Source of the DNA: Marinomonas profundi
GTDB taxonomy: Bacteria > Pseudomonadota > Gammaproteobacteria > Pseudomonadales > Marinomonadaceae
Reading direction: 5' to 3'
DNA length: 64,000 nt
Assembly: GCF_020694005.1 (NCBI RefSeq)
Contig: NZ_CP073013.1
Coordinates: 930,001 to 994,000 of the forward strand
Shown here: positions 1 to 64,000 of the stretch, piece after piece
Layout: every line of letters begins with the position of its first letter
How positions within the stretch are numbered: the first letter of the stretch is position 1
The notes under the pieces: generated by a model
What the model saw: only the letters and a program-made list of their open reading frames with translations
What the model was told of the DNA's origin: nothing
Databases searched by the model: none
Program-made: the position numbers and the translations under genes

Positions 1-90
1 GGCAAAATCGGCGACGGTAAGATCTTTATCGTCAACCTTGAACAAGCGGTTCGTATTCGTACCGGCGAGACAGGCGTCGAAGCGGTTTAA
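1..90 (+). CDS. glnK: PII signal-transduction protein, C-terminal end (partial)
   Basis: Only the last 29 codons are in the window. They read as the C-terminal end of a PII protein: a GKIGDGKIFI stretch, then a VRIRTGE segment typical of the PII C-loop, then the stop. PII proteins sense 2-oxoglutarate, ATP/ADP and usually uridylylation, and GlnK docks on the ammonium channel AmtB to block it. The amtB gene begins 39 bp downstream on the same strand, the standard glnK-amtB pairing, which favours glnK over glnB. The promoter lies outside the window. Confidence 0.9.
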   Translation, partial: GKIGDGKIFIVNLEQAVRIRTGETGVEAV

Positions 91-129
91 TCACGGCTCG
101 AATCATACAAGCCTTTAGGGGGGCGAAAC

Positions 130-1395
130 ATGCAAGATCAAATTTTTCACTTACAATATGCCATGGACACCTTTTACTTCTTGGTGTGTGGTGCACTGGT
201 TATGTGGATGGCGGCGGGATTTGCCATGTTGGAAGCGGGTCTAGTACGCGCCAAAAACACCACGGAAATTCTTACTAAAAACGTGGCACTATTTGCTATT
301 TCTTGCATCATGTATTTGGTGTGTGGTTACTCCATCATGTATGGCGGCACTTGGTTTCTCAGCGGTATTCAAGAGGTCGATGTGGCTTCTACTTTGACGG
401 ATTTTGCAGGTCGTGAAGGGGGCTTCGAAGGCGGTTCTATTTACGCTGGGGCGGCTGACTTCTTCTTCCAAGTGGTGTTCGTCGCGACGGCCATGTCTAT
501 CGTATCAGGCGCGGTTGCGGAACGCATGAAGCTATGGGCATTCCTAGTGTTTGCAGTGGTCATGACAGGTTTCATCTACCCAATGGAAGGCAACTGGACG
601 TGGGGCGGCGGTTCTGTATTCGGTATATTTAGCCTTGGTGACTTAGGTTTCACTGACTTCGCTGGTTCCGGTATCGTCCATATGGCAGGTGCCTCTGCTG
701 CATTAGCGGGTGTGTTGGTACTGGGCGCTCGTAAAGGCAAATACGGCCCTAACGGCGAAGTACGTGCCATTCCTGGCGCTAACTTACCACTGGCGACGCT
801 GGGTACCTTTATCCTTTGGATGGGTTGGTTCGGTTTCAACGGTGGCTCGGTGCTAAAACTGGGCGACATCGGCAACGCAAACTCGGTGGCTATGGTGTTT
901 TTGAATACTAACGCAGCCGCAGCGGGTGGTGCCATTGGTGCCTTGATTCTAGCTCGTATTCTGTTTGGCAAAGCGGATCTTACCATGCTTCTAAACGGCG
1001 CATTGGCTGGCTTGGTTGCCATCACCGCAGGCCCTGATACACCGTCTGCATTAGGTGCAACGCTTATCGGTCTAGTGGGTGGTTTGATTGTTGTGGTGTC
1101 TATTCTGACCCTAGACAAGCTTAAAATCGACGATCCAGTGGGCGCGATCTCTGTTCACGGTGTGGTCGGTCTTTGGGGCTTGTTAGCGGTACCATTAACA
1201 AACGACGGCACGACATTCGGCGGACAAATCGCGGGTGCGTTGACCATCTTCGTTTGGGTGTTCTTCACAAGCTTGGTGGTTTGGCTAGTGATTAAAGCCA
1301 TCATGGGGGTTCGAGTAACGGAAGAAGAAGAATACGAAGGCGTTGATTTATCTGAATGCGGTATGGAAGCATACCCTGAATTCAGCAAAAATTAG
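130..1395 (+). CDS. amtB: Ammonium transporter, Amt family
   Basis: A 421-residue inner-membrane ammonium channel of the Amt/Mep/Rh family with about eleven hydrophobic segments. The N-terminal MLEAGLVRAKN signature, the HMAGASAALAG segment (first pore histidine) and HGVVGLWG (second pore histidine) are all present, so the twin-histidine pore looks intact. The cytoplasmic tail contains the family pattern DLSECGMEAYP. It lacks a clear cleavable signal peptide and starts with a short polar segment. A GGGG-rich ribosome site lies just before the ATG. It is co-oriented with the PII gene end 39 bp upstream, so GlnK gating is expected. Nitrogen-limitation control is likely, but the promoter is not visible here. 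Confidence 0.95.
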   Translation: MQDQIFHLQYAMDTFYFLVCGALVMWMAAGFAMLEAGLVRAKNTTEILTKNVALFAISCIMYLVCGYSIMYGGTWFLSGIQEVDVASTLTDFAGREGGFEGGSIYAGAADFFFQVVFVATAMSIVSGAVAERMKLWAFLVFAVVMTGFIYPMEGNWTWGGGSVFGIFSLGDLGFTDFAGSGIVHMAGASAALAGVLVLGARKGKYGPNGEVRAIPGANLPLATLGTFILWMGWFGFNGGSVLKLGDIGNANSVAMVFLNTNAAAAGGAIGALILARILFGKADLTMLLNGALAGLVAITAGPDTPSALGATLIGLVGGLIVVVSILTLDKLKIDDPVGAISVHGVVGLWGLLAVPLTNDGTTFGGQIAGALTIFVWVFFTSLVVWLVIKAIMGVRVTEEEEYEGVDLSECGMEAYPEFSKN

Positions 1396-1432
1396 TCGCA
1401 CGTCGTAAACTCTCACTCGCTTTAATACAAGA

Positions 1433-1454
1433 CCCTCGCCTCGGCGGGGGTTTT
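1433..1454 (+). terminator. Intrinsic terminator after amtB
   Basis: CCCTCGCC and GGCGGGGG form an 8-bp stem (one G-U pair) with a two-base loop, followed by TTTT. It sits 38 bp after the amtB stop. Confidence 0.8.
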
Positions 1455-1561
1455 CTATTTCTATCGCCTATCTGCAAATGAGTTTTACGCCTTTCACCTA
1501 CTTCCCTGCTCCGATACGCGTTATCATGGCTGATACATAAGACCGATTTATAGGGGCCAAT

Positions 1562-3091
1562 ATGCACGACGATTTACATTTAACCATTCGTAACCTTACC
1601 AATGATGATTACGATGAAATAAAAGTACTCATGGATAAGGTCTATCATGACATTGGTGGTTCATGGCCGAAACATACCATCCATCAATTGATCAAAGACT
1701 TCCCAGAAGGGCAAATTTGCTTAGAAGACCATGGCAAAATTGTTGGCCTCGCCCTCTCGGTTCAAGTCAGTTACCAGCGTTTTAGTAACCCACACACTTA
1801 TGATGACTTGGTTGATCAGAAAGAAAATATTTTAAATGACGCCACCGGTGATGCCATGTATGGCTTAGACGCCCTAATCGCGCCTGAATACCGCGGCTAT
1901 CGTCTTGGTCGTCGTCTTTACGAAGCCCGAAAAGAGCTGTGTCGTCAGCACAATTTGCGCGCCATTTTAGCCGGTGGCCGTATTCCTAATTACCACGAAC
2001 ATGCCCACGAAATGAGCGCGGCGGAATACTTAGAAGCGGTTCGTGAACGTAAAATTTATGACCCTATTTTAACCTTCCAATTGTCTAACGACTTCCAAGT
2101 CACGCGCTTGTTAAAACGCTACATGCCAGAAGATGAAAAATCGCAAGGTTACGCCACCTTATTGGAATGGAAAAACATCTTCTTCGAACCAGACACCAAC
2201 GTCATTCGTTCGCGTAAAACCCAAGTGCGCATTGGTGCCATTCAGTGGCAAATGCGTGAAGTGGAAAGCGTTGACGAGCTATTAAAGCAAGTCGAATACT
2301 TTATCGACGCCGTGTCCGATTACAAAAGTGACTTTGTTTTATTCCCTGAATTTTTCAACGCCCCCCTAATTGGTTTAAGCCCAGACCAAAGCAATCAAAC
2401 TGAGGCGATTCGCTTTTTGGCAAGCTTTACGGAACGCTTTATCAATGAAATGACACAATTCGCGGTCAGCTACAATATCAACGTGATTACGGGTTCTATG
2501 CCGGTGATTGAAGACGAGATTGTTTATAATGTCAGTTATTTGTGTCGTCGTGACGGCACGGTAGAAGAACAAAAGAAAATCCACATTACGCCCCACGAAC
2601 GCCGTGACTGGGTTATCGAGGGTGGCAATGAACTGCGCGTGTTTAACACCGATGCCGGTCGAGTCGGCATCTTGATTTGTTATGACGTGGAATTCCCTGA
2701 ATTAGGTCGATTACTGGCCGAGCAAGACATGGACATCTTGTTTGTGCCTTTCTGGACCGACACCAAAAATGGCTATTTACGCGTACGTCGTTGTGCTCAA
2801 GCCCGCGCCATTGAGAACGAATGTTATGTGGTGATTTGTGGTAGCTGTGGCAACTTGCCACAAGTGGAAAACCTAGACATTCAGTATGCGCAAAGCTCTG
2901 TTTTCTCGCCTTCAGACTTTTCTTATCCACACGATGCCGTGATGGCGGAAACCACGCCCAACACAGAAATGATCATGTTCTCAGATTTGGATCTGGATAA
3001 ACTGAAACTGACTCGCAGCGAAGGGTCAGTCAACAATCTTAAAGATCGTCGCACCGACCTTTACTCAGTAAATTGGAAAAAACAAAAGTAA
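1562..3091 (+). CDS. GNAT acetyltransferase - carbon-nitrogen hydrolase (nitrilase) fusion
   Basis: A 509-residue two-domain protein. Residues about 5-160 resemble a GNAT N-acyltransferase, with the acetyl-CoA loop around the GYRLGRRLYEAR stretch. Residues about 220-500 form a nitrilase/amidase superfamily domain with the full Glu-Lys-Cys triad visible: LFPEFF near residue 262, KKIHITPHERR near 339 and ILICYDVEFPE near 373. Such fusions occur in many bacteria; the substrate is unknown. A reasonable guess is acylation or deacylation of a small amine or amide. The ATG is preceded by AGGGG at suitable spacing. It appears to be a single-gene unit with terminators before and after it. Confidence 0.85.
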   Translation: MHDDLHLTIRNLTNDDYDEIKVLMDKVYHDIGGSWPKHTIHQLIKDFPEGQICLEDHGKIVGLALSVQVSYQRFSNPHTYDDLVDQKENILNDATGDAMYGLDALIAPEYRGYRLGRRLYEARKELCRQHNLRAILAGGRIPNYHEHAHEMSAAEYLEAVRERKIYDPILTFQLSNDFQVTRLLKRYMPEDEKSQGYATLLEWKNIFFEPDTNVIRSRKTQVRIGAIQWQMREVESVDELLKQVEYFIDAVSDYKSDFVLFPEFFNAPLIGLSPDQSNQTEAIRFLASFTERFINEMTQFAVSYNINVITGSMPVIEDEIVYNVSYLCRRDGTVEEQKKIHITPHERRDWVIEGGNELRVFNTDAGRVGILICYDVEFPELGRLLAEQDMDILFVPFWTDTKNGYLRVRRCAQARAIENECYVVICGSCGNLPQVENLDIQYAQSSVFSPSDFSYPHDAVMAETTPNTEMIMFSDLDLDKLKLTRSEGSVNNLKDRRTDLYSVNWKKQK

Positions 3092-3159
3092 GGTCTAGCA
3101 CGTGATAACATGGACGTTATTACACACTCCTATTTTAGGATCATAATGCAGACTTTAAA

Positions 3160-3181
3160 GGCGCTTTCTAGCGTCTTTTTA
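3160..3181 (+). terminator. Probable intrinsic terminator
   Basis: GGCGCT and AGCGTC pair (one G-U) around a four-base loop, followed by TTTTTT. It lies between the nitrilase-fusion gene and radA. Confidence 0.55.
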
Positions 3182-3212
3182 ATGACACTAAAGCATGACT
3201 AAAGAGACTCTC

Positions 3213-4601
3213 ATGGCCAAAGCAAAAACCGCTTTTGTATGCAATGAATGTGGCGCAGACTACGCCAAATGGCAAGGGCAATGCCAAGCCTGCAGCGCAT
3301 GGAACTCCTTATCTGAAATCCGCCTGACAGCAGGAAAAACCTCTGCACGCGTCGCTGCGAACCAAGACCCTCGCTACCAAGGCTATGCTGGAGCCATCAC
3401 TGGCATTCAGAATTTATCCGATATTGATTTAGGTGACGTACCTCGCTTTAGTTCTGGCGCAAATGAATTCGACCGCGTATTAGGCGGCGGGTTGGTGCCC
3501 GGTGGCGTGGTGTTAATAGGCGGCTCACCTGGCGCAGGGAAAAGCACCCTGTTACTGCAAACCATGTGCTGGCTCGCGCAACAACAAAGTGCGCTTTATG
3601 TCACCGGCGAAGAATCGCTTCAACAAGTGGCCATGCGCGCACTGCGCCTTGGCCTGCCGACGCAAAACCTAAAAATGCTGTCGGAAACCAATGTGGAAGC
3701 GATTTTAAACATCGCCCAGCAAGTCAAACCCAAGGTCATGGTGATCGACTCGATCCAAGTGATGCATTTGGACGGCGTAGAATCCGCACCCGGTAGCGTG
3801 TCACAAGTGCGAGAAAGCGCCGCCGTCTTAACCCGCTTTGCCAAGCAAACCCAAACTGCCGTCTTGCTGGTGGGTCATGTCACTAAAGACGGCACACTCG
3901 CTGGACCCAAAGTCCTTGAGCACATGGTGGATTGCTCTGTGCTACTCGAAGGCTCTGAAGACTCGCGTTTTCGTACTCTTCGCGGCATGAAAAACCGCTT
4001 TGGCGCCGTTAATGAGTTGGGCGTTTTTGCCATGCTCGAAAACGGCTTAAAAGAAGTGAAAAACCCTAGCTCTATTTTCTTAAACCGCAGTAAACATCCC
4101 GCGGCAGGCAGCCTAGTGATGGTGGTTTGGGAAGGCACACGACCATTATTGGTGGAGCTGCAGGCACTGGTTGATGATTCCGCCCTAGGCAACCCAAGGC
4201 GAGTGACCGTGGGCTTTGACCATAATCGCCTCGCCATGCTGTTGGCGGTTTTACACAAGCACGGCGGTCTACTGACATCCGACCAAGATGTGTATCTAAA
4301 CGTAGTGGGCGGCGTGAAAGTATTGGAAACCAGCGCCGATCTCGCCGCCATCGCCGCGGTGGTGTCTAGCTTCCGTGATCGAGTCTTGCCCCATGATTTG
4401 GTGGTGCTGGGGGAAGTCGGTTTGTCTGGTGAAATTCGCCCGGTGCCGTCAGGACAAGAACGCATCAGCGAAGCCGCTAAACATGGCTTTACCAGAGCCG
4501 TAGTGCCCAAAGCCAACTGCCCGAAAAAACCCATTGAAGGCATGAAGGTGATTGGGGTTGAACGTTTATCAGAAGCGCTTGATGCGATTTTTGAGCATTG
4601 A
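3213..4601 (+). CDS. radA: DNA repair protein RadA
   Basis: A 462-residue RadA, the RecA-like branch-migration helicase that processes recombination intermediates. The N-terminal zinc finger has Cys10, Cys13, Cys24 and Cys27. Walker A is GGSPGAGKST near residues 103-112. The RadA-specific KNRFG motif is present, and the C-terminal Lon-protease-like domain contains the VGGVKV and GLSGEIRPV segments. An in-frame ATG lies 18 bp further upstream (3195), but the start at 3213 (MAKAKTAFVC) has a better ribosome site (AAAGAG) and matches the usual N-terminus. It is convergent with the downstream DUF1289 gene, only 3 bp away. Confidence 0.96.
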   Translation: MAKAKTAFVCNECGADYAKWQGQCQACSAWNSLSEIRLTAGKTSARVAANQDPRYQGYAGAITGIQNLSDIDLGDVPRFSSGANEFDRVLGGGLVPGGVVLIGGSPGAGKSTLLLQTMCWLAQQQSALYVTGEESLQQVAMRALRLGLPTQNLKMLSETNVEAILNIAQQVKPKVMVIDSIQVMHLDGVESAPGSVSQVRESAAVLTRFAKQTQTAVLLVGHVTKDGTLAGPKVLEHMVDCSVLLEGSEDSRFRTLRGMKNRFGAVNELGVFAMLENGLKEVKNPSSIFLNRSKHPAAGSLVMVVWEGTRPLLVELQALVDDSALGNPRRVTVGFDHNRLAMLLAVLHKHGGLLTSDQDVYLNVVGGVKVLETSADLAAIAAVVSSFRDRVLPHDLVVLGEVGLSGEIRPVPSGQERISEAAKHGFTRAVVPKANCPKKPIEGMKVIGVERLSEALDAIFEH

Positions 4602-4604
4602 TAG

Positions 4605-4880
4605 TTAAAAATCAAAAAGATCGGCGATTGGTTCGTCTTCCATGCCGTATGGCAGCGCCTTAGCGGAGTCGGCTGCCAATCGATCTTGTCGGGCTTTTAA
4701 TAGCCGAGCCCGACGCAGTTTGCATAAATCAAGCACATGATGACGCGCTTCATCCGATAAAGAAAACCAGTGAAAGCGCTCTTCTCGACTGCGCAGGCAT
4801 CCCTTGCAAAAGCCTTTTTTACTGTTTTCACACACGCCTCGACAGGGGCTTTCTATGGTAAACAGTTCTATTTGTTCCAT
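4605..4880 (-). CDS. DUF1289 family protein (small cysteine-rich)
   Basis: A 91-residue protein with the DUF1289 pattern in its first half: SPCRGVCENS, then FCKGCLRSREE, i.e. four conserved cysteines that probably bind a metal or cluster, followed by an aromatic helix (FHWFSLSDEAR). The C-terminal half is basic and then acidic with no known domain. The molecular function of the family is not established. It lies 20 bp downstream of the ClpP-like lipoprotein gene on the same strand, so they are probably co-transcribed, and it meets radA tail to tail. Confidence 0.8.
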   Translation of the reverse strand: MEQIELFTIESPCRGVCENSKKGFCKGCLRSREERFHWFSLSDEARHHVLDLCKLRRARLLKARQDRLAADSAKALPYGMEDEPIADLFDF

Positions 4881-4900
4881 ACCCCCTCCCGCTTTACAGC

Positions 4901-5524
4901 TTATTCTGTGGCAAGTTGAAAGTCATAGACCTCTTCTGGTGACAGAAAATACACTCGGTCCGCTGGCGCCGCGTCTAAAGAAAACCAATAAAAGCTTTCA
5001 GGAACGCCCATTTCCAGATAAAAATTCACATAGACTGCGTGCACTGGATCTGTCTTATTGAGATTGATGGCTTTCAGTCTAGTCCCGTCTGACCAAGTAT
5101 GTACGCCCACACCAGCACCTGCACCAATGCTGCGTTCAACGCCACCTAAAAATAGATCGACACCACCAGAAAGCACATAACCGGTCGATGCAATGTGAGT
5201 ATTCAAACCAAGCCGACGAATCAGACGTGCGCCTTCCATTGTGGCTTGCTGGTCAACGGACCCTGGCACATCCACCAATATCAAATCGGTTACATTCGGG
5301 TATTTACGCACCAAACCACTCAATTGCTCAACAAGATCGCGGCCCAACACACCGGATAAATAAGCAGAATTGCCATCCATTTCGATAGTCAGTTGTCCTT
5401 CAACCTGAGTACGTTTAGCCGCGTCAAACGGCGCAGCGCAACCCGCCAACGCTGTCACCGACAACATCACCAATAACGACGGAAACCATTTCACCGCCGT
5501 TAAAGGGAAAAACTTGATCGCCAT
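4901..5524 (-). CDS. ClpP/crotonase-fold-like lipoprotein
   Basis: A 207-residue predicted lipoprotein: hydrophobic N-terminal segment ending in the lipobox LAGC (Cys at about residue 29), then a domain resembling the ClpP/SppA/crotonase fold. Features supporting this are the beta-strand-loop TDLILVDVPGSV, the STGYVLSGGVDLFLGG segment where ClpP-like proteins carry the catalytic Ser region, and GAGAGVGVHTW with a histidine in the place of the ClpP active-site His. An Asp partner was not assigned. It could be a cell-envelope serine protease or a non-catalytic relative. It is probably in an operon with the DUF1289 gene 20 bp downstream. Confidence 0.65.
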   Translation of the reverse strand: MAIKFFPLTAVKWFPSLLVMLSVTALAGCAAPFDAAKRTQVEGQLTIEMDGNSAYLSGVLGRDLVEQLSGLVRKYPNVTDLILVDVPGSVDQQATMEGARLIRRLGLNTHIASTGYVLSGGVDLFLGGVERSIGAGAGVGVHTWSDGTRLKAINLNKTDPVHAVYVNFYLEMGVPESFYWFSLDAAPADRVYFLSPEEVYDFQLATE

Positions 5525-5576
5525 AGAAGATCCAACTTAAATTAAAAACACGCTTAGATTACGCAATAATAGACCA

Positions 5577-5614
5577 TAAAAAAATAGCCACCCATAGAAA
5601 AATGGGCAGCTATT
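5577..5614 (-). terminator. Intrinsic terminator after mmsA
   Basis: On the minus strand, AATAGC...GCTATT with an inner ATGGG/CCCAT pairing forms a hairpin followed by a run of T. It lies about 50 bp past the mmsA stop codon. Confidence 0.7.
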
Positions 5615-5662
5615 AAAAAGCACGTCTAATGAAATAGAAATGCCCGGGACAAAAACCCTGGT

Positions 5663-7153
5663 TTAGGAGGGAAAAGAGAAGCTCTTGCCCTCTCGCACCC
5701 CAGCCGAAGGCCAGCGCTGAGTAATGGTTTTGCGCTTGGTGTAAAAGCGTACTGCGTCAGGGCCGTAGGCGTGTAAATCCCCAAACAAAGAACGCTTCCA
5801 ACCACCAAAGCTATGATAAGCAACAGGCACAGGTAAAGGCACATTAATCCCTACCATGCCCACTTCAATATGATCAGAGAAGTAACGTGCGGCCTCGCCA
5901 TCACGGGTGAAGATGCAAGTACCGTTGCCGTATTCATGCTCGTTAATCAGGGTCATGGCTTCTTCCATGGTTTCGACTCGAACCACTTGCAACACAGGAC
6001 CAAAGATTTCTTGTTGATAACTGTCCATGTCTTTAGTGACGCCATCAATCAAGGTCGCGCCAACAAAAAAACCATTTTCATAGCCCGACACTTTAGGAGA
6101 TCGGCCATCGACCACCACCGTGGCGCCTTGAGATTCGGCACTGTTAATAAACCCCACCACCTTGTCTTTGTGCTCTTTGGTGATGACAGGGCCAAAATCA
6201 TTGCTTTTGTCTGAGCATTCGCCCACTTTCAGCGGCTTCATCGCGGCGGCCATTTTGCTAACCAGAGCGTCGCCTGCCGCTTTACCGACGGCAACCGCCA
6301 CAGACAAGGCCATACAACGCTCGCCAGACGAGCCAAACGCCGCGCCCAATAATTGACTAACCACGTTATCCATGTCCGCATCGGGCATCACAATGGCGTG
6401 GTTTTTCGCGCCGCCCAGCGCTTGGCAACGTTTACCATTCGCACTGGCTTTGCTGTAAATGTATTCCGCAATCGGCGTGGAACCGACAAAACTCACCGCT
6501 TTCACACGTTTGTCTTCTAATAAAGTATCTACCGCGACCTTGTCGCCATTAACCACGTTGAACACGCCAGCAGGCAACCCCGCTTCATGCAGTAACTCAG
6601 CGATAAACAACGCGGTACTTGGATCACGCTCGGAGGGTTTTAAGATAAAGGTATTGCCGCACACAATCGCCATCGGAAACATCCACAAAGGCACCATGGC
6701 AGGGAAATTAAAGGGGGTAATACCAGCGACCACACCGAGCGGTTGAAATTCACTCCACGAGTCGATGTTTGGCCCGACGTTTTTGCTGTACTCGCCTTTT
6801 AGCAATTCTGGCGCGCCACATGCGTACTCGACGTTTTCTATGCCACGCTGTAACTCTCCCGCCGCGTCATGGCAAATTTTGCCATGCTCCGCGCCGATCA
6901 ACGCACAAATCTTATCGGCATGCTTTTCCAATAATGCTTTGTAGTTAAACATAATACGAGCACGTTTTAACGGCGGTGTATTTCGCCAGTCTGGGTACGC
7001 CGCTTGAGCCGCTGTAATCGCTTCTTCAACCGTTTCACGAGAGGCAATAGCCACTTTTTTTGCAACCGTGCCAGTGGCTGGATTAAACACATCCTGAGTG
7101 CGTTCGGCTTGCTCTGAATAATGACCGTTAATCAAATGTCTGATGATTTCCAT
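5663..7153 (-). CDS. mmsA: Methylmalonate-semialdehyde dehydrogenase (CoA-acylating)
   Basis: A 496-residue aldehyde dehydrogenase of the MmsA class, converting methylmalonate semialdehyde to propionyl-CoA (and malonate semialdehyde to acetyl-CoA) in valine, inositol and beta-alanine breakdown. Class features are PFNFPAMVPLWMFP, the NAD-binding FVGSTPIAEYIY segment, LGGAKNHAIVMPDAD and the active-site GSSGERCMALS with the catalytic Cys. Length is normal. It is divergent from a LysR gene across 141 bp with an inverted repeat, so LysR control is likely. A terminator follows. Acyl-CoA-forming specificity is from family knowledge. Confidence 0.93.
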   Translation of the reverse strand: MEIIRHLINGHYSEQAERTQDVFNPATGTVAKKVAIASRETVEEAITAAQAAYPDWRNTPPLKRARIMFNYKALLEKHADKICALIGAEHGKICHDAAGELQRGIENVEYACGAPELLKGEYSKNVGPNIDSWSEFQPLGVVAGITPFNFPAMVPLWMFPMAIVCGNTFILKPSERDPSTALFIAELLHEAGLPAGVFNVVNGDKVAVDTLLEDKRVKAVSFVGSTPIAEYIYSKASANGKRCQALGGAKNHAIVMPDADMDNVVSQLLGAAFGSSGERCMALSVAVAVGKAAGDALVSKMAAAMKPLKVGECSDKSNDFGPVITKEHKDKVVGFINSAESQGATVVVDGRSPKVSGYENGFFVGATLIDGVTKDMDSYQQEIFGPVLQVVRVETMEEAMTLINEHEYGNGTCIFTRDGEAARYFSDHIEVGMVGINVPLPVPVAYHSFGGWKRSLFGDLHAYGPDAVRFYTKRKTITQRWPSAGVREGKSFSFPS

Positions 7154-7240
7154 AGGGCTTCCTATCTATTAAAAGAGACTGTGTATTGACTCTACTATGC
7201 CTGAGACATAAATTATAAAAATCTGAATCTATTAACGCTT

Positions 7241-7260
7241 AGTTAATCATTTAATTAACT
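7241..7260. promoter_or_regulatory. Inverted repeat in mmsA-lysR intergenic region, candidate LysR operator
   Basis: AGTTAAT-N6-ATTAACT is a perfect 7-bp inverted repeat lying 34 bp before the LysR start and 87 bp before mmsA. It is AT-rich, as expected for a LysR-type T-N11-A site. Assignment rests on position and symmetry only. Confidence 0.45.
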
Positions 7261-7294
7261 TTAAACGCCATCAAAATAACCTGATGAGAACAAG

Positions 7295-8203
7295 ATGAAA
7301 CAATTTCACAGCCAAATAAGTGACGCCGATTTACGCATATTACGCATTTACCGCACCGTAGTAGAATGTGGCGGATTTTCCGCCGCGGAAGTTGAGCTTA
7401 ATATCAGCCGGGCCGCGATTAGCATTGCCATATCAGACTTAGAAACCCGCTTAGGCTTTCGGCTTTGCCAGCGTGGACGGTCTGGTTTTTCGCTCACCAA
7501 CGAAGGCAGTCAAGTCTATGACTACACTTTGCAGCTTTTATCGTCGATAGATGACTTTAGAACCAACATCAACGCCCTCCACCAGCATTTAAAAGGCGCG
7601 CTCAATATCGGTATTACCGACAACCTAGTCACGCTTCCTCATACTCGTATTACGCGAGCATTGGCCGGACTGAAAGACAAAGGTCCGCAGGTCAATATCA
7701 ACATTCGCATGATTCCCCCTACCGATGTAGAAAGAGGCGTGCTCGATGGTCGGCTGCATATTGGCATTGTGCCGGACCTGAAAATTCTCAGCGGTTTGGA
7801 TTACCATCACCTTTACGAAGAAGAATCCAAGCTCTATTGCAGCGATACACACCCTCTGTTTGAGTTAGCAGACAGCAAAATATCAAAAACTCAGTTAAAA
7901 GACTTTGACGCGGTACTTCCGGCTTATGCCCAAACCCCTGACATAAAAGCGCAACACCAACCTCTTAGCGCAAGCGCCACTGCCACCGACCGAGAAGGCA
8001 TTGCTTTTTTGATTTTAACAGGCCGTTACATTGGCTTCTTACCCGATCACGTGGCAGAACGCTGGGTGCGAGACGGTAGAATGAAGACCATTTTGCCAAC
8101 AGAATGTCATTACATTACACAATTTTCCGCGATCACTCGAAAAGGCGCACGAACCAACCTCATCTTGGCAACCTTTTTAAAGGAATTAGAAAAAACACAG
8201 TAA
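7295..8203 (+). CDS. LysR-family transcriptional regulator (divergent from mmsA)
   Basis: A 302-residue LysR-type regulator. The N-terminal winged HTH covers residues about 10-70 (ADLRILRIYRTVVECGGFSAAE, then SRAAISIAISDLETRLGFRL), followed by a periplasmic-binding-like effector domain to about residue 295. It is divergent from mmsA, which is its most likely target. The inducer is unknown; an intermediate of valine or inositol catabolism is plausible but unproven. Confidence 0.88.
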   Translation: MKQFHSQISDADLRILRIYRTVVECGGFSAAEVELNISRAAISIAISDLETRLGFRLCQRGRSGFSLTNEGSQVYDYTLQLLSSIDDFRTNINALHQHLKGALNIGITDNLVTLPHTRITRALAGLKDKGPQVNINIRMIPPTDVERGVLDGRLHIGIVPDLKILSGLDYHHLYEEESKLYCSDTHPLFELADSKISKTQLKDFDAVLPAYAQTPDIKAQHQPLSASATATDREGIAFLILTGRYIGFLPDHVAERWVRDGRMKTILPTECHYITQFSAITRKGARTNLILATFLKELEKTQ

Positions 8204-8317
8204 GATATTCATCAATAGCATATCTTTCATATATATTTAAAAATTCATATCCTTAGGTAAGAGATATAAAATGGATTCATTCTAGTCTAAAAACCTTCCT
8301 ACTATACGGAGCCATAA

Positions 8318-9433
8318 ATGAAGCGCGCAAAGCGAAACAACATAATAATGAGTGCCACATTAGCCGCATCATTATTCTTAACAGCCTGCTCATCCGATCA
8401 AAATGAAGACACGGTTGTGGAAAAGGACATTGTCCGCCCGGTCAAACTGATTACCATCGAATCCACCGATGCGATTAATATCCGCCGCTTCCCAGCAGAG
8501 TTAAAAGCCAGCGAAGAAGCCGACTTGGCGTTTCGTGTTGGCGGCCAATTGATGCAACTAAACGTTGTTTCAGGACAACGCGTTAAAAAAGGCGAACGAT
8601 TGGCGTCACTTGATACAACCGATTTCAAACTGCAGGTTGAGCTGGCACAAGCGAACCAGTATTTAGCCGAAGCACAATTCAAACGTATTCAGACCATTTT
8701 CAAACAGAACGCCACCACAAAGTCGGAATATGATTCAGCCAAAGCGTCATTGGATCAGGCCAATAACGCCTTACAGTCGTCCAAAAATCAGCTTAATTAC
8801 ACTCAGGTTTTCGCGCCGTTTGATGGCGTTATTGCGTCAGTAAGCACCGAAAATTTTCAGTATGTCAGCGCCACTCAAACCCTCATGCACATTCAAAACA
8901 TTGACCAGCTTGATGTTGAGTTCCAAGTGCCTGAAAGTCTTGTCGTCAGTATCAAAAGTACCCATGCAGATTACATGGCAAATGTCGTGGTCGATGTTGC
9001 GCCCAAGGAAAAGCTTTACGGCACCTATAAGGAACACAACACCACGCCAGATGACACCACAATGGCTTACAACGTCACCTTAAATTTGATTAAAAAGCCC
9101 TCTGTCGAACAGACTTTATTACCCGGCATGACCGCCAATGTCGACATTGACCTTAGTACGATTTTGGGCAAAGAAAAGCACATTACCGTTCCTGTCGAGG
9201 CCGTTCTTCGCCATGAAGATACCAGCACAGGGCAATCCAATAGTAGTGTTTGGGTATTCAACAAGGACACACAAAAAGTAGAGAGCCGCACCGTTACACT
9301 AGGGGCATTGCTGGACGACCAAGTCGAAATCACTTCTGGGCTGAGCGCTGGTGAGCAAATTGTGGCGGCGGGAGTTTACAGCCTCACCGATTCTATGCAC
9401 GTACGCCCTTGGACACGTGAGCGAGGTCTATAA
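8318..9433 (+). CDS. RND efflux periplasmic adaptor (membrane fusion) lipoprotein
   Basis: A 371-residue HlyD/AcrA-type adaptor. The N-terminus is a lipoprotein signal with LTAC lipobox (Cys near residue 24). Barrel-sandwich halves (ADLAFRVGGQL and YTQVFAPFDGVIASV) flank a short alpha-helical hairpin, then a beta-barrel and membrane-proximal domain. It bridges the inner-membrane pump encoded immediately downstream to an outer-membrane TolC-type channel that is not encoded here. The stop and the pump start overlap by one base (TAATG), indicating translational coupling. A GGAG ribosome site precedes the ATG. Confidence 0.92.
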   Translation: MKRAKRNNIIMSATLAASLFLTACSSDQNEDTVVEKDIVRPVKLITIESTDAINIRRFPAELKASEEADLAFRVGGQLMQLNVVSGQRVKKGERLASLDTTDFKLQVELAQANQYLAEAQFKRIQTIFKQNATTKSEYDSAKASLDQANNALQSSKNQLNYTQVFAPFDGVIASVSTENFQYVSATQTLMHIQNIDQLDVEFQVPESLVVSIKSTHADYMANVVVDVAPKEKLYGTYKEHNTTPDDTTMAYNVTLNLIKKPSVEQTLLPGMTANVDIDLSTILGKEKHITVPVEAVLRHEDTSTGQSNSSVWVFNKDTQKVESRTVTLGALLDDQVEITSGLSAGEQIVAAGVYSLTDSMHVRPWTRERGL

Positions 9434-12400
9434 TGGATATTGCAGCCTATTTTATAAAGCGTAAAGTCACCAGCTGGATGGTTACCCTGATTTTATTAAT
9501 CGGTGGCATCATCGCGTTTACCAACTTAGGGCAACTTGAAGACCCTGAGTTTACCATCAAGGATTCTTTGGTTATCACTTACTACCCTGGTGCGTCACCA
9601 GAACAAGTAGAAGAAGAAGTCACTTATCCTATTGAACGCGAGCTGCAAAATCTGCCTTACGTAGATAAAATCACCTCGACCTCAAAAGCGGGCTACTCTA
9701 AAGTTCAGCTCACCATTAAAGACACTTATCGCGCCCAAGAACTAAAGCAAATTTGGGACGAAGTACGCAAAAAAATCCGTGATATTTCCGGCAATTTCCC
9801 CGCTGGCGTTGCAACGCCTGTCGTTGTGGATGATTTCGGTGATGTATACGGTGTCATGTTGGCCATCTATGGTGAAGGCTACCCCTACAAAGATCTAGAA
9901 AACTACGTTGACTATGTTAAACGCGAATTAGTACTCGTTGACGGCGTGGCCAAAGTAACAGTGGCGGGTGAGCAAGACGAGCAAGTAACGATTGAAATAT
10001 CTCGCTCTAAACTGACCAATATGGGGATTTCACCTAGCCAACTAGAAAGTCTTCTGAAAAATCAAAACAGCGTCTCCAATGCCGGCAAGGTAAAAGTGGG
10101 CAGCGAATACATTCGCATTAGCCCAACAGGAGAGTTCCAAGATATTTCTGAGTTAGAAAACCTGATTGTTGGCACGCCCATTGATGGCAACCTTATCCGT
10201 TTAAAAGACATCGCTACGATTAAACGCGAATACGTTGAACCCAGAACACATATTGTTGGATTTAATGGTTCTAAGTCATTGTTATTAGGCGTTTCTTTTT
10301 CTTCCAATGTGAACGTTGTTAAAATTGGGGCAGCGTTAGAAGAAAAAATTGCCGAGTTAGAATACCAACAACCGGTTGGTTTAAGCATGGATCCCATCTA
10401 CTTTCAGTCAAAAGAAGTAGACCGCTCTGTGTCTAACTTTTTGCTAAACCTAGCAGAAGCCGTTGGTATCGTTATTCTGGTACTTTTGGTGTTTATGGGC
10501 ATTCGCTCAGGTATCTTGATTGGCATCATTTTGTTGTTGACCATTCTTGGCACTTTCATCGTGATGGATTACTTCAAAATCAACCTGCAGCGCATCTCTT
10601 TAGGGGGCTTGATTATCGCCTTAGGGATGCTGGTCGATAATGCCATTGTGGTGACCGAAGGTGTCCTTATTGGCATGCAAAGAGGCATGACAAAACTGCA
10701 AGCCGCCAGCGCTGTGGTCAAACAAACCAAGTGGCCGCTACTCGGTGCGACAGTGATTGCTATCACGGCGTTTGCCCCGATTGGATTGTCGCCAGATGCC
10801 GTAGGCGAATTTGTTGGCTCGCTTTTTTATGTGTTGTTAATTTCACTGTTCCTTAGCTGGATTACAGCCATCACCTTAACGCCGTTTTTCTGTGATCTAT
10901 TTTTCAAAGAAAGCATCGCAGCGGCAAACCAAGACTCAAGCGATACAGACGTATCAATTGACCCTTACCAAGGCTTTATCTTCACCGCCTATAAGTGGTT
11001 ATTAGACAAGGCAATGCACTATCGCTGGACGACCGTTGTGTTGTTAATAGCCTCACTCTTGGTATCAGGTTGGGCGTTTCAATTTGTTAAACAAGCTTTC
11101 TTCCCGCCGTCAACGACACCGATGTTCTACATGGACATCCAAATGCCAGAAGGCACGCACATTGAAGACACCTATCAAAAAGTGCAGAGTATTGAGCAAG
11201 ACCTACTAAAAGATGACCGTATTGAAAGCGTGACATCAACAACAGGACAAGGCGCATTGCGCTTTATGCTGACCTACGAAGCGAAGCAAGCCAACAACAG
11301 CTACGCGCAGTTTATTGTGCGTACCACTGACAAAGACGTCATTCCCGCGCTGCTCGAAGAGCTTTATTACAAGATGCAAGAAGAGCACCCTGAACTGGAA
11401 GTCAAACTGCAGCGTTTGCAGTTGGGCCCCTCAACTGGTGCCAAACTTGAAACGCGAATCAGCGGCCCTGACCCAAAAGTATTACGCCAAGTCAGTACGC
11501 AGATCCAGCAAATTTATCGCGACGATGGCGGGCTTGAAAACATCAAAGATGACTGGCGTCAGCCCGTTAAAGTGCTGCGCCCTATCTTTAATGATGCTCA
11601 GGCTCGACGTTTAGGGATCAGCAAAACGGAACTAGACGACGTGCTGTTAACCAACTTTACCGGCTCCCAAATTGGCCTGTATCGTGAAGGCACGGACCTT
11701 TTGCCAATCGTGCGCAAAGCACCCGCGAACGAGCGCGTGTCGATTGATCAAATCCGTGACTTACAAATTTACAGTCCAGCATCGGGCTCATATGTCACCT
11801 TATCCACCCTAGTGTCAGGCTTTGAAACCGTATGGGAAGATCCGATTATCGAGCGTCGTGACCGTAAGCGCACGATTACAGTCATGGCAGACCCTAAAAT
11901 CTTAGGCGATGAAACCGCGATGTCGATTTTCGGCCGCACCCGTGGCGCCATAGAGGAAATTTCATTACCGCCGGGTTACACATTAGAATGGGGTGGCGAG
12001 TACGAAAGCAGCACCGATGCGCAGGCCAATATTTTCAGCGCCTTACCCATGGGTTACCTGTTTATGTTCATCATCACCATCTTATTGTTTAACTCAATTC
12101 GAGTACCACTGACGATCTGGTTCTGTGTGCCATTAGCATTAATCGGTGTCTCTACCGGACTGCTGGTGATGAACTCAGCGTTTAGTTTTATGGCGCTACT
12201 TGGCTTTTTGAGTCTTTCCGGTATGACGGTCAAAAATGGCATCGTACTGGCCGACCAAATCAATTACGAGCTTGAGCAAGGCACAGAGAAGTATGAAGCC
12301 ATCTTCAACTCCGCTGTGAGCCGTGTTCGACCCGTTTGTATGGCGGCGGTAACAACGATTCTTGGTATGGTACCATTACTTTTTGATGGCTTCTTTGAAG

Positions 12401-12522
12401 GCATGGCCGTGGTTATTTCGTTTGGCTTAGCCTTTGCGACCATTTTGACCCTAATCGCTGTACCGGTTTTCTACACGTTGCTGTTCCGCGTCAAATATCG
12501 CCACCACAGCGAATTCGATTGA
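9433..12522 (+). CDS. RND-family efflux transporter, inner-membrane pump
   Basis: A 1029-residue resistance-nodulation-division permease of full length. It has the expected layout: TM1 near residues 15-32, a large porter domain, TM2-6 (GLIIALGMLVDNAIVVTEG carries the TM4 proton-relay acidic residues), a second periplasmic domain, and TM7-12 ending near residue 1020. TM10 has SLSGMTVKNGIVLADQ. It belongs to the AcrB/HAE1-like group; substrate unknown, with drugs or organic solutes likely. It is coupled to the adaptor gene upstream and followed by a LysR gene that may regulate it. Confidence 0.93.
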   Translation: MDIAAYFIKRKVTSWMVTLILLIGGIIAFTNLGQLEDPEFTIKDSLVITYYPGASPEQVEEEVTYPIERELQNLPYVDKITSTSKAGYSKVQLTIKDTYRAQELKQIWDEVRKKIRDISGNFPAGVATPVVVDDFGDVYGVMLAIYGEGYPYKDLENYVDYVKRELVLVDGVAKVTVAGEQDEQVTIEISRSKLTNMGISPSQLESLLKNQNSVSNAGKVKVGSEYIRISPTGEFQDISELENLIVGTPIDGNLIRLKDIATIKREYVEPRTHIVGFNGSKSLLLGVSFSSNVNVVKIGAALEEKIAELEYQQPVGLSMDPIYFQSKEVDRSVSNFLLNLAEAVGIVILVLLVFMGIRSGILIGIILLLTILGTFIVMDYFKINLQRISLGGLIIALGMLVDNAIVVTEGVLIGMQRGMTKLQAASAVVKQTKWPLLGATVIAITAFAPIGLSPDAVGEFVGSLFYVLLISLFLSWITAITLTPFFCDLFFKESIAAANQDSSDTDVSIDPYQGFIFTAYKWLLDKAMHYRWTTVVLLIASLLVSGWAFQFVKQAFFPPSTTPMFYMDIQMPEGTHIEDTYQKVQSIEQDLLKDDRIESVTSTTGQGALRFMLTYEAKQANNSYAQFIVRTTDKDVIPALLEELYYKMQEEHPELEVKLQRLQLGPSTGAKLETRISGPDPKVLRQVSTQIQQIYRDDGGLENIKDDWRQPVKVLRPIFNDAQARRLGISKTELDDVLLTNFTGSQIGLYREGTDLLPIVRKAPANERVSIDQIRDLQIYSPASGSYVTLSTLVSGFETVWEDPIIERRDRKRTITVMADPKILGDETAMSIFGRTRGAIEEISLPPGYTLEWGGEYESSTDAQANIFSALPMGYLFMFIITILLFNSIRVPLTIWFCVPLALIGVSTGLLVMNSAFSFMALLGFLSLSGMTVKNGIVLADQINYELEQGTEKYEAIFNSAVSRVRPVCMAAVTTILGMVPLLFDGFFEGMAVVISFGLAFATILTLIAVPVFYTLLFRVKYRHHSEFD

Positions 12523-12539
12523 TCCTTAGCTCCTCTGGT

Positions 12540-12573
12540 AGCCCCTTAGTGCCTTTAACAGCGCTAAAGGGCT
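12540..12573 (+). terminator. Hairpin after RND operon, weak terminator candidate
   Basis: AGCCCCTTAG pairs with CTAAAGGGCT across a loop of about 14 bases, 18 bp after the pump stop. It lacks a clear T tract, so termination may be partial and the following LysR gene could be read through. Confidence 0.4.
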
Positions 12574-12607
12574 TGATTTACAATTCCGCTATTTTATCGA
12601 GAAAATT

Positions 12608-13588
12608 ATGCACCTAGACGATATTTTAAAGCTGGACATAAAATTACTCGTTGCTTTCGTCACCATCATGGAAGAAAGCAGTGTGTCACGGGCCGCAGAA
12701 CGACTGAATGTAACGCAGCCGGCCCTCAGTAAAAGCCTGCAAAGACTGCGAGAACTTTTTAAAGACTCGCTGTTTACTCGTCAAGCCTATGGATTAACAC
12801 CGACCGCTAGAGCATCGGAGTTGCACGATCTGATTCAGCCTATTCTCAGCTCCTTGTCTGAGTTAATGAGCCCAAACTCACTGGACTTAAAAACCCTAGA
12901 CCGACGTTTTAAATTACGCGCTGACGAAGGTGATTTAGAAAATTTCATCGAGCCCCTACTGGCGTCTTTGCAATATCAAGCGCCAAAACTACGCTTGTCT
13001 ATCAGCTCATGGGGGGACTCCCAAGTTGATGAGCTGGTGTCTGGCAATGTCGACCTTGGCATCATGCGCATTAGCGATACGCCAGGAAACATACGCAATA
13101 AGCTTATCGGCTATATGGAAGCCTGTATTGTTCTCAGTGAAGCGCATCCCTTGTTCCACAAAGACGAAGTGACATTAGACGAATTGTTGTCTCACAAAGT
13201 CGTGACGCATCATTTGCGCAGTCACCGTAGCAGTTCGTTTTCAAAAACGGAGCAGAAGCTCAAACAAATGGGACACATAATACAACCCAGCCTAGAAACG
13301 GATAGCTTAATGGTCGCCATGCAGGCCGTAAAACGCGGTATGGCCTTGGTTACCTCACGTTCAATTGGCGATTTGTTTTTGCAGGTTATGTGCGAAAAAG
13401 CCCACTTTTATCCAGTAAAGCTGTTACCCATCCCCGAGGAAGTGTTGGGGCTGGATGAATATAATGGGCGTCACCCGATTCATATCTTCTGGCATGAGCG
13501 CTTTAATAACGACCTTGCACACCGCTGGCTAAGGGAGCAAATTATTTACTTCATGCGTGAATCTCCTTGGATGCACCCACCAACATAA
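12608..13588 (+). CDS. LysR-family transcriptional regulator
   Basis: A 326-residue LysR regulator of the NodD/SyrM-like length class. HTH at residues about 8-65 (VSRAAERLNVTQPALSKSLQRL), effector domain to about residue 310. It lies 85 bp downstream of the RND pump on the same strand, so it may belong to the efflux system; the alternative target is unknown. Nothing in the sequence identifies the inducer. Confidence 0.87.
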   Translation: MHLDDILKLDIKLLVAFVTIMEESSVSRAAERLNVTQPALSKSLQRLRELFKDSLFTRQAYGLTPTARASELHDLIQPILSSLSELMSPNSLDLKTLDRRFKLRADEGDLENFIEPLLASLQYQAPKLRLSISSWGDSQVDELVSGNVDLGIMRISDTPGNIRNKLIGYMEACIVLSEAHPLFHKDEVTLDELLSHKVVTHHLRSHRSSSFSKTEQKLKQMGHIIQPSLETDSLMVAMQAVKRGMALVTSRSIGDLFLQVMCEKAHFYPVKLLPIPEEVLGLDEYNGRHPIHIFWHERFNNDLAHRWLREQIIYFMRESPWMHPPT

Positions 13589-13604
13589 TAACCACTTTTT
13601 CAGT

Positions 13605-13826
13605 TTATCCCCCGTCACGTTCGGCTCTTAACCAATCGAAGCGGGGGATATGCTCGCCATTGATAGTCACGGTCTCTTGAAACATGGTTAACGGTCTGGC
13701 CCACCAACCAAATTCGCCATACAGCGCTTGGTAAATCACCAATTCTTCGTTTGTTTCACTGTGTTTGGCCACTCGTTCTACCCAATACAGCGCGCCCTTA
13801 TAATGCTGATAAACACCTGTTTTCAT
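13605..13826 (-). CDS. DUF1653 domain protein
   Basis: A 73-residue protein matching DUF1653: [13 protein letters not shown] near the start, [17 protein letters not shown], then WWARPLTMF and IPRFDWL. The family has a compact beta-rich SH3-like appearance and no firmly known function. The start at 13826 (MKTGVYQ) has a GGAG nine bases upstream; longer in-frame starts exist but the extra residues lie outside the domain. It is convergent with the LysR gene (16 bp). Confidence 0.85.
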
Positions 13827-13886
13827 CACTCTCATCTCCGTATATTTTAAAAAAATCGACAAAACAACCTAAAACCCAGAAAAACC

Positions 13887-13902
13887 TGTCGCAAATACGA
13901 AA
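13887..13902 (+). promoter_or_regulatory. Candidate ArgR half-site upstream of the ast/aru operon
   Basis: TGTCGC-N8-AA matches the half-site pattern described for the Pseudomonas AraC-type ArgR, which controls aru genes. It is 79 bp before the first gene of the arginine succinyltransferase operon. Only one half-site is visible, and the regulator gene is not in the window, so this is tentative. Confidence 0.35.
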
Positions 13903-13980
13903 GTCTCTCTCTTACGCCACCCTATCCAACTCGGTAATAATAGCCAGTAAATGACGAATAACGAACCATAGGCTTTTTAT

Positions 13981-14994
13981 ATGTATCTCGTACGACCAGC
14001 GGATTTTGCAGACCTTCCGGCATTAGAGCGTCTTGCGCAACAAGCCGGAATAGGGATAACCAACTTTCCAGCCAACCGTGAGCGGCTGAACGATAAAATA
14101 GCCTCATCACGACGCTCATTGCAAACCGATGTTATCCAGCCCAGCGACGAATCCTACTTGTTCGTTTTAATCGACACCAGCAAAGACGAGATAGTTGGCT
14201 GTTGTGGTATTGATGCCATGGTGGGAGTCGACACACCATTTTACAGCTATCGCATCGATGAGGTCGTACACGCCTCGCCACAATTACAAATCCACAACCG
14301 TATTCCGGCGCTTTTTTTATGCCACGACTACAGCGGAACCAGCCGGATGATAGCCCTAGTGATAGATAAGGCCCATCAAAATCACACTGCCATGTCACTG
14401 CTATCAAAGGCTCGTTTACTTTTTATTGCGCGCTACCCAGAGCGTTTTACAACACGTTTATTTGTTGAATTACGAGGCGAAAGCGACAAACACGGCTATT
14501 CCGCTTTTTGGGACGCATTGGGAAAGCACTTTTTTTCCATGGACTTTAAAAAAGCCGACTATCTTTCAGGTGTGAGCAATAAACATTTTATCGCGGAACT
14601 CATGCCGCGTTATCCGATTTATGTGCCGACACTACCAGAAGCAGCCCAAGATGCCATTGGCGTCGTACATGAAGATTCCAGTCAAAGTACCGACATTTTA
14701 TTGGCTGAGGGCTTTGAGTTTCGCGGTTACGTAGACATTTTTGATGCTGGCCCTACCTTGGAAGCCAGAACCGAAAGCCTCCACACAATCGCACAGCAAA
14801 CCATGGGAAAAGCCTTAACATTAACGGAAAACAGCCAAGGCCCGATGCACCTCATCTCAACGGGGCACTTAGAAACATTTCGCGTCACCGCCGCGCCCGC
14901 CGAACCTCAAGTTGCCGGGCTGGCATTAGAAAAAACCACCTTAGAGAGACTGGCGGTTTCGTCTGGAAGCCGTATCCAATGGGTCGCACTGTAA
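13981..14994 (+). CDS. aruF: Arginine N-succinyltransferase, subunit alpha (AstA/AruF type)
   Basis: A 337-residue AstA-family acyltransferase that transfers succinyl from succinyl-CoA to arginine, first step of the AST arginine degradation pathway. It begins MYLVRPADFADLPALERLAQ and has the conserved FYSYRIDEVVHAS and ARLLFIARYPERFT segments, followed by VELRGESDKHGYSAFWDALG. The next gene encodes a paralogue, the arrangement of pseudomonad aruF-aruG, whose products form a heteromeric enzyme. It is first in a four-gene plus-strand operon. Whether this is the alpha or beta subunit is judged only by order. Confidence 0.9.
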   Translation: MYLVRPADFADLPALERLAQQAGIGITNFPANRERLNDKIASSRRSLQTDVIQPSDESYLFVLIDTSKDEIVGCCGIDAMVGVDTPFYSYRIDEVVHASPQLQIHNRIPALFLCHDYSGTSRMIALVIDKAHQNHTAMSLLSKARLLFIARYPERFTTRLFVELRGESDKHGYSAFWDALGKHFFSMDFKKADYLSGVSNKHFIAELMPRYPIYVPTLPEAAQDAIGVVHEDSSQSTDILLAEGFEFRGYVDIFDAGPTLEARTESLHTIAQQTMGKALTLTENSQGPMHLISTGHLETFRVTAAPAEPQVAGLALEKTTLERLAVSSGSRIQWVAL

Positions 14995-15046
14995 ATAATC
15001 ATTCGCTCTACAGAAGAGCACATAAAAGTAGAAGAGGAAAACCATC

Positions 15047-17616
<2,570 letters not shown>

Positions 17617-17659
17617 TGCGTCAACCCCAACACCTAACAACTGCCATATCGAGGTAATT

Positions 17660-19006
17660 ATGCACACAGCGACAGAAGCCAATTTCGATGGCTTAGTGGG
17701 CCCAACCCACAACTACAGCGGCCTTTCTTTTGGTAATGTCGCGTCACTCAACAACTCCGCACAGTCGTCCAATCCCAAAGCGGCCGCCAAACAGGGCTTA
17801 ACCAAAATGAAGGCCCTCGCGGACATGGGCTTTGTGCAAGGCGTTCTAGCGCCTCATGAGCGTCCACATATTCCCACGTTGCGTCGTTTGGGGTTCAGCG
17901 GCAGCGATGCCAACATACTGCAACAAGCAGCCAAGCACGCGCCTAAACTGCTCGCAGCTGTCAGTTCCGCCTCTTGTATGTGGACGGCCAATGCCGCGAC
18001 AGTTTCGCCAAGTGGCGACACCAGCGATAATCGAGTGCATTTTACTCCGGCAAATTTGGTGAATAAATTCCATCGCTCCATCGAGCACCAAACCACTGGG
18101 GCCATTTTGCAAGCGACGTTTAAAGACGATAAACACTTTGCTCATCATCCAGCCCTTCCCAGTGTCGAACATTTTGGCGACGAGGGCGCAGCCAACCACA
18201 CGCGCTTTTGCCATGACTATGGCGAACAAGGAATCGAGTTTTTTGTTTATGGGATGGAAGCCTTTAATAGCAAGGCTCCACGTCCAGCAAAATTTCCTGC
18301 TCGTCATACGCTAGAAGCCTCACAAGCCGTGGCTCGTCATCACGGTTTGTTAGCGGATCAAGTCGTCTACGCACAGCAAAATCCCGCGGTAATTGACGCT
18401 GGTGTGTTCCATAACGACGTGATCGCCGTGGGGAATCGTAATGCGCACTTCTATCATCAAGATGCGTTTCTAGACACCGCTAAAATGAAACAGGATTTGC
18501 TCACCGCGTGGGGAGACAGAGCATCAGACTTTCATTTAATTGAAGTCCCTCGCAGTGCTGTCCCTGTTGCGGACTGCATCCAGTCTTATCTATTTAATAG
18601 CCAGCTATTAAGCCGTAGTGACAAGGATATGGTATTGATCGTTCCTGGGGAATGTGAAAATAACCCTGCCGTATGGGCCTATTTACAAAGTTTAATTAAA
18701 GGAAATTCACCGATTAACGAGGTACAAGTCTTTGACCTAAAACAAAGTATGAGCAACGGCGGCGGCCCCGCTTGCCTGCGTCTACGAGTCGCATTAACAC
18801 CAGCAGAACAACGGGCAATCAATCCAGCAACCTTGATGAACGATGCGCTATTTGAACGCTTAAATTGCTGGGTAGACAAGTATTATCGAGATGAACTGCA
18901 TGAAAAAGACCTTGCCGACCCTCAACTTTTGCATGAAAGTCGCAGCGCTTTAGACGAATTAACGCAAATACTCGCGCTTGGCAGTGTGTACGAATTTCAA
19001 CAGTAA
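17660..19006 (+). CDS. astB: N-succinylarginine dihydrolase
   Basis: A 448-residue AstB of the guanidino-group-modifying (pentein) superfamily; hydrolyses succinylarginine to succinylornithine, CO2 and two NH3. Diagnostic pieces are the N-terminal [40 protein letters not shown] and [11 protein letters not shown] with the catalytic Cys. Length is normal. It is the last gene of the cluster; astC (transaminase) and astE (succinylglutamate desuccinylase) are not in the window and must be elsewhere if the pathway is complete. Confidence 0.95.
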
Positions 19007-19081
19007 CCTGTTATGTCATCTCTATAATAAAGCAACGTTATACACTCGAACATCTCAGCGCCGACACCGTCAGCAATTTGT

Positions 19082-19110
19082 AAAGAGCCGCCATTAAACC
19101 AAGCGGCTTT
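19082..19110 (+). terminator. Probable terminator of the ast operon
   Basis: AAAGAGCCGC and GCGGCTTT pair around an 11-base loop, ending in TTT. It is about 75 bp after the astB stop. Confidence 0.55.
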
Positions 19111-19457
19111 AGCAAACACCGTCATGCTTATGTAAAACCGATTGTTTTGCCAAACAGGCGCAGATTACTCTCGACCTACACTTTGTGCTTTGTGGAACCA
19201 ATTAATCTTTTGGAACTCAAACTAAAGTGTGCAGGTGAAGGGGTCACTTTGGTAAACTGGCTACATAAGATTGGCATAAACGGCCTAGCTTATGTTAGAA
19301 CAGTATCAACGGATCTGATTCTTCAAAGCACAAGGTGTATATTATTGCCCTGCTTTATGTTCGTCCTGTTACGTTTTTACAATCATTACGAATCAAACTC
19401 CGTCTGAATGCTTTACCTCACTCGGTGATAAATTAATAAATAATGGAACGCTTTCTT
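19111..19457. other. Intergenic region between ast operon and FKBP gene
   Basis: About 350 bp with no convincing gene. A plus-strand open frame at 19147-19407 has no recognisable domain, no good ribosome site and unlikely composition (cysteine- and leucine-rich), so it was not called. The region presumably holds the promoter of the FKBP gene; no confident -35/-10 pair was assigned. Confidence 0.5.
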
Positions 19458-20165
19458 ATGAAAAAAACGCTTATTGCTGCGCTGGTTATGTCTTCTGCTT
19501 CTTTTGCATACGCAGACGACCACGCGGTTAAACTAGACTCAAAAGAACAACGCCTTGGTTACAGTATTGGCACCATGTTTGGCTCACGTATGTCACAAGA
19601 TTTTTCAGACCTAGACATGAAAACCTTCATGGCTGGCTTCCAAGACGCCTTTGCTAGCAAAGAAGGCAAAATGAGTATGGAGGAAGTCAATAAAACCATC
19701 CAAGATTACCAGCAAGAACAAATGGCAAAAGCAGAACGTGAACAAGCAAAAATGGTCGAAGAATCAAAAGCGGCATCAGCAACATGGCTGAAAGAAAAAG
19801 AAGCTGAAGACGGCGTGAAAAAGACCGAATCTGGCTTATTGTATAAAGTCATTAATTCAGGCGAAGGCGATAAACCTCAAGCAAATGACACCGTAGAAGT
19901 AGACTACGAAGGTAGCCTGATAGATGGCACAGTGTTCGACAGCTCCTACGAGCGCGGCGAATCTATCTCTTTCCCACTTAATGGCGTTATTCCAGGCTGG
20001 ACCGAAGGGCTACAACTCATGCCTGCAGGCTCTAAGTACGAATTGTATATCCCTGCCGAGCTAGCCTATGGCCCTGGTGGAACAGGTCCAATTCCACCCA
20101 ACGCAGCGCTTAAATTTGTTGTAGAACTGCACAAGGTCGTTAACGAAGAAAAAGCCGCAGAATAA
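19458..20165 (+). CDS. FKBP-type peptidyl-prolyl cis-trans isomerase (periplasmic)
   Basis: A 235-residue FkpA/Mip-like protein. A Sec signal peptide ends near residue 20 (SFAYA then DD). Residues about 27-125 form the helical FKBP_N dimerisation domain (SYSIGTMFGSRMSQDF), and residues about 140-230 the FKBP fold (VEVDYEGSLIDGTVFDSS, GVIPGWTEGLQLM, IPAELAYG). It is expected to assist periplasmic protein folding. The ATG at 19458 begins a proper signal peptide (MKKTLIAALV); an upstream ATG at 19443 would place charged residues before it. A strong terminator follows. Confidence 0.93.
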   Translation: MKKTLIAALVMSSASFAYADDHAVKLDSKEQRLGYSIGTMFGSRMSQDFSDLDMKTFMAGFQDAFASKEGKMSMEEVNKTIQDYQQEQMAKAEREQAKMVEESKAASATWLKEKEAEDGVKKTESGLLYKVINSGEGDKPQANDTVEVDYEGSLIDGTVFDSSYERGESISFPLNGVIPGWTEGLQLMPAGSKYELYIPAELAYGPGGTGPIPPNAALKFVVELHKVVNEEKAAE

Positions 20166-20218
20166 CGCTTATTAATCTTCCATAAAAATGGCCATTAGCA
20201 GTGGCCATTCAAGTTGCT

Positions 20219-20255
20219 AATAAACCCCAGCATTTAAACTGGGGTTTATTGTTTT
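20219..20255 (+). terminator. Strong intrinsic terminator after the FKBP gene
   Basis: AATAAACCCCAG and CTGGGGTTTATT form a perfect 12-bp stem with an 8-base loop, followed by GTTTT. A second small hairpin (ATGGCCA/TGGCCAT) precedes it at 20189-20208. Confidence 0.9.
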
Positions 20256-20357
20256 AAGCTGATGGAATTTATGGTGTTGTTGCTTGCTGCAAGTAAGCTC
20301 TGCCGAGTACAATCTTGGAAAATTTTATTTGGCCTTATTTAATAGAAGGAAAACTTC

Positions 20358-21950
20358 TTGACCATTTTATCCGATGCCTTGCACGCTTTGTCAGTTCATT
20401 GCCAGCAAACCGCGACAACATCTGCATTGACCTTTCACCGTGGTGTAGAGCGAGAAGCGCTGCGAGTCGAACGTTCTAAGGGTCGTATTTCTCACAAACC
20501 TCATCCAAAAACACTCGGATCGGCGATGACTCATAGCGCTATCACCACGGATTACTCTGAATCCTTGATGGAGTTTATCACTGGCGTTCACCCAAGCGTG
20601 GAAGGCGTGATTAAAGAGCTAGAAGACATCCATAATCTAGTCAATCACGAACTATACAAACAAGATGAGTGTTTATGGCCCGCTAGCATGCCTTGCTACC
20701 TAGCGAATAATGAAGATGTGCCCATTGCCTATTATGGCGAATCCAACACCGGCAAGCTTAAACGCGTTTACCGCGAAGGCTTATCAAATCGTTATGGTCG
20801 CATCATGCAATGTATCGCTGGCATGCATTACAATTTTTCATTTGATGCAGACTTCTGGTCTTTCTTAGAGAACCATAAGGGAAAAAACAGCCTCTCTGCC
20901 GCTGAAAAACAAACCTTTCAATCAGACAGCTATTTCGCCTTGATTCGCAACTTTCGCCGCAGCTCTTGGATGCTCTCCCTGTTATTTGGCGCTTCCCCAG
21001 CCATTGACGAAAGCTTTTTACCGAAAAAGCCAGACAGCCTAACCGAACTTGAAAAACGCACTTGGTTTGGCCCAAAAGCCACCTCACTTCGCATGAGTGA
21101 TCTTGGTTATCAAAACAAAGCCCAAGCGGATTTATATGTGTGTTACAACGAGGTTGAAACTTACATAAGTACCATTAAAAAAGCATTGCGAACGCCTTAT
21201 CAACGCTACCAAGACATAGGCGTCAAAGTGGATGGCCAATATCGCCAGCTAAACAACAATTTATTGCAGATTGAAAACGAATATTACAGCGACATTCGTC
21301 CTAAACGTGTCACCCAGTCTGGGGAACACCCAAGTGCAGCTCTGCAAGCCAGAGGCGTCGAATATATTGAAGTTCGTATTATGGACTTAGACCCAAGCTC
21401 TTCCATTGGCATGCAGTCTTCCACCTTATATTTTATCGATGTGTTCTTGCTTTACTGCATGTTACGTGGCGATGAACATTTAGGCAGCGCGGAATGCAGC
21501 CAACTGCGCAAGATGCAACAAGAAATCGCATCCCATGGTCGTGATTTAGACATGGATTTCGATTTTGGCCAAGGCCCAACCAAACTTCGCAGTAAAGCGG
21601 AAAGCATGCTTAATGAATTGACTCAAGTCGCTGATTTTTTATCGGACAAAACCGGAAATCCTGCTTATCAGCACGCGGTAGCAACCCAGAAAGAAAAACT
21701 CAACGATGAGACTCTATTACCTTCTGCACAGCTATTAGAGCGCTGTAAAGCACAACAAGGTTTCCAAAATGCCATGCTGGCTTTATCGAAAGAACAGCAA
21801 GCCCAATGGATGGCCTGCCCGCTAACGGAAGAACTCACTGGTACATTTATGGAAAAAGCAGAGCGTTCATTACGCGATCAAGAAGCCATTGAAGCCGCCG
21901 ATGAAGTAGACTTCGATACCTTTTTAGCCGCCTATTTGACACCACAATAA
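20358..21950 (+). CDS. gshA: Glutamate-cysteine ligase
   Basis: A 530-residue glutamate-cysteine ligase of the E. coli (type 1) class, joining glutamate and cysteine in the ATP-dependent first step of glutathione synthesis. Class features include HRGVEREALRVE, HSAITTDYSESLMEFITG, CIAGMHYNFSF, RNFRRSSW and EVRIMDLDPSSSIG. The start is a TTG codon with AGAAGGA seven bases upstream; no better ATG exists near the conserved N-terminus. It seems monocistronic. The repeat pair at 22.0-22.6 kb lies immediately downstream. Confidence 0.95.
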   Translation: MTILSDALHALSVHCQQTATTSALTFHRGVEREALRVERSKGRISHKPHPKTLGSAMTHSAITTDYSESLMEFITGVHPSVEGVIKELEDIHNLVNHELYKQDECLWPASMPCYLANNEDVPIAYYGESNTGKLKRVYREGLSNRYGRIMQCIAGMHYNFSFDADFWSFLENHKGKNSLSAAEKQTFQSDSYFALIRNFRRSSWMLSLLFGASPAIDESFLPKKPDSLTELEKRTWFGPKATSLRMSDLGYQNKAQADLYVCYNEVETYISTIKKALRTPYQRYQDIGVKVDGQYRQLNNNLLQIENEYYSDIRPKRVTQSGEHPSAALQARGVEYIEVRIMDLDPSSSIGMQSSTLYFIDVFLLYCMLRGDEHLGSAECSQLRKMQQEIASHGRDLDMDFDFGQGPTKLRSKAESMLNELTQVADFLSDKTGNPAYQHAVATQKEKLNDETLLPSAQLLERCKAQQGFQNAMLALSKEQQAQWMACPLTEELTGTFMEKAERSLRDQEAIEAADEVDFDTFLAAYLTPQ

Positions 21951-22044
21951 GCGCTATCCGGTCATTCGAAAATGACCTAAGAGGAAACAGAATAAAACCT
22001 CACCCCCCACGACATCACTCCTCAAGCAAGGCTGAATTACAATT

Positions 22045-22227
22045 AATACTTGTATCAAGAGCAAAACAAGAATAGGGTAATAAACAGACAGAGGGCAACG
22101 GATTTGCCTACGCCTCCAGGACGGAGGCTCTGTCACTTTTTAGGACGATTCCGTGGCTGCAGGGATGCAGCGAAAACTTTTCAAAGTTCCCCTTCTTACT
22201 TTCACATCTATTACAACGGCAAGCTTT
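22045..22227. repeat. Hairpin-rich direct repeat, copy 1
   Basis: A 183-bp segment almost identical to 22425-22609. It opens with AATACTTGTATCAA and ends at AAGCTTT. It contains two short hairpins, GCCTCC-AGGAC-GGAGGC and GCTGCA-GGGA-TGCAGC, with similar purine-rich loops. A 75-codon open frame crosses it but is not conserved as protein between copies (frame breaks), so it is read as noncoding. Confidence 0.85.
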
Positions 22228-22424
22228 TACACTCCAAAACAAAGATTTTTATCTTGCCCATTCTTCGTATAGCATGACCTGCTATCAAGCAGTTAAAACC
22301 ATCACATTTGGCTTGGCAGAATAACAACTAATACTTGTATAAAAGTTAATACCATCCCATTTGATCCAATTCGGCTCAATCAAAAAACCTACCATCATTG
22401 GTCTAGTAAAATAAAATGACAATG

Positions 22425-22609
22425 AATACTTGTATCAAAAGCAAAACAGGAATAGGGTAATAAACAGACAGAGGGCAAACGGATTTGCCTACGCCTCCAG
22501 GACGGAGGCTCTGTCACTTTTTAGGATGATTCCGTGGCTGCAGGGATGCAGCGAAAAACCTTTCAAAGTTCCCCTTCTTACTTTCACATCTATTACAACG
22601 GCAAGCTTT
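22425..22609. repeat. Hairpin-rich direct repeat, copy 2
   Basis: Second copy of the 22045-22227 repeat, differing by a few substitutions and single-base indels (for example GGGCAAACGG against GGGCAACGG). The separating 197 bp holds another AATACTTGTAT at 22330 and two ACCATC-type motifs, so the flanks may be partly repeated as well. A further ATACTTGTA lies at about 22699. Likely a dispersed extragenic repeat family or small non-autonomous element. Confidence 0.85.
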
Positions 22610-22741
22610 GTTCAATCGATTATTCTCCCCTGCATGATGGGGACGTTTTAAGCTTTATCACTTTCGTGGATACGGTTTTATGATTTCTTTTCAATGCAAA
22701 TACTTGTAACGTATCTGCTTTTCTTGCCTGTTAGGAAGACC

Positions 22742-23218
22742 ATGACAAATGTCACCATTTTAGTCGATGTGCAAAACGTCTATTACACCACCAAGCACAC
22801 GTTTGGACGCTCTTTTGATTACAACCTATTTTGGCAGCAGGCCACAGAAGGTCGTCATCTGGTCAAAGCCATTGCTTACGCCATAGACAGAGGCGACGAA
22901 AAACAACGCCAATTTCAAAACATTCTACGAGCCATAGGCTTCGAAGTGAAACTAAAACCCTTTATTCAACGCGCTGATGGCTCCGCCAAGGGCGATTGGG
23001 ACGTGGGTATTGCCATTGACGGCATAGAATATGGCAAAGACAGTGATGTACTGGTTTTGGTGTCTGGCGATGGCGACTTTGATATTCTCGCGAAAACCCT
23101 AAGCGGCAAATACCAAACCCAGGTTGAAGTTTATGGTGTCGAAGCACTCACTGCACAATCGCTAATCCAAGCGTCCGACGTATTTATTCCGATCGATAAC
23201 AAATTGTTACTAAAATAA
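22742..23218 (+). CDS. NYN domain protein (LabA-like, PIN-fold)
   Basis: A 158-residue NYN-domain protein. VTILVDVQNVYY near the start and WDVGIAIDGIEYGKDSDVLVLVSGDGDFDIL provide the conserved acidic residues of the PIN-like nuclease fold (first Asp near residue 8, central Asp pair near 81, GDGDF near 112). NYN proteins are predicted metal-dependent ribonucleases or RNA-processing factors; the target here is unknown. The ATG at 22742 is preceded by AGGA; a longer frame starting at 22694 would add hydrophobic residues not typical of the family. Confidence 0.85.
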   Translation: MTNVTILVDVQNVYYTTKHTFGRSFDYNLFWQQATEGRHLVKAIAYAIDRGDEKQRQFQNILRAIGFEVKLKPFIQRADGSAKGDWDVGIAIDGIEYGKDSDVLVLVSGDGDFDILAKTLSGKYQTQVEVYGVEALTAQSLIQASDVFIPIDNKLLLK

Positions 23219-23314
23219 ATCTATCTTGTCTATATTTTTAAGAGAGAATATGGCGGTTTAAAAATACCGCTCATTAACTTATAGACATTTTTATAGGTAT
23301 TAAGAAGTAGCTTG

Positions 23315-24361
23315 ATGACAATACACACAAACTCACTATTAGAAGCAAGAGACACACTACACAAGTGGCTAAGTCTCGTGACAGGGGTCATTATGATCTT
23401 TTTCTGCTTCTTTAATATCGTCTTGCTAAAGCAACTATCAATTGGAATCCTAGAGGCTGTTTTTGGGCTGTTAAACTTGGGTATTTTTTACTTAGCCTAT
23501 CAGGGTAAAACAAAGCCGTGGCACAAATGCCTGTTGCTTGGGTCCATTACCATCACGGTGCTTTACCCTTTTTACCTCGCTGATTTAAGAGCCGGTTCCA
23601 TCTACTGGCTACTGTTGCTGCCGCCCTTATATTGCCTACTCGTTGGAGCAAAACGAGGACTATTTTGCACTATCCTCCTGTCATTTCCGGTGCTTATCTT
23701 GTTATTTATAAAATCCGACAGCGAGAGTTATTTTTCTTATCGATCCGTGATCAACTTCGTCCTAGCCTATTTTTTGTCCTACGCTATTTGTTACCTATAC
23801 GAGACACAATACGACAAAAACAGCCAGCGTCTTCAAGAGATGGCATTTCGAGACCCGCTTACTGGCGCTAAAAACCGTCACTCTCTCAAACTGTTTTTTG
23901 ACGGCTTTAATAAAAAACCATTAGACCCATTCCAACAAGAGGAAGAAGAGACCCGCCTGCTTATTATCGATATTGATTACTTCAAGAGTGTCAATGATGA
24001 GTTTGGTCATGACGCTGGCGACGCCATATTGATTGAAATGACAGAATTGCTGCAATACCACACAGATAACCAACATGTTTATCGCATTGGTGGTGAAGAA
24101 TTCCTAATTGTTCTGGAGCAGTATTGTCAAAAGCAAGCGTATAACTTTGCCGAATCCATCCGTCAAAACATTGAAAACACTATTTTTAGAACACACCAAC
24201 AAAACATCAAAATCACCGTCAGTATTGGTATCGCCCAGCTGATCAAAGGACAATCTTTTAGAGAGTTTTTACGCGTCGCCGATAAAAACCTTTACTCAGC
24301 AAAGAATCAAGGGCGTAATTTAGTTCACTATGGTGCTATGAGTGTGACCGAGGTAATCTAG
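23315..24361 (+). CDS. Membrane-bound diguanylate cyclase (GGDEF)
   Basis: A 348-residue protein with a hydrophobic N-terminal half (about six membrane segments, residues 20-160) and a C-terminal GGDEF domain (residues about 180-345). RDPLTGAKNRHSL begins the domain, DIDYFKSVNDEFGHDAGD binds metal and substrate, and the signature reads RIGGEEF, an active form. No RxxD inhibitory site is seen before GGEEF. It should make c-di-GMP in response to an unknown membrane signal. It is paralogous to the next gene; both begin with a TLHKWLS segment. Confidence 0.9.
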   Translation: MTIHTNSLLEARDTLHKWLSLVTGVIMIFFCFFNIVLLKQLSIGILEAVFGLLNLGIFYLAYQGKTKPWHKCLLLGSITITVLYPFYLADLRAGSIYWLLLLPPLYCLLVGAKRGLFCTILLSFPVLILLFIKSDSESYFSYRSVINFVLAYFLSYAICYLYETQYDKNSQRLQEMAFRDPLTGAKNRHSLKLFFDGFNKKPLDPFQQEEEETRLLIIDIDYFKSVNDEFGHDAGDAILIEMTELLQYHTDNQHVYRIGGEEFLIVLEQYCQKQAYNFAESIRQNIENTIFRTHQQNIKITVSIGIAQLIKGQSFREFLRVADKNLYSAKNQGRNLVHYGAMSVTEVI

Positions 24362-24416
24362 GCACACGGAAAAACACCTTAATATTGCACCCATTGCTTT
24401 ATAAGCGAGTCTGCCA

Positions 24417-25415
24417 ATGAACGCTCAGCGCTACCCGCAAACCTCCGTTTCCCCAGAGACGTTACACAAATGGCTGAGCGCCCTACTCTGCGTTTTAAAC
24501 AGCGTTTATTTTTTGCTCAACATGCTGCTAGTGCAGAAGTTAGGACTAGGCGGCATTCAGCTGATTTCGGCATTTTTTGGTGGCTATTGTTTTTTTGCGT
24601 CATTAAAAGGGCAATACCAACCTTGGCACAGCTATACCCTAATGACGATTTTAAGCGTCAATATTTTAGCCTCTGCGTCTATTATGGAGCTTGTCGCCGG
24701 GGCGATTTTTTGGAGCCTTGCCCTGCCGATTTGGTATTACAGTCTGTTCGGCTTAAAAAAAGGCATTTGCTTCAGTGCCGTGGTGATGGTGTCAACTGCA
24801 ACCATACTATTCTTGCGCACCGACACCAGCCTTTTTATGCCCTATCGAACAGTGTTTAACTTCACCCTAGCTTACCTTTCGATTTGGTTGGTATGCCATC
24901 TTTATGAAGTACAGCGCCAAAAAACCAGTGCTTTCCTACATTCCCTTGCTTTAGAAGACGCCTTAACGGGGATACATAATCGCCATGCGTTAAAAACAGA
25001 CTTTAGTGCGATTCGCAAAAAATTCACCCGTATTCACATGCTGATTATAGATATTGATCACTTCAAACGAATCAATGATACTTTTGGCCACGACATTGGC
25101 GACGCCGTACTCATTAACCTAGCCAATGTACTCAAACAATCGCTCAACACCAGCGACATTTACCGCCTAGGTGGTGAAGAATTTGTGGTTTTATTCAAGG
25201 AAATGGAAGACATACAAGCCAAGGAATGGGCGGAAAAAATCAGGCAAGCCATCGAGCAAGAAATTTTCCACAGCCACAAAGAAGAAATCAAACTTACGGT
25301 TAGTATCGGCATCAGCGCACTACAACCTCAGCAAGAGTTCACTGACTTTCTTCGCGCTGCAGACGAAAAACTTTACCAAGCCAAACACGAAGGCCGAAAC
25401 AAAGTTTGTTTTTAA
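24417..25415 (+). CDS. Membrane-bound diguanylate cyclase (GGDEF), tandem paralogue
   Basis: A 332-residue protein with the same layout as the gene 55 bp upstream: ETLHKWLSALL, about six membrane segments to residue 160, then GGDEF with LTGIHNRHALK, DIDHFKRINDTFGHDIGD and RLGGEEF. The catalytic residues are intact and there is no RxxD I-site. The pair probably arose by tandem duplication and then diverged, mainly in the membrane part, which suggests different inputs to c-di-GMP synthesis. It is convergent with the VF530 gene. Confidence 0.9.
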   Translation: MNAQRYPQTSVSPETLHKWLSALLCVLNSVYFLLNMLLVQKLGLGGIQLISAFFGGYCFFASLKGQYQPWHSYTLMTILSVNILASASIMELVAGAIFWSLALPIWYYSLFGLKKGICFSAVVMVSTATILFLRTDTSLFMPYRTVFNFTLAYLSIWLVCHLYEVQRQKTSAFLHSLALEDALTGIHNRHALKTDFSAIRKKFTRIHMLIIDIDHFKRINDTFGHDIGDAVLINLANVLKQSLNTSDIYRLGGEEFVVLFKEMEDIQAKEWAEKIRQAIEQEIFHSHKEEIKLTVSIGISALQPQQEFTDFLRAADEKLYQAKHEGRNKVCF

Positions 25416-25429
25416 TGAAGTACAGGTTA

Positions 25430-25648
25430 TTAATGAAATGTTTCTAAAAACAGCGACTCGACTTTTTCCCTCGCCCAAGGGGTTTTACGCAGAAACTTCA
25501 AGCTAGATTTCACCGTCGGATCGCTTTTAAAACAATTAATATTGATGCGAATCGCCAACTCCTCCCAACCATAATGCGTGACCAAATCGGTCACTATCTT
25601 CTCAAGTTTCACACCATGCAACGGGTTATTCACCTGTGTTTCGCTCAT
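25430..25648 (-). CDS. VF530 family DNA-binding protein
   Basis: A 72-residue protein matching the VF530 (DUF2132) family almost end to end: [32 protein letters not shown], then [19 protein letters not shown]. The family fold is a small helical bundle thought to bind DNA; the role is not defined. The start at 25648 ([10 protein letters not shown]) begins just before the domain; a longer frame up to 25717 adds unconserved residues. Confidence 0.85.
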
Positions 25649-25723
25649 CTCCAACCCTTCCTCTGACTCAATTAACGATTTAGTCGAGAGTATACAGCAA
25701 GCCGAAAAAGGCCGCATACAAAG

Positions 25724-26860
25724 CTAGCCATCCACAGTCACCCAAAGACTATTATTTTGGCTCGAATACACGCTGGCAGTAATAAACCGCATTCCATGTA
25801 ACCCAGTGCTAAGTGTCGGCAAATCAGAGTGATGAGTTGAGAGAAGTAACTGCGCGGCGAACTCACGATATAAGTTTGCAAACGCCTCTAAATACCCTTC
25901 AGGATGACCCGCAGGAATACGCGAAACCGACATTGCCGCCTCGCTCAAGTAGCCATTACCCCGCCTAAGGCGTTGGCTTGGCTCGCCTAACACAGAATAA
26001 ATCAGCTCATTCGGTGCTTCCTGATGCCACTCCAAACCCGCTTTATCGCCATAGATTCGTAGCGATAAAGCATTCTCGTTACCCGGTGCAACTTGGCTGG
26101 CCCACAAATGTCCTTTTGCACCATTTTCAAAACGCAGCAGAATATTGGCCTCGTCATCCAGCGCACGCCCTTCAACCCAGCTGGACAAATCCGCCAACAC
26201 CTCTTTCGCCTGAGTATTGCCCACAAAACACGCCAGCTGGTAAGCATGGCTGCCGATATCACCTACACAACCGGCCAACCCAGCTTGGGCAGGATCGGCA
26301 CGCCAAGACGCTTGTTTGTTGCCCGTTTGCTCTAACGAATGCGTTAACCAATCTTGGGCATACTCCACTTGAATAGAACGAATTCGCCCCAGCTGGCCGC
26401 CTTTAACCATGGCTCGCGCCTCGCGCACCATGGGATAAGCGGAGTAATTATGCGTTAATAAAAATTGCGCTTGGCTTGCCTCTGCCACCTGATACAGCGC
26501 CTTTGCCTCGGCAAGAGTCGCTGTCAGTGGCTTATCGCAAATAACGTGAATGCCTCGTTTGAGAAACGCCATCGCCACGGGGGCATGAAGATGATTGGGC
26601 GTCACGATAGACACCACCTCAATGCCATCTTCTCGTTTGCTTTCTGCTTCTGCCATCGCCTCAAAATCTGAGTAATGACGAGCAATGCCCAATGCGTCAG
26701 CAGAGCGTTTCGCTTTCTCAGGCTGACTCGATAACGCCCCAGCCACCAGCTCATAACAATCATCTAGACGCGCCGCAAAACGATGCACTTCACCAATAAA
26801 AGCCCCTTCACCGCCGCCTACCATGCCAAGACGCAGCCGACGTTTTGTTGTTACCGTCAT
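25724..26860 (-). CDS. Gfo/Idh/MocA family oxidoreductase
   Basis: A 378-residue NAD(P)-dependent sugar dehydrogenase of the Gfo/Idh/MocA family. Rossmann motif near the N-terminus (RLGMVGGGEGAFIG), family motif VICDKPLTATLAEA with the lysine, and GDIGSHAYQLACF with the C-terminal domain catalytic His. The chosen ATG lies 4 bp after the stop of the upstream isomerase gene with a GGAG site; a longer start at 26926 would overlap that gene. It is the last gene of the eight-gene sugar operon. Together with the isomerase-fold proteins it probably oxidises and rearranges an unusual hexose, cyclitol or glycoside. Confidence 0.88.
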   Translation of the reverse strand: MTVTTKRRLRLGMVGGGEGAFIGEVHRFAARLDDCYELVAGALSSQPEKAKRSADALGIARHYSDFEAMAEAESKREDGIEVVSIVTPNHLHAPVAMAFLKRGIHVICDKPLTATLAEAKALYQVAEASQAQFLLTHNYSAYPMVREARAMVKGGQLGRIRSIQVEYAQDWLTHSLEQTGNKQASWRADPAQAGLAGCVGDIGSHAYQLACFVGNTQAKEVLADLSSWVEGRALDDEANILLRFENGAKGHLWASQVAPGNENALSLRIYGDKAGLEWHQEAPNELIYSVLGEPSQRLRRGNGYLSEAAMSVSRIPAGHPEGYLEAFANLYREFAAQLLLSTHHSDLPTLSTGLHGMRFITASVYSSQNNSLWVTVDG

Positions 26861-26864
26861 CTCA

Positions 26865-27920
26865 TTACTCCAATCCCAACATTTTACGATTCGCTTTCGC
26901 ATCGACACCGCTGTCAGCAAAATCATCGAAGGCTTTATCCGTCACACGGATGATAAAATCTTGAATATGTTGCGCGCCTTCCCGAGCGCCCTCTTCTGGG
27001 TGTTTCAAACAGCACTCCCATTCCAATACCGCCCAGCCAGCAAAATCATAGGCGGTAAGCTTGGAGAAAATACCTTTAAAATCCACCTGACCATCGCCAA
27101 TGGAGCGAAAACGCCCAGGACGATCAAGCCAGTTTTGGAAACCACCATACACACCACATTTGCCATTTAACGTCAGCTCCGCATCCTTTACATGGAACAT
27201 TTTGATGCGATCGTGGTAATGATCAATGAAGGCCAAATAATCCAAATGCTGCAACACAAAATGGCTAGGGTCATAGAGAATATTAGCCCGTGGATGATGA
27301 TCTACCTCATCGAGAAAACGCTCAAAGGTCACGCCATCGTGGAGGTCTTCACCGGGATGAATCTCGTAACAAAGATCCACGCCAGCCTCATCAAAGGCAT
27401 CCAGAATGGGCTTCCAGCGCCGACCCAACTCTGCGAAGGCTTCTTCGACTAGCCCGGCGGGGCGCTGTGGCCAAGGGTAAAAATACGGCCACGCCAAGGC
27501 ACCAGAAAAGGTCGCATGAGCAGTGAGCCCAAGACGCTTCGACGCCTTAGCGGCCATTTTAAGCTGTTCCACCGCCCACGCTTGGCGAGCATCAGGATTG
27601 CCCCGCACGCTCGGATCAGCAAAGCCATCAAACGCCGCGTCATAGGCCGGATGCACCGCCACCAGCTGCCCCTGTAAATGGGTGGATAATTCCGAGATCA
27701 CCACGCCATGATTTGCCGCCGTGGCGATCAGCTCGTCGCAATAGTCTTGGCTATTTGCCGCACGCTCAAGATCGATCAGACGTTTGTCCCAAGTGGGCAC
27801 TTGCACGCCTTTGTAACCCAATGACGCCACCCAACCACAAATCGCGTCGAAGCTATTGAAAGGGGTTTCATCGCCCACAAATTGCGCCAAAAAAATGGCC
27901 GGTCCTTGTATTGTTTTCAT
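26865..27920 (-). CDS. Sugar phosphate isomerase/epimerase family protein (TIM barrel)
   Basis: A 351-residue protein of the xylose-isomerase-like (AP endonuclease 2) TIM-barrel family. LCYEIHPGEDLHDG, ILYDPSHFVLQHLDY, KMFHVKDAEL and AVLEWECC contain the Glu/Asp/His metal ligands of the family. Members interconvert keto sugars or dehydrate keto-inositols, or act on 3-keto-glycosides. It lies within the sugar operon, 9 bp before the preceding oxidoreductase stop in genome order and 4 bp upstream of the last one. The exact substrate is unknown. Confidence 0.88.
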   Translation of the reverse strand: MKTIQGPAIFLAQFVGDETPFNSFDAICGWVASLGYKGVQVPTWDKRLIDLERAANSQDYCDELIATAANHGVVISELSTHLQGQLVAVHPAYDAAFDGFADPSVRGNPDARQAWAVEQLKMAAKASKRLGLTAHATFSGALAWPYFYPWPQRPAGLVEEAFAELGRRWKPILDAFDEAGVDLCYEIHPGEDLHDGVTFERFLDEVDHHPRANILYDPSHFVLQHLDYLAFIDHYHDRIKMFHVKDAELTLNGKCGVYGGFQNWLDRPGRFRSIGDGQVDFKGIFSKLTAYDFAGWAVLEWECCLKHPEEGAREGAQHIQDFIIRVTDKAFDDFADSGVDAKANRKMLGLE

Positions 27921-27929
27921 GACTTCCTC

Positions 27930-29069
27930 CTAAAAGCACACGGCAAGTAAGGCGTTAGCGGCCTCAGGATCAAGCGCCCGTGGACGCTCACAATGGGTGG
28001 TCATCTTGATGGATTGTGCACTGTCGCCAGACGCCAAAATCGCCGTCATGACTTCCACCCCGTGCAACGCCCTGTCAAGCGAACACATGTGATCCCGTCC
28101 CATATGAATGGCCATCACCATTTCCGCCAAGCCCGCGGTACGGTAATTTGCCTTGGCAAGCTCTCCATGAATTTGGTTCGGCACCCCAAACGGGTGGTCC
28201 CACGCTTTCAAGGGTGTTTCACGCCCCTCTTGAATAAGAGAAACGGTGCCGCCAAAAAAATTAGGATCCGGTAAATACAGTGATCCTTTACTGCCGTATA
28301 ACTCCATATGAGAATGTTGGTGAGCTTGCACATCCCAACTGGCCCCCAAGGTAATAACCGCGCCGCTTTTAAAGGTCAAAATGCCATGAATGGTCGTTGG
28401 GGTTTCTACCGCTATCATCTCGCCAGACCTTGGTTGACTGGTGATTTTGCGCTGCTTGCGCGGGATCGAGGTTTTAGCAATCACCGATTCCACCGGCCCT
28501 AACAGTTGAATCAAATTGGCAATGTAATAAGGCCCCAGATCAAGGATAGGCCCGCCACCCGCTTTAAAGAAAAAGTCAGGGTTCGGGTGCCAGCTTTCCA
28601 TTCCAGCACTCATCACATGACAGGTGCCAGAATACACCTCGCCAATCTCACCCTTATCCAATAAATGCCGAGCAAACTGATGAGAACCGCCCATAAAGGT
28701 ATCGGGTGCACTGCCTACTTTGAGTCCTGTTTTTAATGAGAGCGCTTTCATTTTTTGGCCTTCTTCAAGGCTTAACACCAAAGGCTTTTCTGAATAAACA
28801 TGCTTACCGGCTTCTAGCGCTTGCATACTCACCGCATAGTGCGCCGCAGGAATGGTTAAATTGACAATAATATCAATATCTTGCGAAGCCAATAAAGTAT
28901 CAACACTGCGTGACTCAATGCCATATTTTTGTGCTTTCTCCGCCGCCAGCTCAGTATTCAAATCAGCACAGGCAAGAATTTTAAAACCACAAAATTGCGG
29001 TGCCAAAGACAAATAGCTATCAGAAATATTGCCGCAGCCAATCAGGCCAACATTCAAAATGGTTTTCAT
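27930..29069 (-). CDS. Gfo/Idh/MocA family oxidoreductase
   Basis: A 379-residue NAD(P)-dependent dehydrogenase. LNVGLIGCGNISDSYL is the Rossmann dinucleotide motif, HVYSEKPLVLSLEEGQ the conserved EKP motif, and GGGPILDLGPYYIANLIQLLGP the segment containing the substrate-side acid. Its start overlaps the stop of the isomerase gene upstream by 4 bp (ATGA), so translation is coupled. It is only distantly similar to the other oxidoreductase of the operon, so the two likely act on different substrates or steps. Confidence 0.9.
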   Translation of the reverse strand: MKTILNVGLIGCGNISDSYLSLAPQFCGFKILACADLNTELAAEKAQKYGIESRSVDTLLASQDIDIIVNLTIPAAHYAVSMQALEAGKHVYSEKPLVLSLEEGQKMKALSLKTGLKVGSAPDTFMGGSHQFARHLLDKGEIGEVYSGTCHVMSAGMESWHPNPDFFFKAGGGPILDLGPYYIANLIQLLGPVESVIAKTSIPRKQRKITSQPRSGEMIAVETPTTIHGILTFKSGAVITLGASWDVQAHQHSHMELYGSKGSLYLPDPNFFGGTVSLIQEGRETPLKAWDHPFGVPNQIHGELAKANYRTAGLAEMVMAIHMGRDHMCSLDRALHGVEVMTAILASGDSAQSIKMTTHCERPRALDPEAANALLAVCF

Positions 29070-29830
29070 GCTGCTGCTCCTTTTACTAAGGCTTTTGCCC
29101 CCGTTAATGCACGATTAGCAAAGCGCGATAGATCATTTGGGTTGTCATGCTCCATCACAAACGCATTGGCTGGCGTTGAACGCACCACCGGCCACCAGTC
29201 TTTCCAAGGCAAGGTGCCATGGGTAAAATCCGCCCAACCATCTTCATCTTGGCATTCCCCTTCTGGCGCAATGTCTTTTAAATGCACGGCGCAAATACGA
29301 TCCCGATAGCGAGTCATCCACTTGGCTGGATCTTCTCCGCCTTTAACCACCCAAGACACGTCCATTTCCCATTTAACATTCGGGCCGCCTTCTAAAATCC
29401 ACGTCATGGGTAAAGAGCCATCGGCTAACGGCTCAAACTCAAAGTTATGATTGTGCCAACCAAATTCAAAACCAGCATTGATGGTTTTCTCTCGAATCGC
29501 TTCCAAACGCTGGCCCAACTCAAACCAGCCTTTTGCACTGTCGGGGCGTTGCTCTGGTAAAATATACGGGCAAATAATGGTGTGCATATTTAAGGTCTTA
29601 GCAATATACAAGGCCTGCGCGATGTGATTTTCCAACATCGCCAGATCAAAATGCCCGGTCGGCATGGTCAGATCATGTTTGGCTAACAAGCTTTTCAGCT
29701 CATCTAATTCATCATACAAACCACCATAGCCTTCTACTTGCTGATAACCCGCTTGGTGTAAAAGTCCAAAAACCTCATCGAGAGACGGTGTGTTACGTGC
29801 ACTGTAAAGTTGAAATGAAAATTCGTTCAT
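29066..29830 (-). CDS. Sugar phosphate isomerase/epimerase family protein
   Basis: A 254-residue TIM-barrel protein of the IolE/xylose-isomerase-like group. FGWHNHNFEF, WEMDVSWVVKGGEDP, AVHLKDIAPEG and VMEHDNP carry the metal-binding Glu/Asp/His/Glu pattern. It is shorter than the other isomerase-fold protein of this operon and not a recent duplicate. It follows the ATP-binding subunit gene by 68 bp and overlaps the next dehydrogenase gene by 4 bp, forming the first of two isomerase-dehydrogenase pairs. Confidence 0.88.
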   Translation of the reverse strand: MNEFSFQLYSARNTPSLDEVFGLLHQAGYQQVEGYGGLYDELDELKSLLAKHDLTMPTGHFDLAMLENHIAQALYIAKTLNMHTIICPYILPEQRPDSAKGWFELGQRLEAIREKTINAGFEFGWHNHNFEFEPLADGSLPMTWILEGGPNVKWEMDVSWVVKGGEDPAKWMTRYRDRICAVHLKDIAPEGECQDEDGWADFTHGTLPWKDWWPVVRSTPANAFVMEHDNPNDLSRFANRALTGAKALVKGAAA

Positions 29831-29898
29831 GTGGTTTCCTTTTTGTTTTTATTTGCTCTGAATGTTTTTTTGCTCTGTATGTTTTTTACTCTAAGCCA

Positions 29899-30975
29899 TT
29901 AAAGCCGTGCTTCACTTTGCTGAGAAAATAAATGGGCTTTTTTAGGGTCCAGATAAATATCCACTTCCGCCCCCCATGTAAGTTGATGATCGCCATGGAC
30001 TTTTACCGACCACTTACGCTCCATAAAATCAAACCAGACAATGGTTTCGTCACCCATTGGCTCTAAAATATCAATCGGTGCTGAGGTCAATTGCACGTAA
30101 CCATCACGGGGTTCAAGCGCCAAATGCTCGGGGCGAATGCCCAAATACGCAGACTCATCGTGATTACCTTGATCAATAAACTCATAACCCAGCAAACTAA
30201 CGCGATAATCTTGATAGACAAAATTCTCGCCAACGATGCGACCCTCCAACAAATTCATGCTCGGCGAACCAATAAATTGCGCCACAAATAGGTTACAAGG
30301 TTTATGGTAAATATCGGCAGGCGTGCTGAGCTGCTGAATCTCACCATTCTTCATAATCGCAATGCGATCCGCCAAAGTAAGCGCTTCCACCTGATCGTGG
30401 GTGATATACACCATGGTATTTTTCAATTTCTGATGCAGACGTTTAATCTCTACTCGCAAATCCGCACGCAGCTTGGCGTCTAGGTTGGATAACGGCTCGT
30501 CAAATAAAAACACCTCCACATCTCGCACCAAGGCTCGGCCTATCGCCACCCGTTGACGCTGTCCGCCAGACAATTCGGAGGGCTTACGCTGCAACAATGG
30601 CTCTATTTGCAAGATTTTAGCGGCACGGTCGACACGCTCACGAATCTCATCTTTCCCCATGCCTTTAACTTTTAAGCCAAAAGACAAATTCTTTTCCACC
30701 GTCATTTGCGGATACAAGGCATAAGACTGAAAGACCATACCAATGCCACGATCTTTGGGTTCTTCCCAGGTCACATTGCGATCATTGATCCAGATTTGCC
30801 CGGCGCTGATATCCAACAAACCGGCAATGCAATTAAGCAAGGTAGACTTACCGCAGCCTGATGACCCTAAAAGCACCAAAAACTCGCCTTTTTTAATATC
30901 CAAATTAAGCTGTTTTAAAACATGAGCATCCTGATATTTAAGGTCCAATTCTTTAATCGATATACTGTTGTTCAT
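29899..30975 (-). CDS. ABC transporter ATP-binding protein (UgpC/MalK type)
   Basis: A 358-residue carbohydrate-importer ATPase. Walker A GSSGCGKST near residue 40, Q-loop VFQSYALYP, signature LSGGQRQRVAIGRA, Walker B VFLFDEPLSNLD, switch His in YITHDQVEALT. The C-terminal 120 residues form the OB-fold regulatory domain typical of MalK/UgpC (LGIRPEHL). It energises the permease pair encoded upstream (5 bp away). Confidence 0.95.
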   Translation of the reverse strand: MNNSISIKELDLKYQDAHVLKQLNLDIKKGEFLVLLGSSGCGKSTLLNCIAGLLDISAGQIWINDRNVTWEEPKDRGIGMVFQSYALYPQMTVEKNLSFGLKVKGMGKDEIRERVDRAAKILQIEPLLQRKPSELSGGQRQRVAIGRALVRDVEVFLFDEPLSNLDAKLRADLRVEIKRLHQKLKNTMVYITHDQVEALTLADRIAIMKNGEIQQLSTPADIYHKPCNLFVAQFIGSPSMNLLEGRIVGENFVYQDYRVSLLGYEFIDQGNHDESAYLGIRPEHLALEPRDGYVQLTSAPIDILEPMGDETIVWFDFMERKWSVKVHGDHQLTWGAEVDIYLDPKKAHLFSQQSEARL

Positions 30976-30980
30976 CGTCT

Positions 30981-31874
30981 TTACCCCTTCACTGCGCCCG
31001 CGGCAATGCCACGCACAAAATATTTTCCAGACAACAAGTAAATAGCCAAGGGCACCAGCGCCGTGAGAATCGTTGCCGCCATATTGACGTTGTACTCACG
31101 CACCCCAAAGGTGGTGGCCACAATATTATTTAGTTGCACCGTCATTGGTAGATTGTCTCGACCCGCAAAAATCAGCCCCAATAGATAATCATTCCAAATC
31201 CCTGTGGTTTGTAAAATCACCGCCACAACGGTGACCGGAATCGATAACGGCATCATAATTTGAAAAAAGATCTGCCAAAAATTCGCCCCGTCGACTCGTG
31301 CCGCTTTAAAGAGTTCGTCTGGTAAAGACGCAAAGTAATTACGGAACAACAAGGTCATGATCGGCATACCAAAGATGGTGTGAATCAAGATAATCCCGGT
31401 TAAAGATCCATATAAACCGACTTCACGAAGAAAGATAATCAGTGGAAAGATCACCACCTGGAATGGCACAAACGCCCCAAACAGCAGCAAACCAAACAGC
31501 ATGTTAGAGCCTTTAAAGCGCCAAAATGACAAGGCATAACCATTGATAGAGCCGATGATGATAGAAATAGCAACGCTCGGAATAGTGATCTTCACCGAGT
31601 TCCAAAAACCCGTTTGAATACCGTTACATTCCACCCCAGAACACGCCTCACCCCACGCCTTTACCCAAGCAGCAAAGCTTGGATCTCCAGGTAACGCAAA
31701 AAGCTCACCAAGACGAATTTCCGGCATGCCTTTTAACGAGGTAACCAACATCACATACAAGGGGATGCAAAAGAAAATCGCCGCGCTAAACAAGAACACG
31801 TAAACACCAAGCCGCGAGACCGTGGTTTTTTTCGGCTTCGGCCCCTGTGGGCCAGCTAATTGAATCTGTTCCAT
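30981..31874 (-). CDS. ABC transporter permease, MalG-like
   Basis: A 297-residue inner-membrane permease with six predicted segments. The coupling-helix EAA motif reads as DELFKAARVDGANFWQIFFQIMMPLS near residues 190-215. It forms the channel with the MalF-like subunit encoded 9 bp upstream and is followed by the ATPase gene. Confidence 0.95.
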   Translation of the reverse strand: MEQIQLAGPQGPKPKKTTVSRLGVYVFLFSAAIFFCIPLYVMLVTSLKGMPEIRLGELFALPGDPSFAAWVKAWGEACSGVECNGIQTGFWNSVKITIPSVAISIIIGSINGYALSFWRFKGSNMLFGLLLFGAFVPFQVVIFPLIIFLREVGLYGSLTGIILIHTIFGMPIMTLLFRNYFASLPDELFKAARVDGANFWQIFFQIMMPLSIPVTVVAVILQTTGIWNDYLLGLIFAGRDNLPMTVQLNNIVATTFGVREYNVNMAATILTALVPLAIYLLSGKYFVRGIAAGAVKG

Positions 31875-31883
31875 AGTCGACTC

Positions 31884-32801
31884 CTAATGTTTCGTTGGAC
31901 GAACATATTCGCGATAAATCCAAGGCCCAATGACCAACAGAACCGGGAGCAACATCATGGTCGCCGCCGCCATCCCTAACCCCACATTGCCGCGGGCGGT
32001 AATATGATCAATAACAAACTTCGCCGGCATCTCCGTCGACATCCCAGGACCGCCACCGGTTTGCGCAACAATCAGGTCATAAACCCGCACCACGCCCACC
32101 GCAAGTAACACCACAGACGTAATCATCACGGGCCGCATCATCGGCAAAACAATGAACAAATAGGTTTTCCATGTAGGAATACCGTCTACACGAGAAGCCT
32201 TCCAAATCTCGCCATCAATACCACGCAAACCCGCAAGCATTAGCGCCATGACCAGGCCAGAGGATTGCCACACTGCAGCGATCAGCACCCCATAAATGGC
32301 GTATTCTGAACTCACCAAAGGCGCAAACTCGAACGACTCCCAGCCCATACGCTGAACCACGTTCTGAATCCCCAGAGAAGGTTCCATCATCCATTGCCAC
32401 ACCAACCCCGTCACCACCAAAGACATGGCATAAGGGTAAAGAAATAAGGTACGAAAGCCGCTTTCAAAGCGTACTTTCTGATCCAGAAAAACCGCCATGA
32501 AAAAGCCAGAAATCAAACATAAGGCAATAAATAACACACCGTAAACCAACAGATTTTCAACCGAAACTACCCATCTCGATGTTCCCCACAGGCGTTCATA
32601 TTGGTCTAACCCGACCCAATTGAAATTAGGAAACAAACGCGATTTTGTGAACGACAGCACCACTGAATAACCGACACAAACAACGAACACACCAATCGCC
32701 ACAATCGCCATCGGCGCACTGGCTAATAACGAAGAGATTTGCACGTGTTTAGCGCGTCTTGGGGTCGACATTTTTGCTGAAGTAGCCATAGTCTCTTCCA
32801 T
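31884..32801 (-). CDS. ABC transporter permease, MalF-like
   Basis: A 305-residue inner-membrane permease with about six segments and an EAA loop (DGEIWKASRVDGIPTWKTYLF). The start at 32801 (MEETMATSAKM) has AGGAG seven bases upstream. A longer open frame begins at 32882 but would run through the hairpin after the binding-protein gene. Partner of the MalG-like permease. Confidence 0.93.
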   Translation of the reverse strand: MEETMATSAKMSTPRRAKHVQISSLLASAPMAIVAIGVFVVCVGYSVVLSFTKSRLFPNFNWVGLDQYERLWGTSRWVVSVENLLVYGVLFIALCLISGFFMAVFLDQKVRFESGFRTLFLYPYAMSLVVTGLVWQWMMEPSLGIQNVVQRMGWESFEFAPLVSSEYAIYGVLIAAVWQSSGLVMALMLAGLRGIDGEIWKASRVDGIPTWKTYLFIVLPMMRPVMITSVVLLAVGVVRVYDLIVAQTGGGPGMSTEMPAKFVIDHITARGNVGLGMAAATMMLLPVLLVIGPWIYREYVRPTKH

Positions 32802-32829
32802 CTTGAACTCCTTTTGAAACGCTAGAATT

Positions 32830-32880
32830 GACCACCAGCACAGCATTCTAAGCCATTCATACCCAGGAAAACCGGTGGTC
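32830..32880 (-). other. Intra-operon hairpin after the binding-protein gene
   Basis: GACCACC at 32830 and GGTGGTC at 32874 pair across a 37-base interval in the 97-bp gap between the binding-protein and permease genes. Such stems often protect the upstream mRNA and give the binding protein higher expression than the permeases. It has no T tract. Tentative. Confidence 0.35.
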
Positions 32881-32898
32881 ATTCATTGACGAAGGTGA

Positions 32899-34137
32899 TT
32901 ACTCAGCGTCTTCGATAATGCCTTTGAAAACGCTTAACGCGCTGTCTACAGACATACTGGGTTCATTCCAAAAAGTGGAGACTAAATCTTGTATCTGGCC
33001 ATTGGTATCTTCCGTAATATAAGCATTCGCTGGTGTAATGGACGCCTTGGGGTCATCCAATAAAGCGAGACCTTTTTTCATGCAGGCATCCGCCACAGTG
33101 AGGTCGACATCGGCACGTACCGGCAAAGAGCCTTTGGTATTGTTGAATTTCGCTTGAATGACAGGGCTCAACATCATCGACGCCAATTTCATTTGCGCCG
33201 CCTCAAGCGATTTATCTGAGGATTTTGGGAAGATAAAGGCATCGCCCCCTAAAGTAAGATAAGGCCGTTGAGAGGGGCCAGGGATACAGCCATAATCAAC
33301 TTCCGCGACTTTACCGGCGGCGGCAAATTCACCACGCGCCCAGTCGCCCATTACTTGAGCGGCCGCTTTGCCTGTGATTACCATGTTAGTGGCATCATTC
33401 CAATTTCGACCGGGCGCACCGGTATCGGTAAATTGTCGTAACGCACCAAAGGTTTCAAACACTTTGCGCATTTGCTCACTGCCCGCTGCGTCGACACTTT
33501 TTTCTTTCCACAGACGATTCCAAAATGCTTCATCGGTGACGCCAATAAGCACCACATCAAAAACATGGCGCTCTTGCCAACCCTGACCACCAAAGGCTAA
33601 AGGAATGTAACCTGCGGCTTGGATTTTGGGCGCGGCCGCCAAAAACTCTTCCCAAGTATGAGGCTCTTTTACCCCCGAATCGGCAAAGACTTGCTTATTC
33701 GTCCACAGCCATTGCGCAGAATGAATATTCACTGGCACACAATAAATGCCGCCATCTTTCATACAGGGGTTTAAAATACTGGAAGGCCGAATAAAGTCTG
33801 TCCAACCTTCTTTTTCCGCAACGGGAGACAAATCAAGGAGAAGACCTTCTTCAATCAATTCTTCAAACTGACGAGAGGTATTGAATTGTGCCGCGCCGGG
33901 GGCATCGCCACCCAGAATACGCTGCATGGTCAGTGAACGGGCATTTTCGCCTAGGGCGACAGCGGTATCTATCCACTTATCCTTTCCCAGTTTATTAAAC
34001 TCTTCAGCAAGCACAGTCACGGCTTTTTGCTCACCGCCCGATGTCCACCAATGAATCACTTCTAAATCAGCCGCTTGGACCGAAAAACTCATGACACCTG
34101 CCCCTAGCGTGGCAGTAAACAATTTTTTACCCATCAT
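32899..34137 (-). CDS. ABC transporter sugar-binding protein
   Basis: A 412-residue periplasmic family-1 extracellular solute-binding protein. A signal peptide ends near residue 23 (SFSVQAADL). The mature part starts LEVIHWWTSGGEQKAV, and SAQWLWTNKQVFADSG and AQVMGDWARGEF are typical of glucose/oligosaccharide binding proteins such as the Pseudomonas glucose-type system. Two tandem ATGs at the start leave a one-codon ambiguity. It is the first gene of the eight-gene operon and lies directly downstream of paired LacI-type operators. The ligand cannot be named from sequence alone. Confidence 0.93.
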   Translation of the reverse strand: MMGKKLFTATLGAGVMSFSVQAADLEVIHWWTSGGEQKAVTVLAEEFNKLGKDKWIDTAVALGENARSLTMQRILGGDAPGAAQFNTSRQFEELIEEGLLLDLSPVAEKEGWTDFIRPSSILNPCMKDGGIYCVPVNIHSAQWLWTNKQVFADSGVKEPHTWEEFLAAAPKIQAAGYIPLAFGGQGWQERHVFDVVLIGVTDEAFWNRLWKEKSVDAAGSEQMRKVFETFGALRQFTDTGAPGRNWNDATNMVITGKAAAQVMGDWARGEFAAAGKVAEVDYGCIPGPSQRPYLTLGGDAFIFPKSSDKSLEAAQMKLASMMLSPVIQAKFNNTKGSLPVRADVDLTVADACMKKGLALLDDPKASITPANAYITEDTNGQIQDLVSTFWNEPSMSVDSALSVFKGIIEDAE

Positions 34138-34195
34138 ATTATTTTTATCCTCTATTGGGTTTTTGTCCTCAAAACTCTCTTGCGAAAAGCTTGAG

Positions 34196-34231
34196 TGAAA
34201 GCGGTAAAACTTAAAATGAAACCGCTTTCAT
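34196..34231. promoter_or_regulatory. Paired LacI-family operators upstream of the sugar operon
   Basis: ATGAAACCGCTTTCAT (34216-34231) is a near-palindrome with a central CG, typical of LacI/GalR operators. A second copy of the half motif, TGAAAGCGGT (34196-34205), is the exact reverse complement of ACCGCTTTCA (34221-34230). They lie 58-94 bp before the binding-protein start and downstream of the lacI-type gene, so they should be the target of that regulator. Confidence 0.75.
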
Positions 34232-34305
34232 GAGCAAATATTAACCAAGAACTCCTCCCCGTCAACATTTTTTACAAAATTGTTTTCGCAGACTAATCGA
34301 TAACG

Positions 34306-35283
34306 TTACGCGGATTGACGAGGAATTAACTCAGGAGAAAAGTTATTTTTAACTGGGAAACGAGTACGGTAAATACTGTTTAAAAGCAGGTATGCCGTGG
34401 CTTCTGCCATCTCATACAAGGGCAGTTTTATGGTGGTAATACTAGGCGAATAATACTGTGACATATCCAGGTCATCAAAGCCTATAATCGCCACGTCTTC
34501 AGGCGCTTTAATGCCTTGCTGAGCACAAACATGAAGCGCGCCCATCGCCATCAGATCATTGGCAAAAAATATTGCCGAGGGGCGATTTTCAAGCGCCAAA
34601 ATAGACCGCATATGGCTCATTCCAGACTCAACACTAAAGTTTCCTTCAGCCTGAAAATGCAAATCAAGTCCGGCTTTTTCAAGGGCTTTTTGACAACCCA
34701 AATAACGCTGATAAGCATCGTACTTCCACAACGGCCCCGTTACGGTTGCAATCTTGCGATGGCCCTTATCGATAAGATACTGGGTCGCCATTTCACCCCC
34801 GGCAAAATTATCGAAAGAGATATGATGATCATCGCCACCCGGGAACGTTTGGTTTAAAACGAAAACAGGACAACGAAGGTTAATTTGGGCGATTTCTTCT
34901 TCTAACAAGAAATTGGTAATTAACACCAAGGCATCCACTTGACGTTTAATGAGGAAATCGACCGCCTCACGCTCGCCTTCCAAAGAGCCATTACCACAAG
35001 CAATAATGACGTGACGATCACCGCCGCGTAAGGCTCGTTCAACGCCACTCGCCGCCGGTCCGTAATACGCCGTATCAATATTCGACGTCACCAAACCAAT
35101 GGTATAGCTCTTATTGCTCGCCAGTGAACGGGCCGCCTGATTTGGGCTATAAGACAAAGACTTTACCGCATTCAACACTCTGCCTCGAGTTTCTTCTTTA
35201 ACAGGTGTCGTACCGCTTAACACACGAGAGACAGTGGCTTTGGACACACCTGCCAGTTTTGCAACCTGATTAATGGTGCTCAT
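34306..35283 (-). CDS. LacI-family transcriptional regulator
   Basis: A 325-residue LacI/GalR repressor. The N-terminal HTH reads TINQVAKLAGVSKATVSRVLSG with the hinge helix around residues 50-58 (PNQAARSLAS); the rest is a sugar-binding-protein-like effector domain with GFDDLDMSQYYSPSITTI near the end. It precedes the sugar transport and metabolism operon on the same strand, with the paired operators between them, so it should control uptake and breakdown of that sugar. Confidence 0.92.
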   Translation of the reverse strand: MSTINQVAKLAGVSKATVSRVLSGTTPVKEETRGRVLNAVKSLSYSPNQAARSLASNKSYTIGLVTSNIDTAYYGPAASGVERALRGGDRHVIIACGNGSLEGEREAVDFLIKRQVDALVLITNFLLEEEIAQINLRCPVFVLNQTFPGGDDHHISFDNFAGGEMATQYLIDKGHRKIATVTGPLWKYDAYQRYLGCQKALEKAGLDLHFQAEGNFSVESGMSHMRSILALENRPSAIFFANDLMAMGALHVCAQQGIKAPEDVAIIGFDDLDMSQYYSPSITTIKLPLYEMAEATAYLLLNSIYRTRFPVKNNFSPELIPRQSA

Positions 35284-35479
35284 TGTTTTCCCCGAACCAA
35301 ATGCATTTTAGAATGTGATAGAAACCTTAAAAAGATCAAGCTCCTAGTATAGACTGGCTTTTGTTTAGACAGAACCGCTAAGCTGTGGTAATTCTATCGC
35401 TAGTCAATACAAACGCGACCATGATTTGACGAATACAGCCAATCCCAAAAAATACAGCACAGTATAGGAGAACAGAGTT

Positions 35480-35767
35480 ATGGGTATTTTATCCGGCCTC
35501 AAAGGGCTATTTGCAGGCGGCGAAAGCGCCCCAGAAAAAGCCGAAGACGTGGTGGAGCATAAAGGTTTTTCAATCGTACCTGCGCCAATGAAAGACGGCG
35601 GTCAGTATAGAGTCGCCGCCACGATTACCAAAGGTGAAGGTGAAGAGCAAAAAACACATCATTTCATTCGTTCTGACCTCATGCCAAATCGTGACGAATG
35701 CATTGAGATTACCCTACGCAAAGCCAAATTAACGATTGACCAACTTGGCGAGAGCATCTTTAAATAA
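35480..35767 (+). CDS. hlyU: HlyU family protein
   Basis: A 95-residue protein matching the PF10115 HlyU family: a short N-terminal GILSGLKGLF segment, HKGFSIVPAPMKDGGQYRVAA, HHFIRSDLMPNRDECIEI and KAKLTIDQLGESIF. The Pfam name derives from a Vibrio virulence activator, but this small family is distinct from the ArsR-type HlyU and its real role is unclear. It is followed 39 bp later by an alpha/beta hydrolase gene, so they may be co-transcribed. Confidence 0.82.
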   Translation: MGILSGLKGLFAGGESAPEKAEDVVEHKGFSIVPAPMKDGGQYRVAATITKGEGEEQKTHHFIRSDLMPNRDECIEITLRKAKLTIDQLGESIFK

Positions 35768-35806
35768 GCCTAAAACACAAACCAACACGCTAACGAGAAG
35801 ACTATT

Positions 35807-36820
35807 ATGAGCGCCCCAATTGGACAACACTGGCAACAAGTGAACGACGGTGAAGACCTATTGGGCGCGGGCTTTCGTGCTCGTACCTTCGTCTTTGCTG
35901 GCCCTAAAACCAAGGTTCATACCACGCTGGTTAACCACATTGGTCATCCAAACACGAAAAAAGCCATTTTGTATGTACACGGTTATACGGATTATTTTTT
36001 CCAGACAGGGCTCGCTGAGCATTTTATCGATTTGGGCTATCGTTTTTATGCCGTCGACTTACAAGGCTATGGCCGCTCTATTCGTCCATCAACACCGCCC
36101 AATTGGTGTGATTCACTTGAACAATATGGGCAAGACTTAGACATAGCCTTGGCCACCATAAAACAAGACGGAGTAGACCATGTTGTTCTACTCGCCCACT
36201 CTACTGGCGGCTTAATTGCCTCGACCTATTTGGCGCAACCTTACGCCTTGGCAGAGCGCGAAAGCTACTATAAAAAAGCCTTTCCTGACGTCATCGGCTT
36301 AATGCTTAATAGCCCATTTCTGGCTTTACCGTTTCCTCCCAAGGTACTCAATCGCATTAGTTGGCCGATTCGCATCTTGGTCTCTTTGCTGCCGTTTTCT
36401 TATTTAAGAGCAAAAAAAATCACCCTATACGCCAAAACTATACATTGCGTGTTTGGCGGCGAATGGGATTATCGTTTAGATTGGAAACCCGCCCACGGTT
36501 TCGATTTGTCTTTTCATTGGTTAAGAGAAGTGATTCATGCGCAGCGCAATCTTGCCAATCAACGCCTCGATATTCCTACACTTATATGCCGTTCTGACAT
36601 CAGCACCATAGGAAAACGGACGACAGAAGAAGTCCAGCAAGGCGATGGCGTTCTCGATGTCGACAGCATGCAACAAAGCGCCGAAAAAACCTTCCGCAAT
36701 CTCACCCAAGTGAGCATTCCACAAGGTTTTCATGACTTATACCTATCCCATGAGCCAGCTCGCACTGCTTATTTATCGGCGATGACAGCGTGGCTTCACA
36801 CGCTCACTGAAAAACACTAA
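35807..36820 (+). CDS. Alpha/beta hydrolase (serine aminopeptidase S33 / lysophospholipase-like)
   Basis: A 337-residue alpha/beta hydrolase. Oxyanion region YVHGYTDYFFQTG, strand-order AVDLQGYGRS, nucleophile elbow LLAHSTGGLIAS with the serine near residue 131, and a late His in GFHDLYLSHE. The elbow is AHSTG rather than GxSxG. Homologues are called lysophospholipase or monoglyceride lipase; the substrate is not determinable. It is convergent with the SDR gene (5 bp apart). Confidence 0.85.
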   Translation: MSAPIGQHWQQVNDGEDLLGAGFRARTFVFAGPKTKVHTTLVNHIGHPNTKKAILYVHGYTDYFFQTGLAEHFIDLGYRFYAVDLQGYGRSIRPSTPPNWCDSLEQYGQDLDIALATIKQDGVDHVVLLAHSTGGLIASTYLAQPYALAERESYYKKAFPDVIGLMLNSPFLALPFPPKVLNRISWPIRILVSLLPFSYLRAKKITLYAKTIHCVFGGEWDYRLDWKPAHGFDLSFHWLREVIHAQRNLANQRLDIPTLICRSDISTIGKRTTEEVQQGDGVLDVDSMQQSAEKTFRNLTQVSIPQGFHDLYLSHEPARTAYLSAMTAWLHTLTEKH

Positions 36821-36825
36821 ACCGA

Positions 36826-37659
36826 TCACGCGCCTTGACGGCGCATCACCCAATCTAACCAGCAAGTAGGCAATAGGCGTTTCATCAAAACTGCACCATA
36901 GGTTGGCCAGGTCACATAATATCGCGCTCTGGGACGAGTCGACTCTAGCGCATGGATCAGCTTTTTCACCACCGCACTGGCAGGCAAGGTTTGCGATGAC
37001 GTTACGCCTTCTTTGCTCAGCCGTTCTATCGCTTCGGCGTAGCCTTGTTGATGGCGGCTATTTTCCATGTCGATATTGTTTTGCAGAGCCAGCAAGGCAT
37101 TGGCACGAAACCGACTTTCAATCGGACCGGGTTCAATCAGGCTTATTTTTATTGGCGTGTCCGCTAGTTCCAAACGCAAGGTGTCTGTCAAACCCTCAAG
37201 AGCAAATTTACTGGCGTTGTAAGCGCCACGAAACGGCGCAGCCACCAAGCCCAGTACCGAACTGTTATTCACAATGCGCCCGTAACCTTGGGCCAGCATC
37301 ACTTTCAGCACCTTGGTTGTTAGCTCGTGTGTGCCAAAAAAGTTACTCTCAAACTGAGCTTTTAAGACATCGACCGGCAAATCTTCCACCGCCCCCGGCT
37401 GACCATAAGCACCATTATTGAACAACGCAAAAAGTTGCCCATGGGTAATCGCCAGAGTCTCTTCTAGACCCTTTGCAATGGAAGCCGAATCCGCTAAATC
37501 CAACTGAACAACATGCTTCATACCTTGTGCTTTTAACGCCGCTACGTCTTCTTGCTTGCGGCAACTCGCCACCACTAAAAAGTCGCGTTCTTGAAGCATT
37601 CTCGCCGCTTCCAGCCCAATCCCCGTCGAACAACCTGTGATAAGAATAGAATATTGCAT
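36826..37659 (-). CDS. Short-chain dehydrogenase/reductase (SDR)
   Basis: A 277-residue classical SDR. ITGCSTGIGLEAARML is the cofactor-binding TGxxxGIG, FNNGAYGQPG the NNAG-like motif, and NNSSVLGLVAAPFRGAYNASKFALEG the catalytic Ser-Tyr-Lys. The protein resembles the uncharacterised oxidoreductases acting on lipids or steroids (YbbO-like). Its substrate is unknown. Confidence 0.9.
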   Translation of the reverse strand: MQYSILITGCSTGIGLEAARMLQERDFLVVASCRKQEDVAALKAQGMKHVVQLDLADSASIAKGLEETLAITHGQLFALFNNGAYGQPGAVEDLPVDVLKAQFESNFFGTHELTTKVLKVMLAQGYGRIVNNSSVLGLVAAPFRGAYNASKFALEGLTDTLRLELADTPIKISLIEPGPIESRFRANALLALQNNIDMENSRHQQGYAEAIERLSKEGVTSSQTLPASAVVKKLIHALESTRPRARYYVTWPTYGAVLMKRLLPTCWLDWVMRRQGA

Positions 37660-37754
37660 CGTGGCTCCTTGTGGAAAACATCATCGTGCTTGGGATGTTA
37701 GCAAAATGTCGTGAAAAGTGCCTTTTCTACCGTATTAAATCGGCAACAAACGCT

Positions 37755-38981
37755 TTATGGCTCTTGCCAGTTAAGGTCGCAACAGAAGACATAGAGCGTG
37801 CCACCGACCACGACAGTCTGCGACACCGTGATGCACATGCGCGAATCGGCAACCGACAGATAGGGCCGACTGATCTGAATAATTCCCGGCTGTTTTAACG
37901 CTCGATAATGATAATGCTTGTGCGACCAGTTGGCATGGTCGCCACACAGCAGCGGCGCAAAGCGCGCATTCATCTGTTGCTGATAATGAGGAGCATACAC
38001 ATTGCGCGACACCTGATACCCCTCGGCATTGAGTAGATAACAGCGCACCATGCGCGGGTCGCTGAAGAGTACCGCGCTGCTTTGCTCAAAATGCTGATGG
38101 GTGACAAAGTGTGTTACGGCCCGATGAAACAGACCTTCTATTCCACTCACATAGTGCTGCAAGTCGGCGTTGCGCTTAACACTTTGCCACTGCTGACCGC
38201 GCAGCAGATTGTCGAAGGTAGTAGCAAAACTCTGTTCGGCGTCAATGCGCGCCTGTGGTTTGGCAAAATAGAAACCTTGAATCATGTCGGCATTGGCGGC
38301 AATGGCCACTAGAGCCTCGTGTTCGGTTTCCACGCCTTCCACCACCACTAGACTGCCCGCTTCATGCAGCAAGCTGACGATACCAGTGAGAATCCGTTCC
38401 ACCCGACGCGATTGGCCTGCATCCTGGATCAAACGGCGGTCGATCTTGACAATGTCGGGCTCTAAATCCCAGATACGGTCGAAGTTGGAATGCCCAGCGC
38501 CAAAATCATCAATGGCAATCAGACAGCCCAACTGGCGAAAATGACTAACGAAATGCTTCAACTGAGCATGATCACTGACTTCACTTTCAATGATCTCAAT
38601 CACCAGCCGGTGCGCCGCAATGCCACTTGTCTGTAGAAGATCTCGGGTAAAGCCTATGTCCGGTTGCTCGCTCACCAAGTACTGAGAATTCAAATTAAGA
38701 AACAACCAAGCCTCCCCCGTCGCTTGGCGCGCAAAATTATGCACATGCAAGGTTCGACAAGTACGGTCAAGATCCAGACACTCCCTACCGTTACATGGTA
38801 TAGACAACAAACCCGCCGGCGGCTCTGCCGTTCCATCTGGACGATGCGCGCGAATCAGCCCTTCATACCCCACCGCTCTGCCGTGAGCGATACTGAATAT
38901 CGGCTGAAAATGGCTGCTTAGTGACAGACCTCGATAGTGGGTGTCGACCTTGTCATCACTTAACCGGGCGATATTTAACAT
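37755..38981 (-). CDS. EAL-domain cyclic-di-GMP phosphodiesterase with C-terminal sensor-like domain
   Basis: A 408-residue soluble protein. The EAL domain lies at residues about 20-250: GYEGLIRAHRP (EGL variant), FLNLNSQYL, LVIEIIESEV, AIDDFGAGHSNFDRI, IVKIDRRLIQ and VVEGVETEHEA, so the metal and catalytic residues look present. The last 130 residues contain a PAS/Cache-like pattern (YLLNAEGYQVSRNVY, then QISRPYLSVADSRMC), probably a sensor. It is the third gene of a compact, GC-rich operon with a chemoreceptor and a NIT-like protein, 12 bp after the latter. It likely converts a chemosensory state into lower c-di-GMP. Confidence 0.88.
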   Translation of the reverse strand: MLNIARLSDDKVDTHYRGLSLSSHFQPIFSIAHGRAVGYEGLIRAHRPDGTAEPPAGLLSIPCNGRECLDLDRTCRTLHVHNFARQATGEAWLFLNLNSQYLVSEQPDIGFTRDLLQTSGIAAHRLVIEIIESEVSDHAQLKHFVSHFRQLGCLIAIDDFGAGHSNFDRIWDLEPDIVKIDRRLIQDAGQSRRVERILTGIVSLLHEAGSLVVVEGVETEHEALVAIAANADMIQGFYFAKPQARIDAEQSFATTFDNLLRGQQWQSVKRNADLQHYVSGIEGLFHRAVTHFVTHQHFEQSSAVLFSDPRMVRCYLLNAEGYQVSRNVYAPHYQQQMNARFAPLLCGDHANWSHKHYHYRALKQPGIIQISRPYLSVADSRMCITVSQTVVVGGTLYVFCCDLNWQEP

Positions 38982-38993
38982 CGAAAATCTTCC

Positions 38994-39842
38994 TTAGCGT
39001 GACGATAGCTGAGCCAACGCGGCATCCACCAAGGCCAGCAGTTCATCGATGGCCTTGGTGGCGTGTTGAAAATAGGTTTTGGCGGCAATTACTGGAGGTT
39101 CCGATCCGAGCAACTCCTGCTTTATGCAACCTAGAAAATCAGCCACCACTTGCTCACAATGTTGCAAGCGAAACCCATTTGTCTGTGGGTGTTCGGTAAC
39201 ATGCGGTTGCAGCGTGGCAAAAGCCTTGCCCGCCAGCAATTCAATTTTCTGATAGAGAAAATGCATTCTTACCCGTTGTTCAACACTACTCTGACCAGCC
39301 GCCGCGATGCCAGTGCCCAAAGCGCGCGCCTGTCCGGCCCATTCTGCCGCCTGAATGACCTCGCGCCAGATACAGGGTAAATAGCTCAGTTCCGCTCGAC
39401 CTTCTGTTAGGTCGATCTCGCTGGCCACGTCTTCCATCAGAAAAATGCTATTACGAATAATCAAATGATGCTGTATTAGGTTGTTCGCTCGGTCACTACT
39501 GCGTCCTTCACGCATGCGCGACCAATGGTCGATCAGACTGTTCCAAGCGTCTCGATGTGTACTGTCGAATGCCTGGGCGGTGCGAATATGCTGATCCAGC
39601 CCTTGACGGATAGTCGCAAGGTCATGGCTCATGCTGGTATCGCCGCAGAGCACGCCATTGCTCAGGCCGCGATGGCGCTGAAACCCGCCAATCAGCCCTC
39701 GCAGCAACGCCAATTGACCGATGTTCGACTGGATATGTGAGCGTTTTTTCTGTTGCAGACGCCAGTGCAAGCCATAAAATAACAGAGCCAATAGCATCAA
39801 AGTGACGAGCAAGAGCGGTAGCGCGTAGTCGATATTATTCAT
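38994..39842 (-). CDS. Membrane-anchored NIT-like (nitrate/nitrite-sensing-like) domain protein
   Basis: A 282-residue protein: one N-terminal membrane segment (residues 8-27), a basic stretch, then an all-helical domain of about 240 residues resembling the NIT sensor domain ([18 protein letters not shown] with the RGLS-like motif, and a later [12 protein letters not shown] second half). It has no output domain of its own. Its start overlaps the stop of the methyl-accepting protein gene by 4 bp, so it is translated with a receptor lacking a periplasmic sensor. It may be the detached sensory subunit. NIT assignment is by pattern only; the ligand is unknown. Confidence 0.6.
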
Positions 39843-40981
39843 ACGGATTGTCCTGTCAAATGAGCCAGATGGTGGGCAATGGTACGCGCCTGAGCGGCGG
39901 CCTGCAGGTTATCAGCATTGCCTTGACGAACGCGATCGGCCAGCTCGGCAATTTCCGCCACGGCCAGACCTTGCTGTTCGGTACTGACCGCCACTTGATC
40001 GACTTGTCCCGTTAATTGTTGCGTGTACTGCTGTACTTGGTTGAGCAGCGCGCGCACCGTTTCTGAACTGTCGGCGCTGCGGTGCGCCAAACCGGTCAGA
40101 TCGGACACCTGAACCGTGGCCTCCCTAATGTGCTGTTGCACCGATTCGATGTTACGACTGATTTCTGCGGCGGACTCTTGGCTGTGCATGGCCAAACGGC
40201 GTACTTCATCGGCCACCACAGCGAAACCACGGCCACTCTCGCCCGCCCGCGCCGCTTCGATGGCGGCATTCAAGGCGAGCAGATTGGTCTGATCAGCAAT
40301 ACTACGGATGGTACCGGACATTTCATTGATAGTGTGCGAGTTGCTGTTCAGTTGGCGGATAAGCTCGTCAGTGGTGATCGCCTGCTGCGCCATCTCAGAC
40401 ACCTGTCGCACCAAATTGGTGAGTTGCTCAATGCCGTCGGCCAACTGTTCACTGGCGACAACACTGGTCTGGCGCGAGTCCGCCGCCAGTGCGGCCACCT
40501 GCATAATGCTCACATTCAGCTCTTCTACCGCCGCCGCGGCAACAGTGGCCGAATCGCTTTGCCCCTCAGCATTGCGGGTCACTAGAGCGGCACTTTGTTC
40601 GAGTTCATGTGACGAATGGGATATTTCATCCAGGCGCTGCTGCAACAACTGTTGTTGACGTTGTTCTCGGTTCAGCCACTGCTGAAACCCACGGCTAACA
40701 GGCTGCAACAACCGCCACTGACCAGCGCTGATAGCATCTTGAGCACCATGCTGAGCCGCCTCTTCACAATAGCGTTGCAACTGCCCTATCTCTTGCAATA
40801 GCAGCCATAGGCTAGCAACCGCCAAATAGGCCAACACCAGCCACAGCAGTTCCGCTGGCCGCGACGGTGCCACTAGGGTGATGGTGCCACCGACGAGAGT
40901 AATACCCAATAAAGTACGAAGCATGCCGATGATGCCCAGTGTGTGCAGCAACAAAAATGCCGGATAAGTAAGCCACTTCAT
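39839..40981 (-). CDS. Methyl-accepting chemotaxis protein without a periplasmic sensor domain
   Basis: A 380-residue receptor: two membrane segments in residues 5-65 separated by only a few residues, then a cytoplasmic signalling domain. The hairpin tip is intact ([22 protein letters not shown], then [14 protein letters not shown]). With essentially no periplasmic loop it must sense through its membrane part, a cytosolic linker or a partner protein. The NIT-like gene overlaps its 3' end by 4 bp. Base composition is richer in GC than the genes on both sides, hinting at transfer. Transcription must pass a hairpin terminator 31 bp before the start. Confidence 0.9.
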
Positions 40982-41004
40982 GTTCCAGTCTCTCCAATGA
41001 GGTA

Positions 41005-41057
41005 CAAAAAAAGGCGCCTGAATCCACTGCAGATTTGCTGCTGTGGATTCAGGCGCC
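41005..41057 (-). terminator. Intrinsic terminator in the leader of the MCP operon (attenuator candidate)
   Basis: On the minus strand, GGCGCCTGAATCCAC and GTGGATTCAGGCGCC form a perfect 15-bp stem (extended inward by GCAG/CTGC), followed by a run of eight T (41012-41005). It ends 23 bp before the methyl-accepting gene ATG, and no minus-strand gene lies upstream, so it must act inside that operon's own leader. Two smaller hairpins (CAGGA-CACGT-TCCTG and CTTG-N8-CAAG) lie just before it in the transcript. Confidence 0.75.
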
Positions 41058-41239
41058 TTTGCCTAGCAGGAACGTGTCCTGATTTGATCTGTCTTGGGTA
41101 AACTCAAGCAATAATGATGCCATAGGAATCAGTATGGATTAAATATAAAGCGCCGACAGCGCCATTCACTTTGCTGATAAAACACGGCAGCGTCGATGAT
41201 TCGTCTTTGCGGTGTTTATTTTTGTCTGCTTAACCTTTA

Positions 41240-41257
41240 TATTAGATATATCTAATA
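41240..41257. promoter_or_regulatory. 18-bp palindrome in the blh promoter, ArsR/BigR-type operator candidate
   Basis: TATTAGATATATCTAATA is a perfect palindrome 39 bp before the persulfide dioxygenase start. A possible promoter, TTAACC (41230-41235), 17 bp, TAATAA (41253-41258), has the palindrome across its spacer and -10, a repressor position. In other bacteria blh genes are under ArsR-type sulfur-sensing repressors (BigR/SqrR family); no such gene is in the window. Confidence 0.6.
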
Positions 41258-41296
41258 ATTAGTATTAATTGACCAACTGAACACAACGAGGGAAAC

Positions 41297-42178
41297 ATGA
41301 CCACTGACGCCACCCGCCAACCTAATGTCACGGCTTTTTTTGATAAAGACTCTAGTACCTTCTCTTATGTGGTGAAAGACCCAGCGTCTGACAGCTGCGC
41401 CATCGTCGACAGCGTATTGGATTTCGACTATGCCTCTGGCGGCACATCCCACAAAGGCGCCGATGACATTATTGCTTACGTCACGACTCATAAGCTCAAA
41501 GTTGAATGGCTCATTGAAACTCATGTCCATGCAGACCACCTGTCTGCGGCACCTTATATTCAAAGCAAAGTGGGTGGCAAAATTGGCATTGGCGAACAAA
41601 TCACGACCGTTCAAGACACCTTTGGCAAGATCTTCAACGAAGGTGCTGACTTCCTACATGACGGCTCTCAGTTTGATTATTTATTTAAAGACGGCGAACC
41701 ATTTTACATTGGCAAAATGCAATGCACCGCGCTTCACACACCCGGTCATACTCCCGCTTGCTTTACCCATGTTTTAGGCGATGCGGTCTTTGTTGGCGAT
41801 ACCTTGTTCATGCCAGATGCGGGGACAGCACGAGCGGACTTCCCCGGTGGAGACGCCGGGATATTGTTCGATTCCGTGCAAAAAATCTTAGCCTTGCCAG
41901 AAGATCATCGCATTTTCATGTGCCATGACTACTGCCCAAATGGTCGTGAGTTGGAATATGAAACCACCGTAAAGGCTCAGCGCGAATTAAACATCCACGT
42001 TAAACAAGGCATCAATAAAAAAGCCTTTGTTGAATTACGTGAAACTCGCGACAAAACATTGGCCATGCCGCGTCTGATTTTGCCATCACTGCAAATCAAT
42101 ATGCGAGCAGGACACATGCCAGAGCCAGAAGGCAATGGCTTGTGTTACTTAAAAATCCCACTCAATGCGTTTAAGTAA
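41297..42178 (+). CDS. blh: MBL-fold hydrolase, Blh/ETHE1-type persulfide dioxygenase
   Basis: A 293-residue metallo-beta-lactamase-fold protein. ETHVHADHLSAAPYI is the HxHxDH motif, LHTPGHTPACF and VFVGDTLFMPDAGTARADFPGGD complete the metal site; C-terminal MPRLILPSLQINMRAG is typical of the Blh group. Relatives oxidise glutathione persulfide to sulfite with mononuclear iron and belong to sulfide detoxification. The operator-like palindrome upstream fits that role. It is convergent with the broken GAF-PAS-GGDEF gene. Confidence 0.87.
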   Translation: MTTDATRQPNVTAFFDKDSSTFSYVVKDPASDSCAIVDSVLDFDYASGGTSHKGADDIIAYVTTHKLKVEWLIETHVHADHLSAAPYIQSKVGGKIGIGEQITTVQDTFGKIFNEGADFLHDGSQFDYLFKDGEPFYIGKMQCTALHTPGHTPACFTHVLGDAVFVGDTLFMPDAGTARADFPGGDAGILFDSVQKILALPEDHRIFMCHDYCPNGRELEYETTVKAQRELNIHVKQGINKKAFVELRETRDKTLAMPRLILPSLQINMRAGHMPEPEGNGLCYLKIPLNAFK

Positions 42179-42185
42179 CAATAGA

Positions 42186-42218
42186 GGTTAACGTTATCGT
42201 GTTTCGATGATGTTAACC
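42186..42218. terminator. Bidirectional hairpin between blh and the GGDEF gene
   Basis: GGTTAAC and GTTAACC, with inner ATCG/CGAT pairing, form a long stem 8 bp past the blh stop, between two convergent genes. There is no strong T tract on either strand. Confidence 0.5.
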
Positions 42219-42246
42219 CCCTAAATCCTAAAATACCTTTAAGACA

Positions 42247-43146
42247 TTACTCATTCAGTTCGTTATGAAACGCCGCGCCAGACTCATTCTTTTTAGCAAC
42301 ATACATCGCCTGATCCGCCAAATGCAGCAAGCTTTTTACCGTCGTGGCGTCATCAGGATAGCGCGCGACACCAATGCTCATCCCGAAACTGACCTGATCA
42401 CCGCTTTCTAGCAAAATAGGTTCTAAGCACGATTTAAGTAAACGATCACAAATTTGTGAAATGTCACCCTGAGAGATGTCGTCAATTACGATGGCAAATT
42501 CATCGCCACCCAGTCTTGCGGTAATGTCTTCTTGCTTGGTGACATTAATTAATCGAGAAGCAATTTCAGCCAGTGCTTCATCACCCGCTTGGTGCCCAAA
42601 AGTATCATTAATCCTTTTGAAGCCATTGAGATCTATGATAAAAAGCGCCAGATGTGTATTAATAGAAGTGGGCGTCATGAGTTGCCTTAAGCGCTCTTCT
42701 AAGTACCTTCGATTCGCTAAGCCCGTTAAGTCATCAACATAAGCTAGCTTTTTCAACTCAAGATAACGGTTCATCTTTGCCGTCACATCGCGCTGTATGG
42801 CGATATAGCCATAAATATCGCCAGAGTTACCTCTCAATGGGACGCCATCTAAATGCACCCAATACTTTTTGCCACTTTTATTATAATTAAGAATATCCGC
42901 CTCAAAAGGCCAACCTTTGTCTATCTGTCGCCTTAACTTCTGAATGGTTGTTTCTGAGGTCTCGGGCCCTTGCAAGACATCACTGGGCTTTTTGCCTTTT
43001 AACTCATCAAGCCCATAACCGGATAATCGACTAAACCCATCGTTACACCACACCACACGTTTATTGATATCTGTGTATAAAACACCACTGGATATTTGCC
43101 CACTTATCCAAGATAAACGCTGATTTTCTTGTTGTAAGATGTTCAT
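42247..43146 (-). CDS. PAS-GGDEF fragment of the split diguanylate cyclase
   Basis: A 299-residue open frame: PAS domain at residues about 10-130 (WISGQISSGVLYTDINKRVV, with the PAC-like WVHLDGVPLRGNSG) and GGDEF at about 140-295 (YVDDLTGLANRRYLE, DLNGFKRINDTFGHQAGD, RLGGDEFAIVI). All catalytic GGDEF residues are present. It begins at an internal ATG of the original gene just downstream of the IS3 insertion, so expression depends on a promoter within or beyond the element. It has lost its GAF input. Confidence 0.85.
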   Translation of the reverse strand: MNILQQENQRLSWISGQISSGVLYTDINKRVVWCNDGFSRLSGYGLDELKGKKPSDVLQGPETSETTIQKLRRQIDKGWPFEADILNYNKSGKKYWVHLDGVPLRGNSGDIYGYIAIQRDVTAKMNRYLELKKLAYVDDLTGLANRRYLEERLRQLMTPTSINTHLALFIIDLNGFKRINDTFGHQAGDEALAEIASRLINVTKQEDITARLGGDEFAIVIDDISQGDISQICDRLLKSCLEPILLESGDQVSFGMSIGVARYPDDATTVKSLLHLADQAMYVAKKNESGAAFHNELNE

Positions 43147-43195
43147 ATAATGAAGGTGTAATTCGTTTTGAGCACCTTGGTATGGACCCAGTTTT

Positions 43196-44020
43196 CTAGA
43201 CAGTTTCTAGCTCCGTAAAATATCGCTTCTCATATTGCAGTGGCGATAATCCATTATTTGATCCATGGTGTCGCTTTGGATTATAAAAGCATTCGATATA
43301 ATCAAAAATCTCTGAACGAGCATCACTTCTTGTTTTGTAGGTTCGATTGCGGACTCTTTCTTTTTTTAACAATGAGAAAAAGCTTTCCGCAACAGCATTA
43401 TCATGGCAGTTACCACGACGACTCATACTGGCTTCTAGATTATTATCTTTTAAGAAGGTTTGCCAATCTTTCGAGGTATATTGAGCGCCTTGATCTGAGT
43501 GTACCAGTACTCTTTTTGTGGGGCGTCGTCGCCAAATCGCCATGAGTAAAGCATCAATAACTGACTCCGCTGTCGCCTTTGATCTCATTGACCATCCTAC
43601 GACCAATCTAGAAAATAGATCAACAACGACGGTCACGTAAAGCCAGCCTTCTTTTGTCCGGATGTACGTAAAATCGGTTACCCATACTTGATCTGGTTCT
43701 GGGACAATAAACTCTCTATTTAGTGTGTTGGGGGCTGTATTACGTTCAGACCCACGATAAAAAACAGGGTGGCGTTTGTAGCCTATTAGCGCTTTTAAAC
43801 CCTCGCGGCGCATCACCCTTAGCACTCGATTTTTCCCACAAGACTTACCTTCTCCTTTTAGGTCTTTGGTGATATTGCGGTATCCGTAAACACAACCACT
43901 CTCAAGCCAATGCGTTTTAATGGTGATGGCAAGTTCATCATCTTCTTGCTCTCGTCGACTTTTTGGACAGTCCAGCCAAGCGTAAAAACCGCTCCTATGG
44001 ACTTGCAGTGTTCGACACAA
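43196..44020 (-). CDS. IS3-family transposase OrfB (DDE integrase core)
   Basis: A 274-residue rve-type catalytic part: VWVTDFTYIRTKEGWLY with the first Asp, VLVHSDQGAQYTS with the second Asp, and NAVAESFFSLLKKE with the Glu of the DDE triad. It is normally made as an OrfAB fusion by a -1 frameshift on the A-rich run at about 44067-44074, where the OrfA end and an upstream extension of this frame overlap. The start given is the first ATG in frame, not necessarily used. Confidence 0.93.
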   Translation of the reverse strand: MCRTLQVHRSGFYAWLDCPKSRREQEDDELAITIKTHWLESGCVYGYRNITKDLKGEGKSCGKNRVLRVMRREGLKALIGYKRHPVFYRGSERNTAPNTLNREFIVPEPDQVWVTDFTYIRTKEGWLYVTVVVDLFSRLVVGWSMRSKATAESVIDALLMAIWRRRPTKRVLVHSDQGAQYTSKDWQTFLKDNNLEASMSRRGNCHDNAVAESFFSLLKKERVRNRTYKTRSDARSEIFDYIECFYNPKRHHGSNNGLSPLQYEKRYFTELETV

Positions 44021-44052
44021 GACAACAATAGAATAGTCGTGGAGCCGTGATT

Positions 44053-44346
44053 TTATGAACGTGTACTTTTCTTTGACTCCCCGGCAAAGTACACGGCGGC
44101 CTCCTTTAAAATGTCCCTCTCTTCGGTCACCCGTTTAAGTTCAGCTTTGAGTCGCTGGACCTCTGACAGAGCTGAATCTTCCGCTTTTCTGGTCACTTCT
44201 GGTTTGCTGTATCGGGCAATCCAATCATGCATACTTTTGTAACTAACGCCGAGTCGCTCAGCCACTTCTGCAATCTTATAGCCGCGCTCAGTGACTTGTT
44301 TAACGGCTTCAATTTTGAACTCATCGGTATAGCGTTTTCCACTCAT
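44053..44346 (-). CDS. IS3-family transposase OrfA (HTH)
   Basis: A 97-residue protein with the HTH_Tnp_1 fold (YTDEFKIEAVKQVTERGYK, then AERLGVSYKSMHDWI) and a C-terminal leucine-zipper-like coiled coil (VQRLKAELKRVTEERDIL). It binds the element ends. The end of the frame contains the A-rich frameshift site into OrfB. Confidence 0.92.
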   Translation of the reverse strand: MSGKRYTDEFKIEAVKQVTERGYKIAEVAERLGVSYKSMHDWIARYSKPEVTRKAEDSALSEVQRLKAELKRVTEERDILKEAAVYFAGESKKSTRS

Positions 44347-44392
44347 AATTCACCTCATTTTTACCTATTATTATATAGCTATGAGATGTCTA

Positions 44393-44869
44393 TTAAAGTG
44401 GGTCCATACCACCTTGAGCCAAATCCAAAAGTAATGTTTGCTCTTGGGCCGTCAAGGTGCGCGGCTTGGTATCAATAATGCACAGGGTGCCTATCGCGTA
44501 CTGATCATAGGACCTCAACACAGCGCCCGCATAAAAACGTATGTGTGGTTCGCCTGTTACCAAGGGATTGGTTTTAAAGCGATTGTCCAAAAGAGCATCC
44601 TCAATAATCATTAATTGATCGTGTTCAATGGCGTACTGGCAGAATGAAATACTTCGTGGTGTACTGGTGATATCAATGCCCATACTGGACCTGAAAAACT
44701 GCTGCTCTTCATCAACAAAACTAATAAAGACAATAGGCGTATCAAAGATAACCTTTGCGAGGCGAGTAATGCGGTCAAAGCGCTTATCATCAGGCATTTC
44801 AAGAAGTCCCAGTTCTTGAAGCGCTCTGAGCCGTGCAACTTCGTTTTCTGTACCTGTTGATTGGTGCAT
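44393..44869 (-). CDS. GAF-domain fragment of the split diguanylate cyclase
   Basis: A 158-residue frame holding the N-terminal GAF domain of the broken gene: ALQELGLLEMPDDKRFDRIT, VIFDTPIVFISFVDEEQQFF, FCQYAIEHDQLMIIEDAL and AGAVLRSYDQYAIGTLCIID are standard for GAF domains found before GGDEF. The last few residues are encoded by the IS3 end, which supplies the stop codon. Without its output domain the product is unlikely to work as before. Confidence 0.8.
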   Translation of the reverse strand: MHQSTGTENEVARLRALQELGLLEMPDDKRFDRITRLAKVIFDTPIVFISFVDEEQQFFRSSMGIDITSTPRSISFCQYAIEHDQLMIIEDALLDNRFKTNPLVTGEPHIRFYAGAVLRSYDQYAIGTLCIIDTKPRTLTAQEQTLLLDLAQGGMDPL

Positions 44870-45031
44870 GTGAAGCCCTTCCTATGATAGAGGCCAAAGA
44901 TCCGCGGATTATAGATTAAGCATTTCCATAAAACTATCGGACTTTCCACTCTGCTATCAAGGACTAATTTTTGTCACACGAGGCAAAAAAGTCAAACTCC
45001 TTTAAAATAAAGAAATGTACAGCGACATTAT

Positions 45032-45131
45032 AGTTTGATATGAAAATGACGCTTTAGATGGCCTGAGTAAAGTAAAGTTTGATATTTTTTAACTCTACCT
45101 TACCCACTCCCTTGACATTAAAGTTTGATAT
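45032..45131. repeat. Three spaced AGTTTGATAT repeats in an AT-rich gap
   Basis: AGTTTGATAT occurs at 45032, 45076 and 45122 (spacing 44 and 46 bp, about four helical turns); the last two share the longer TAAAGTTTGATATTTTT. AGTTTGA also appears at about 45164 and, on the other strand, near 44992. The surrounding 325 bp (44870-45194) contain no gene. The function is unknown; regular spacing on one DNA face suggests protein binding. Confidence 0.6.
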
Positions 45132-45194
45132 TTTTACACCCTCATCTCATCTTCGAGTAAACAGGAGTTTGAACTAAGGATCAATAGCACTCTT

Positions 45195-45379
45195 TCAGAT
45201 TATTACTGCTTTGAGCTCTGCTCTTTTATAAAAGATGCAAAGCACCAATCCCATAGCAGGTGCCACAGCACCAGTTAATACTACCGCAGATGGCCAAAGC
45301 TCTAAATAGATAACAAATCCACCTAACGCCTTACCAATAGAATTACCGAGTTTAAAAGCTGCAATGTTCATCGATGAGG
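45195..45379 (-). pseudogene. MFS transporter C-terminal remnant
   Basis: About 60 codons read as the last two membrane segments of an arabinose-efflux-like MFS transporter (SSMNIAAFKLGNSIGKALGG, then a hydrophobic helix and FYKRAELKA). Everything before this is missing: the frame runs upstream directly into the end of an IS5-type element at 45384, after the sequence CTAA. The rest of the gene is not found beyond the IS cluster, so it was lost by insertion followed by deletion. Confidence 0.7.
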
Positions 45380-45383
45380 CTAA

Positions 45384-45648
45384 GGAACATGCGATTAAGT
45401 GGATAACATGAGATAATCTAGCCGACTTCAATCTACTATGACTCTTACTCATCATAAACCAGCTCCCTTCACCGATACCGAATTTACCAGCAAACGCAGC
45501 CCCCCCCGTAAAGAACTTCCCCTTGGTTGGCCGGATGGATGAACTGAGCCCATGGCAGCTGCTTGAAGGTCAAGTTGAACCTTTCTCCCCATAAGCTGGC
45601 AATGGTCGCACCCATACCCTCTCGCTACCATGCTACGCATTCACTTTA
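45384..45648 (+). mobile_element. Degenerate 5' fragment of an IS5-type element (IS-A)
   Basis: It begins GGAACATGCGATTAAGT after CTAA and carries the same leader and transposase start as the elements at 47437 (minus) and 53878 (plus). The coding part is decayed, with frameshifts and an in-frame stop: GRMDELSPWQLLEGQ and AGNGR match the intact family, other parts do not. It is cut off at 45648 by the IS-B element. Confidence 0.85.
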
Positions 45649-46927
45649 GGGCACCTCGAAAAACCTCGCTCACAGCACCGGTAACCCTGTGATAGTATCG
45701 AGCAACCACTAACACCCGATAGTTCAGTACCATGAAGAAGCGTAGCGCGATCAAAGACGACCTCTTTGCCAGCGAACATCACCGTGAAAAGATCGACCGG
45801 ACCGGCGATCCTTTGGCCGAGATTGAGCAGCACATCAATTTTTCTGCACTGGCCGCTGAAGTTGACTCTATCGCGCCTCGCGTTGACAGCACTCAGGGCG
45901 GGCGACCGCCGTACCCCACTGAAACCATGGTCCGCATCCTGGTACTTAAGCGCCTCTACAACCTGTCGGATGAACAGATGGAGTACCAGCTACTGGACCG
46001 TATGAGCTATCAACGCTTCTGCGGGCTGACCCAAGCGATCAACATTCCGGATCGCACCACGATTTGGCACTTTGAAAATCGCATCGGCGAAGCCGGTGCT
46101 CAGGCCTTGTTCGACGGTGTGTCGGCACAACTGTTCAAGCAGGGCTTCATCGCCCGTGGTGGCCAGATCATTGATGCCACCCTGGTGCCAGCCCCCAAGC
46201 AGCATAACCGACGCAGTGACAAAGAGATGCTGGATCAAAAAGCCATGCCTATCGACTGGAAGCCCGTCAAACGACGGCAAAAGGATACCGATGCCAGCTG
46301 GACGAAGAAGTACGGGAAAAGCCATTTTGGCTACAAACTCTCAATCAATGTCGATGCCAAGTACAAGGTGATCCGGCGTTTTCAATGTGACACCGCCAAA
46401 GAGCATGACAGCCAGCACTTCGAGGCTGTTCTTGATCGGTACAACACCAGTCAGGACATCTATGCCGATCGCGGTTACCCATCGACCGAGCGGGAAGGCT
46501 GGCTGAAAGAGCACGGCTACCGCAACCATATTCAGCGCAAAGGCCACCGCCAGAAACCGTTATCGGAGTGCCAGCAACGTCGCAATAAGCGGATCGCCAA
46601 AACCCGTGCCCGCGTCGAGCATGTGTTCGCCAGCATCGATCAGATGGGGGGCAAGTTGATCCGCACAGTGGGTCAGGCGAGGGCCAACTTTGCGATGACA
46701 ATGATGGCCGCCTGCTACAACCTGAAGCGGTTGGTGTCCTTTCAGCGGGCCGGGATTAAGGCATTTTGAGTCGTTGGTGGCGGCTCAATGTGCCTGATGG
46801 GCACACTGAGAGACGACCGCAGCCGGTGCCACTGCCCCCCGAGACCGGCATGATATCAAGTCGAAAACAGCTGTTCCGGGCAGTTTAGCTGTTCAGACGA
46901 CGAGCAGCAGGTTTTTTCGAGGCGCCC
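45649..46927 (+). mobile_element. IS5-family insertion sequence (IS-B, complete, 1279 bp)
   Basis: Terminal inverted repeats GGGCACCTCGAAAAACCT (left) and GGGCGCCTCGAAAAAACC (right end, reverse complement). It contains one intact plus-strand transposase gene. Its GC content is clearly higher than its surroundings. It sits between two oppositely oriented IS-A fragments, and the bases just outside (TTTA left, AATA right) are not a direct repeat, which suggests rearrangement after insertion. Confidence 0.9.
45732..46769 (+). CDS. IS5-family transposase
   Basis: A 345-residue DDE transposase: N-terminal DUF772-type region (FSALAAEVDSIAPRVDSTQG, MVRILVLKRLYNLSDEQMEY, DRTTIWHFENRIG), then the catalytic domain with IIDATLVPAPKQHN, YADRGYPSTEREGW and a C-terminal RARVEHVFASIDQMGGK. 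The acidic residues of the DDE triad appear present, so the element may be mobile. Confidence 0.92.
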   Translation: MKKRSAIKDDLFASEHHREKIDRTGDPLAEIEQHINFSALAAEVDSIAPRVDSTQGGRPPYPTETMVRILVLKRLYNLSDEQMEYQLLDRMSYQRFCGLTQAINIPDRTTIWHFENRIGEAGAQALFDGVSAQLFKQGFIARGGQIIDATLVPAPKQHNRRSDKEMLDQKAMPIDWKPVKRRQKDTDASWTKKYGKSHFGYKLSINVDAKYKVIRRFQCDTAKEHDSQHFEAVLDRYNTSQDIYADRGYPSTEREGWLKEHGYRNHIQRKGHRQKPLSECQQRRNKRIAKTRARVEHVFASIDQMGGKLIRTVGQARANFAMTMMAACYNLKRLVSFQRAGIKAF

Positions 46928-47437
46928 AATAGTCGCGTCAACGATGGTGCCTTCTTTAAAGTAAATCCCCGAATCTGATAGCCATTTGTGGACTTCTTTA
47001 AAGAGCTTACGTCCAAGCTTATGCTTTTCCAGTAAATGCCTAAAATTCATAATGGTGGTGTGATCAGATATTGCTCCTTCTAAAGATAACCCAGCAAACA
47101 GCCGCATAGAGGTAATCTCGTAAAGCGCGTCCTCCATGGCTGGGTCCCTGGAATGCCTGCCCAGCCATGTTGTACCAGTTCAGCATAAAATGAATACGCA
47201 ACATGGTAGACAAAGGATAGGGGCGACGACCATTGCCTGCTTTTTTCAATTTGGTCTTCAAGCAGCTGCCAAGGAATCAACTCATCCATTCTACCAAGGA
47301 AGAGTTCTTTGCGAGTTTTGCGGCGTTTGCTGGTAAATTCTGTGTCGGCGAAGGAAAGCTGGTTCATGATCGGCTGGAGTCGTAGTCAGATTAAGTCGGC
47401 AAGATTGTCTCATGTTACCGACTTAATCGCATGTTCC
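46928..47437 (-). pseudogene. Truncated, frameshifted IS5-type transposase (IS-A, right copy)
   Basis: On the minus strand, from the terminus GGAACATGCG at 47437: the frame starts at 47367 (MNQLSFADTEFTSKRRKTRK), shifts near 47240 into a second frame (AGNGRRPYPLSTMLRIHF) and again near 47137 into a third ([19 protein letters not shown] through EGTIVDATI), where IS-B cuts it at 46927. At least two frameshifts and loss of the C-terminal half make it non-functional. CTAA flanks the terminus at 47438-47441. Confidence 0.88.
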
Positions 47438-47441
47438 CTAA

Positions 47442-47479
47442 TCAACACAAATAATTCGATGGCGAATTATTTGTGTTGA
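47442..47479. repeat. 38-bp perfect inverted repeat
   Basis: TCAACACAAATAATTCG, a four-base loop ATGG, then CGAATTATTTGTGTTGA: 17 of 17 bases pair. It lies directly next to the IS-A end and about 280 bp upstream of the TAXI binding-protein gene. There is no T tract, so it is not an obvious terminator. It could be a protein-binding site, recombination site or cruciform. Confidence 0.85.
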
Positions 47480-47504
47480 CCTGAATCAAATTTATATCTA
47501 CCCT

Positions 47505-47570
47505 TATAAAAATTAGCCACCTAACTTTAAGTTAATGAAGTCTGACTTAATAGTTGCGTCAGTTAGGTGG
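47505..47570 (+). promoter_or_regulatory. Putative control region of the TAXI-TRAP operon
   Basis: TATAAA (47505-47510) is followed by TTAGCCACCTAA (47513-47524), which fits the TTAG-N4-CTAA motif of the pht promoters. CCACCTAACT (47517-47526) recurs inverted as AGTTAGGTGG (47561-47570). This may be two operators or a hairpin. No good -35 was found, and the start codon is 187 bp further on, so the assignment is tentative. Confidence 0.45.
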
Positions 47571-47756
47571 TTAGTCTGTAAGTGCATCACATGTGAGCTA
47601 GAGAATGTGTGTAATGCATAGATAATAACGTAGGAGGTCTAGAGGAAGGGTGAGATATTTATTGGCTGTCGTGTAATCCGGCAGCTGAAGACAATACACA
47701 TAACGCTTTACATAGTTGGTTGACTACCAATATAAAAAAATAAGAGGAATTTAACT

Positions 47757-48752
47757 ATGTTATCAAGTTTGAAAAAGTGTCTTGCAGTTTCGTTAACGGC
47801 AGCTGCATTGCTTCAAATGCCAACTGTACAGGCTGAGTCATATGAAATGACTATTGCAGGTGCGTCTCCGGGAGGGCTGTGGAGCTTATTAGGCGCTGGT
47901 TTAGATTCAAGCGTCAGAGCTGCATATCCTGATTCAAAAATAACTTATCAAACCTCTGGTGGTGGTATTGCCAACATTGGTCAGCTAGACCGGAATCAAG
48001 CGGATCTGGCCATTGTTCACGATGCAGAATTGCTATTGGCTAAAAAAGGGGGATTACCGTTTCGCGAACCGATAGATTCCATTCGTGTTCTTTCCTATTT
48101 GTATACCTGGGCTCCGATGCAGACGCTTGTACGTAACAGCTTTGCAGAAGAGTATGGCATTCATACCTTTGAAGATATCGCTAAAGTTAAACCACCGATC
48201 ACAATTGCTATCAACAAGCGTGGTAACATCGCATCAAATGTAGCCGTTGAAATGCTGAATGCAATCGGTGTTACTGAAAAGGATATCGAAAGCTGGGGTG
48301 GTAAAGTTATCTATGCGGCTTCAAGTGAACAGGTGTCTTTGATTACGGATCGCCGAGCAGATCTAATGATCAACTCGCTCTTCGTGCGCCACAGTTCTAT
48401 TCAACAGGCAGCTAACAGTGTCGAATTAACCTTGCTAGGCATGGATCCAGCAACCGTTGAAGCGGTAAACAAGGCAAGTGGAACAATTCCTTTTGTTATT
48501 CCTGAAGGGACCTATGAATGGTCACCAGGAAAGGTCGATACCCCGTCCTTGGGTGCAACCCTCGCTGTAAGAGTTGATATGGATGATCAGAAAGCTTACA
48601 ACCTAACAAAGGCCATCTATGAAAATTACCAGCAAATCGCTGGTGTACATGCAGCTATGAAAGCGTTAACTCCTGAGGCTATGGCCTCTGTCACTGTGGT
48701 TCCATACCACCCAGGTGCGTTGAAGTATCTGGTAGAAGCAGGCTTACGTTAA
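47757..48752 (+). CDS. TAXI-family TRAP transporter solute-binding protein
   Basis: A 331-residue periplasmic binding protein of the TAXI family. Signal peptide ends near residue 26 (PTVQA then ESYEM). Mature features: MTIAGASPGGLWSLLGAGLD, TSGGGIANIGQLDRNQADLA, and TAXI-like ITIAINKRGNIASNVAVEML. It should capture an organic anion for the fused TRAP permease encoded 36 bp downstream. Its place at the head of the phthalate cluster suggests phthalate or a related aromatic acid as ligand; this is contextual. Ribosome site AGAGGA. Confidence 0.88.
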   Translation: MLSSLKKCLAVSLTAAALLQMPTVQAESYEMTIAGASPGGLWSLLGAGLDSSVRAAYPDSKITYQTSGGGIANIGQLDRNQADLAIVHDAELLLAKKGGLPFREPIDSIRVLSYLYTWAPMQTLVRNSFAEEYGIHTFEDIAKVKPPITIAINKRGNIASNVAVEMLNAIGVTEKDIESWGGKVIYAASSEQVSLITDRRADLMINSLFVRHSSIQQAANSVELTLLGMDPATVEAVNKASGTIPFVIPEGTYEWSPGKVDTPSLGATLAVRVDMDDQKAYNLTKAIYENYQQIAGVHAAMKALTPEAMASVTVVPYHPGALKYLVEAGLR

Positions 48753-48788
48753 GCTGATAAGTTTATAAAAATTATAAGAGCTAATAAA

Positions 48789-50696
48789 ATGTCGAATATA
48801 CTTTCATCAATATTAGAGACTGGTACTAAACGTCAGTTGAGTCCCAAGCTTGCCCGAATACTCCAATCAATCGCAGCAATAATAGCGTTAGGAGTAATTT
48901 ACACAACTACTATCGTCTACGTCGATCTCTTTGCGATGACGATCGTATTTTTGTCATCAATGCTAGCTCTTCTATTTTTAATGTATACGTCTGGATCTAG
49001 GGGGCGTACTGATTCTCCAAGTTTAATCGACTGGGTGCTTTCGCTTACCAGCGTAGCGGCCGGTGTTTACTTTATAGTAGAAAGTTCTCGAATCGTAGAA
49101 CGGATTACGTTGTTATTTCCTCTGGAAATGCCCGACCTTATTGCGGGCTCGGCACTATTTTTCCTGACAATCGAAGCCACGCGAAGAACAGTCGGATTTG
49201 GCTTAACCAGCGTAGTAACGATTTTTTTGCTCTACAATCTCTTTGGGCATGGTTTGCCCGCGGGACTTGGTTTTCGTGAAGTGGGATATAATCACTTTCT
49301 TGATATCATGATGTTCACCAGTGATGGGCTATTTGGAGTACCACTTCGAGTGGCAGCAACTTATGCTTTTCTATTTGTTCTCTTTGGTACCTTTTTATCC
49401 CGAGCTGGTGGAGCAGATTTCTTCTTTGATCTTGCATCAGCTGTAGCGGGAAGACGTGTAGGCGGTCCAGCAAAGATCGCTGTTATCTCTTCAGGTCTTT
49501 ATGGAACGATGTCAGGTAGTCCGACATCGGACGTTGTTACGACGGGGTCTATCACGATTCCTATGATGCAGCGTTTGGGATACGGGAAGTCATTGTCTGG
49601 AAGTGTTGAGGTTGCTGCCTCGGCTGGTGGTAGTTTGCTGCCCCCCGTTATGGGGTCAGCAGCATTTATCATGGCGGAGTATACGGGTATCGAGTACCGT
49701 GATATTGCTATCGCGGGCATTGTGCCAGCATTACTTTACTACGTATGCGTTTATACACAGGTTCATTTGCGATCTGAAAAAATGGGCCTTAAAGGTTTAG
49801 AGGAGAACGAAGTTTCAACGGTAAAAGTAGCAATGTCGAACGGCGGATTGTTCATTATTCCTCTACTAGTCCTTTCAGTAGCTCTTGTTATGGGGTATTC
49901 GCCTACATATGTTGCAGCATTTGCTTCTTTAAGTGTCATTGCTGTTGCTGCGATAAAGCCTTCGACTCGCATGGGTCTAAAATCCATTTGGGAAGCACTC
50001 GGTGAAACGACCCTTAGAATGGTTTCGGTAACAGCTGCTTGTGCAGCTGCTGGTCTCGTTATTGGTGGTATTTCAATGACTGGACTTGGTGGTAAATTTG
50101 CAGACCTAGTGTTCATGCTTGCGGGTAGTAGCAGTATATTGGTTCTGATTATCTCAGCATTGTTGGCGATTATACTGGGTATGGGGATGCCAACACCCTC
50201 AGCATTTATACTCGCGGCAGTATTGGTAGGGCCGACCTTAAGTTCGCTTGATTTCTCTGCGATGCAGTCAAACATGTTCATTCTTTACTTTGCGGTGCTT
50301 TCCGCTATGACCCCGCCGGTGGCTGTCGCTGCATTTGCTGCTTCTGCTATTGCTGATGCGAAACCACTAGGAATAGCTGTTGGAGCGGTAAGGCTAGCGA
50401 TTACAGCATTCGTGGTTCCATTCGCCTTTATGTATGGAGAAGGGTTACTACTTGAAGGTCCGATAACTGGGATAATCCTGAACTGCCTGACTGCTTCCCT
50501 AGGTGTTATCGTGCTAAGTGCAGGAATAGAAGGATACTGGAGAGCTCCTCTATCAGGCATAGCGCAGGCTATGTTGTTGGTGGCTGGTCTAATGTTCTTA
50601 GCACCGAGTATCATCGCATTGGGCATTGCTACCGCTTTGGTGATGGCTGTTGTCCTGATCACACCTCATCTGAGGTCTCCAGCCAAATTAGCTTAA
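48789..50696 (+). CDS. TRAP transporter permease, fused 4TM/12TM
   Basis: A 635-residue membrane protein with DctQ-like and DctM-like parts fused, the usual partner of TAXI proteins. SGLYGTMSGSPTSDVVTTGS and ASAGGSLLPPVMGSAAFIMA are the hallmark of the large subunit, repeated in weaker form near residue 460 (LGMGMPTPSAFIL). About 15-17 hydrophobic segments. It is expected to be sodium-coupled. Probably in an operon with the binding protein and perhaps the EamA gene 52 bp downstream. Confidence 0.92.
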   Translation: MSNILSSILETGTKRQLSPKLARILQSIAAIIALGVIYTTTIVYVDLFAMTIVFLSSMLALLFLMYTSGSRGRTDSPSLIDWVLSLTSVAAGVYFIVESSRIVERITLLFPLEMPDLIAGSALFFLTIEATRRTVGFGLTSVVTIFLLYNLFGHGLPAGLGFREVGYNHFLDIMMFTSDGLFGVPLRVAATYAFLFVLFGTFLSRAGGADFFFDLASAVAGRRVGGPAKIAVISSGLYGTMSGSPTSDVVTTGSITIPMMQRLGYGKSLSGSVEVAASAGGSLLPPVMGSAAFIMAEYTGIEYRDIAIAGIVPALLYYVCVYTQVHLRSEKMGLKGLEENEVSTVKVAMSNGGLFIIPLLVLSVALVMGYSPTYVAAFASLSVIAVAAIKPSTRMGLKSIWEALGETTLRMVSVTAACAAAGLVIGGISMTGLGGKFADLVFMLAGSSSILVLIISALLAIILGMGMPTPSAFILAAVLVGPTLSSLDFSAMQSNMFILYFAVLSAMTPPVAVAAFAASAIADAKPLGIAVGAVRLAITAFVVPFAFMYGEGLLLEGPITGIILNCLTASLGVIVLSAGIEGYWRAPLSGIAQAMLLVAGLMFLAPSIIALGIATALVMAVVLITPHLRSPAKLA

Positions 50697-50748
50697 TTTT
50701 CAGAAGGATTGGTCTCTAGCCGGATATACTTTAAAGCGAGGTAACACA

Positions 50749-51621
50749 GTGGAAATGATTTATGCATTATTGTCTTCTGTTATGTTTGCGGCTACATTTT
50801 TACTTGTAAAAATAGGTCGTGAAAGTGCCTCGCACCTTTCTGTTTTGTGGATTACACTCACCATCAATGTCGTTGTACTAGCTTTATCTACCTTATTTAT
50901 AGATATTCCTAAATCTCTTAATCTTCTCGATCTTAAGTTTTTTATTATTTCGGGTATATTTGCACCGTTACTTGGTCGGCTATTCCAGTTCGTTGGAATG
51001 TCTAAGTTAGGGGCGAATACAACGACGGCCTTAACCCTAACCCATCCTTTGATAACGGTATTTATAGGGTTGTTGTTTCTAGATGAGTCCGGAAATGTTG
51101 TGCAAATACTTGGCGGATTTTTGATCATCACTGGTTCGGTGTTGATTGCTATATTTTCCGGATCAAATGCTAATCTAGGAATTTCCAATGGTCATCAGAT
51201 ATATTTACTATATCCTCTTCTGGCATCATTAACCTATGGGATATCTATTGCCCTTAGAAAGGTGGGGATCGACCAGCTTAATTCACCTGTACTCGCTAGT
51301 GCAGTGACAGTTTCTTCCTCGTGGACTATCTTGAGCCTATATGTTTTGGTTACTAGGTGTAAAGTTTCATGTAGTGGCCGAGAATTTACTTATTTTTTTT
51401 TCGCAGGAATAGTTTCAAGTATAGGACCTATTTTTCTTTATCTATCGTTGGCAATTGGAAACCTACTTCTAATTGCTCCCTTAGCTGCTACCACTCCGTT
51501 ATTTGTACTAGTGGGAACTTGGCTTTATTCAAAGAAAAATGAGAAATTTGGATACCAGATAATCGTCGGAACATTCGGTATATTTATTGGAGTGACACTG
51601 CTAACGCTATTTAAAAATTAG
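50749..51621 (+). CDS. EamA/DMT-family transporter
   Basis: A 290-residue membrane protein with ten hydrophobic segments arranged as two EamA repeats (residues about 1-135 and 150-288; FQFVGMSKLGANTTTALTLT in the first, the weaker YLSLAIGNLLLIAPLAATTP in the second). The start is a GTG with GAGGT eight bases upstream; an ATG follows two codons later. In this cluster it could export or import an aromatic intermediate, but DMT proteins have broad roles. It is convergent with the class II aldolase-like gene. Confidence 0.85.
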   Translation: MEMIYALLSSVMFAATFLLVKIGRESASHLSVLWITLTINVVVLALSTLFIDIPKSLNLLDLKFFIISGIFAPLLGRLFQFVGMSKLGANTTTALTLTHPLITVFIGLLFLDESGNVVQILGGFLIITGSVLIAIFSGSNANLGISNGHQIYLLYPLLASLTYGISIALRKVGIDQLNSPVLASAVTVSSSWTILSLYVLVTRCKVSCSGREFTYFFFAGIVSSIGPIFLYLSLAIGNLLLIAPLAATTPLFVLVGTWLYSKKNEKFGYQIIVGTFGIFIGVTLLTLFKN

Positions 51622-51650
51622 CAGTGTGCTTGGTTTGAAGTTGATTACTC

Positions 51651-52391
51651 TCAAACTTCTGGCAGCCAAGACTTCTGAGCTTTTATCGCTCGTGTTTTCC
51701 ATAGATTCCATGGGCGGTCTACTTGCCCTTCGTTGGTTATTTGAGTGGCGTGTGCTTCTCCTTCTGATAGAAATTCAACCGGTCCTAGTCTGGAAGCTTC
51801 GATCTGTAATTGTGCATTAACTTCTACATAAATCGCTCTATAAACTGCTTGTTTTAGGCTGGGAGCAACGACTGTAGAGCCATGTCCTCTCATCAGCACT
51901 AAGGTATTTTCTCCAAGAGATTGCGTTAATGAAGAACCAAGTTCTTGGCTGGTAATCAACATGTTGGTTTCATCACCCGCAACATCTCGTATCTCAAATA
52001 TGGGGACGCTTGTACCCATGAATCCACTCATGTGGCACATAGGTTTTAAAGAGGCGGACTTTACAACACTGAAGGGGACAACAGAATGAGAATGGCTATG
52101 GACGATTGCTTCTACATCATCTCGCTTCCGGTAGATTTCACTGTGAATATAACGTTCTAGATAGACCTTCCTGGGATCGTTGTTTACAGTTTCACCCTCA
52201 AGGTTAAACTCTAGTATATCCTCTTTGGTAACAAGCCCTGGGGCCATATTTCGAGCTAAGAAAAAATGATCTCTGTTATGAGGATTTCTTACGCTTACAT
52301 GACCGAAAGCATCCAGTACACCTTCATTAAATAAAATTAAATTTGCAGTCACTAGATCATTTATTACGCTTTCTAATATTGTATCATTCAT
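51651..52391 (-). CDS. Class II aldolase/adducin-family protein
   Basis: A 246-residue protein of the class II aldolase/adducin fold. SVRNPHNRDHFFLAR is the substrate/phosphate-loop region, HSEIYRKRDDVEAIVHSHSHSV gives the metal-binding histidines, and LMRGHGSTVVAPSLKQAVYRA the third His. Family members include sugar-phosphate aldolases and also decarboxylases of dihydroxylated aromatic acids (for example 3,4-dihydroxyphthalate decarboxylases of actinobacteria). It shares the pht operator motif 60 bp upstream, so an aromatic substrate is likely, although a 4,5-dihydroxyphthalate decarboxylase is already encoded by pht5. The exact reaction is unknown. Confidence 0.82.
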   Translation of the reverse strand: MNDTILESVINDLVTANLILFNEGVLDAFGHVSVRNPHNRDHFFLARNMAPGLVTKEDILEFNLEGETVNNDPRKVYLERYIHSEIYRKRDDVEAIVHSHSHSVVPFSVVKSASLKPMCHMSGFMGTSVPIFEIRDVAGDETNMLITSQELGSSLTQSLGENTLVLMRGHGSTVVAPSLKQAVYRAIYVEVNAQLQIEASRLGPVEFLSEGEAHATQITNEGQVDRPWNLWKTRAIKAQKSWLPEV

Positions 52392-52450
52392 GGATATTCC
52401 TTTTCTTTTTTATAGATTAAAGATTCAAAAATGCTAGTTAACGAAACATA

Positions 52451-52464
52451 ATTAGCAATCTAAT
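52451..52464. promoter_or_regulatory. pht-type operator upstream of the aldolase-family gene
   Basis: ATTAGCAATCTAAT is identical to the site at 58108-58121 and the reverse complement of that at 58140-58153. It lies 60 bp upstream of the start on the minus strand, just before a TAATTA that may be the -10. The regulator is probably the MarR protein encoded at 55306. Confidence 0.75.
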
Positions 52465-52597
52465 AATTTTATCTTATACCGTATAGAAAGGAAAATAAAT
52501 GATGAATTATTATTTTCCTTATCAGGCACTAAAAGAATCAGGAATTCGAGATTTGATTAGAGGTTTTTACAGAATCATTGATAGCTCAGCTAATTAG

Positions 52598-53877
52598 TCG
52601 TCCCTGAATAATGGCGTTTTTAGTCTAAAGCGCCATTTCATTTTCTAGCCTTCTCGGCAATAAGGCTTGTATCAATCTCATCCCGCTATAAATGCCACAC
52701 CGGATCAAGGCAAAATGAAGCCACTTCAGCAGCTTACGAAGGTTTTGGCCACAGGCGCTTAGGATCACGTTAATCGCATCGCCCAGTATTCCCTTGAGGA
52801 AGCATCGTCTGAGTTTTCCGTCTGATTTGAGGTGCCCGATGATAGGCTCTACGCTATTTCTTCTCCCCATCCAGTTCTTCTCTTTCTTGGGGACTCCGCG
52901 TTTTTGACCTGCAATCAAGACTTTAATATCTTCCACACCTGACCCTTTATATCCTCGGTCAACAAAACAGGTTTCAGGCTTTCGCCCCATCAAGGTTTCT
53001 ACTTGTTGCAGTTGATCTTTCAGGGTGTGCCCATCATACGGATTACCGGGATAGCTTCTTGCGCCCACAATGAAGGATTCTTTAGCGGTCACGGCTATGC
53101 TGGCTTTCACGCCAAATTCGTAGCGTTTATGCGCTTTGCCTTTGGATATGCAATCCACATTGGGTTCATGCAGGCTGTAGAGTTTGTTTTTGCTCTGGCG
53201 AGTTTGTTTTAGTAATCGATAGGCTTGGTTAAGTGTGTCTTCCTGTTTTTGGGTGAGCGTTAACCCTTGTCGTTTTACTTGCCGGTCAATGTCCCGCAGC
53301 ACTCTCCCTAAAAAGCCTTTGACTTGCTTAATGGCTTTTCTCATGCGCTTGTATTGCTTGGCATGACCATAGCGGCCAATTTTTGGCATTAGTTCATGAC
53401 AAGCTTTGTCGTAGGTTTGTCTTAACGTGATGCCTTGTTCTTTGGCGACCTGAGTAAGCTGTTGTCTAGCCTTGTTGTAGAGCTTGGCATCCGTTGGGAA
53501 GGTGATATTTTTTTCTTGTACCGTGGTGTCGACCACTACTCGCTTTAGACTTGCTGGTTTGATGACTTTAAGTTTTAAACCTGCTTGTATCGTCTGGGTT
53601 AACAGCCATTCACAGCCTTCTTCTCCTAACCGTTTTCGCCATTTTACAAGACTGGTTGGATGACACGGAAAGTCGTGTTGGAAAAAGGTTTCGCCGCAAA
53701 AGTATTGGTAGTAAGGCGATTCAAGCCATTGCTCTAATACCATGTCGTCAGACAAATTATGCAAGTGTTGCAAATACAGCAATCCCGCCATAAGGCGAGT
53801 GGGTAACGCGGATGCACCCACCGTTGAGAAGTGTCTCCCCAATTCATTGTCCAACTGGTTCCAATCAATAACCTTAG
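52598..53877 (-). mobile_element. IS5/IS1182-type element (IS-C), truncated copy 1
   Basis: The left end TCGTCCCTGAATAA is the same as in copy 2 (55896). It is preceded by the 8-bp sequence CTAATTAG. The other end is missing: at 53877 the transposase frame is broken by the terminus of an IS-A fragment, with CTAA/TTAG (53874-53877) as target. Confidence 0.85.
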
Positions 53878-53884
53878 GGAACAT
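52625..53884 (-). CDS. IS5/IS1182-type transposase, N-terminally truncated
   Basis: A 419-residue DDE transposase: KVIDWNQLDNELGRHFSTVG and LLYLQHLHNLSDDMVLEQWL (DUF772 part), VVDTTVQEKNITFPTDA (first acidic residue), a helical insertion, CFVDRGYKGSGVEDI and NSVEPIIGHLKSD (later catalytic residues). Comparison with the copy at 55.9 kb shows that about 33 N-terminal residues (starting MKPRQTKTIPQKDL) have been removed by an IS-A insertion; the first three codons (MFP) now come from the IS-A end. Activity is doubtful. Confidence 0.88.
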   Translation of the reverse strand: MFPKVIDWNQLDNELGRHFSTVGASALPTRLMAGLLYLQHLHNLSDDMVLEQWLESPYYQYFCGETFFQHDFPCHPTSLVKWRKRLGEEGCEWLLTQTIQAGLKLKVIKPASLKRVVVDTTVQEKNITFPTDAKLYNKARQQLTQVAKEQGITLRQTYDKACHELMPKIGRYGHAKQYKRMRKAIKQVKGFLGRVLRDIDRQVKRQGLTLTQKQEDTLNQAYRLLKQTRQSKNKLYSLHEPNVDCISKGKAHKRYEFGVKASIAVTAKESFIVGARSYPGNPYDGHTLKDQLQQVETLMGRKPETCFVDRGYKGSGVEDIKVLIAGQKRGVPKKEKNWMGRRNSVEPIIGHLKSDGKLRRCFLKGILGDAINVILSACGQNLRKLLKWLHFALIRCGIYSGMRLIQALLPRRLENEMAL

Positions 53885-54012
53885 GCGATTAAGTCGGTAA
53901 CATGAGATAATCTTGCCGACTTAATCTGACTACGAATCCAGCCGATCATAAACCAGCTTTCCTTCGCCGACACCGAATTTACCAGCAAACGCAGCAAAAC
54001 TCGCAAAGAACT
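53878..54012 (+). mobile_element. IS5-type element end (IS-A, third fragment)
   Basis: A 135-bp piece of the IS-A 5' end: GGAACATGCGATTAAGTCGG, the internal AAGTCGG/CCGACTT hairpin, and the start of the transposase gene as far as CGCAAAGAACT. It then stops abruptly. It interrupts the IS-C transposase gene. Confidence 0.88.
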
Positions 54013-54091
54013 ATCAACTGCCGTTAAACATCTCAAATGCGCGACAAATGGACCTTCAGTATTGGATGATCGACTTCAAACTATACCGGAT

Positions 54092-54130
54092 GCCTCAATC
54101 GATAACTTTCAGCAGTTTGCTGATTGAGGC
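54092..54130 (+). terminator. Inverted repeat upstream of nadC
   Basis: GCCTCAATC and GATTGAGGC pair perfectly across a 21-base loop. It could be a terminator for sequence lost from the region, since the adjacent 54013-54091 has no recognisable gene. It has no clear T tract. Confidence 0.4.
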
Positions 54131-54146
54131 CTCCTCGTTAAAAATA

Positions 54147-54158
54147 TTACATACCTAA
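54147..54158. promoter_or_regulatory. Possible pht-type operator upstream of nadC
   Basis: TTACATACCTAA matches TTAG-N4-CTAA with one mismatch in eight fixed positions and runs into TAATAA, a possible -10, as at the pht2 promoter. It is 154 bp upstream of the nadC start. Confidence 0.35.
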
Positions 54159-54312
54159 TAATTATCAATAAAATCCACTTCATGTGGTAGAATCGATACT
54201 CAAAAATAGTAATTTTAACAGCAAGTAACGCCATCAAAATTCTGCTAGCGCGCTCCTTCGGACCCGCTAATAAATATGCACATTGGCAAAATCAGAGAGA
54301 TAGGAAGTTATA

Positions 54313-55167
54313 ATGTACAAATTAGATAATACAACGTTACAGATTGCGATTGCTGCAAATGTGAGTGCAGCTCTTACTGAAGATATCGCGAGTGGAGACA
54401 TCAACGCGTTATTGATCCCAGAGTCTCAAACGGCTATTGCAAAAATTATTACACGGCAGGATGCCGTGCTATGCGGAACAGCTTGGGTGAGCGAGACCTT
54501 CCGCCAAGTTGATCCTTCGGTCAAACTGCTCTGGCATTTTAACGATGGTGATAACCTCAAAGCTGATGATCTGATTGTTGAGGTTACTGGACCCGCCCGC
54601 TCACTCCTCACAGGTGAAAGAACAGCGCTTAATTTTCTTCAGTTAATGTCAGCTGTTGCAACGCGAACTCGATACTTTGTTAGTAAAATCGGTAGAAACC
54701 CTGTAGAGCTCATCGACACTCGAAAAACAATACCTGGGCTAAGACTGGCTCAAAAATATGCTGTCACTTGTGGTGGCGGGCAGAACCATAGAATGGGTTT
54801 GTATGATGCATTTTTGATAAAAGAGAATCATATCGCAGCTTGCGGTGGTATCGATAAGGCTGTTCAGGTCGCACGAACTCTGGTGCCAAATAAGCTCATC
54901 GAAGTTGAAACAGAATCACTCGAGGAACTAGAGCAAGCTCTTCAATCCGGTGTGGATATAATTATGTTGGATAATTTTTCATTAGAAGATACTAAGAAAG
55001 CGGTAGAATTAAGCCGCGGTAAGGCGAAAATCGAAGCCTCTGGTGGTATAAATGACGATACGCTGATAGACATCATACAAGCTGGCGTTGACTATGTATC
55101 AATGGGTACACTCACCAAAGATATTAAAGCTGTCGATTTATCGATGCGACTATACATGGAAGCATAG
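54313..55167 (+). CDS. nadC: Quinolinate phosphoribosyltransferase (decarboxylating), catabolic-cluster copy
   Basis: A 284-residue NadC-family enzyme, forming nicotinate mononucleotide from quinolinate and PRPP in NAD synthesis. LTEDIASGDINALLIP, GERTALNFLQLMSAVATRT, DTRKTIPGLRLAQKYAVTCG, GGQNHRMGLYDAFLIKENHI, IIMLDNFSLEDTKKAV and GVDYVSMGTLTKDIKAVDLS cover the active site. Phthalate is a structural analogue of quinolinate (benzene instead of pyridine dicarboxylate) and inhibits this enzyme class; a QPRTase gene accompanies phthalate genes in Burkholderia (DBO1). The copy here, inside a pht cluster, probably keeps NAD synthesis going during growth on phthalate. Ribosome site AGGAAG. Confidence 0.93.
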   Translation: MYKLDNTTLQIAIAANVSAALTEDIASGDINALLIPESQTAIAKIITRQDAVLCGTAWVSETFRQVDPSVKLLWHFNDGDNLKADDLIVEVTGPARSLLTGERTALNFLQLMSAVATRTRYFVSKIGRNPVELIDTRKTIPGLRLAQKYAVTCGGGQNHRMGLYDAFLIKENHIAACGGIDKAVQVARTLVPNKLIEVETESLEELEQALQSGVDIIMLDNFSLEDTKKAVELSRGKAKIEASGGINDDTLIDIIQAGVDYVSMGTLTKDIKAVDLSMRLYMEA

Positions 55168-55305
55168 TAAGGGCCTAAGATGACAGATCGTGTTAATTAA
55201 CTAACATGATCTGATTACCCCTGATGCTTAAAACACCAGTAAACCCAGGTTTTTTAAAGCCTAGTTTACAAGTTCGATAATATTAGAAATCCAGGATACA
55301 AGAAC

Positions 55306-55767
55306 ATGTCTGCAGAGAAATTAAATACTGCTCCAGAGCTAAAATACGAGAGGATGGCACACATTATTCGAGAGCTCTCGAAGCAGTACTTCAATTCATT
55401 AGAACGAAGATTACAGCCCTACGGCGTAAACCATGGATTTTGGGGATACTTACGTGAGCTCTGGAACGAGGAAGGAATCTCCCAGAAAACCTTAAGTGAA
55501 CGAGTGGGACTTACTGGACCCACAACGAACTCCGTTATTAAACGCATGTTGGCAGCTGGCCTCGTCGAGCTTCGCCCTATAACTGAAGGAAAACCAAGAC
55601 AGGTCGTTTATTTAACTGAATATGGAAAGAGCCTTAAGGACACCCTTGAACCTCTAGCAAAAGAAGTCAATGACGTGGCTCAAAGCGGTATGAGCCCTGA
55701 GGAAATTGAAATCGTTCGCGAATATTTATTGAACATGCATTCTAATCTTATGGAGGACAATACCTAA
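55306..55767 (+). CDS. MarR-family transcriptional regulator
   Basis: A 153-residue MarR-type regulator. The winged HTH lies at residues about 60-115 (GISQKTLSERVGLTGPTTNS, VIKRMLAAGLVELRP, then the wing with GKPRQVVYLTEYG); N- and C-terminal helices form the dimer and ligand pocket. MarR proteins commonly sense aromatic acids. It lies between nadC and the pht genes and is the only regulator of the cluster in the window, so it is the likely ligand of the TTAG-N4-CTAA sites. Its own upstream region carries only a half motif (TTAGAAATC). Confidence 0.88.
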   Translation: MSAEKLNTAPELKYERMAHIIRELSKQYFNSLERRLQPYGVNHGFWGYLRELWNEEGISQKTLSERVGLTGPTTNSVIKRMLAAGLVELRPITEGKPRQVVYLTEYGKSLKDTLEPLAKEVNDVAQSGMSPEEIEIVREYLLNMHSNLMEDNT

Positions 55768-55895
55768 TTTTTGATGACTGCCAAGGCAGCGAATAGCTGG
55801 CAACTGAAGCAGAAAGCAAAACCCCAGCACAAGACTTTGCTCATACTGAGGCATATAGCACTTATAAGAAACCTTAAAGAAGCCAACCTATTTAG

Positions 55896-56600
55896 TCGTC
55901 CCTGAATAACTCTCAACCCATTGAATGCAAAGTGTTTTTATAAGATAGTTAATGCCTAAATCTTGCTATAAATGCGCCATAAGGCCCAAAAAGTTGTAGA
56001 ATGGGTGATTTTTATGAAGCCTCGTCAGACAAAGACCATACCGCAAAAGGATTTATTCCAACCACAGCTCGTTGACATCATTAACCCCAACCATCCTTTG
56101 GTTCGACTGGCTAAGGTTATTGATTGGAACCAGTTGGACAACGAATTGGGGGGACACTTCTCAACGGTAATCCCCCCGAAAAATAACAGCAACAAGTAGA
56201 AACCTTGATTGGGCGAAAACCTGAAATCTGTTTTGTCGACCGAGGATATAAAGGATCAGGTGTGGAAGACATTAAAGTCTTGATTGCAGGGCAAAAAGGC
56301 GGAGTCCCAAAGAAAGAGAAGAACTGGATGGGGAGAAGAAATAGCGTAGAGCCCATCATCGGGCATCTCAAATCAGACGGAAAACTCAGACGATGCTTCC
56401 TTAAAGGAATACTGGGCGATGCGATTAACGTGATCCTAAGCGCCTGTGGCCAAAACCTTCGTAAGCTGCTGAAGTGGCTTAACTTTGCCTTGATCCGGTG
56501 TGGCATTTATAGCGGGATGAGATGAATACAATCCTTATTGCCGAGAAGGCTAGAAAATGAAATGGCGCTTTAGACTAAAAACGCCATTATTCAGAGTCGA
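55896..56600 (+). mobile_element. IS-C copy 2: internally deleted, 705-bp non-autonomous derivative
   Basis: Both ends are present (TCGTCCCTGAATAA and the reverse complement of TCGACTCTGAATAA), flanked by the 8-bp direct repeat CTATTTAG (55888-55895 and 56601-56608). The transposase gene starts at 56014 (MKPRQTKTIPQKDL) and breaks after GGHFSTV near 56165; about 20 bases later it resumes in the middle of the gene (QVETLIGRKPEICFVDRG) and meets a premature stop at 56525. It probably depended on a full-length IS-C for movement. Confidence 0.88.
56014..56525 (+). pseudogene. Deleted IS-C transposase gene
   Basis: The N-terminal 50 codons and the C-terminal 105 codons of the IS-C transposase are separated by a large deletion and a frameshift. 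The first part ends at a stop at 56199. The second part (MIGRKPEICFVDRGYKGSG to RCGIYSGMR) has a premature TGA where copy 1 continues RLIQALLPRR. It cannot make active transposase. Confidence 0.88.
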
Positions 56601-56611
56601 CTATTTAGTAT

Positions 56612-57892
56612 TTATCCAGCCACTACGTTTTCTTTCCAAAGTTCGCGCCAATCCGATTCTTTTGGTACAACTCCTTGGAAAGAAGCGATTGACGATTGAA
56701 GAATTGATGGTGCACTACCGATAGCAGGTTCACCATCAGCAACTTTCTGAGCAGCTTCTACCATAGTGCGACGGAATTCCACAATCGCTAAATCAGAAGA
56801 ACCAAGAATATCATCGGTACGGTTAACAATTTTACCCATCGATACCCACATCGCGGTATCTTGGTTTGGTATGCCCGCAATACCAGTAAAATCACCCTCT
56901 TTCATTTTTATACGATCCTGACGGAAGCGGTTTTCCATAGTACCTACAGTAGCCCAAGTGATTGGATCGACATCTTCACCCGGTACTGCACGAGCGAATT
57001 TACGCCAAGCAGTCGTATCTGGTGTAGTTTCAGGATTACCCCATGCGATAAAGTGGAAGTTACAGTTTTCATTGTCGATCGGAACGATGACCGCTGCAAC
57101 ATTGTATGAAGTGTTAGGCGGAATCAACGCGTAGTAAGGCGCGACATACTGAGTGATACGAATGTAGTCATGGGTTGCAGCGTTAGCGATAGGACGACGA
57201 ATAGCAGCGTAATGGAATCCATAATCAGTTTTCGCAGACTGCATACGCGGGGACTTATCAGTTGATGGACGGTACCAGCTTTGATCGTCCGCAGCCGCAC
57301 TTTCAACTTTTGCAGGCACCATGTCCGAAGAGTGCAATGATGAAGAATGAGCTGAGTCAATCTGACCTTCTAGAACTTGAGCCCAGTTACATGGCAAGCG
57401 GATTTTGAGGATCGAAACTTGCACATCTTCATTAGGTGCAAACGCTGGCTTTTTAAATTCAGGAGAATCACCTTCACCCAACCATGCCCAAAGGAATCCG
57501 CCCCACTCAACTGTTTTATAAGCTTTGTGCTTCACTTTAGAGCACATAGACTTTTCTGCTTCTGGTGGCTCAGAAGCCATTGCTACAACGTTACCTTCCA
57601 CATCAAACTTCCAGCCGTGATACAAGCAGCGGATACCACAATCTTCATTACGACCGAGCACCAAAGACGCCGAGCGGTGAGGACAAAGTTCATCCAATAA
57701 GCCCACTCGACCTTCGGTATCGCGAAATGCTACATAACGAGAACCCAAAGCTTCAACCAACACTGGAGTTCCATCGCACTCTTTAACCTCTTCGAGCAAA
57801 CAAACCGGCGTCCAATGCTGACGCATAAGCTTACCCATCGGGTCGGTCGGCATAACATGAGTTAATAATTCATTTTCTTGTGGTGTAAGCAT
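56612..57892 (-). CDS. pht3: Phthalate 4,5-dioxygenase, Rieske oxygenase component
   Basis: A 426-residue aromatic-ring-hydroxylating oxygenase alpha subunit of the phthalate dioxygenase type. The Rieske [2Fe-2S] motif is C-P-H near residue 70 (LCPHRSASL) and CLYHGW near residue 88; the mononuclear iron site is DSAHSSSLHSSD near residue 180. It converts phthalate to cis-4,5-dihydrodiol using electrons from the Pht2 reductase. It is divergent from pht2-4-5; its promoter (TTGACT-N17-TATTAT) carries a putative operator in the spacer and -10. The specificity call rests on the neighbouring pht2, pht4 and pht5 genes. Confidence 0.88.
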   Translation of the reverse strand: MLTPQENELLTHVMPTDPMGKLMRQHWTPVCLLEEVKECDGTPVLVEALGSRYVAFRDTEGRVGLLDELCPHRSASLVLGRNEDCGIRCLYHGWKFDVEGNVVAMASEPPEAEKSMCSKVKHKAYKTVEWGGFLWAWLGEGDSPEFKKPAFAPNEDVQVSILKIRLPCNWAQVLEGQIDSAHSSSLHSSDMVPAKVESAAADDQSWYRPSTDKSPRMQSAKTDYGFHYAAIRRPIANAATHDYIRITQYVAPYYALIPPNTSYNVAAVIVPIDNENCNFHFIAWGNPETTPDTTAWRKFARAVPGEDVDPITWATVGTMENRFRQDRIKMKEGDFTGIAGIPNQDTAMWVSMGKIVNRTDDILGSSDLAIVEFRRTMVEAAQKVADGEPAIGSAPSILQSSIASFQGVVPKESDWRELWKENVVAG

Positions 57893-58074
57893 CGTGCCTT
57901 TCTCCGTTTTATTTTATTTCGCATAGCTACAAGCACCCTACGTCACTGCTTGTCAGCCAAATTTGTAACCACGCTTCTATTCGACGAGTCGATAAGACAT
58001 GTCGAAGAAGCATTAGAGGCATTAGAGGTATTAACAAAAAATTAATCCCATGCTCGATTACCTCAGCGAAACAA

Positions 58075-58155
58075 ATAATAGATATCTAATTTTGAATAGT
58101 CAACATTATTAGCAATCTAATTATTGTTGACTAAAAATTATTAGATTGCTAATAT
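58075..58155. promoter_or_regulatory. Divergent pht3 / pht2-4-5 promoters with three MarR-type operators
   Basis: Plus promoter: TTGACT (58127-58132), 17 bp, TAATAT (58150-58155). Minus promoter: TTGACT (58103-58098), 17 bp, TATTAT (58080-58075). ATTAGATTGCTAAT (58140-58153) occupies the spacer and -10 of the first, and ATAGATATCTAA (58078-58089) the same place in the second; ATTAGCAATCTAAT (58108-58121) lies between the two -35 boxes. The layout is typical of repression at both promoters. Confidence 0.8.
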
Positions 58156-58231
58156 TGTCCTAGATCATATATCCCGATTTAAGGATTGATGACACCATAT
58201 CCATATATTGCGACACCTAGAGAGAAGAAAA

Positions 58232-59161
58232 ATGAAACTGCAAGTGAGTGCTCGGCGTACTCTTACGCCAGAAATTGAAGAATTCACCCTAACTCCTGTT
58301 GATAGTCAACCTTTACCGCCAGCAGAACCTGGTTCACATATTTCTATAACCACGCCCTCTGGAGCTCATCGTTATTATTCATTGGTTTATTCTGGTGACA
58401 ACCCAAACGCTTACACTGTTGCAATTAAAAAAGAGCCTAATTCTCGTGGTGGTTCAAAGTCGATGCATGAGCAGGCAACGGTATCGACGATTCTGGATGT
58501 AGAAACGTCTGACAATGAATTTCCTCTCGGTCCGAAGCACGATGCTTTATTAATAGGTGGTGGAATAGGTATCACACCTATCTACTCTATGGCACAACAA
58601 TTAAAAGCAGAAGGTAGAAAATTCCGAGTTATTTATTTAGCTCGCAGCTATGAAAAAGCAGCGTATGCTGATGAGCTCCAGGAGCTTTGCGGAGATGACA
58701 TCATCATTCACTATAGCGAAGGCGATAGTTCAAATGCTTTCGATTTTTGGGATTTACTGATGACTCCAACTCAGGAACATATCTATTGTTGTGGGCCAAC
58801 ATCTCTAATGGAAGAGGTGAAAGGTGGTACGGGGCATTGGCCTGATGGCCGAGTTCACTTTGAGGAATTCATGCCCATAGAAATCATTCGAGATAACGAT
58901 ACCGAATTCACCATCGAACTCGCCAAATCAGGTGAAACGATAACTGTACCCGCAGATCGCACTATACTGGAAGCCTTACGCGCTAACGGACATGATTTTT
59001 CCAGCTCTTGTGAAACCGGAACTTGTGGCACCTGCAAATGTACATATATGGAAGGCGAAGTGGATCACCGTGACTTAGCTTTAATGGATGATGAGAAGTC
59101 CGACACAATAATGTTGTGTGTATCCCGAGCGAAAGGTGACCACCTTGTCCTCGATATCTAA
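58232..59161 (+). CDS. pht2: Phthalate 4,5-dioxygenase reductase component
   Basis: A 309-residue flavin and iron-sulfur reductase in the order FMN/NAD module then plant-type ferredoxin. HRYYSLVYSGDNP binds flavin, ALLIGGGIGITPIYSMAQQL and IYCCGPTSLMEEV belong to the NAD domain, and SSCETGTCGTCKCTYMEG plus MLCVSRAKG supply the four cysteines of the [2Fe-2S] cluster. It transfers electrons from NADH to the Pht3 oxygenase. The ATG at 58232 (MKLQVSARRTL) is preceded by AGAGAAGA; an ATG at 58208 would add eight residues. pht4 overlaps its 3' end. Confidence 0.92.
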   Translation: MKLQVSARRTLTPEIEEFTLTPVDSQPLPPAEPGSHISITTPSGAHRYYSLVYSGDNPNAYTVAIKKEPNSRGGSKSMHEQATVSTILDVETSDNEFPLGPKHDALLIGGGIGITPIYSMAQQLKAEGRKFRVIYLARSYEKAAYADELQELCGDDIIIHYSEGDSSNAFDFWDLLMTPTQEHIYCCGPTSLMEEVKGGTGHWPDGRVHFEEFMPIEIIRDNDTEFTIELAKSGETITVPADRTILEALRANGHDFSSSCETGTCGTCKCTYMEGEVDHRDLALMDDEKSDTIMLCVSRAKGDHLVLDI

Positions 59162-60308
59162 TCCAATACGCATAGGTGTTGCGGGTTTAGGGAGAGCCTT
59201 TGCGCTATCGGCCACCGCTATCCATGCTCACCCAGGAGTTATCTTAGTTGCTGGCGCGGAGCCAAATTCCGAGCACAGAAGATCATTTGAAAAGACTTTT
59301 GACGCAAAGACCTATACAGATGTTAGCAACCTAGTAACAGACCCTGACGTGGAAGTGGTCTATGTATCCACACCTCATGGACTACATAAAGAGCATGCTT
59401 TAGCTGCTATAAATGCCGGTAAATCCGTCCTTATCGAAAAACCGATGACTGTCTCATTAGAAGATGCATCATCGCTAATTGAAGCGGCAAAAAAGGCGGG
59501 AGTACAGATCATTGTTGGCCCTAGCCACAGCTTTGATGGTCCAGTTAAGCTCGCGGAAGTTTTAATCGCGAAAGGTAAGATTGGGCGCGTAAGGATGATA
59601 CATGCGCTCTATGCAACCGATTTTTTATATCGCCCAAGAACAGCGTCGGAGCTTTCCACAGACTTAGGTGGAGGAGTAGTGTTTAGCCAAGCCGTCCATC
59701 AAGTCGATCTCGTCCGCCGACTCGCTGGTGTTCCCGCTCAGCGTGTTACCGCAAGAACAGGGGGCGTCTGGGATGCTGACCGACCGACCGAGGGTGCCTA
59801 CAGCATGCTGATTGATTTCAACGAAGGTATCTTTGCCAGCCTGACGTACTCAGGCTACGCTCATTTTGATGGTGACCGACTGATGGAAAATACTACTGAA
59901 TTAGGCATATCCAAGTCAGATGAATTCAAGAGCGCCCGCAAAATACTGGAATCCGTTCAGAACGAATCAGAATTTAAGTCATCACGCGGATTTTCATCAC
60001 TCGAAACCTGCCCTCAGGCTCAAACTCACGAGCACTTTGGTCAGGTTTTCGTATTCGGCGACCGCGGAGACCTTCGCCTGACACCGAACGGAGTGGAAAT
60101 TACCGATGCGAATGGCCCCGAATTCTACCCTGCACCTTTTAGAACCTCCCGCGCAGAAGTATTTGACACACTTTATGCGGCACTGCGTGAACAAACACCC
60201 CCTTTGCAGAATGGCAAATGGGGCCGAGCTTCACTCGAAATCTGTCATGCACTACTTACCAGTAGCGAAACAGGTGACACAGTCACACTTAATTACCAAG
60301 AAGGATAA
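59145..60308 (+). CDS. pht4: 4,5-dihydro-4,5-dihydroxyphthalate dehydrogenase
   Basis: A 387-residue Gfo/Idh/MocA-type dehydrogenase; re-aromatises the cis-dihydrodiol to 4,5-dihydroxyphthalate with NAD+. RIGVAGLGRAFALSATAI is the Rossmann motif, SVLIEKPMTVSLEDAS the EKP motif, and GGVVFSQAVHQVDLVRRLAG the catalytic region. The start is uncertain: TTG at 59145 has a well-placed AAAGGTGA, while GTG at 59136 and ATG at 59118 are also in frame. All overlap the end of pht2, so translation is coupled. pht5 starts 3 bp after its stop. Confidence 0.9.
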   Translation: MSSISNPIRIGVAGLGRAFALSATAIHAHPGVILVAGAEPNSEHRRSFEKTFDAKTYTDVSNLVTDPDVEVVYVSTPHGLHKEHALAAINAGKSVLIEKPMTVSLEDASSLIEAAKKAGVQIIVGPSHSFDGPVKLAEVLIAKGKIGRVRMIHALYATDFLYRPRTASELSTDLGGGVVFSQAVHQVDLVRRLAGVPAQRVTARTGGVWDADRPTEGAYSMLIDFNEGIFASLTYSGYAHFDGDRLMENTTELGISKSDEFKSARKILESVQNESEFKSSRGFSSLETCPQAQTHEHFGQVFVFGDRGDLRLTPNGVEITDANGPEFYPAPFRTSRAEVFDTLYAALREQTPPLQNGKWGRASLEICHALLTSSETGDTVTLNYQEG

Positions 60309-60311
60309 AAA

Positions 60312-61298
60312 ATGTCTAAGCTCCAACTTTCCCTAGCAATGGGTGATTATGATCGAACCCGCCCTATTCATGATGGACGGGTACAAATCGACGGTGTCGA
60401 CCCGATCACTTTTCTTCAATCACCAGAAGAGATGTTCTTCAACGCATTTCGCCACAAAACGTGTGATATTTCAGAAATATCATTGAGTTCATATTGTGTT
60501 TCGTTGACTCGAGAAAATCCTCAATACATCGCAATTCCTGTTTTCCTTAGCCGTGCATTCCGCCACTCCTCCGTTTATATTCGTGCAGATAGAGGAATTG
60601 AAACACCTCAAGATCTCAAAGGTCGCCGCATCGGCATCGCGGAATATCAACTGACAGCAAACGTATGGGTTAGAGCAATCCTTGCAGATGCAGGTGTAAC
60701 CCCTGATCAGATTACGTGGATACGTGGGGGAATGGACAAACCTGGTCGCCCTGAGAAAATCAAACTTGATCTACCAGACAACGTAACTATCGAGAACGCT
60801 CCAGAAGGTGCGACCCTAAACCAGATGTTAATCGATGGAGAAATTGATGGTTTCATCGGCCCTAGATGGCCACGTTGTTACTACGAAGGCCACCCTCAAA
60901 TTCGTCGACTTTGGCAAGATGGTTTTTCTGCAGCACGCCAATGGCATCAGGACACCGGGTTATTCCCAATCATGCACGTTCTAGGTGTGCGTCGTGGTTT
61001 AGCTGAGCAGCACCCCTGGTTACCAGGCGCTCTGCTCAAGGCCTTCACTGAAGCTAAAACAATGGCGACGGATGCCCTATCAGATACTTCAGCAACCAAA
61101 GTAACAATGCCATTTGTCGAAGATGTATTAGGTGTAACGCAACAAATGTCCAAGGATCTTTGGTCATACGGAGTCGCACCGAACATAAAAACGCTAGAAT
61201 ATTTCCTGCGCAACCACTACGAACAGGGGCTGAGTTCAAGACATCTTTCTGTAGATGAACTGTTCCACCCAGCAACTACCGAGGTCTATTCTCTGTAA
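60312..61298 (+). CDS. pht5: 4,5-dihydroxyphthalate decarboxylase
   Basis: A 328-residue Pht5-type decarboxylase converting 4,5-dihydroxyphthalate to protocatechuate. The fold is that of periplasmic binding proteins (ETPQDLKGRRIGIAEYQLTA is like NMT1/Tau proteins), but there is no signal peptide, which fits a cytosolic enzyme. It starts SKLQLSLAMGDYDRTRPIHD, with GFIGPRWPRCYYEGHPQIRR and GLFPIMHVLGVRRGLAEQHP as in known family members. It is the last gene of the pht2-4-5 operon; protocatechuate ring-cleavage genes are not in the window. Confidence 0.9.
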   Translation: MSKLQLSLAMGDYDRTRPIHDGRVQIDGVDPITFLQSPEEMFFNAFRHKTCDISEISLSSYCVSLTRENPQYIAIPVFLSRAFRHSSVYIRADRGIETPQDLKGRRIGIAEYQLTANVWVRAILADAGVTPDQITWIRGGMDKPGRPEKIKLDLPDNVTIENAPEGATLNQMLIDGEIDGFIGPRWPRCYYEGHPQIRRLWQDGFSAARQWHQDTGLFPIMHVLGVRRGLAEQHPWLPGALLKAFTEAKTMATDALSDTSATKVTMPFVEDVLGVTQQMSKDLWSYGVAPNIKTLEYFLRNHYEQGLSSRHLSVDELFHPATTEVYSL

Positions 61299-61334
61299 AT
61301 ATATTTAGTGATAAACGGTGTAGAAACAAACCAG

Positions 61335-61441
61335 CTAGGGAATGTGCGATTAAGTCAGCTAGTTAGTACGAAGTCACACCTGACTTGATTTGCTTTTAAA
61401 TTTGCTCAAAATCTTAGTTTTTAGTGTGTCTTATTCCCTAG
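61335..61441. mobile_element. 99-bp IS-A-related miniature element with CTAG duplication
   Basis: CTAG (61335-61338) and CTAG (61438-61441) flank a 99-bp segment beginning GGAATGTGCGATTAAGTCAG, which closely resembles the IS-A terminus GGAACATGCGATTAAGTCGG, and ending ATTCC. The same AAGTCAG/CTGACTT internal hairpin as in IS-A is present. CTAG fits the YTAR target rule of IS5-type elements. The right end is only partly similar to the left. Confidence 0.55.
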
Positions 61442-61464
61442 TTGGAGCCTTTAAAGCTCCAACT
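61440..61464. terminator. Hairpin downstream of pht5
   Basis: AGTTGGAGC and GCTCCAACT form a perfect 9-bp stem with a 7-base loop about 140 bp after pht5. Without a T tract its terminator role is a guess. Confidence 0.4.
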
Positions 61465-61498
61465 ACCATCACCCAGACGGATTAACCCCGTGTTCTGG

Positions 61499-62311
61499 TC
61501 AAGTCCAACCGGACACTTTCCTAAAGGAGTTTTCATACTCAATGGGTGATTGGTCGCCATTCGACGAATGTAATCGCTCCAGATTGTAATATTTCACATA
61601 CGCCGCAACATCTTGCTTCATATGCTCTCTTGTTGGTTGTGCTACCTTGAACAACCAATCATGTTTTAAACTGCCGAAGAACCTTTCAACCACGGCATTA
61701 TCCCAACACGCACCGACGTCACCCATGCTAGAGCGGCAATCAAGCCGTTTTAATAGGCTTCTAAAGTGTTTACTCGTGTATTGCGAGCCTCTGTCGCTAT
61801 GAAACACTAAGCCCTTTGGCGGCTGTCGTAAGCGATGTGCTTTTAAAAATGCATGCTCAATTAAGTCTGTCGTCATACGTTTTGACGTGTGCCAACCCAC
61901 TATGCGACGACCAAATAAATCCATTACAATAGCAAGGTATAGCCAGCCTTCGCCTGTTTTTAAATATGACACATCCCCAGCCCACACCTGGTTTGGGCCT
62001 AACGGGTTAAAATTCATGTTCAATAAATTATCCGCTACAGCATCACTGTCTTTGCGCTTTGTGGTGACTTTGTAAGCGATACGCTGCTTAACGACTAACC
62101 CCAATCGTTTCATCAAGCCAATGACACGATGCCGGCTAACATCAAAGTCTTCTTTGCGAAGCTTTTTCGCAAGCTCTCGGCTACCCAGACTGCCTCGACT
62201 ATCTTCAAAAAGCGCCTTCGCCCTACGATGTAAATTCAGTGTTTGTGCACTGATAATTATCGCGGGACGTTTTCGCCAAGCATAGTATGCAGATTTGCTA
62301 ACGCGCATCAC
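61499..62311 (-). CDS. IS3-family transposase OrfB
   Basis: A 270-residue integrase-core protein: VWAGDVSYLKTGEGWLYLAI (first Asp), LVFHSDRGSQYTSKHFRSLL (second Asp) and NAVVERFFGSLKHDWLFK (Glu). As in other IS3 elements it would be made by frameshift from OrfA. The first ATG in frame is given as the start. Confidence 0.92.
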   Translation of the reverse strand: MMRVSKSAYYAWRKRPAIIISAQTLNLHRRAKALFEDSRGSLGSRELAKKLRKEDFDVSRHRVIGLMKRLGLVVKQRIAYKVTTKRKDSDAVADNLLNMNFNPLGPNQVWAGDVSYLKTGEGWLYLAIVMDLFGRRIVGWHTSKRMTTDLIEHAFLKAHRLRQPPKGLVFHSDRGSQYTSKHFRSLLKRLDCRSSMGDVGACWDNAVVERFFGSLKHDWLFKVAQPTREHMKQDVAAYVKYYNLERLHSSNGDQSPIEYENSFRKVSGWT

Positions 62312-62367
62312 TTTACACGATATGGCAACTGGGTACTGCTTACCTAAACTTTTGAGAAATGAATATT

Positions 62368-62655
62368 TTATTTCATTTCTTTTGCGAAAAACGCTGAAGC
62401 CTTTTTTAATATTTCGCGCTCCATCAGCAAGCGCTTATTGTCTTTTCTGAGCTGAACGAGTTCAGCCCGCTCATCCTTCGACAACTCTGAATCTTCATCT
62501 TGTTGTTTAAACTTCGCTACCCAGTTATAAAGTAGCTTGTCAGTGATATTCAGTGAAGCGGCAGCCTCAACAACGGAGTAACCTTGCTCAATCACCAGCG
62601 CCACCGCTTCTTGCTTAAAATCGTTTGGATATTGTTTGTTAGTACGTTTAGTCAT
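62368..62655 (-). CDS. IS3-family transposase OrfA
   Basis: A 95-residue HTH protein (QYPNDFKQEAVALVIEQG, AAASLNITDKLLYNWVAKF) with a C-terminal coiled coil (LVQLRKDNKRLLMEREILKK). The start at 62655 has GAGGT upstream; a longer start at 62667 is possible. Confidence 0.9.
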   Translation of the reverse strand: MTKRTNKQYPNDFKQEAVALVIEQGYSVVEAAASLNITDKLLYNWVAKFKQQDEDSELSKDERAELVQLRKDNKRLLMEREILKKASAFFAKEMK

Positions 62656-62712
62656 TTTACACCTCAATAATTGGATATTATCCTTTATTGAAGTGTCCGG
62701 CTAATTCAACCA

Positions 62713-63674
62713 CAACAGATCGATGCGGTTGCCCAAGAAGGATTTTCTAACCCAACATACAAGCCAACAGTCATACGACTAAACACATCTTTGACTTTAT
62801 ATACGATTGGGCGGCCTACGATTCGGTCTGGGTCATGGCCTGAAACAAGGTGCAAGTCAGCTATGGTCGCATCGATCTCATAACGAGCCCCTGGTCCAAA
62901 GTTATTTGTGGTGGAAGTGCTGTGGCTAGGTGTAACATCTTTTGCATATTCAATAGATGGTGTACGAGCTTGAACAACAAGAGGCTTTGCATAGTGTTTG
63001 TTGTAGTAGTATCGGAACTGCCTATAAGTGGGTAAATCTTCTTTTTTTATTTTAGGGTACTTTGACCTAATAAAGCCATTCGCCTTTGTCCTAGCCCCTT
63101 TTAGGTCAACATCATTATTAACTAAATAGAAGCCTTCAATAGCCAACTTGAAAAGACTTGCTATCTCATCAGTAATAGCAAGTCCCTCTCCATGGGATAC
63201 TGTGCGTTTACTCCCTGTTTTTTGAATTGCTAGTCGGTTTTGTCCAGGAGCACCGCATTTTGTGTAGTCTGGAGCAAGGGCGTCAGGAGAAAGCCCTCTC
63301 TGCCAATATCGACGCAATTGTCGAGTCACATACAGCCTAGACTCATCCGTTGCTTCTAAAACTGACTTAATCTTCTGATTCCTCAGCTTTTTATCAAATA
63401 AGGCAAAATAGTCCGTTAACAATAAAGCTACGGATCGATAAGCCCGATCTCTTATCTCTTCAGCTTTAGAGCCTGCTTCGGGGGTGGCCAACAAAATTGG
63501 ATCTGGCACGGCTTCAAGTGACAAACTTTCGAACTCATCTAGATTTACGCGATATGGCCACGCTTTTTCATCGTGTATATCGATAAGCATTAAGAAATCG
63601 ACATGTTCATAAACAATTCGGACATGGGTTGGATGGTCCAAGTGAGGGTCAAGAAATACTTTATTAAGATACAT
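62713..63674 (-). pseudogene. tnsB: Tn7-like TnsB transposase, truncated by IS3
   Basis: A 320-codon N-terminal part of a TnsB/Mu-type transposase. It opens MYLNKVFLDPHLDHPTHVRI, has HTH-like segments (IKSVLEATDESRLYVTRQLR) and reaches the catalytic RNase-H-fold domain: GPGARYEIDATIADLHLVSG with the first Asp and VKDVFSRMTVGLYVG with the second. The frame is cut after NPSWATA by the IS3 end, so the catalytic Glu and C-terminal domains are lost, and no continuation is recognisable beyond the element. Its start overlaps the TnsA-like gene by 11 bp, the usual tnsA-tnsB arrangement. Confidence 0.75.
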
Positions 63675-64000
63675 CAGACAATCCAGCTTTAAATGAATCT
63701 AGGTCTAGAACGATAGACACGTCCGTTGCACGCCAATTCCTAAATACAATATCTAAAGGAACATCAATCAAATTTGCAGCAGCAGCATTACGAATCACAC
63801 CAATATGAAAGCCGGCACTGCATTCGTATAGGTCATCCATAGCAGCACAAACTGTAGCAAGCTTCTTCTCTGAGCCTGATAACCGGTTAATGACTGTCGA
63901 AATATCTTCTAAAGACAACTCACCGTATAGGTCATGTGAATTCTGGCTGGCTGCATGAAGCCATTCAAGATTCTCTTTTACGATCGCTGGAATCTCTTGA
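63664..64000 (-). CDS. tnsA: TnsA-like endonuclease, C-terminal part (runs off the window)
   Basis: The last 111 codons are visible: a mostly helical region (NLEWLHAASQNSHDLYGELS, KKLATVCAAMDDLYECSAG) ending IRNAAAANLIDVPLDIVFRN, which resembles the winged C-terminal domain of Tn7 TnsA that contacts TnsC. The nuclease domain would lie outside the window. The assignment depends mainly on the overlap with tnsB. Confidence 0.55.
   Translation of the reverse strand, partial: QEIPAIVKENLEWLHAASQNSHDLYGELSLEDISTVINRLSGSEKKLATVCAAMDDLYECSAGFHIGVIRNAAAANLIDVPLDIVFRNWRATDVSIVLDLDSFKAGLSDVS

Follow-up and report, generated by a model that had tools for sequence, protein, structure and literature searches.

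Genes and elements at the locus

The window, a stretch of 64,000 nucleotides from the genome of Marinomonas profundi, carries a complete phthalate 4,5-dioxygenase cluster that encloses an intact nadC gene (quinolinate phosphoribosyltransferase, QPRTase), with a gene for a MarR regulator adjoining it. The genes and mobile elements are the following.

47303-47441 and 56185-56608: remnants of the insertion sequence at 52590-54012
47757-48752, + strand: TAXI-TRAP substrate-binding protein (TIGR02122, 140 bits)
48789-50696, + strand: TRAP fused permease (TIGR02123, 547 bits)
50749-51621, + strand: DMT/EamA-type transporter
51651-52391, - strand: class II aldolase-family protein, distant from 3,4-dihydroxyphthalate decarboxylase (74.9 bits, cut-off 200)
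52590-54012, - strand: insertion sequence (transposase at 52625-53884), between the transporter module and nadC-marR
54313-55167, + strand: nadC paralogue, OphE-like quinolinate phosphoribosyltransferase, 284 amino acids (TIGR00078, Pfam, key residues, dN/dS)
55306-55767, + strand: MarR-family regulator (Pfam MarR), 139 bp downstream of nadC
56612-57892, - strand: phthalate dioxygenase, oxygenase subunit (PDB 7fjl/7v25, 562 bits; Rieske and LigXa_C Pfam domains)
58232-59161, + strand: phthalate dioxygenase reductase (start set by comparison with Neptuniibacter; start in the open reading frame list, 58208)
59118-60308, + strand: Gfo/Idh/MocA dehydrogenase (phthalate cis-dihydrodiol dehydrogenase)
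60312-61298, + strand: 4,5-dihydroxyphthalate decarboxylase homologue (homologues carry that annotation in loci L008 and L010)

The nadC gene is a single open frame whose product matched the TIGR00078 nadC profile with 316.6 bits over residues 17-279, where the curated cut-off is 198.4 bits, and both QRPTase Pfam domains (QRPTase_N/C) were matched above cut-off. The basic quinolinate pocket and the PRPP/ribose residues are kept (R103, R137, K138, H159, R160, K170, E199 and D220), the pocket residues used for matching being those named in PMC3633916. By its full-length family match as well as by its pocket, the protein is thus a predicted QPRTase (NadC). Compared with the copy in Neptuniibacter, dN/dS is 0.12, much like that of the catabolic genes, so the window gene is under purifying selection.

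For the oxygenase subunit, the closest solved relatives are 7fjl, 7v25 and 7v28, matched over residues 1-417 with 562 bits in a PDB search; 7fhr, an entry titled 'phthalate 4,5-dioxygenase', gave 213 bits. Reductase, Gfo/Idh/MocA dehydrogenase, decarboxylase homologue and TAXI-TRAP transporter are all found, as in annotated phthalate clusters, and together with the family matches of nadC this bears out the location of nadC inside a phthalate cluster that a preliminary description had proposed. The marR gene adjoins nadC also in a Neptuniibacter plasmid and in two relatives from the genus (G472 and G481). The insertion-sequence copies divide the cluster into three modules (transporter and aldolase genes, nadC-marR, and catabolic genes), and the insertion sequence and its two remnants may have shuffled the cluster relative to that of Neptuniibacter.

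The class II aldolase-like protein recurs in marine phthalate clusters. It resembles 3,4-dihydroxyphthalate decarboxylase, though the cluster also encodes a homologue of 4,5-dihydroxyphthalate decarboxylase.

An additional nadC gene of foreign origin

A single contig of 3.65 Mb makes up the genome, which holds one other nadC besides the window copy. The preliminary description had suggested looking for a second nadC beside nadA/nadB, and a genome search indeed found it, but beside ackA, at C1:3364626-3365438. One copy of nadA (C1:3462595) and one clear nadB (C1:2572782) are present as well, and with a second nadC, nadA and nadB in the genome, the window gene is an extra copy. The idea that it guards NAD synthesis against phthalate, which would sit badly with a sole nadC, therefore survives.

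The housekeeping NadC belongs to the same family and has the same contact residues, yet it is only 55% identical to the window copy and, unlike the latter, groups in the trees with the housekeeping copies of the genus (support 100/100). The window copy groups with cluster copies from a Neptuniibacter plasmid and of Marinobacterium type (100/99). This separate placement shows that the window gene arrived from outside, and the possibility that it is a duplicate of the resident nadC was ruled out. Judging from these relationships, horizontal transfer brought it in along with the phthalate genes. The plasmid in question, pLMG25378 of Neptuniibacter halophilus, carries the same genes (identities of 98% for the oxygenase, about 92-93% for nadC and 91% for marR), but there the cluster lies on a plasmid, its modules are ordered differently and IS256 flanks it. 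Within the lineage of the window, the pairing of nadC with the phthalate genes has thus been kept through rearrangement, one of two histories that the preliminary description had considered.

The role of a QPRTase gene of this kind, ophE of Burkholderia cepacia DBO1, is said to have been described by Chang and Zylstra in 1999 (reportedly in J Bacteriol 181:3069). As relayed in PMC6051330, DBO1 grows better on phthalate thanks to OphE; the enzyme is said not to catalyze a step of the degradation itself. Like the window copy, ophE is a second, dissimilar QPRTase gene within a phthalate 4,5-dioxygenase cluster; the window cluster differs in its TAXI-TRAP transporter and its gene order from that of DBO1. 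An ophE-like role has been repeated for phtD of the alphaproteobacterium Sphingobium yanoikuyae SHJ, annotated by analogy with DBO1, where the QPRTase gene and a MarR regulator gene (phtR) lie in the phthalate cluster as they do in the window (PMC6051330). The sphingomonad copy that we compared, from pCAR3 (L010), has a distant nadC. The function is therefore already known from ophE of DBO1, and the window gene is a further example.

Association of nadC with phthalate oxygenase genes

The preliminary description had cited the nadC-phthalate association from a single precedent, and it holds at all three levels surveyed. Within the genus, the oxygenase is found in 5 of 49 genomes, and an extra nadC is present in all five of these as against none of the 43 genomes tested that lack the oxygenase (Fisher p 6e-7). 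In the relative G472 the phthalate oxygenase gene and the extra nadC each occur twice, and these extra nadC genes share 100% and 57% identity with the window gene. Among 391 genomes of the order, two nadC genes occur in 5/11 genomes with the oxygenase versus 1/380 without it (p 4e-8). We also took the best 80 phthalate-oxygenase loci in the genome collection from the oxygenase alignment, chosen regardless of nadC. A nadC gene lies within about 10 kb in 22 of these 80 proteobacterial loci, where about 0.4 would be expected. The placement of nadC in the phthalate cluster is not due to chance.

If the spare copy guards de novo NAD synthesis, it is expected where that pathway exists, and its association with nadA agrees with this. 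Among genomes with phthalate genes, a cluster nadC was found in 20/47 of those with nadA and in 2/28 of those without (p 0.0013), counts in which the absence of nadA may partly reflect incomplete metagenome-assembled genomes and lineage effects. For loci of at least 20 kb the figures are 16/32 with nadA and 0/12 without. Conversely, 27 of the 47 genomes having nadA and phthalate genes do without a cluster nadC. In one sample, nine phthalate genomes have neither nadA nor nadC; these presumably live by salvage, such that phthalate could not block the QPRTase step there.

Repeated recruitment

Mapped onto a tree of 84 NadC proteins, the 33 copies from clusters require 11 state changes, 10 of which are forced by well-supported branches, and a single clade of cluster copies is rejected (p-AU 5e-51). 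Larger trees gave 11 and 13 state changes, at least 9 of them forced. As state changes are gains or losses, these figures leave the exact number of recruitments unfixed, but the polyphyly of the cluster copies means that the pairing of nadC with phthalate genes arose repeatedly, the other history that the preliminary description had considered. To judge by the trees, the cluster copies are functional analogues rather than one orthologous family. Even where the oxygenases are nearly alike, the nadC genes may be very different, as in G405 and G481, whose oxygenases are 87% and whose nadC genes 56-57% identical to those of the window. The cluster copies of two Burkholderiaceae loci, L013 and L062, whose layout resembles what we take to be the DBO1 layout, fall among betaproteobacterial NadC proteins, whereas that of the window has gammaproteobacterial ancestry.

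In three Litorivicinus-like genomes, G140, G190 and G271 (loci L239, L243 and L244), the nadC inside the phthalate cluster is of alphaproteobacterial type. Each of them gave one nadC match in the search of the order, and since G140 and G190 are 98-99% complete, the cluster copy appears to be the sole nadC there. This suggests that in Litorivicinus-like genomes the cluster gene replaced the housekeeping gene, which, if true, would bind a central route of cofactor synthesis to a catabolic island. In a further genome with the oxygenase, G220, nadC was not found in the 14 kb examined. Altogether, it is likely that nadC capture is a recurrent, convergent step in phthalate clusters, drawing on alpha-, beta- and gammaproteobacterial sources, occurring mainly alongside de novo NAD synthesis and including the Litorivicinus-like replacement.

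In two relatives from the genus, G480 (L224) and G482 (L225), the housekeeping nadC is split by a frameshift near an A run, in the motif before NHR, which may be a sequencing error, phase variation or decay. We considered the broken gene in G480 as a sign of dependence on the cluster copy but rejected this, because that of G482 is similarly broken at the same place; an extra nadC was not found in G482 in the genus search.

Regulation

Operator-like sites in the cluster are as follows.

52451-52464: perfect copy of the operator-like repeat, upstream of the aldolase gene
54146-54159, + strand: one-mismatch match to the cluster operator motif, ATTACATACCTAAT, about 155 bp upstream of nadC
58108-58121, no strand assigned: operator-like inverted repeat ATTAGCAATCTAAT, in the oxygenase/reductase promoter
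58140-58153: further perfect copy, in the same promoter

The oxygenase promoter thus has two perfect copies of ATTAG-N4-CTAAT, with the third lying upstream of the aldolase gene. Of 88 clusters across Proteobacteria, 57 have the core TTAG-N4-CTAA in the 150 bp upstream of the oxygenase, which makes it a likely candidate for the operator of the cluster's MarR regulator. The imperfect site upstream of nadC is conserved in Neptuniibacter. An operator-like site upstream of nadC was found for 7/33 cluster copies versus 7/65 controls, however, and is not convincingly commoner, and the search for a shared nadC operator yielded only one-mismatch sites, within the lineage of the window. Co-induction of the window nadC with the cluster is therefore no more than plausible. 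In many other clusters it is tandem position that suggests co-induction of nadC, since in 14 of the 30 cluster copies surveyed the gene sits in tandem with a catabolic or transport gene, at a distance of no more than 250 bp.

Between nadC and marR there is an inverted repeat, AGATCGTGTTA...TAACATGATCT, at 55185-55212, which occurs in an altered form in Neptuniibacter and may be an attenuator, a terminator or an operator.

Added enzyme or tolerant enzyme

Human QPRT binds phthalate in the same mode as quinolinate, with a Kd of 5.2 uM as compared to 4.8 uM for quinolinate, and the enzyme stalls (PMC4726147). By analogy, phthalate that is taken up would fill the housekeeping NadC's quinolinate site, starving de novo NAD synthesis while the NADH-dependent phthalate dioxygenase draws on the NAD pool. 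The cluster would then supply its own, probably co-induced QPRTase, such that total activity stays sufficient, and protection would come from added enzyme rather than from a resistant active site. We infer on this basis that phthalate would inhibit the organism's own NadC, that it would induce the window gene, and that growth would benefit. In our view, the window gene is very probably a horizontally acquired catabolic-cluster QPRTase of the OphE kind, whose contribution of extra enzyme would offset the block of the housekeeping NadC by phthalate.

Two mechanisms had been envisaged in the preliminary description, extra enzyme that titrates phthalate and an enzyme that tolerates it. The former fits our observations, and the latter finds no support in them. 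Ten contact residues (R103, R137, K138, H159, R160, K170, E199, D220, S243 and G244) are invariant in all 33 cluster copies. A search for convergent substitutions in the cluster copies gave four columns that recur in three lineages, all of them outside the contact residues checked. Three candidate columns, including Gly245, were not significant over independent pairs. Unchanged contact residues together with the lack of convergent substitution favor extra, inducible enzyme over an active site that resists phthalate. A phthalate-tolerant cluster copy that keeps functioning while the housekeeping NadC is blocked is thus unlikely, even though Gly at position 245 is favored by the cluster copies (30/33 versus 29/47) and about 45% of positions are different between the two NadC copies, which leaves room for second-shell differences, through which effects on tolerance are possible. 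Discrimination would also be hard, because phthalate and quinolinate have both carboxylates in common and the ring nitrogen is their sole difference.

Another way in which phthalate catabolism could create a need for QPRTase is that the dioxygenase and later enzymes oxidize quinolinate as a false substrate, with the extra QPRTase rescuing the flux. Such a drain would equally need nadA, matching the nadA association, and a 2026 review of phthalate degradation (PMC13040137) reports a Rhodococcus phthalate 3,4-dioxygenase to be active on quinolinate. That enzyme, however, belongs to the 3,4 pathway, whereas the window cluster is of the 4,5-dioxygenase type, and competitive inhibition of QPRTase by phthalate suffices without a drain, so that we regard the latter as quite improbable. 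Still less probable is a general boost, in which the extra QPRTase covers the NADH demand of aromatic catabolism and inhibition is irrelevant. The dioxygenase reductase and the dehydrogenase use NAD(H), as is established for their families, but NADH-using aromatic pathways are common and yet an extra nadC was seen in only one of the 380 sampled genomes of the order without the oxygenase. That nadC is a mere passenger, accidentally linked by the insertion-sequence copies that flank the nadC-marR pair and by the shuffling of modules relative to Neptuniibacter, is scarcely credible given the recurrence of the linkage in unrelated lineages with unrelated nadC genes, the purifying selection on the window nadC and its conserved pairing with the regulator.

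Compensation by extra enzyme would turn a single case from 1999 into a testable general rule, according to which growth on a mimic of a cofactor precursor selects, again and again, for a second copy of the enzyme that the mimic blocks. The repeated captures also amount to many natural replicates, with which one can ask if the problem is solved by dosage or by tolerance. The prediction is that phthalate toxicity can be corrected by nicotinate, which could matter for engineering strains that degrade plasticizers. The literature searched was found to describe neither the recurrent recruitment nor its dependence on de novo NAD synthesis nor the apparent replacement in Litorivicinus-like genomes. 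A word search of the review cited above (PMC13040137) showed nicotinate, NAD+ biosynthesis and ophE to be unmentioned there, and quinolinate to be named solely as a substrate of an oxygenase. Within the reach of these searches, convergent recruitment and de novo NAD dependence extend the known ophE case.

A third type of nadC, around 45-50% identical to alphaproteobacterial NadC, was encountered outside phthalate clusters (L191:9473-10306, L187:9572-10405, L188 and L172). In Marinobacterium lutimaris it adjoins an ABC transporter of the branched-chain-amino-acid type, and in Cupriavidus its neighbors are marR and a TTT binding protein. This type perhaps answers another quinolinate-like substrate.
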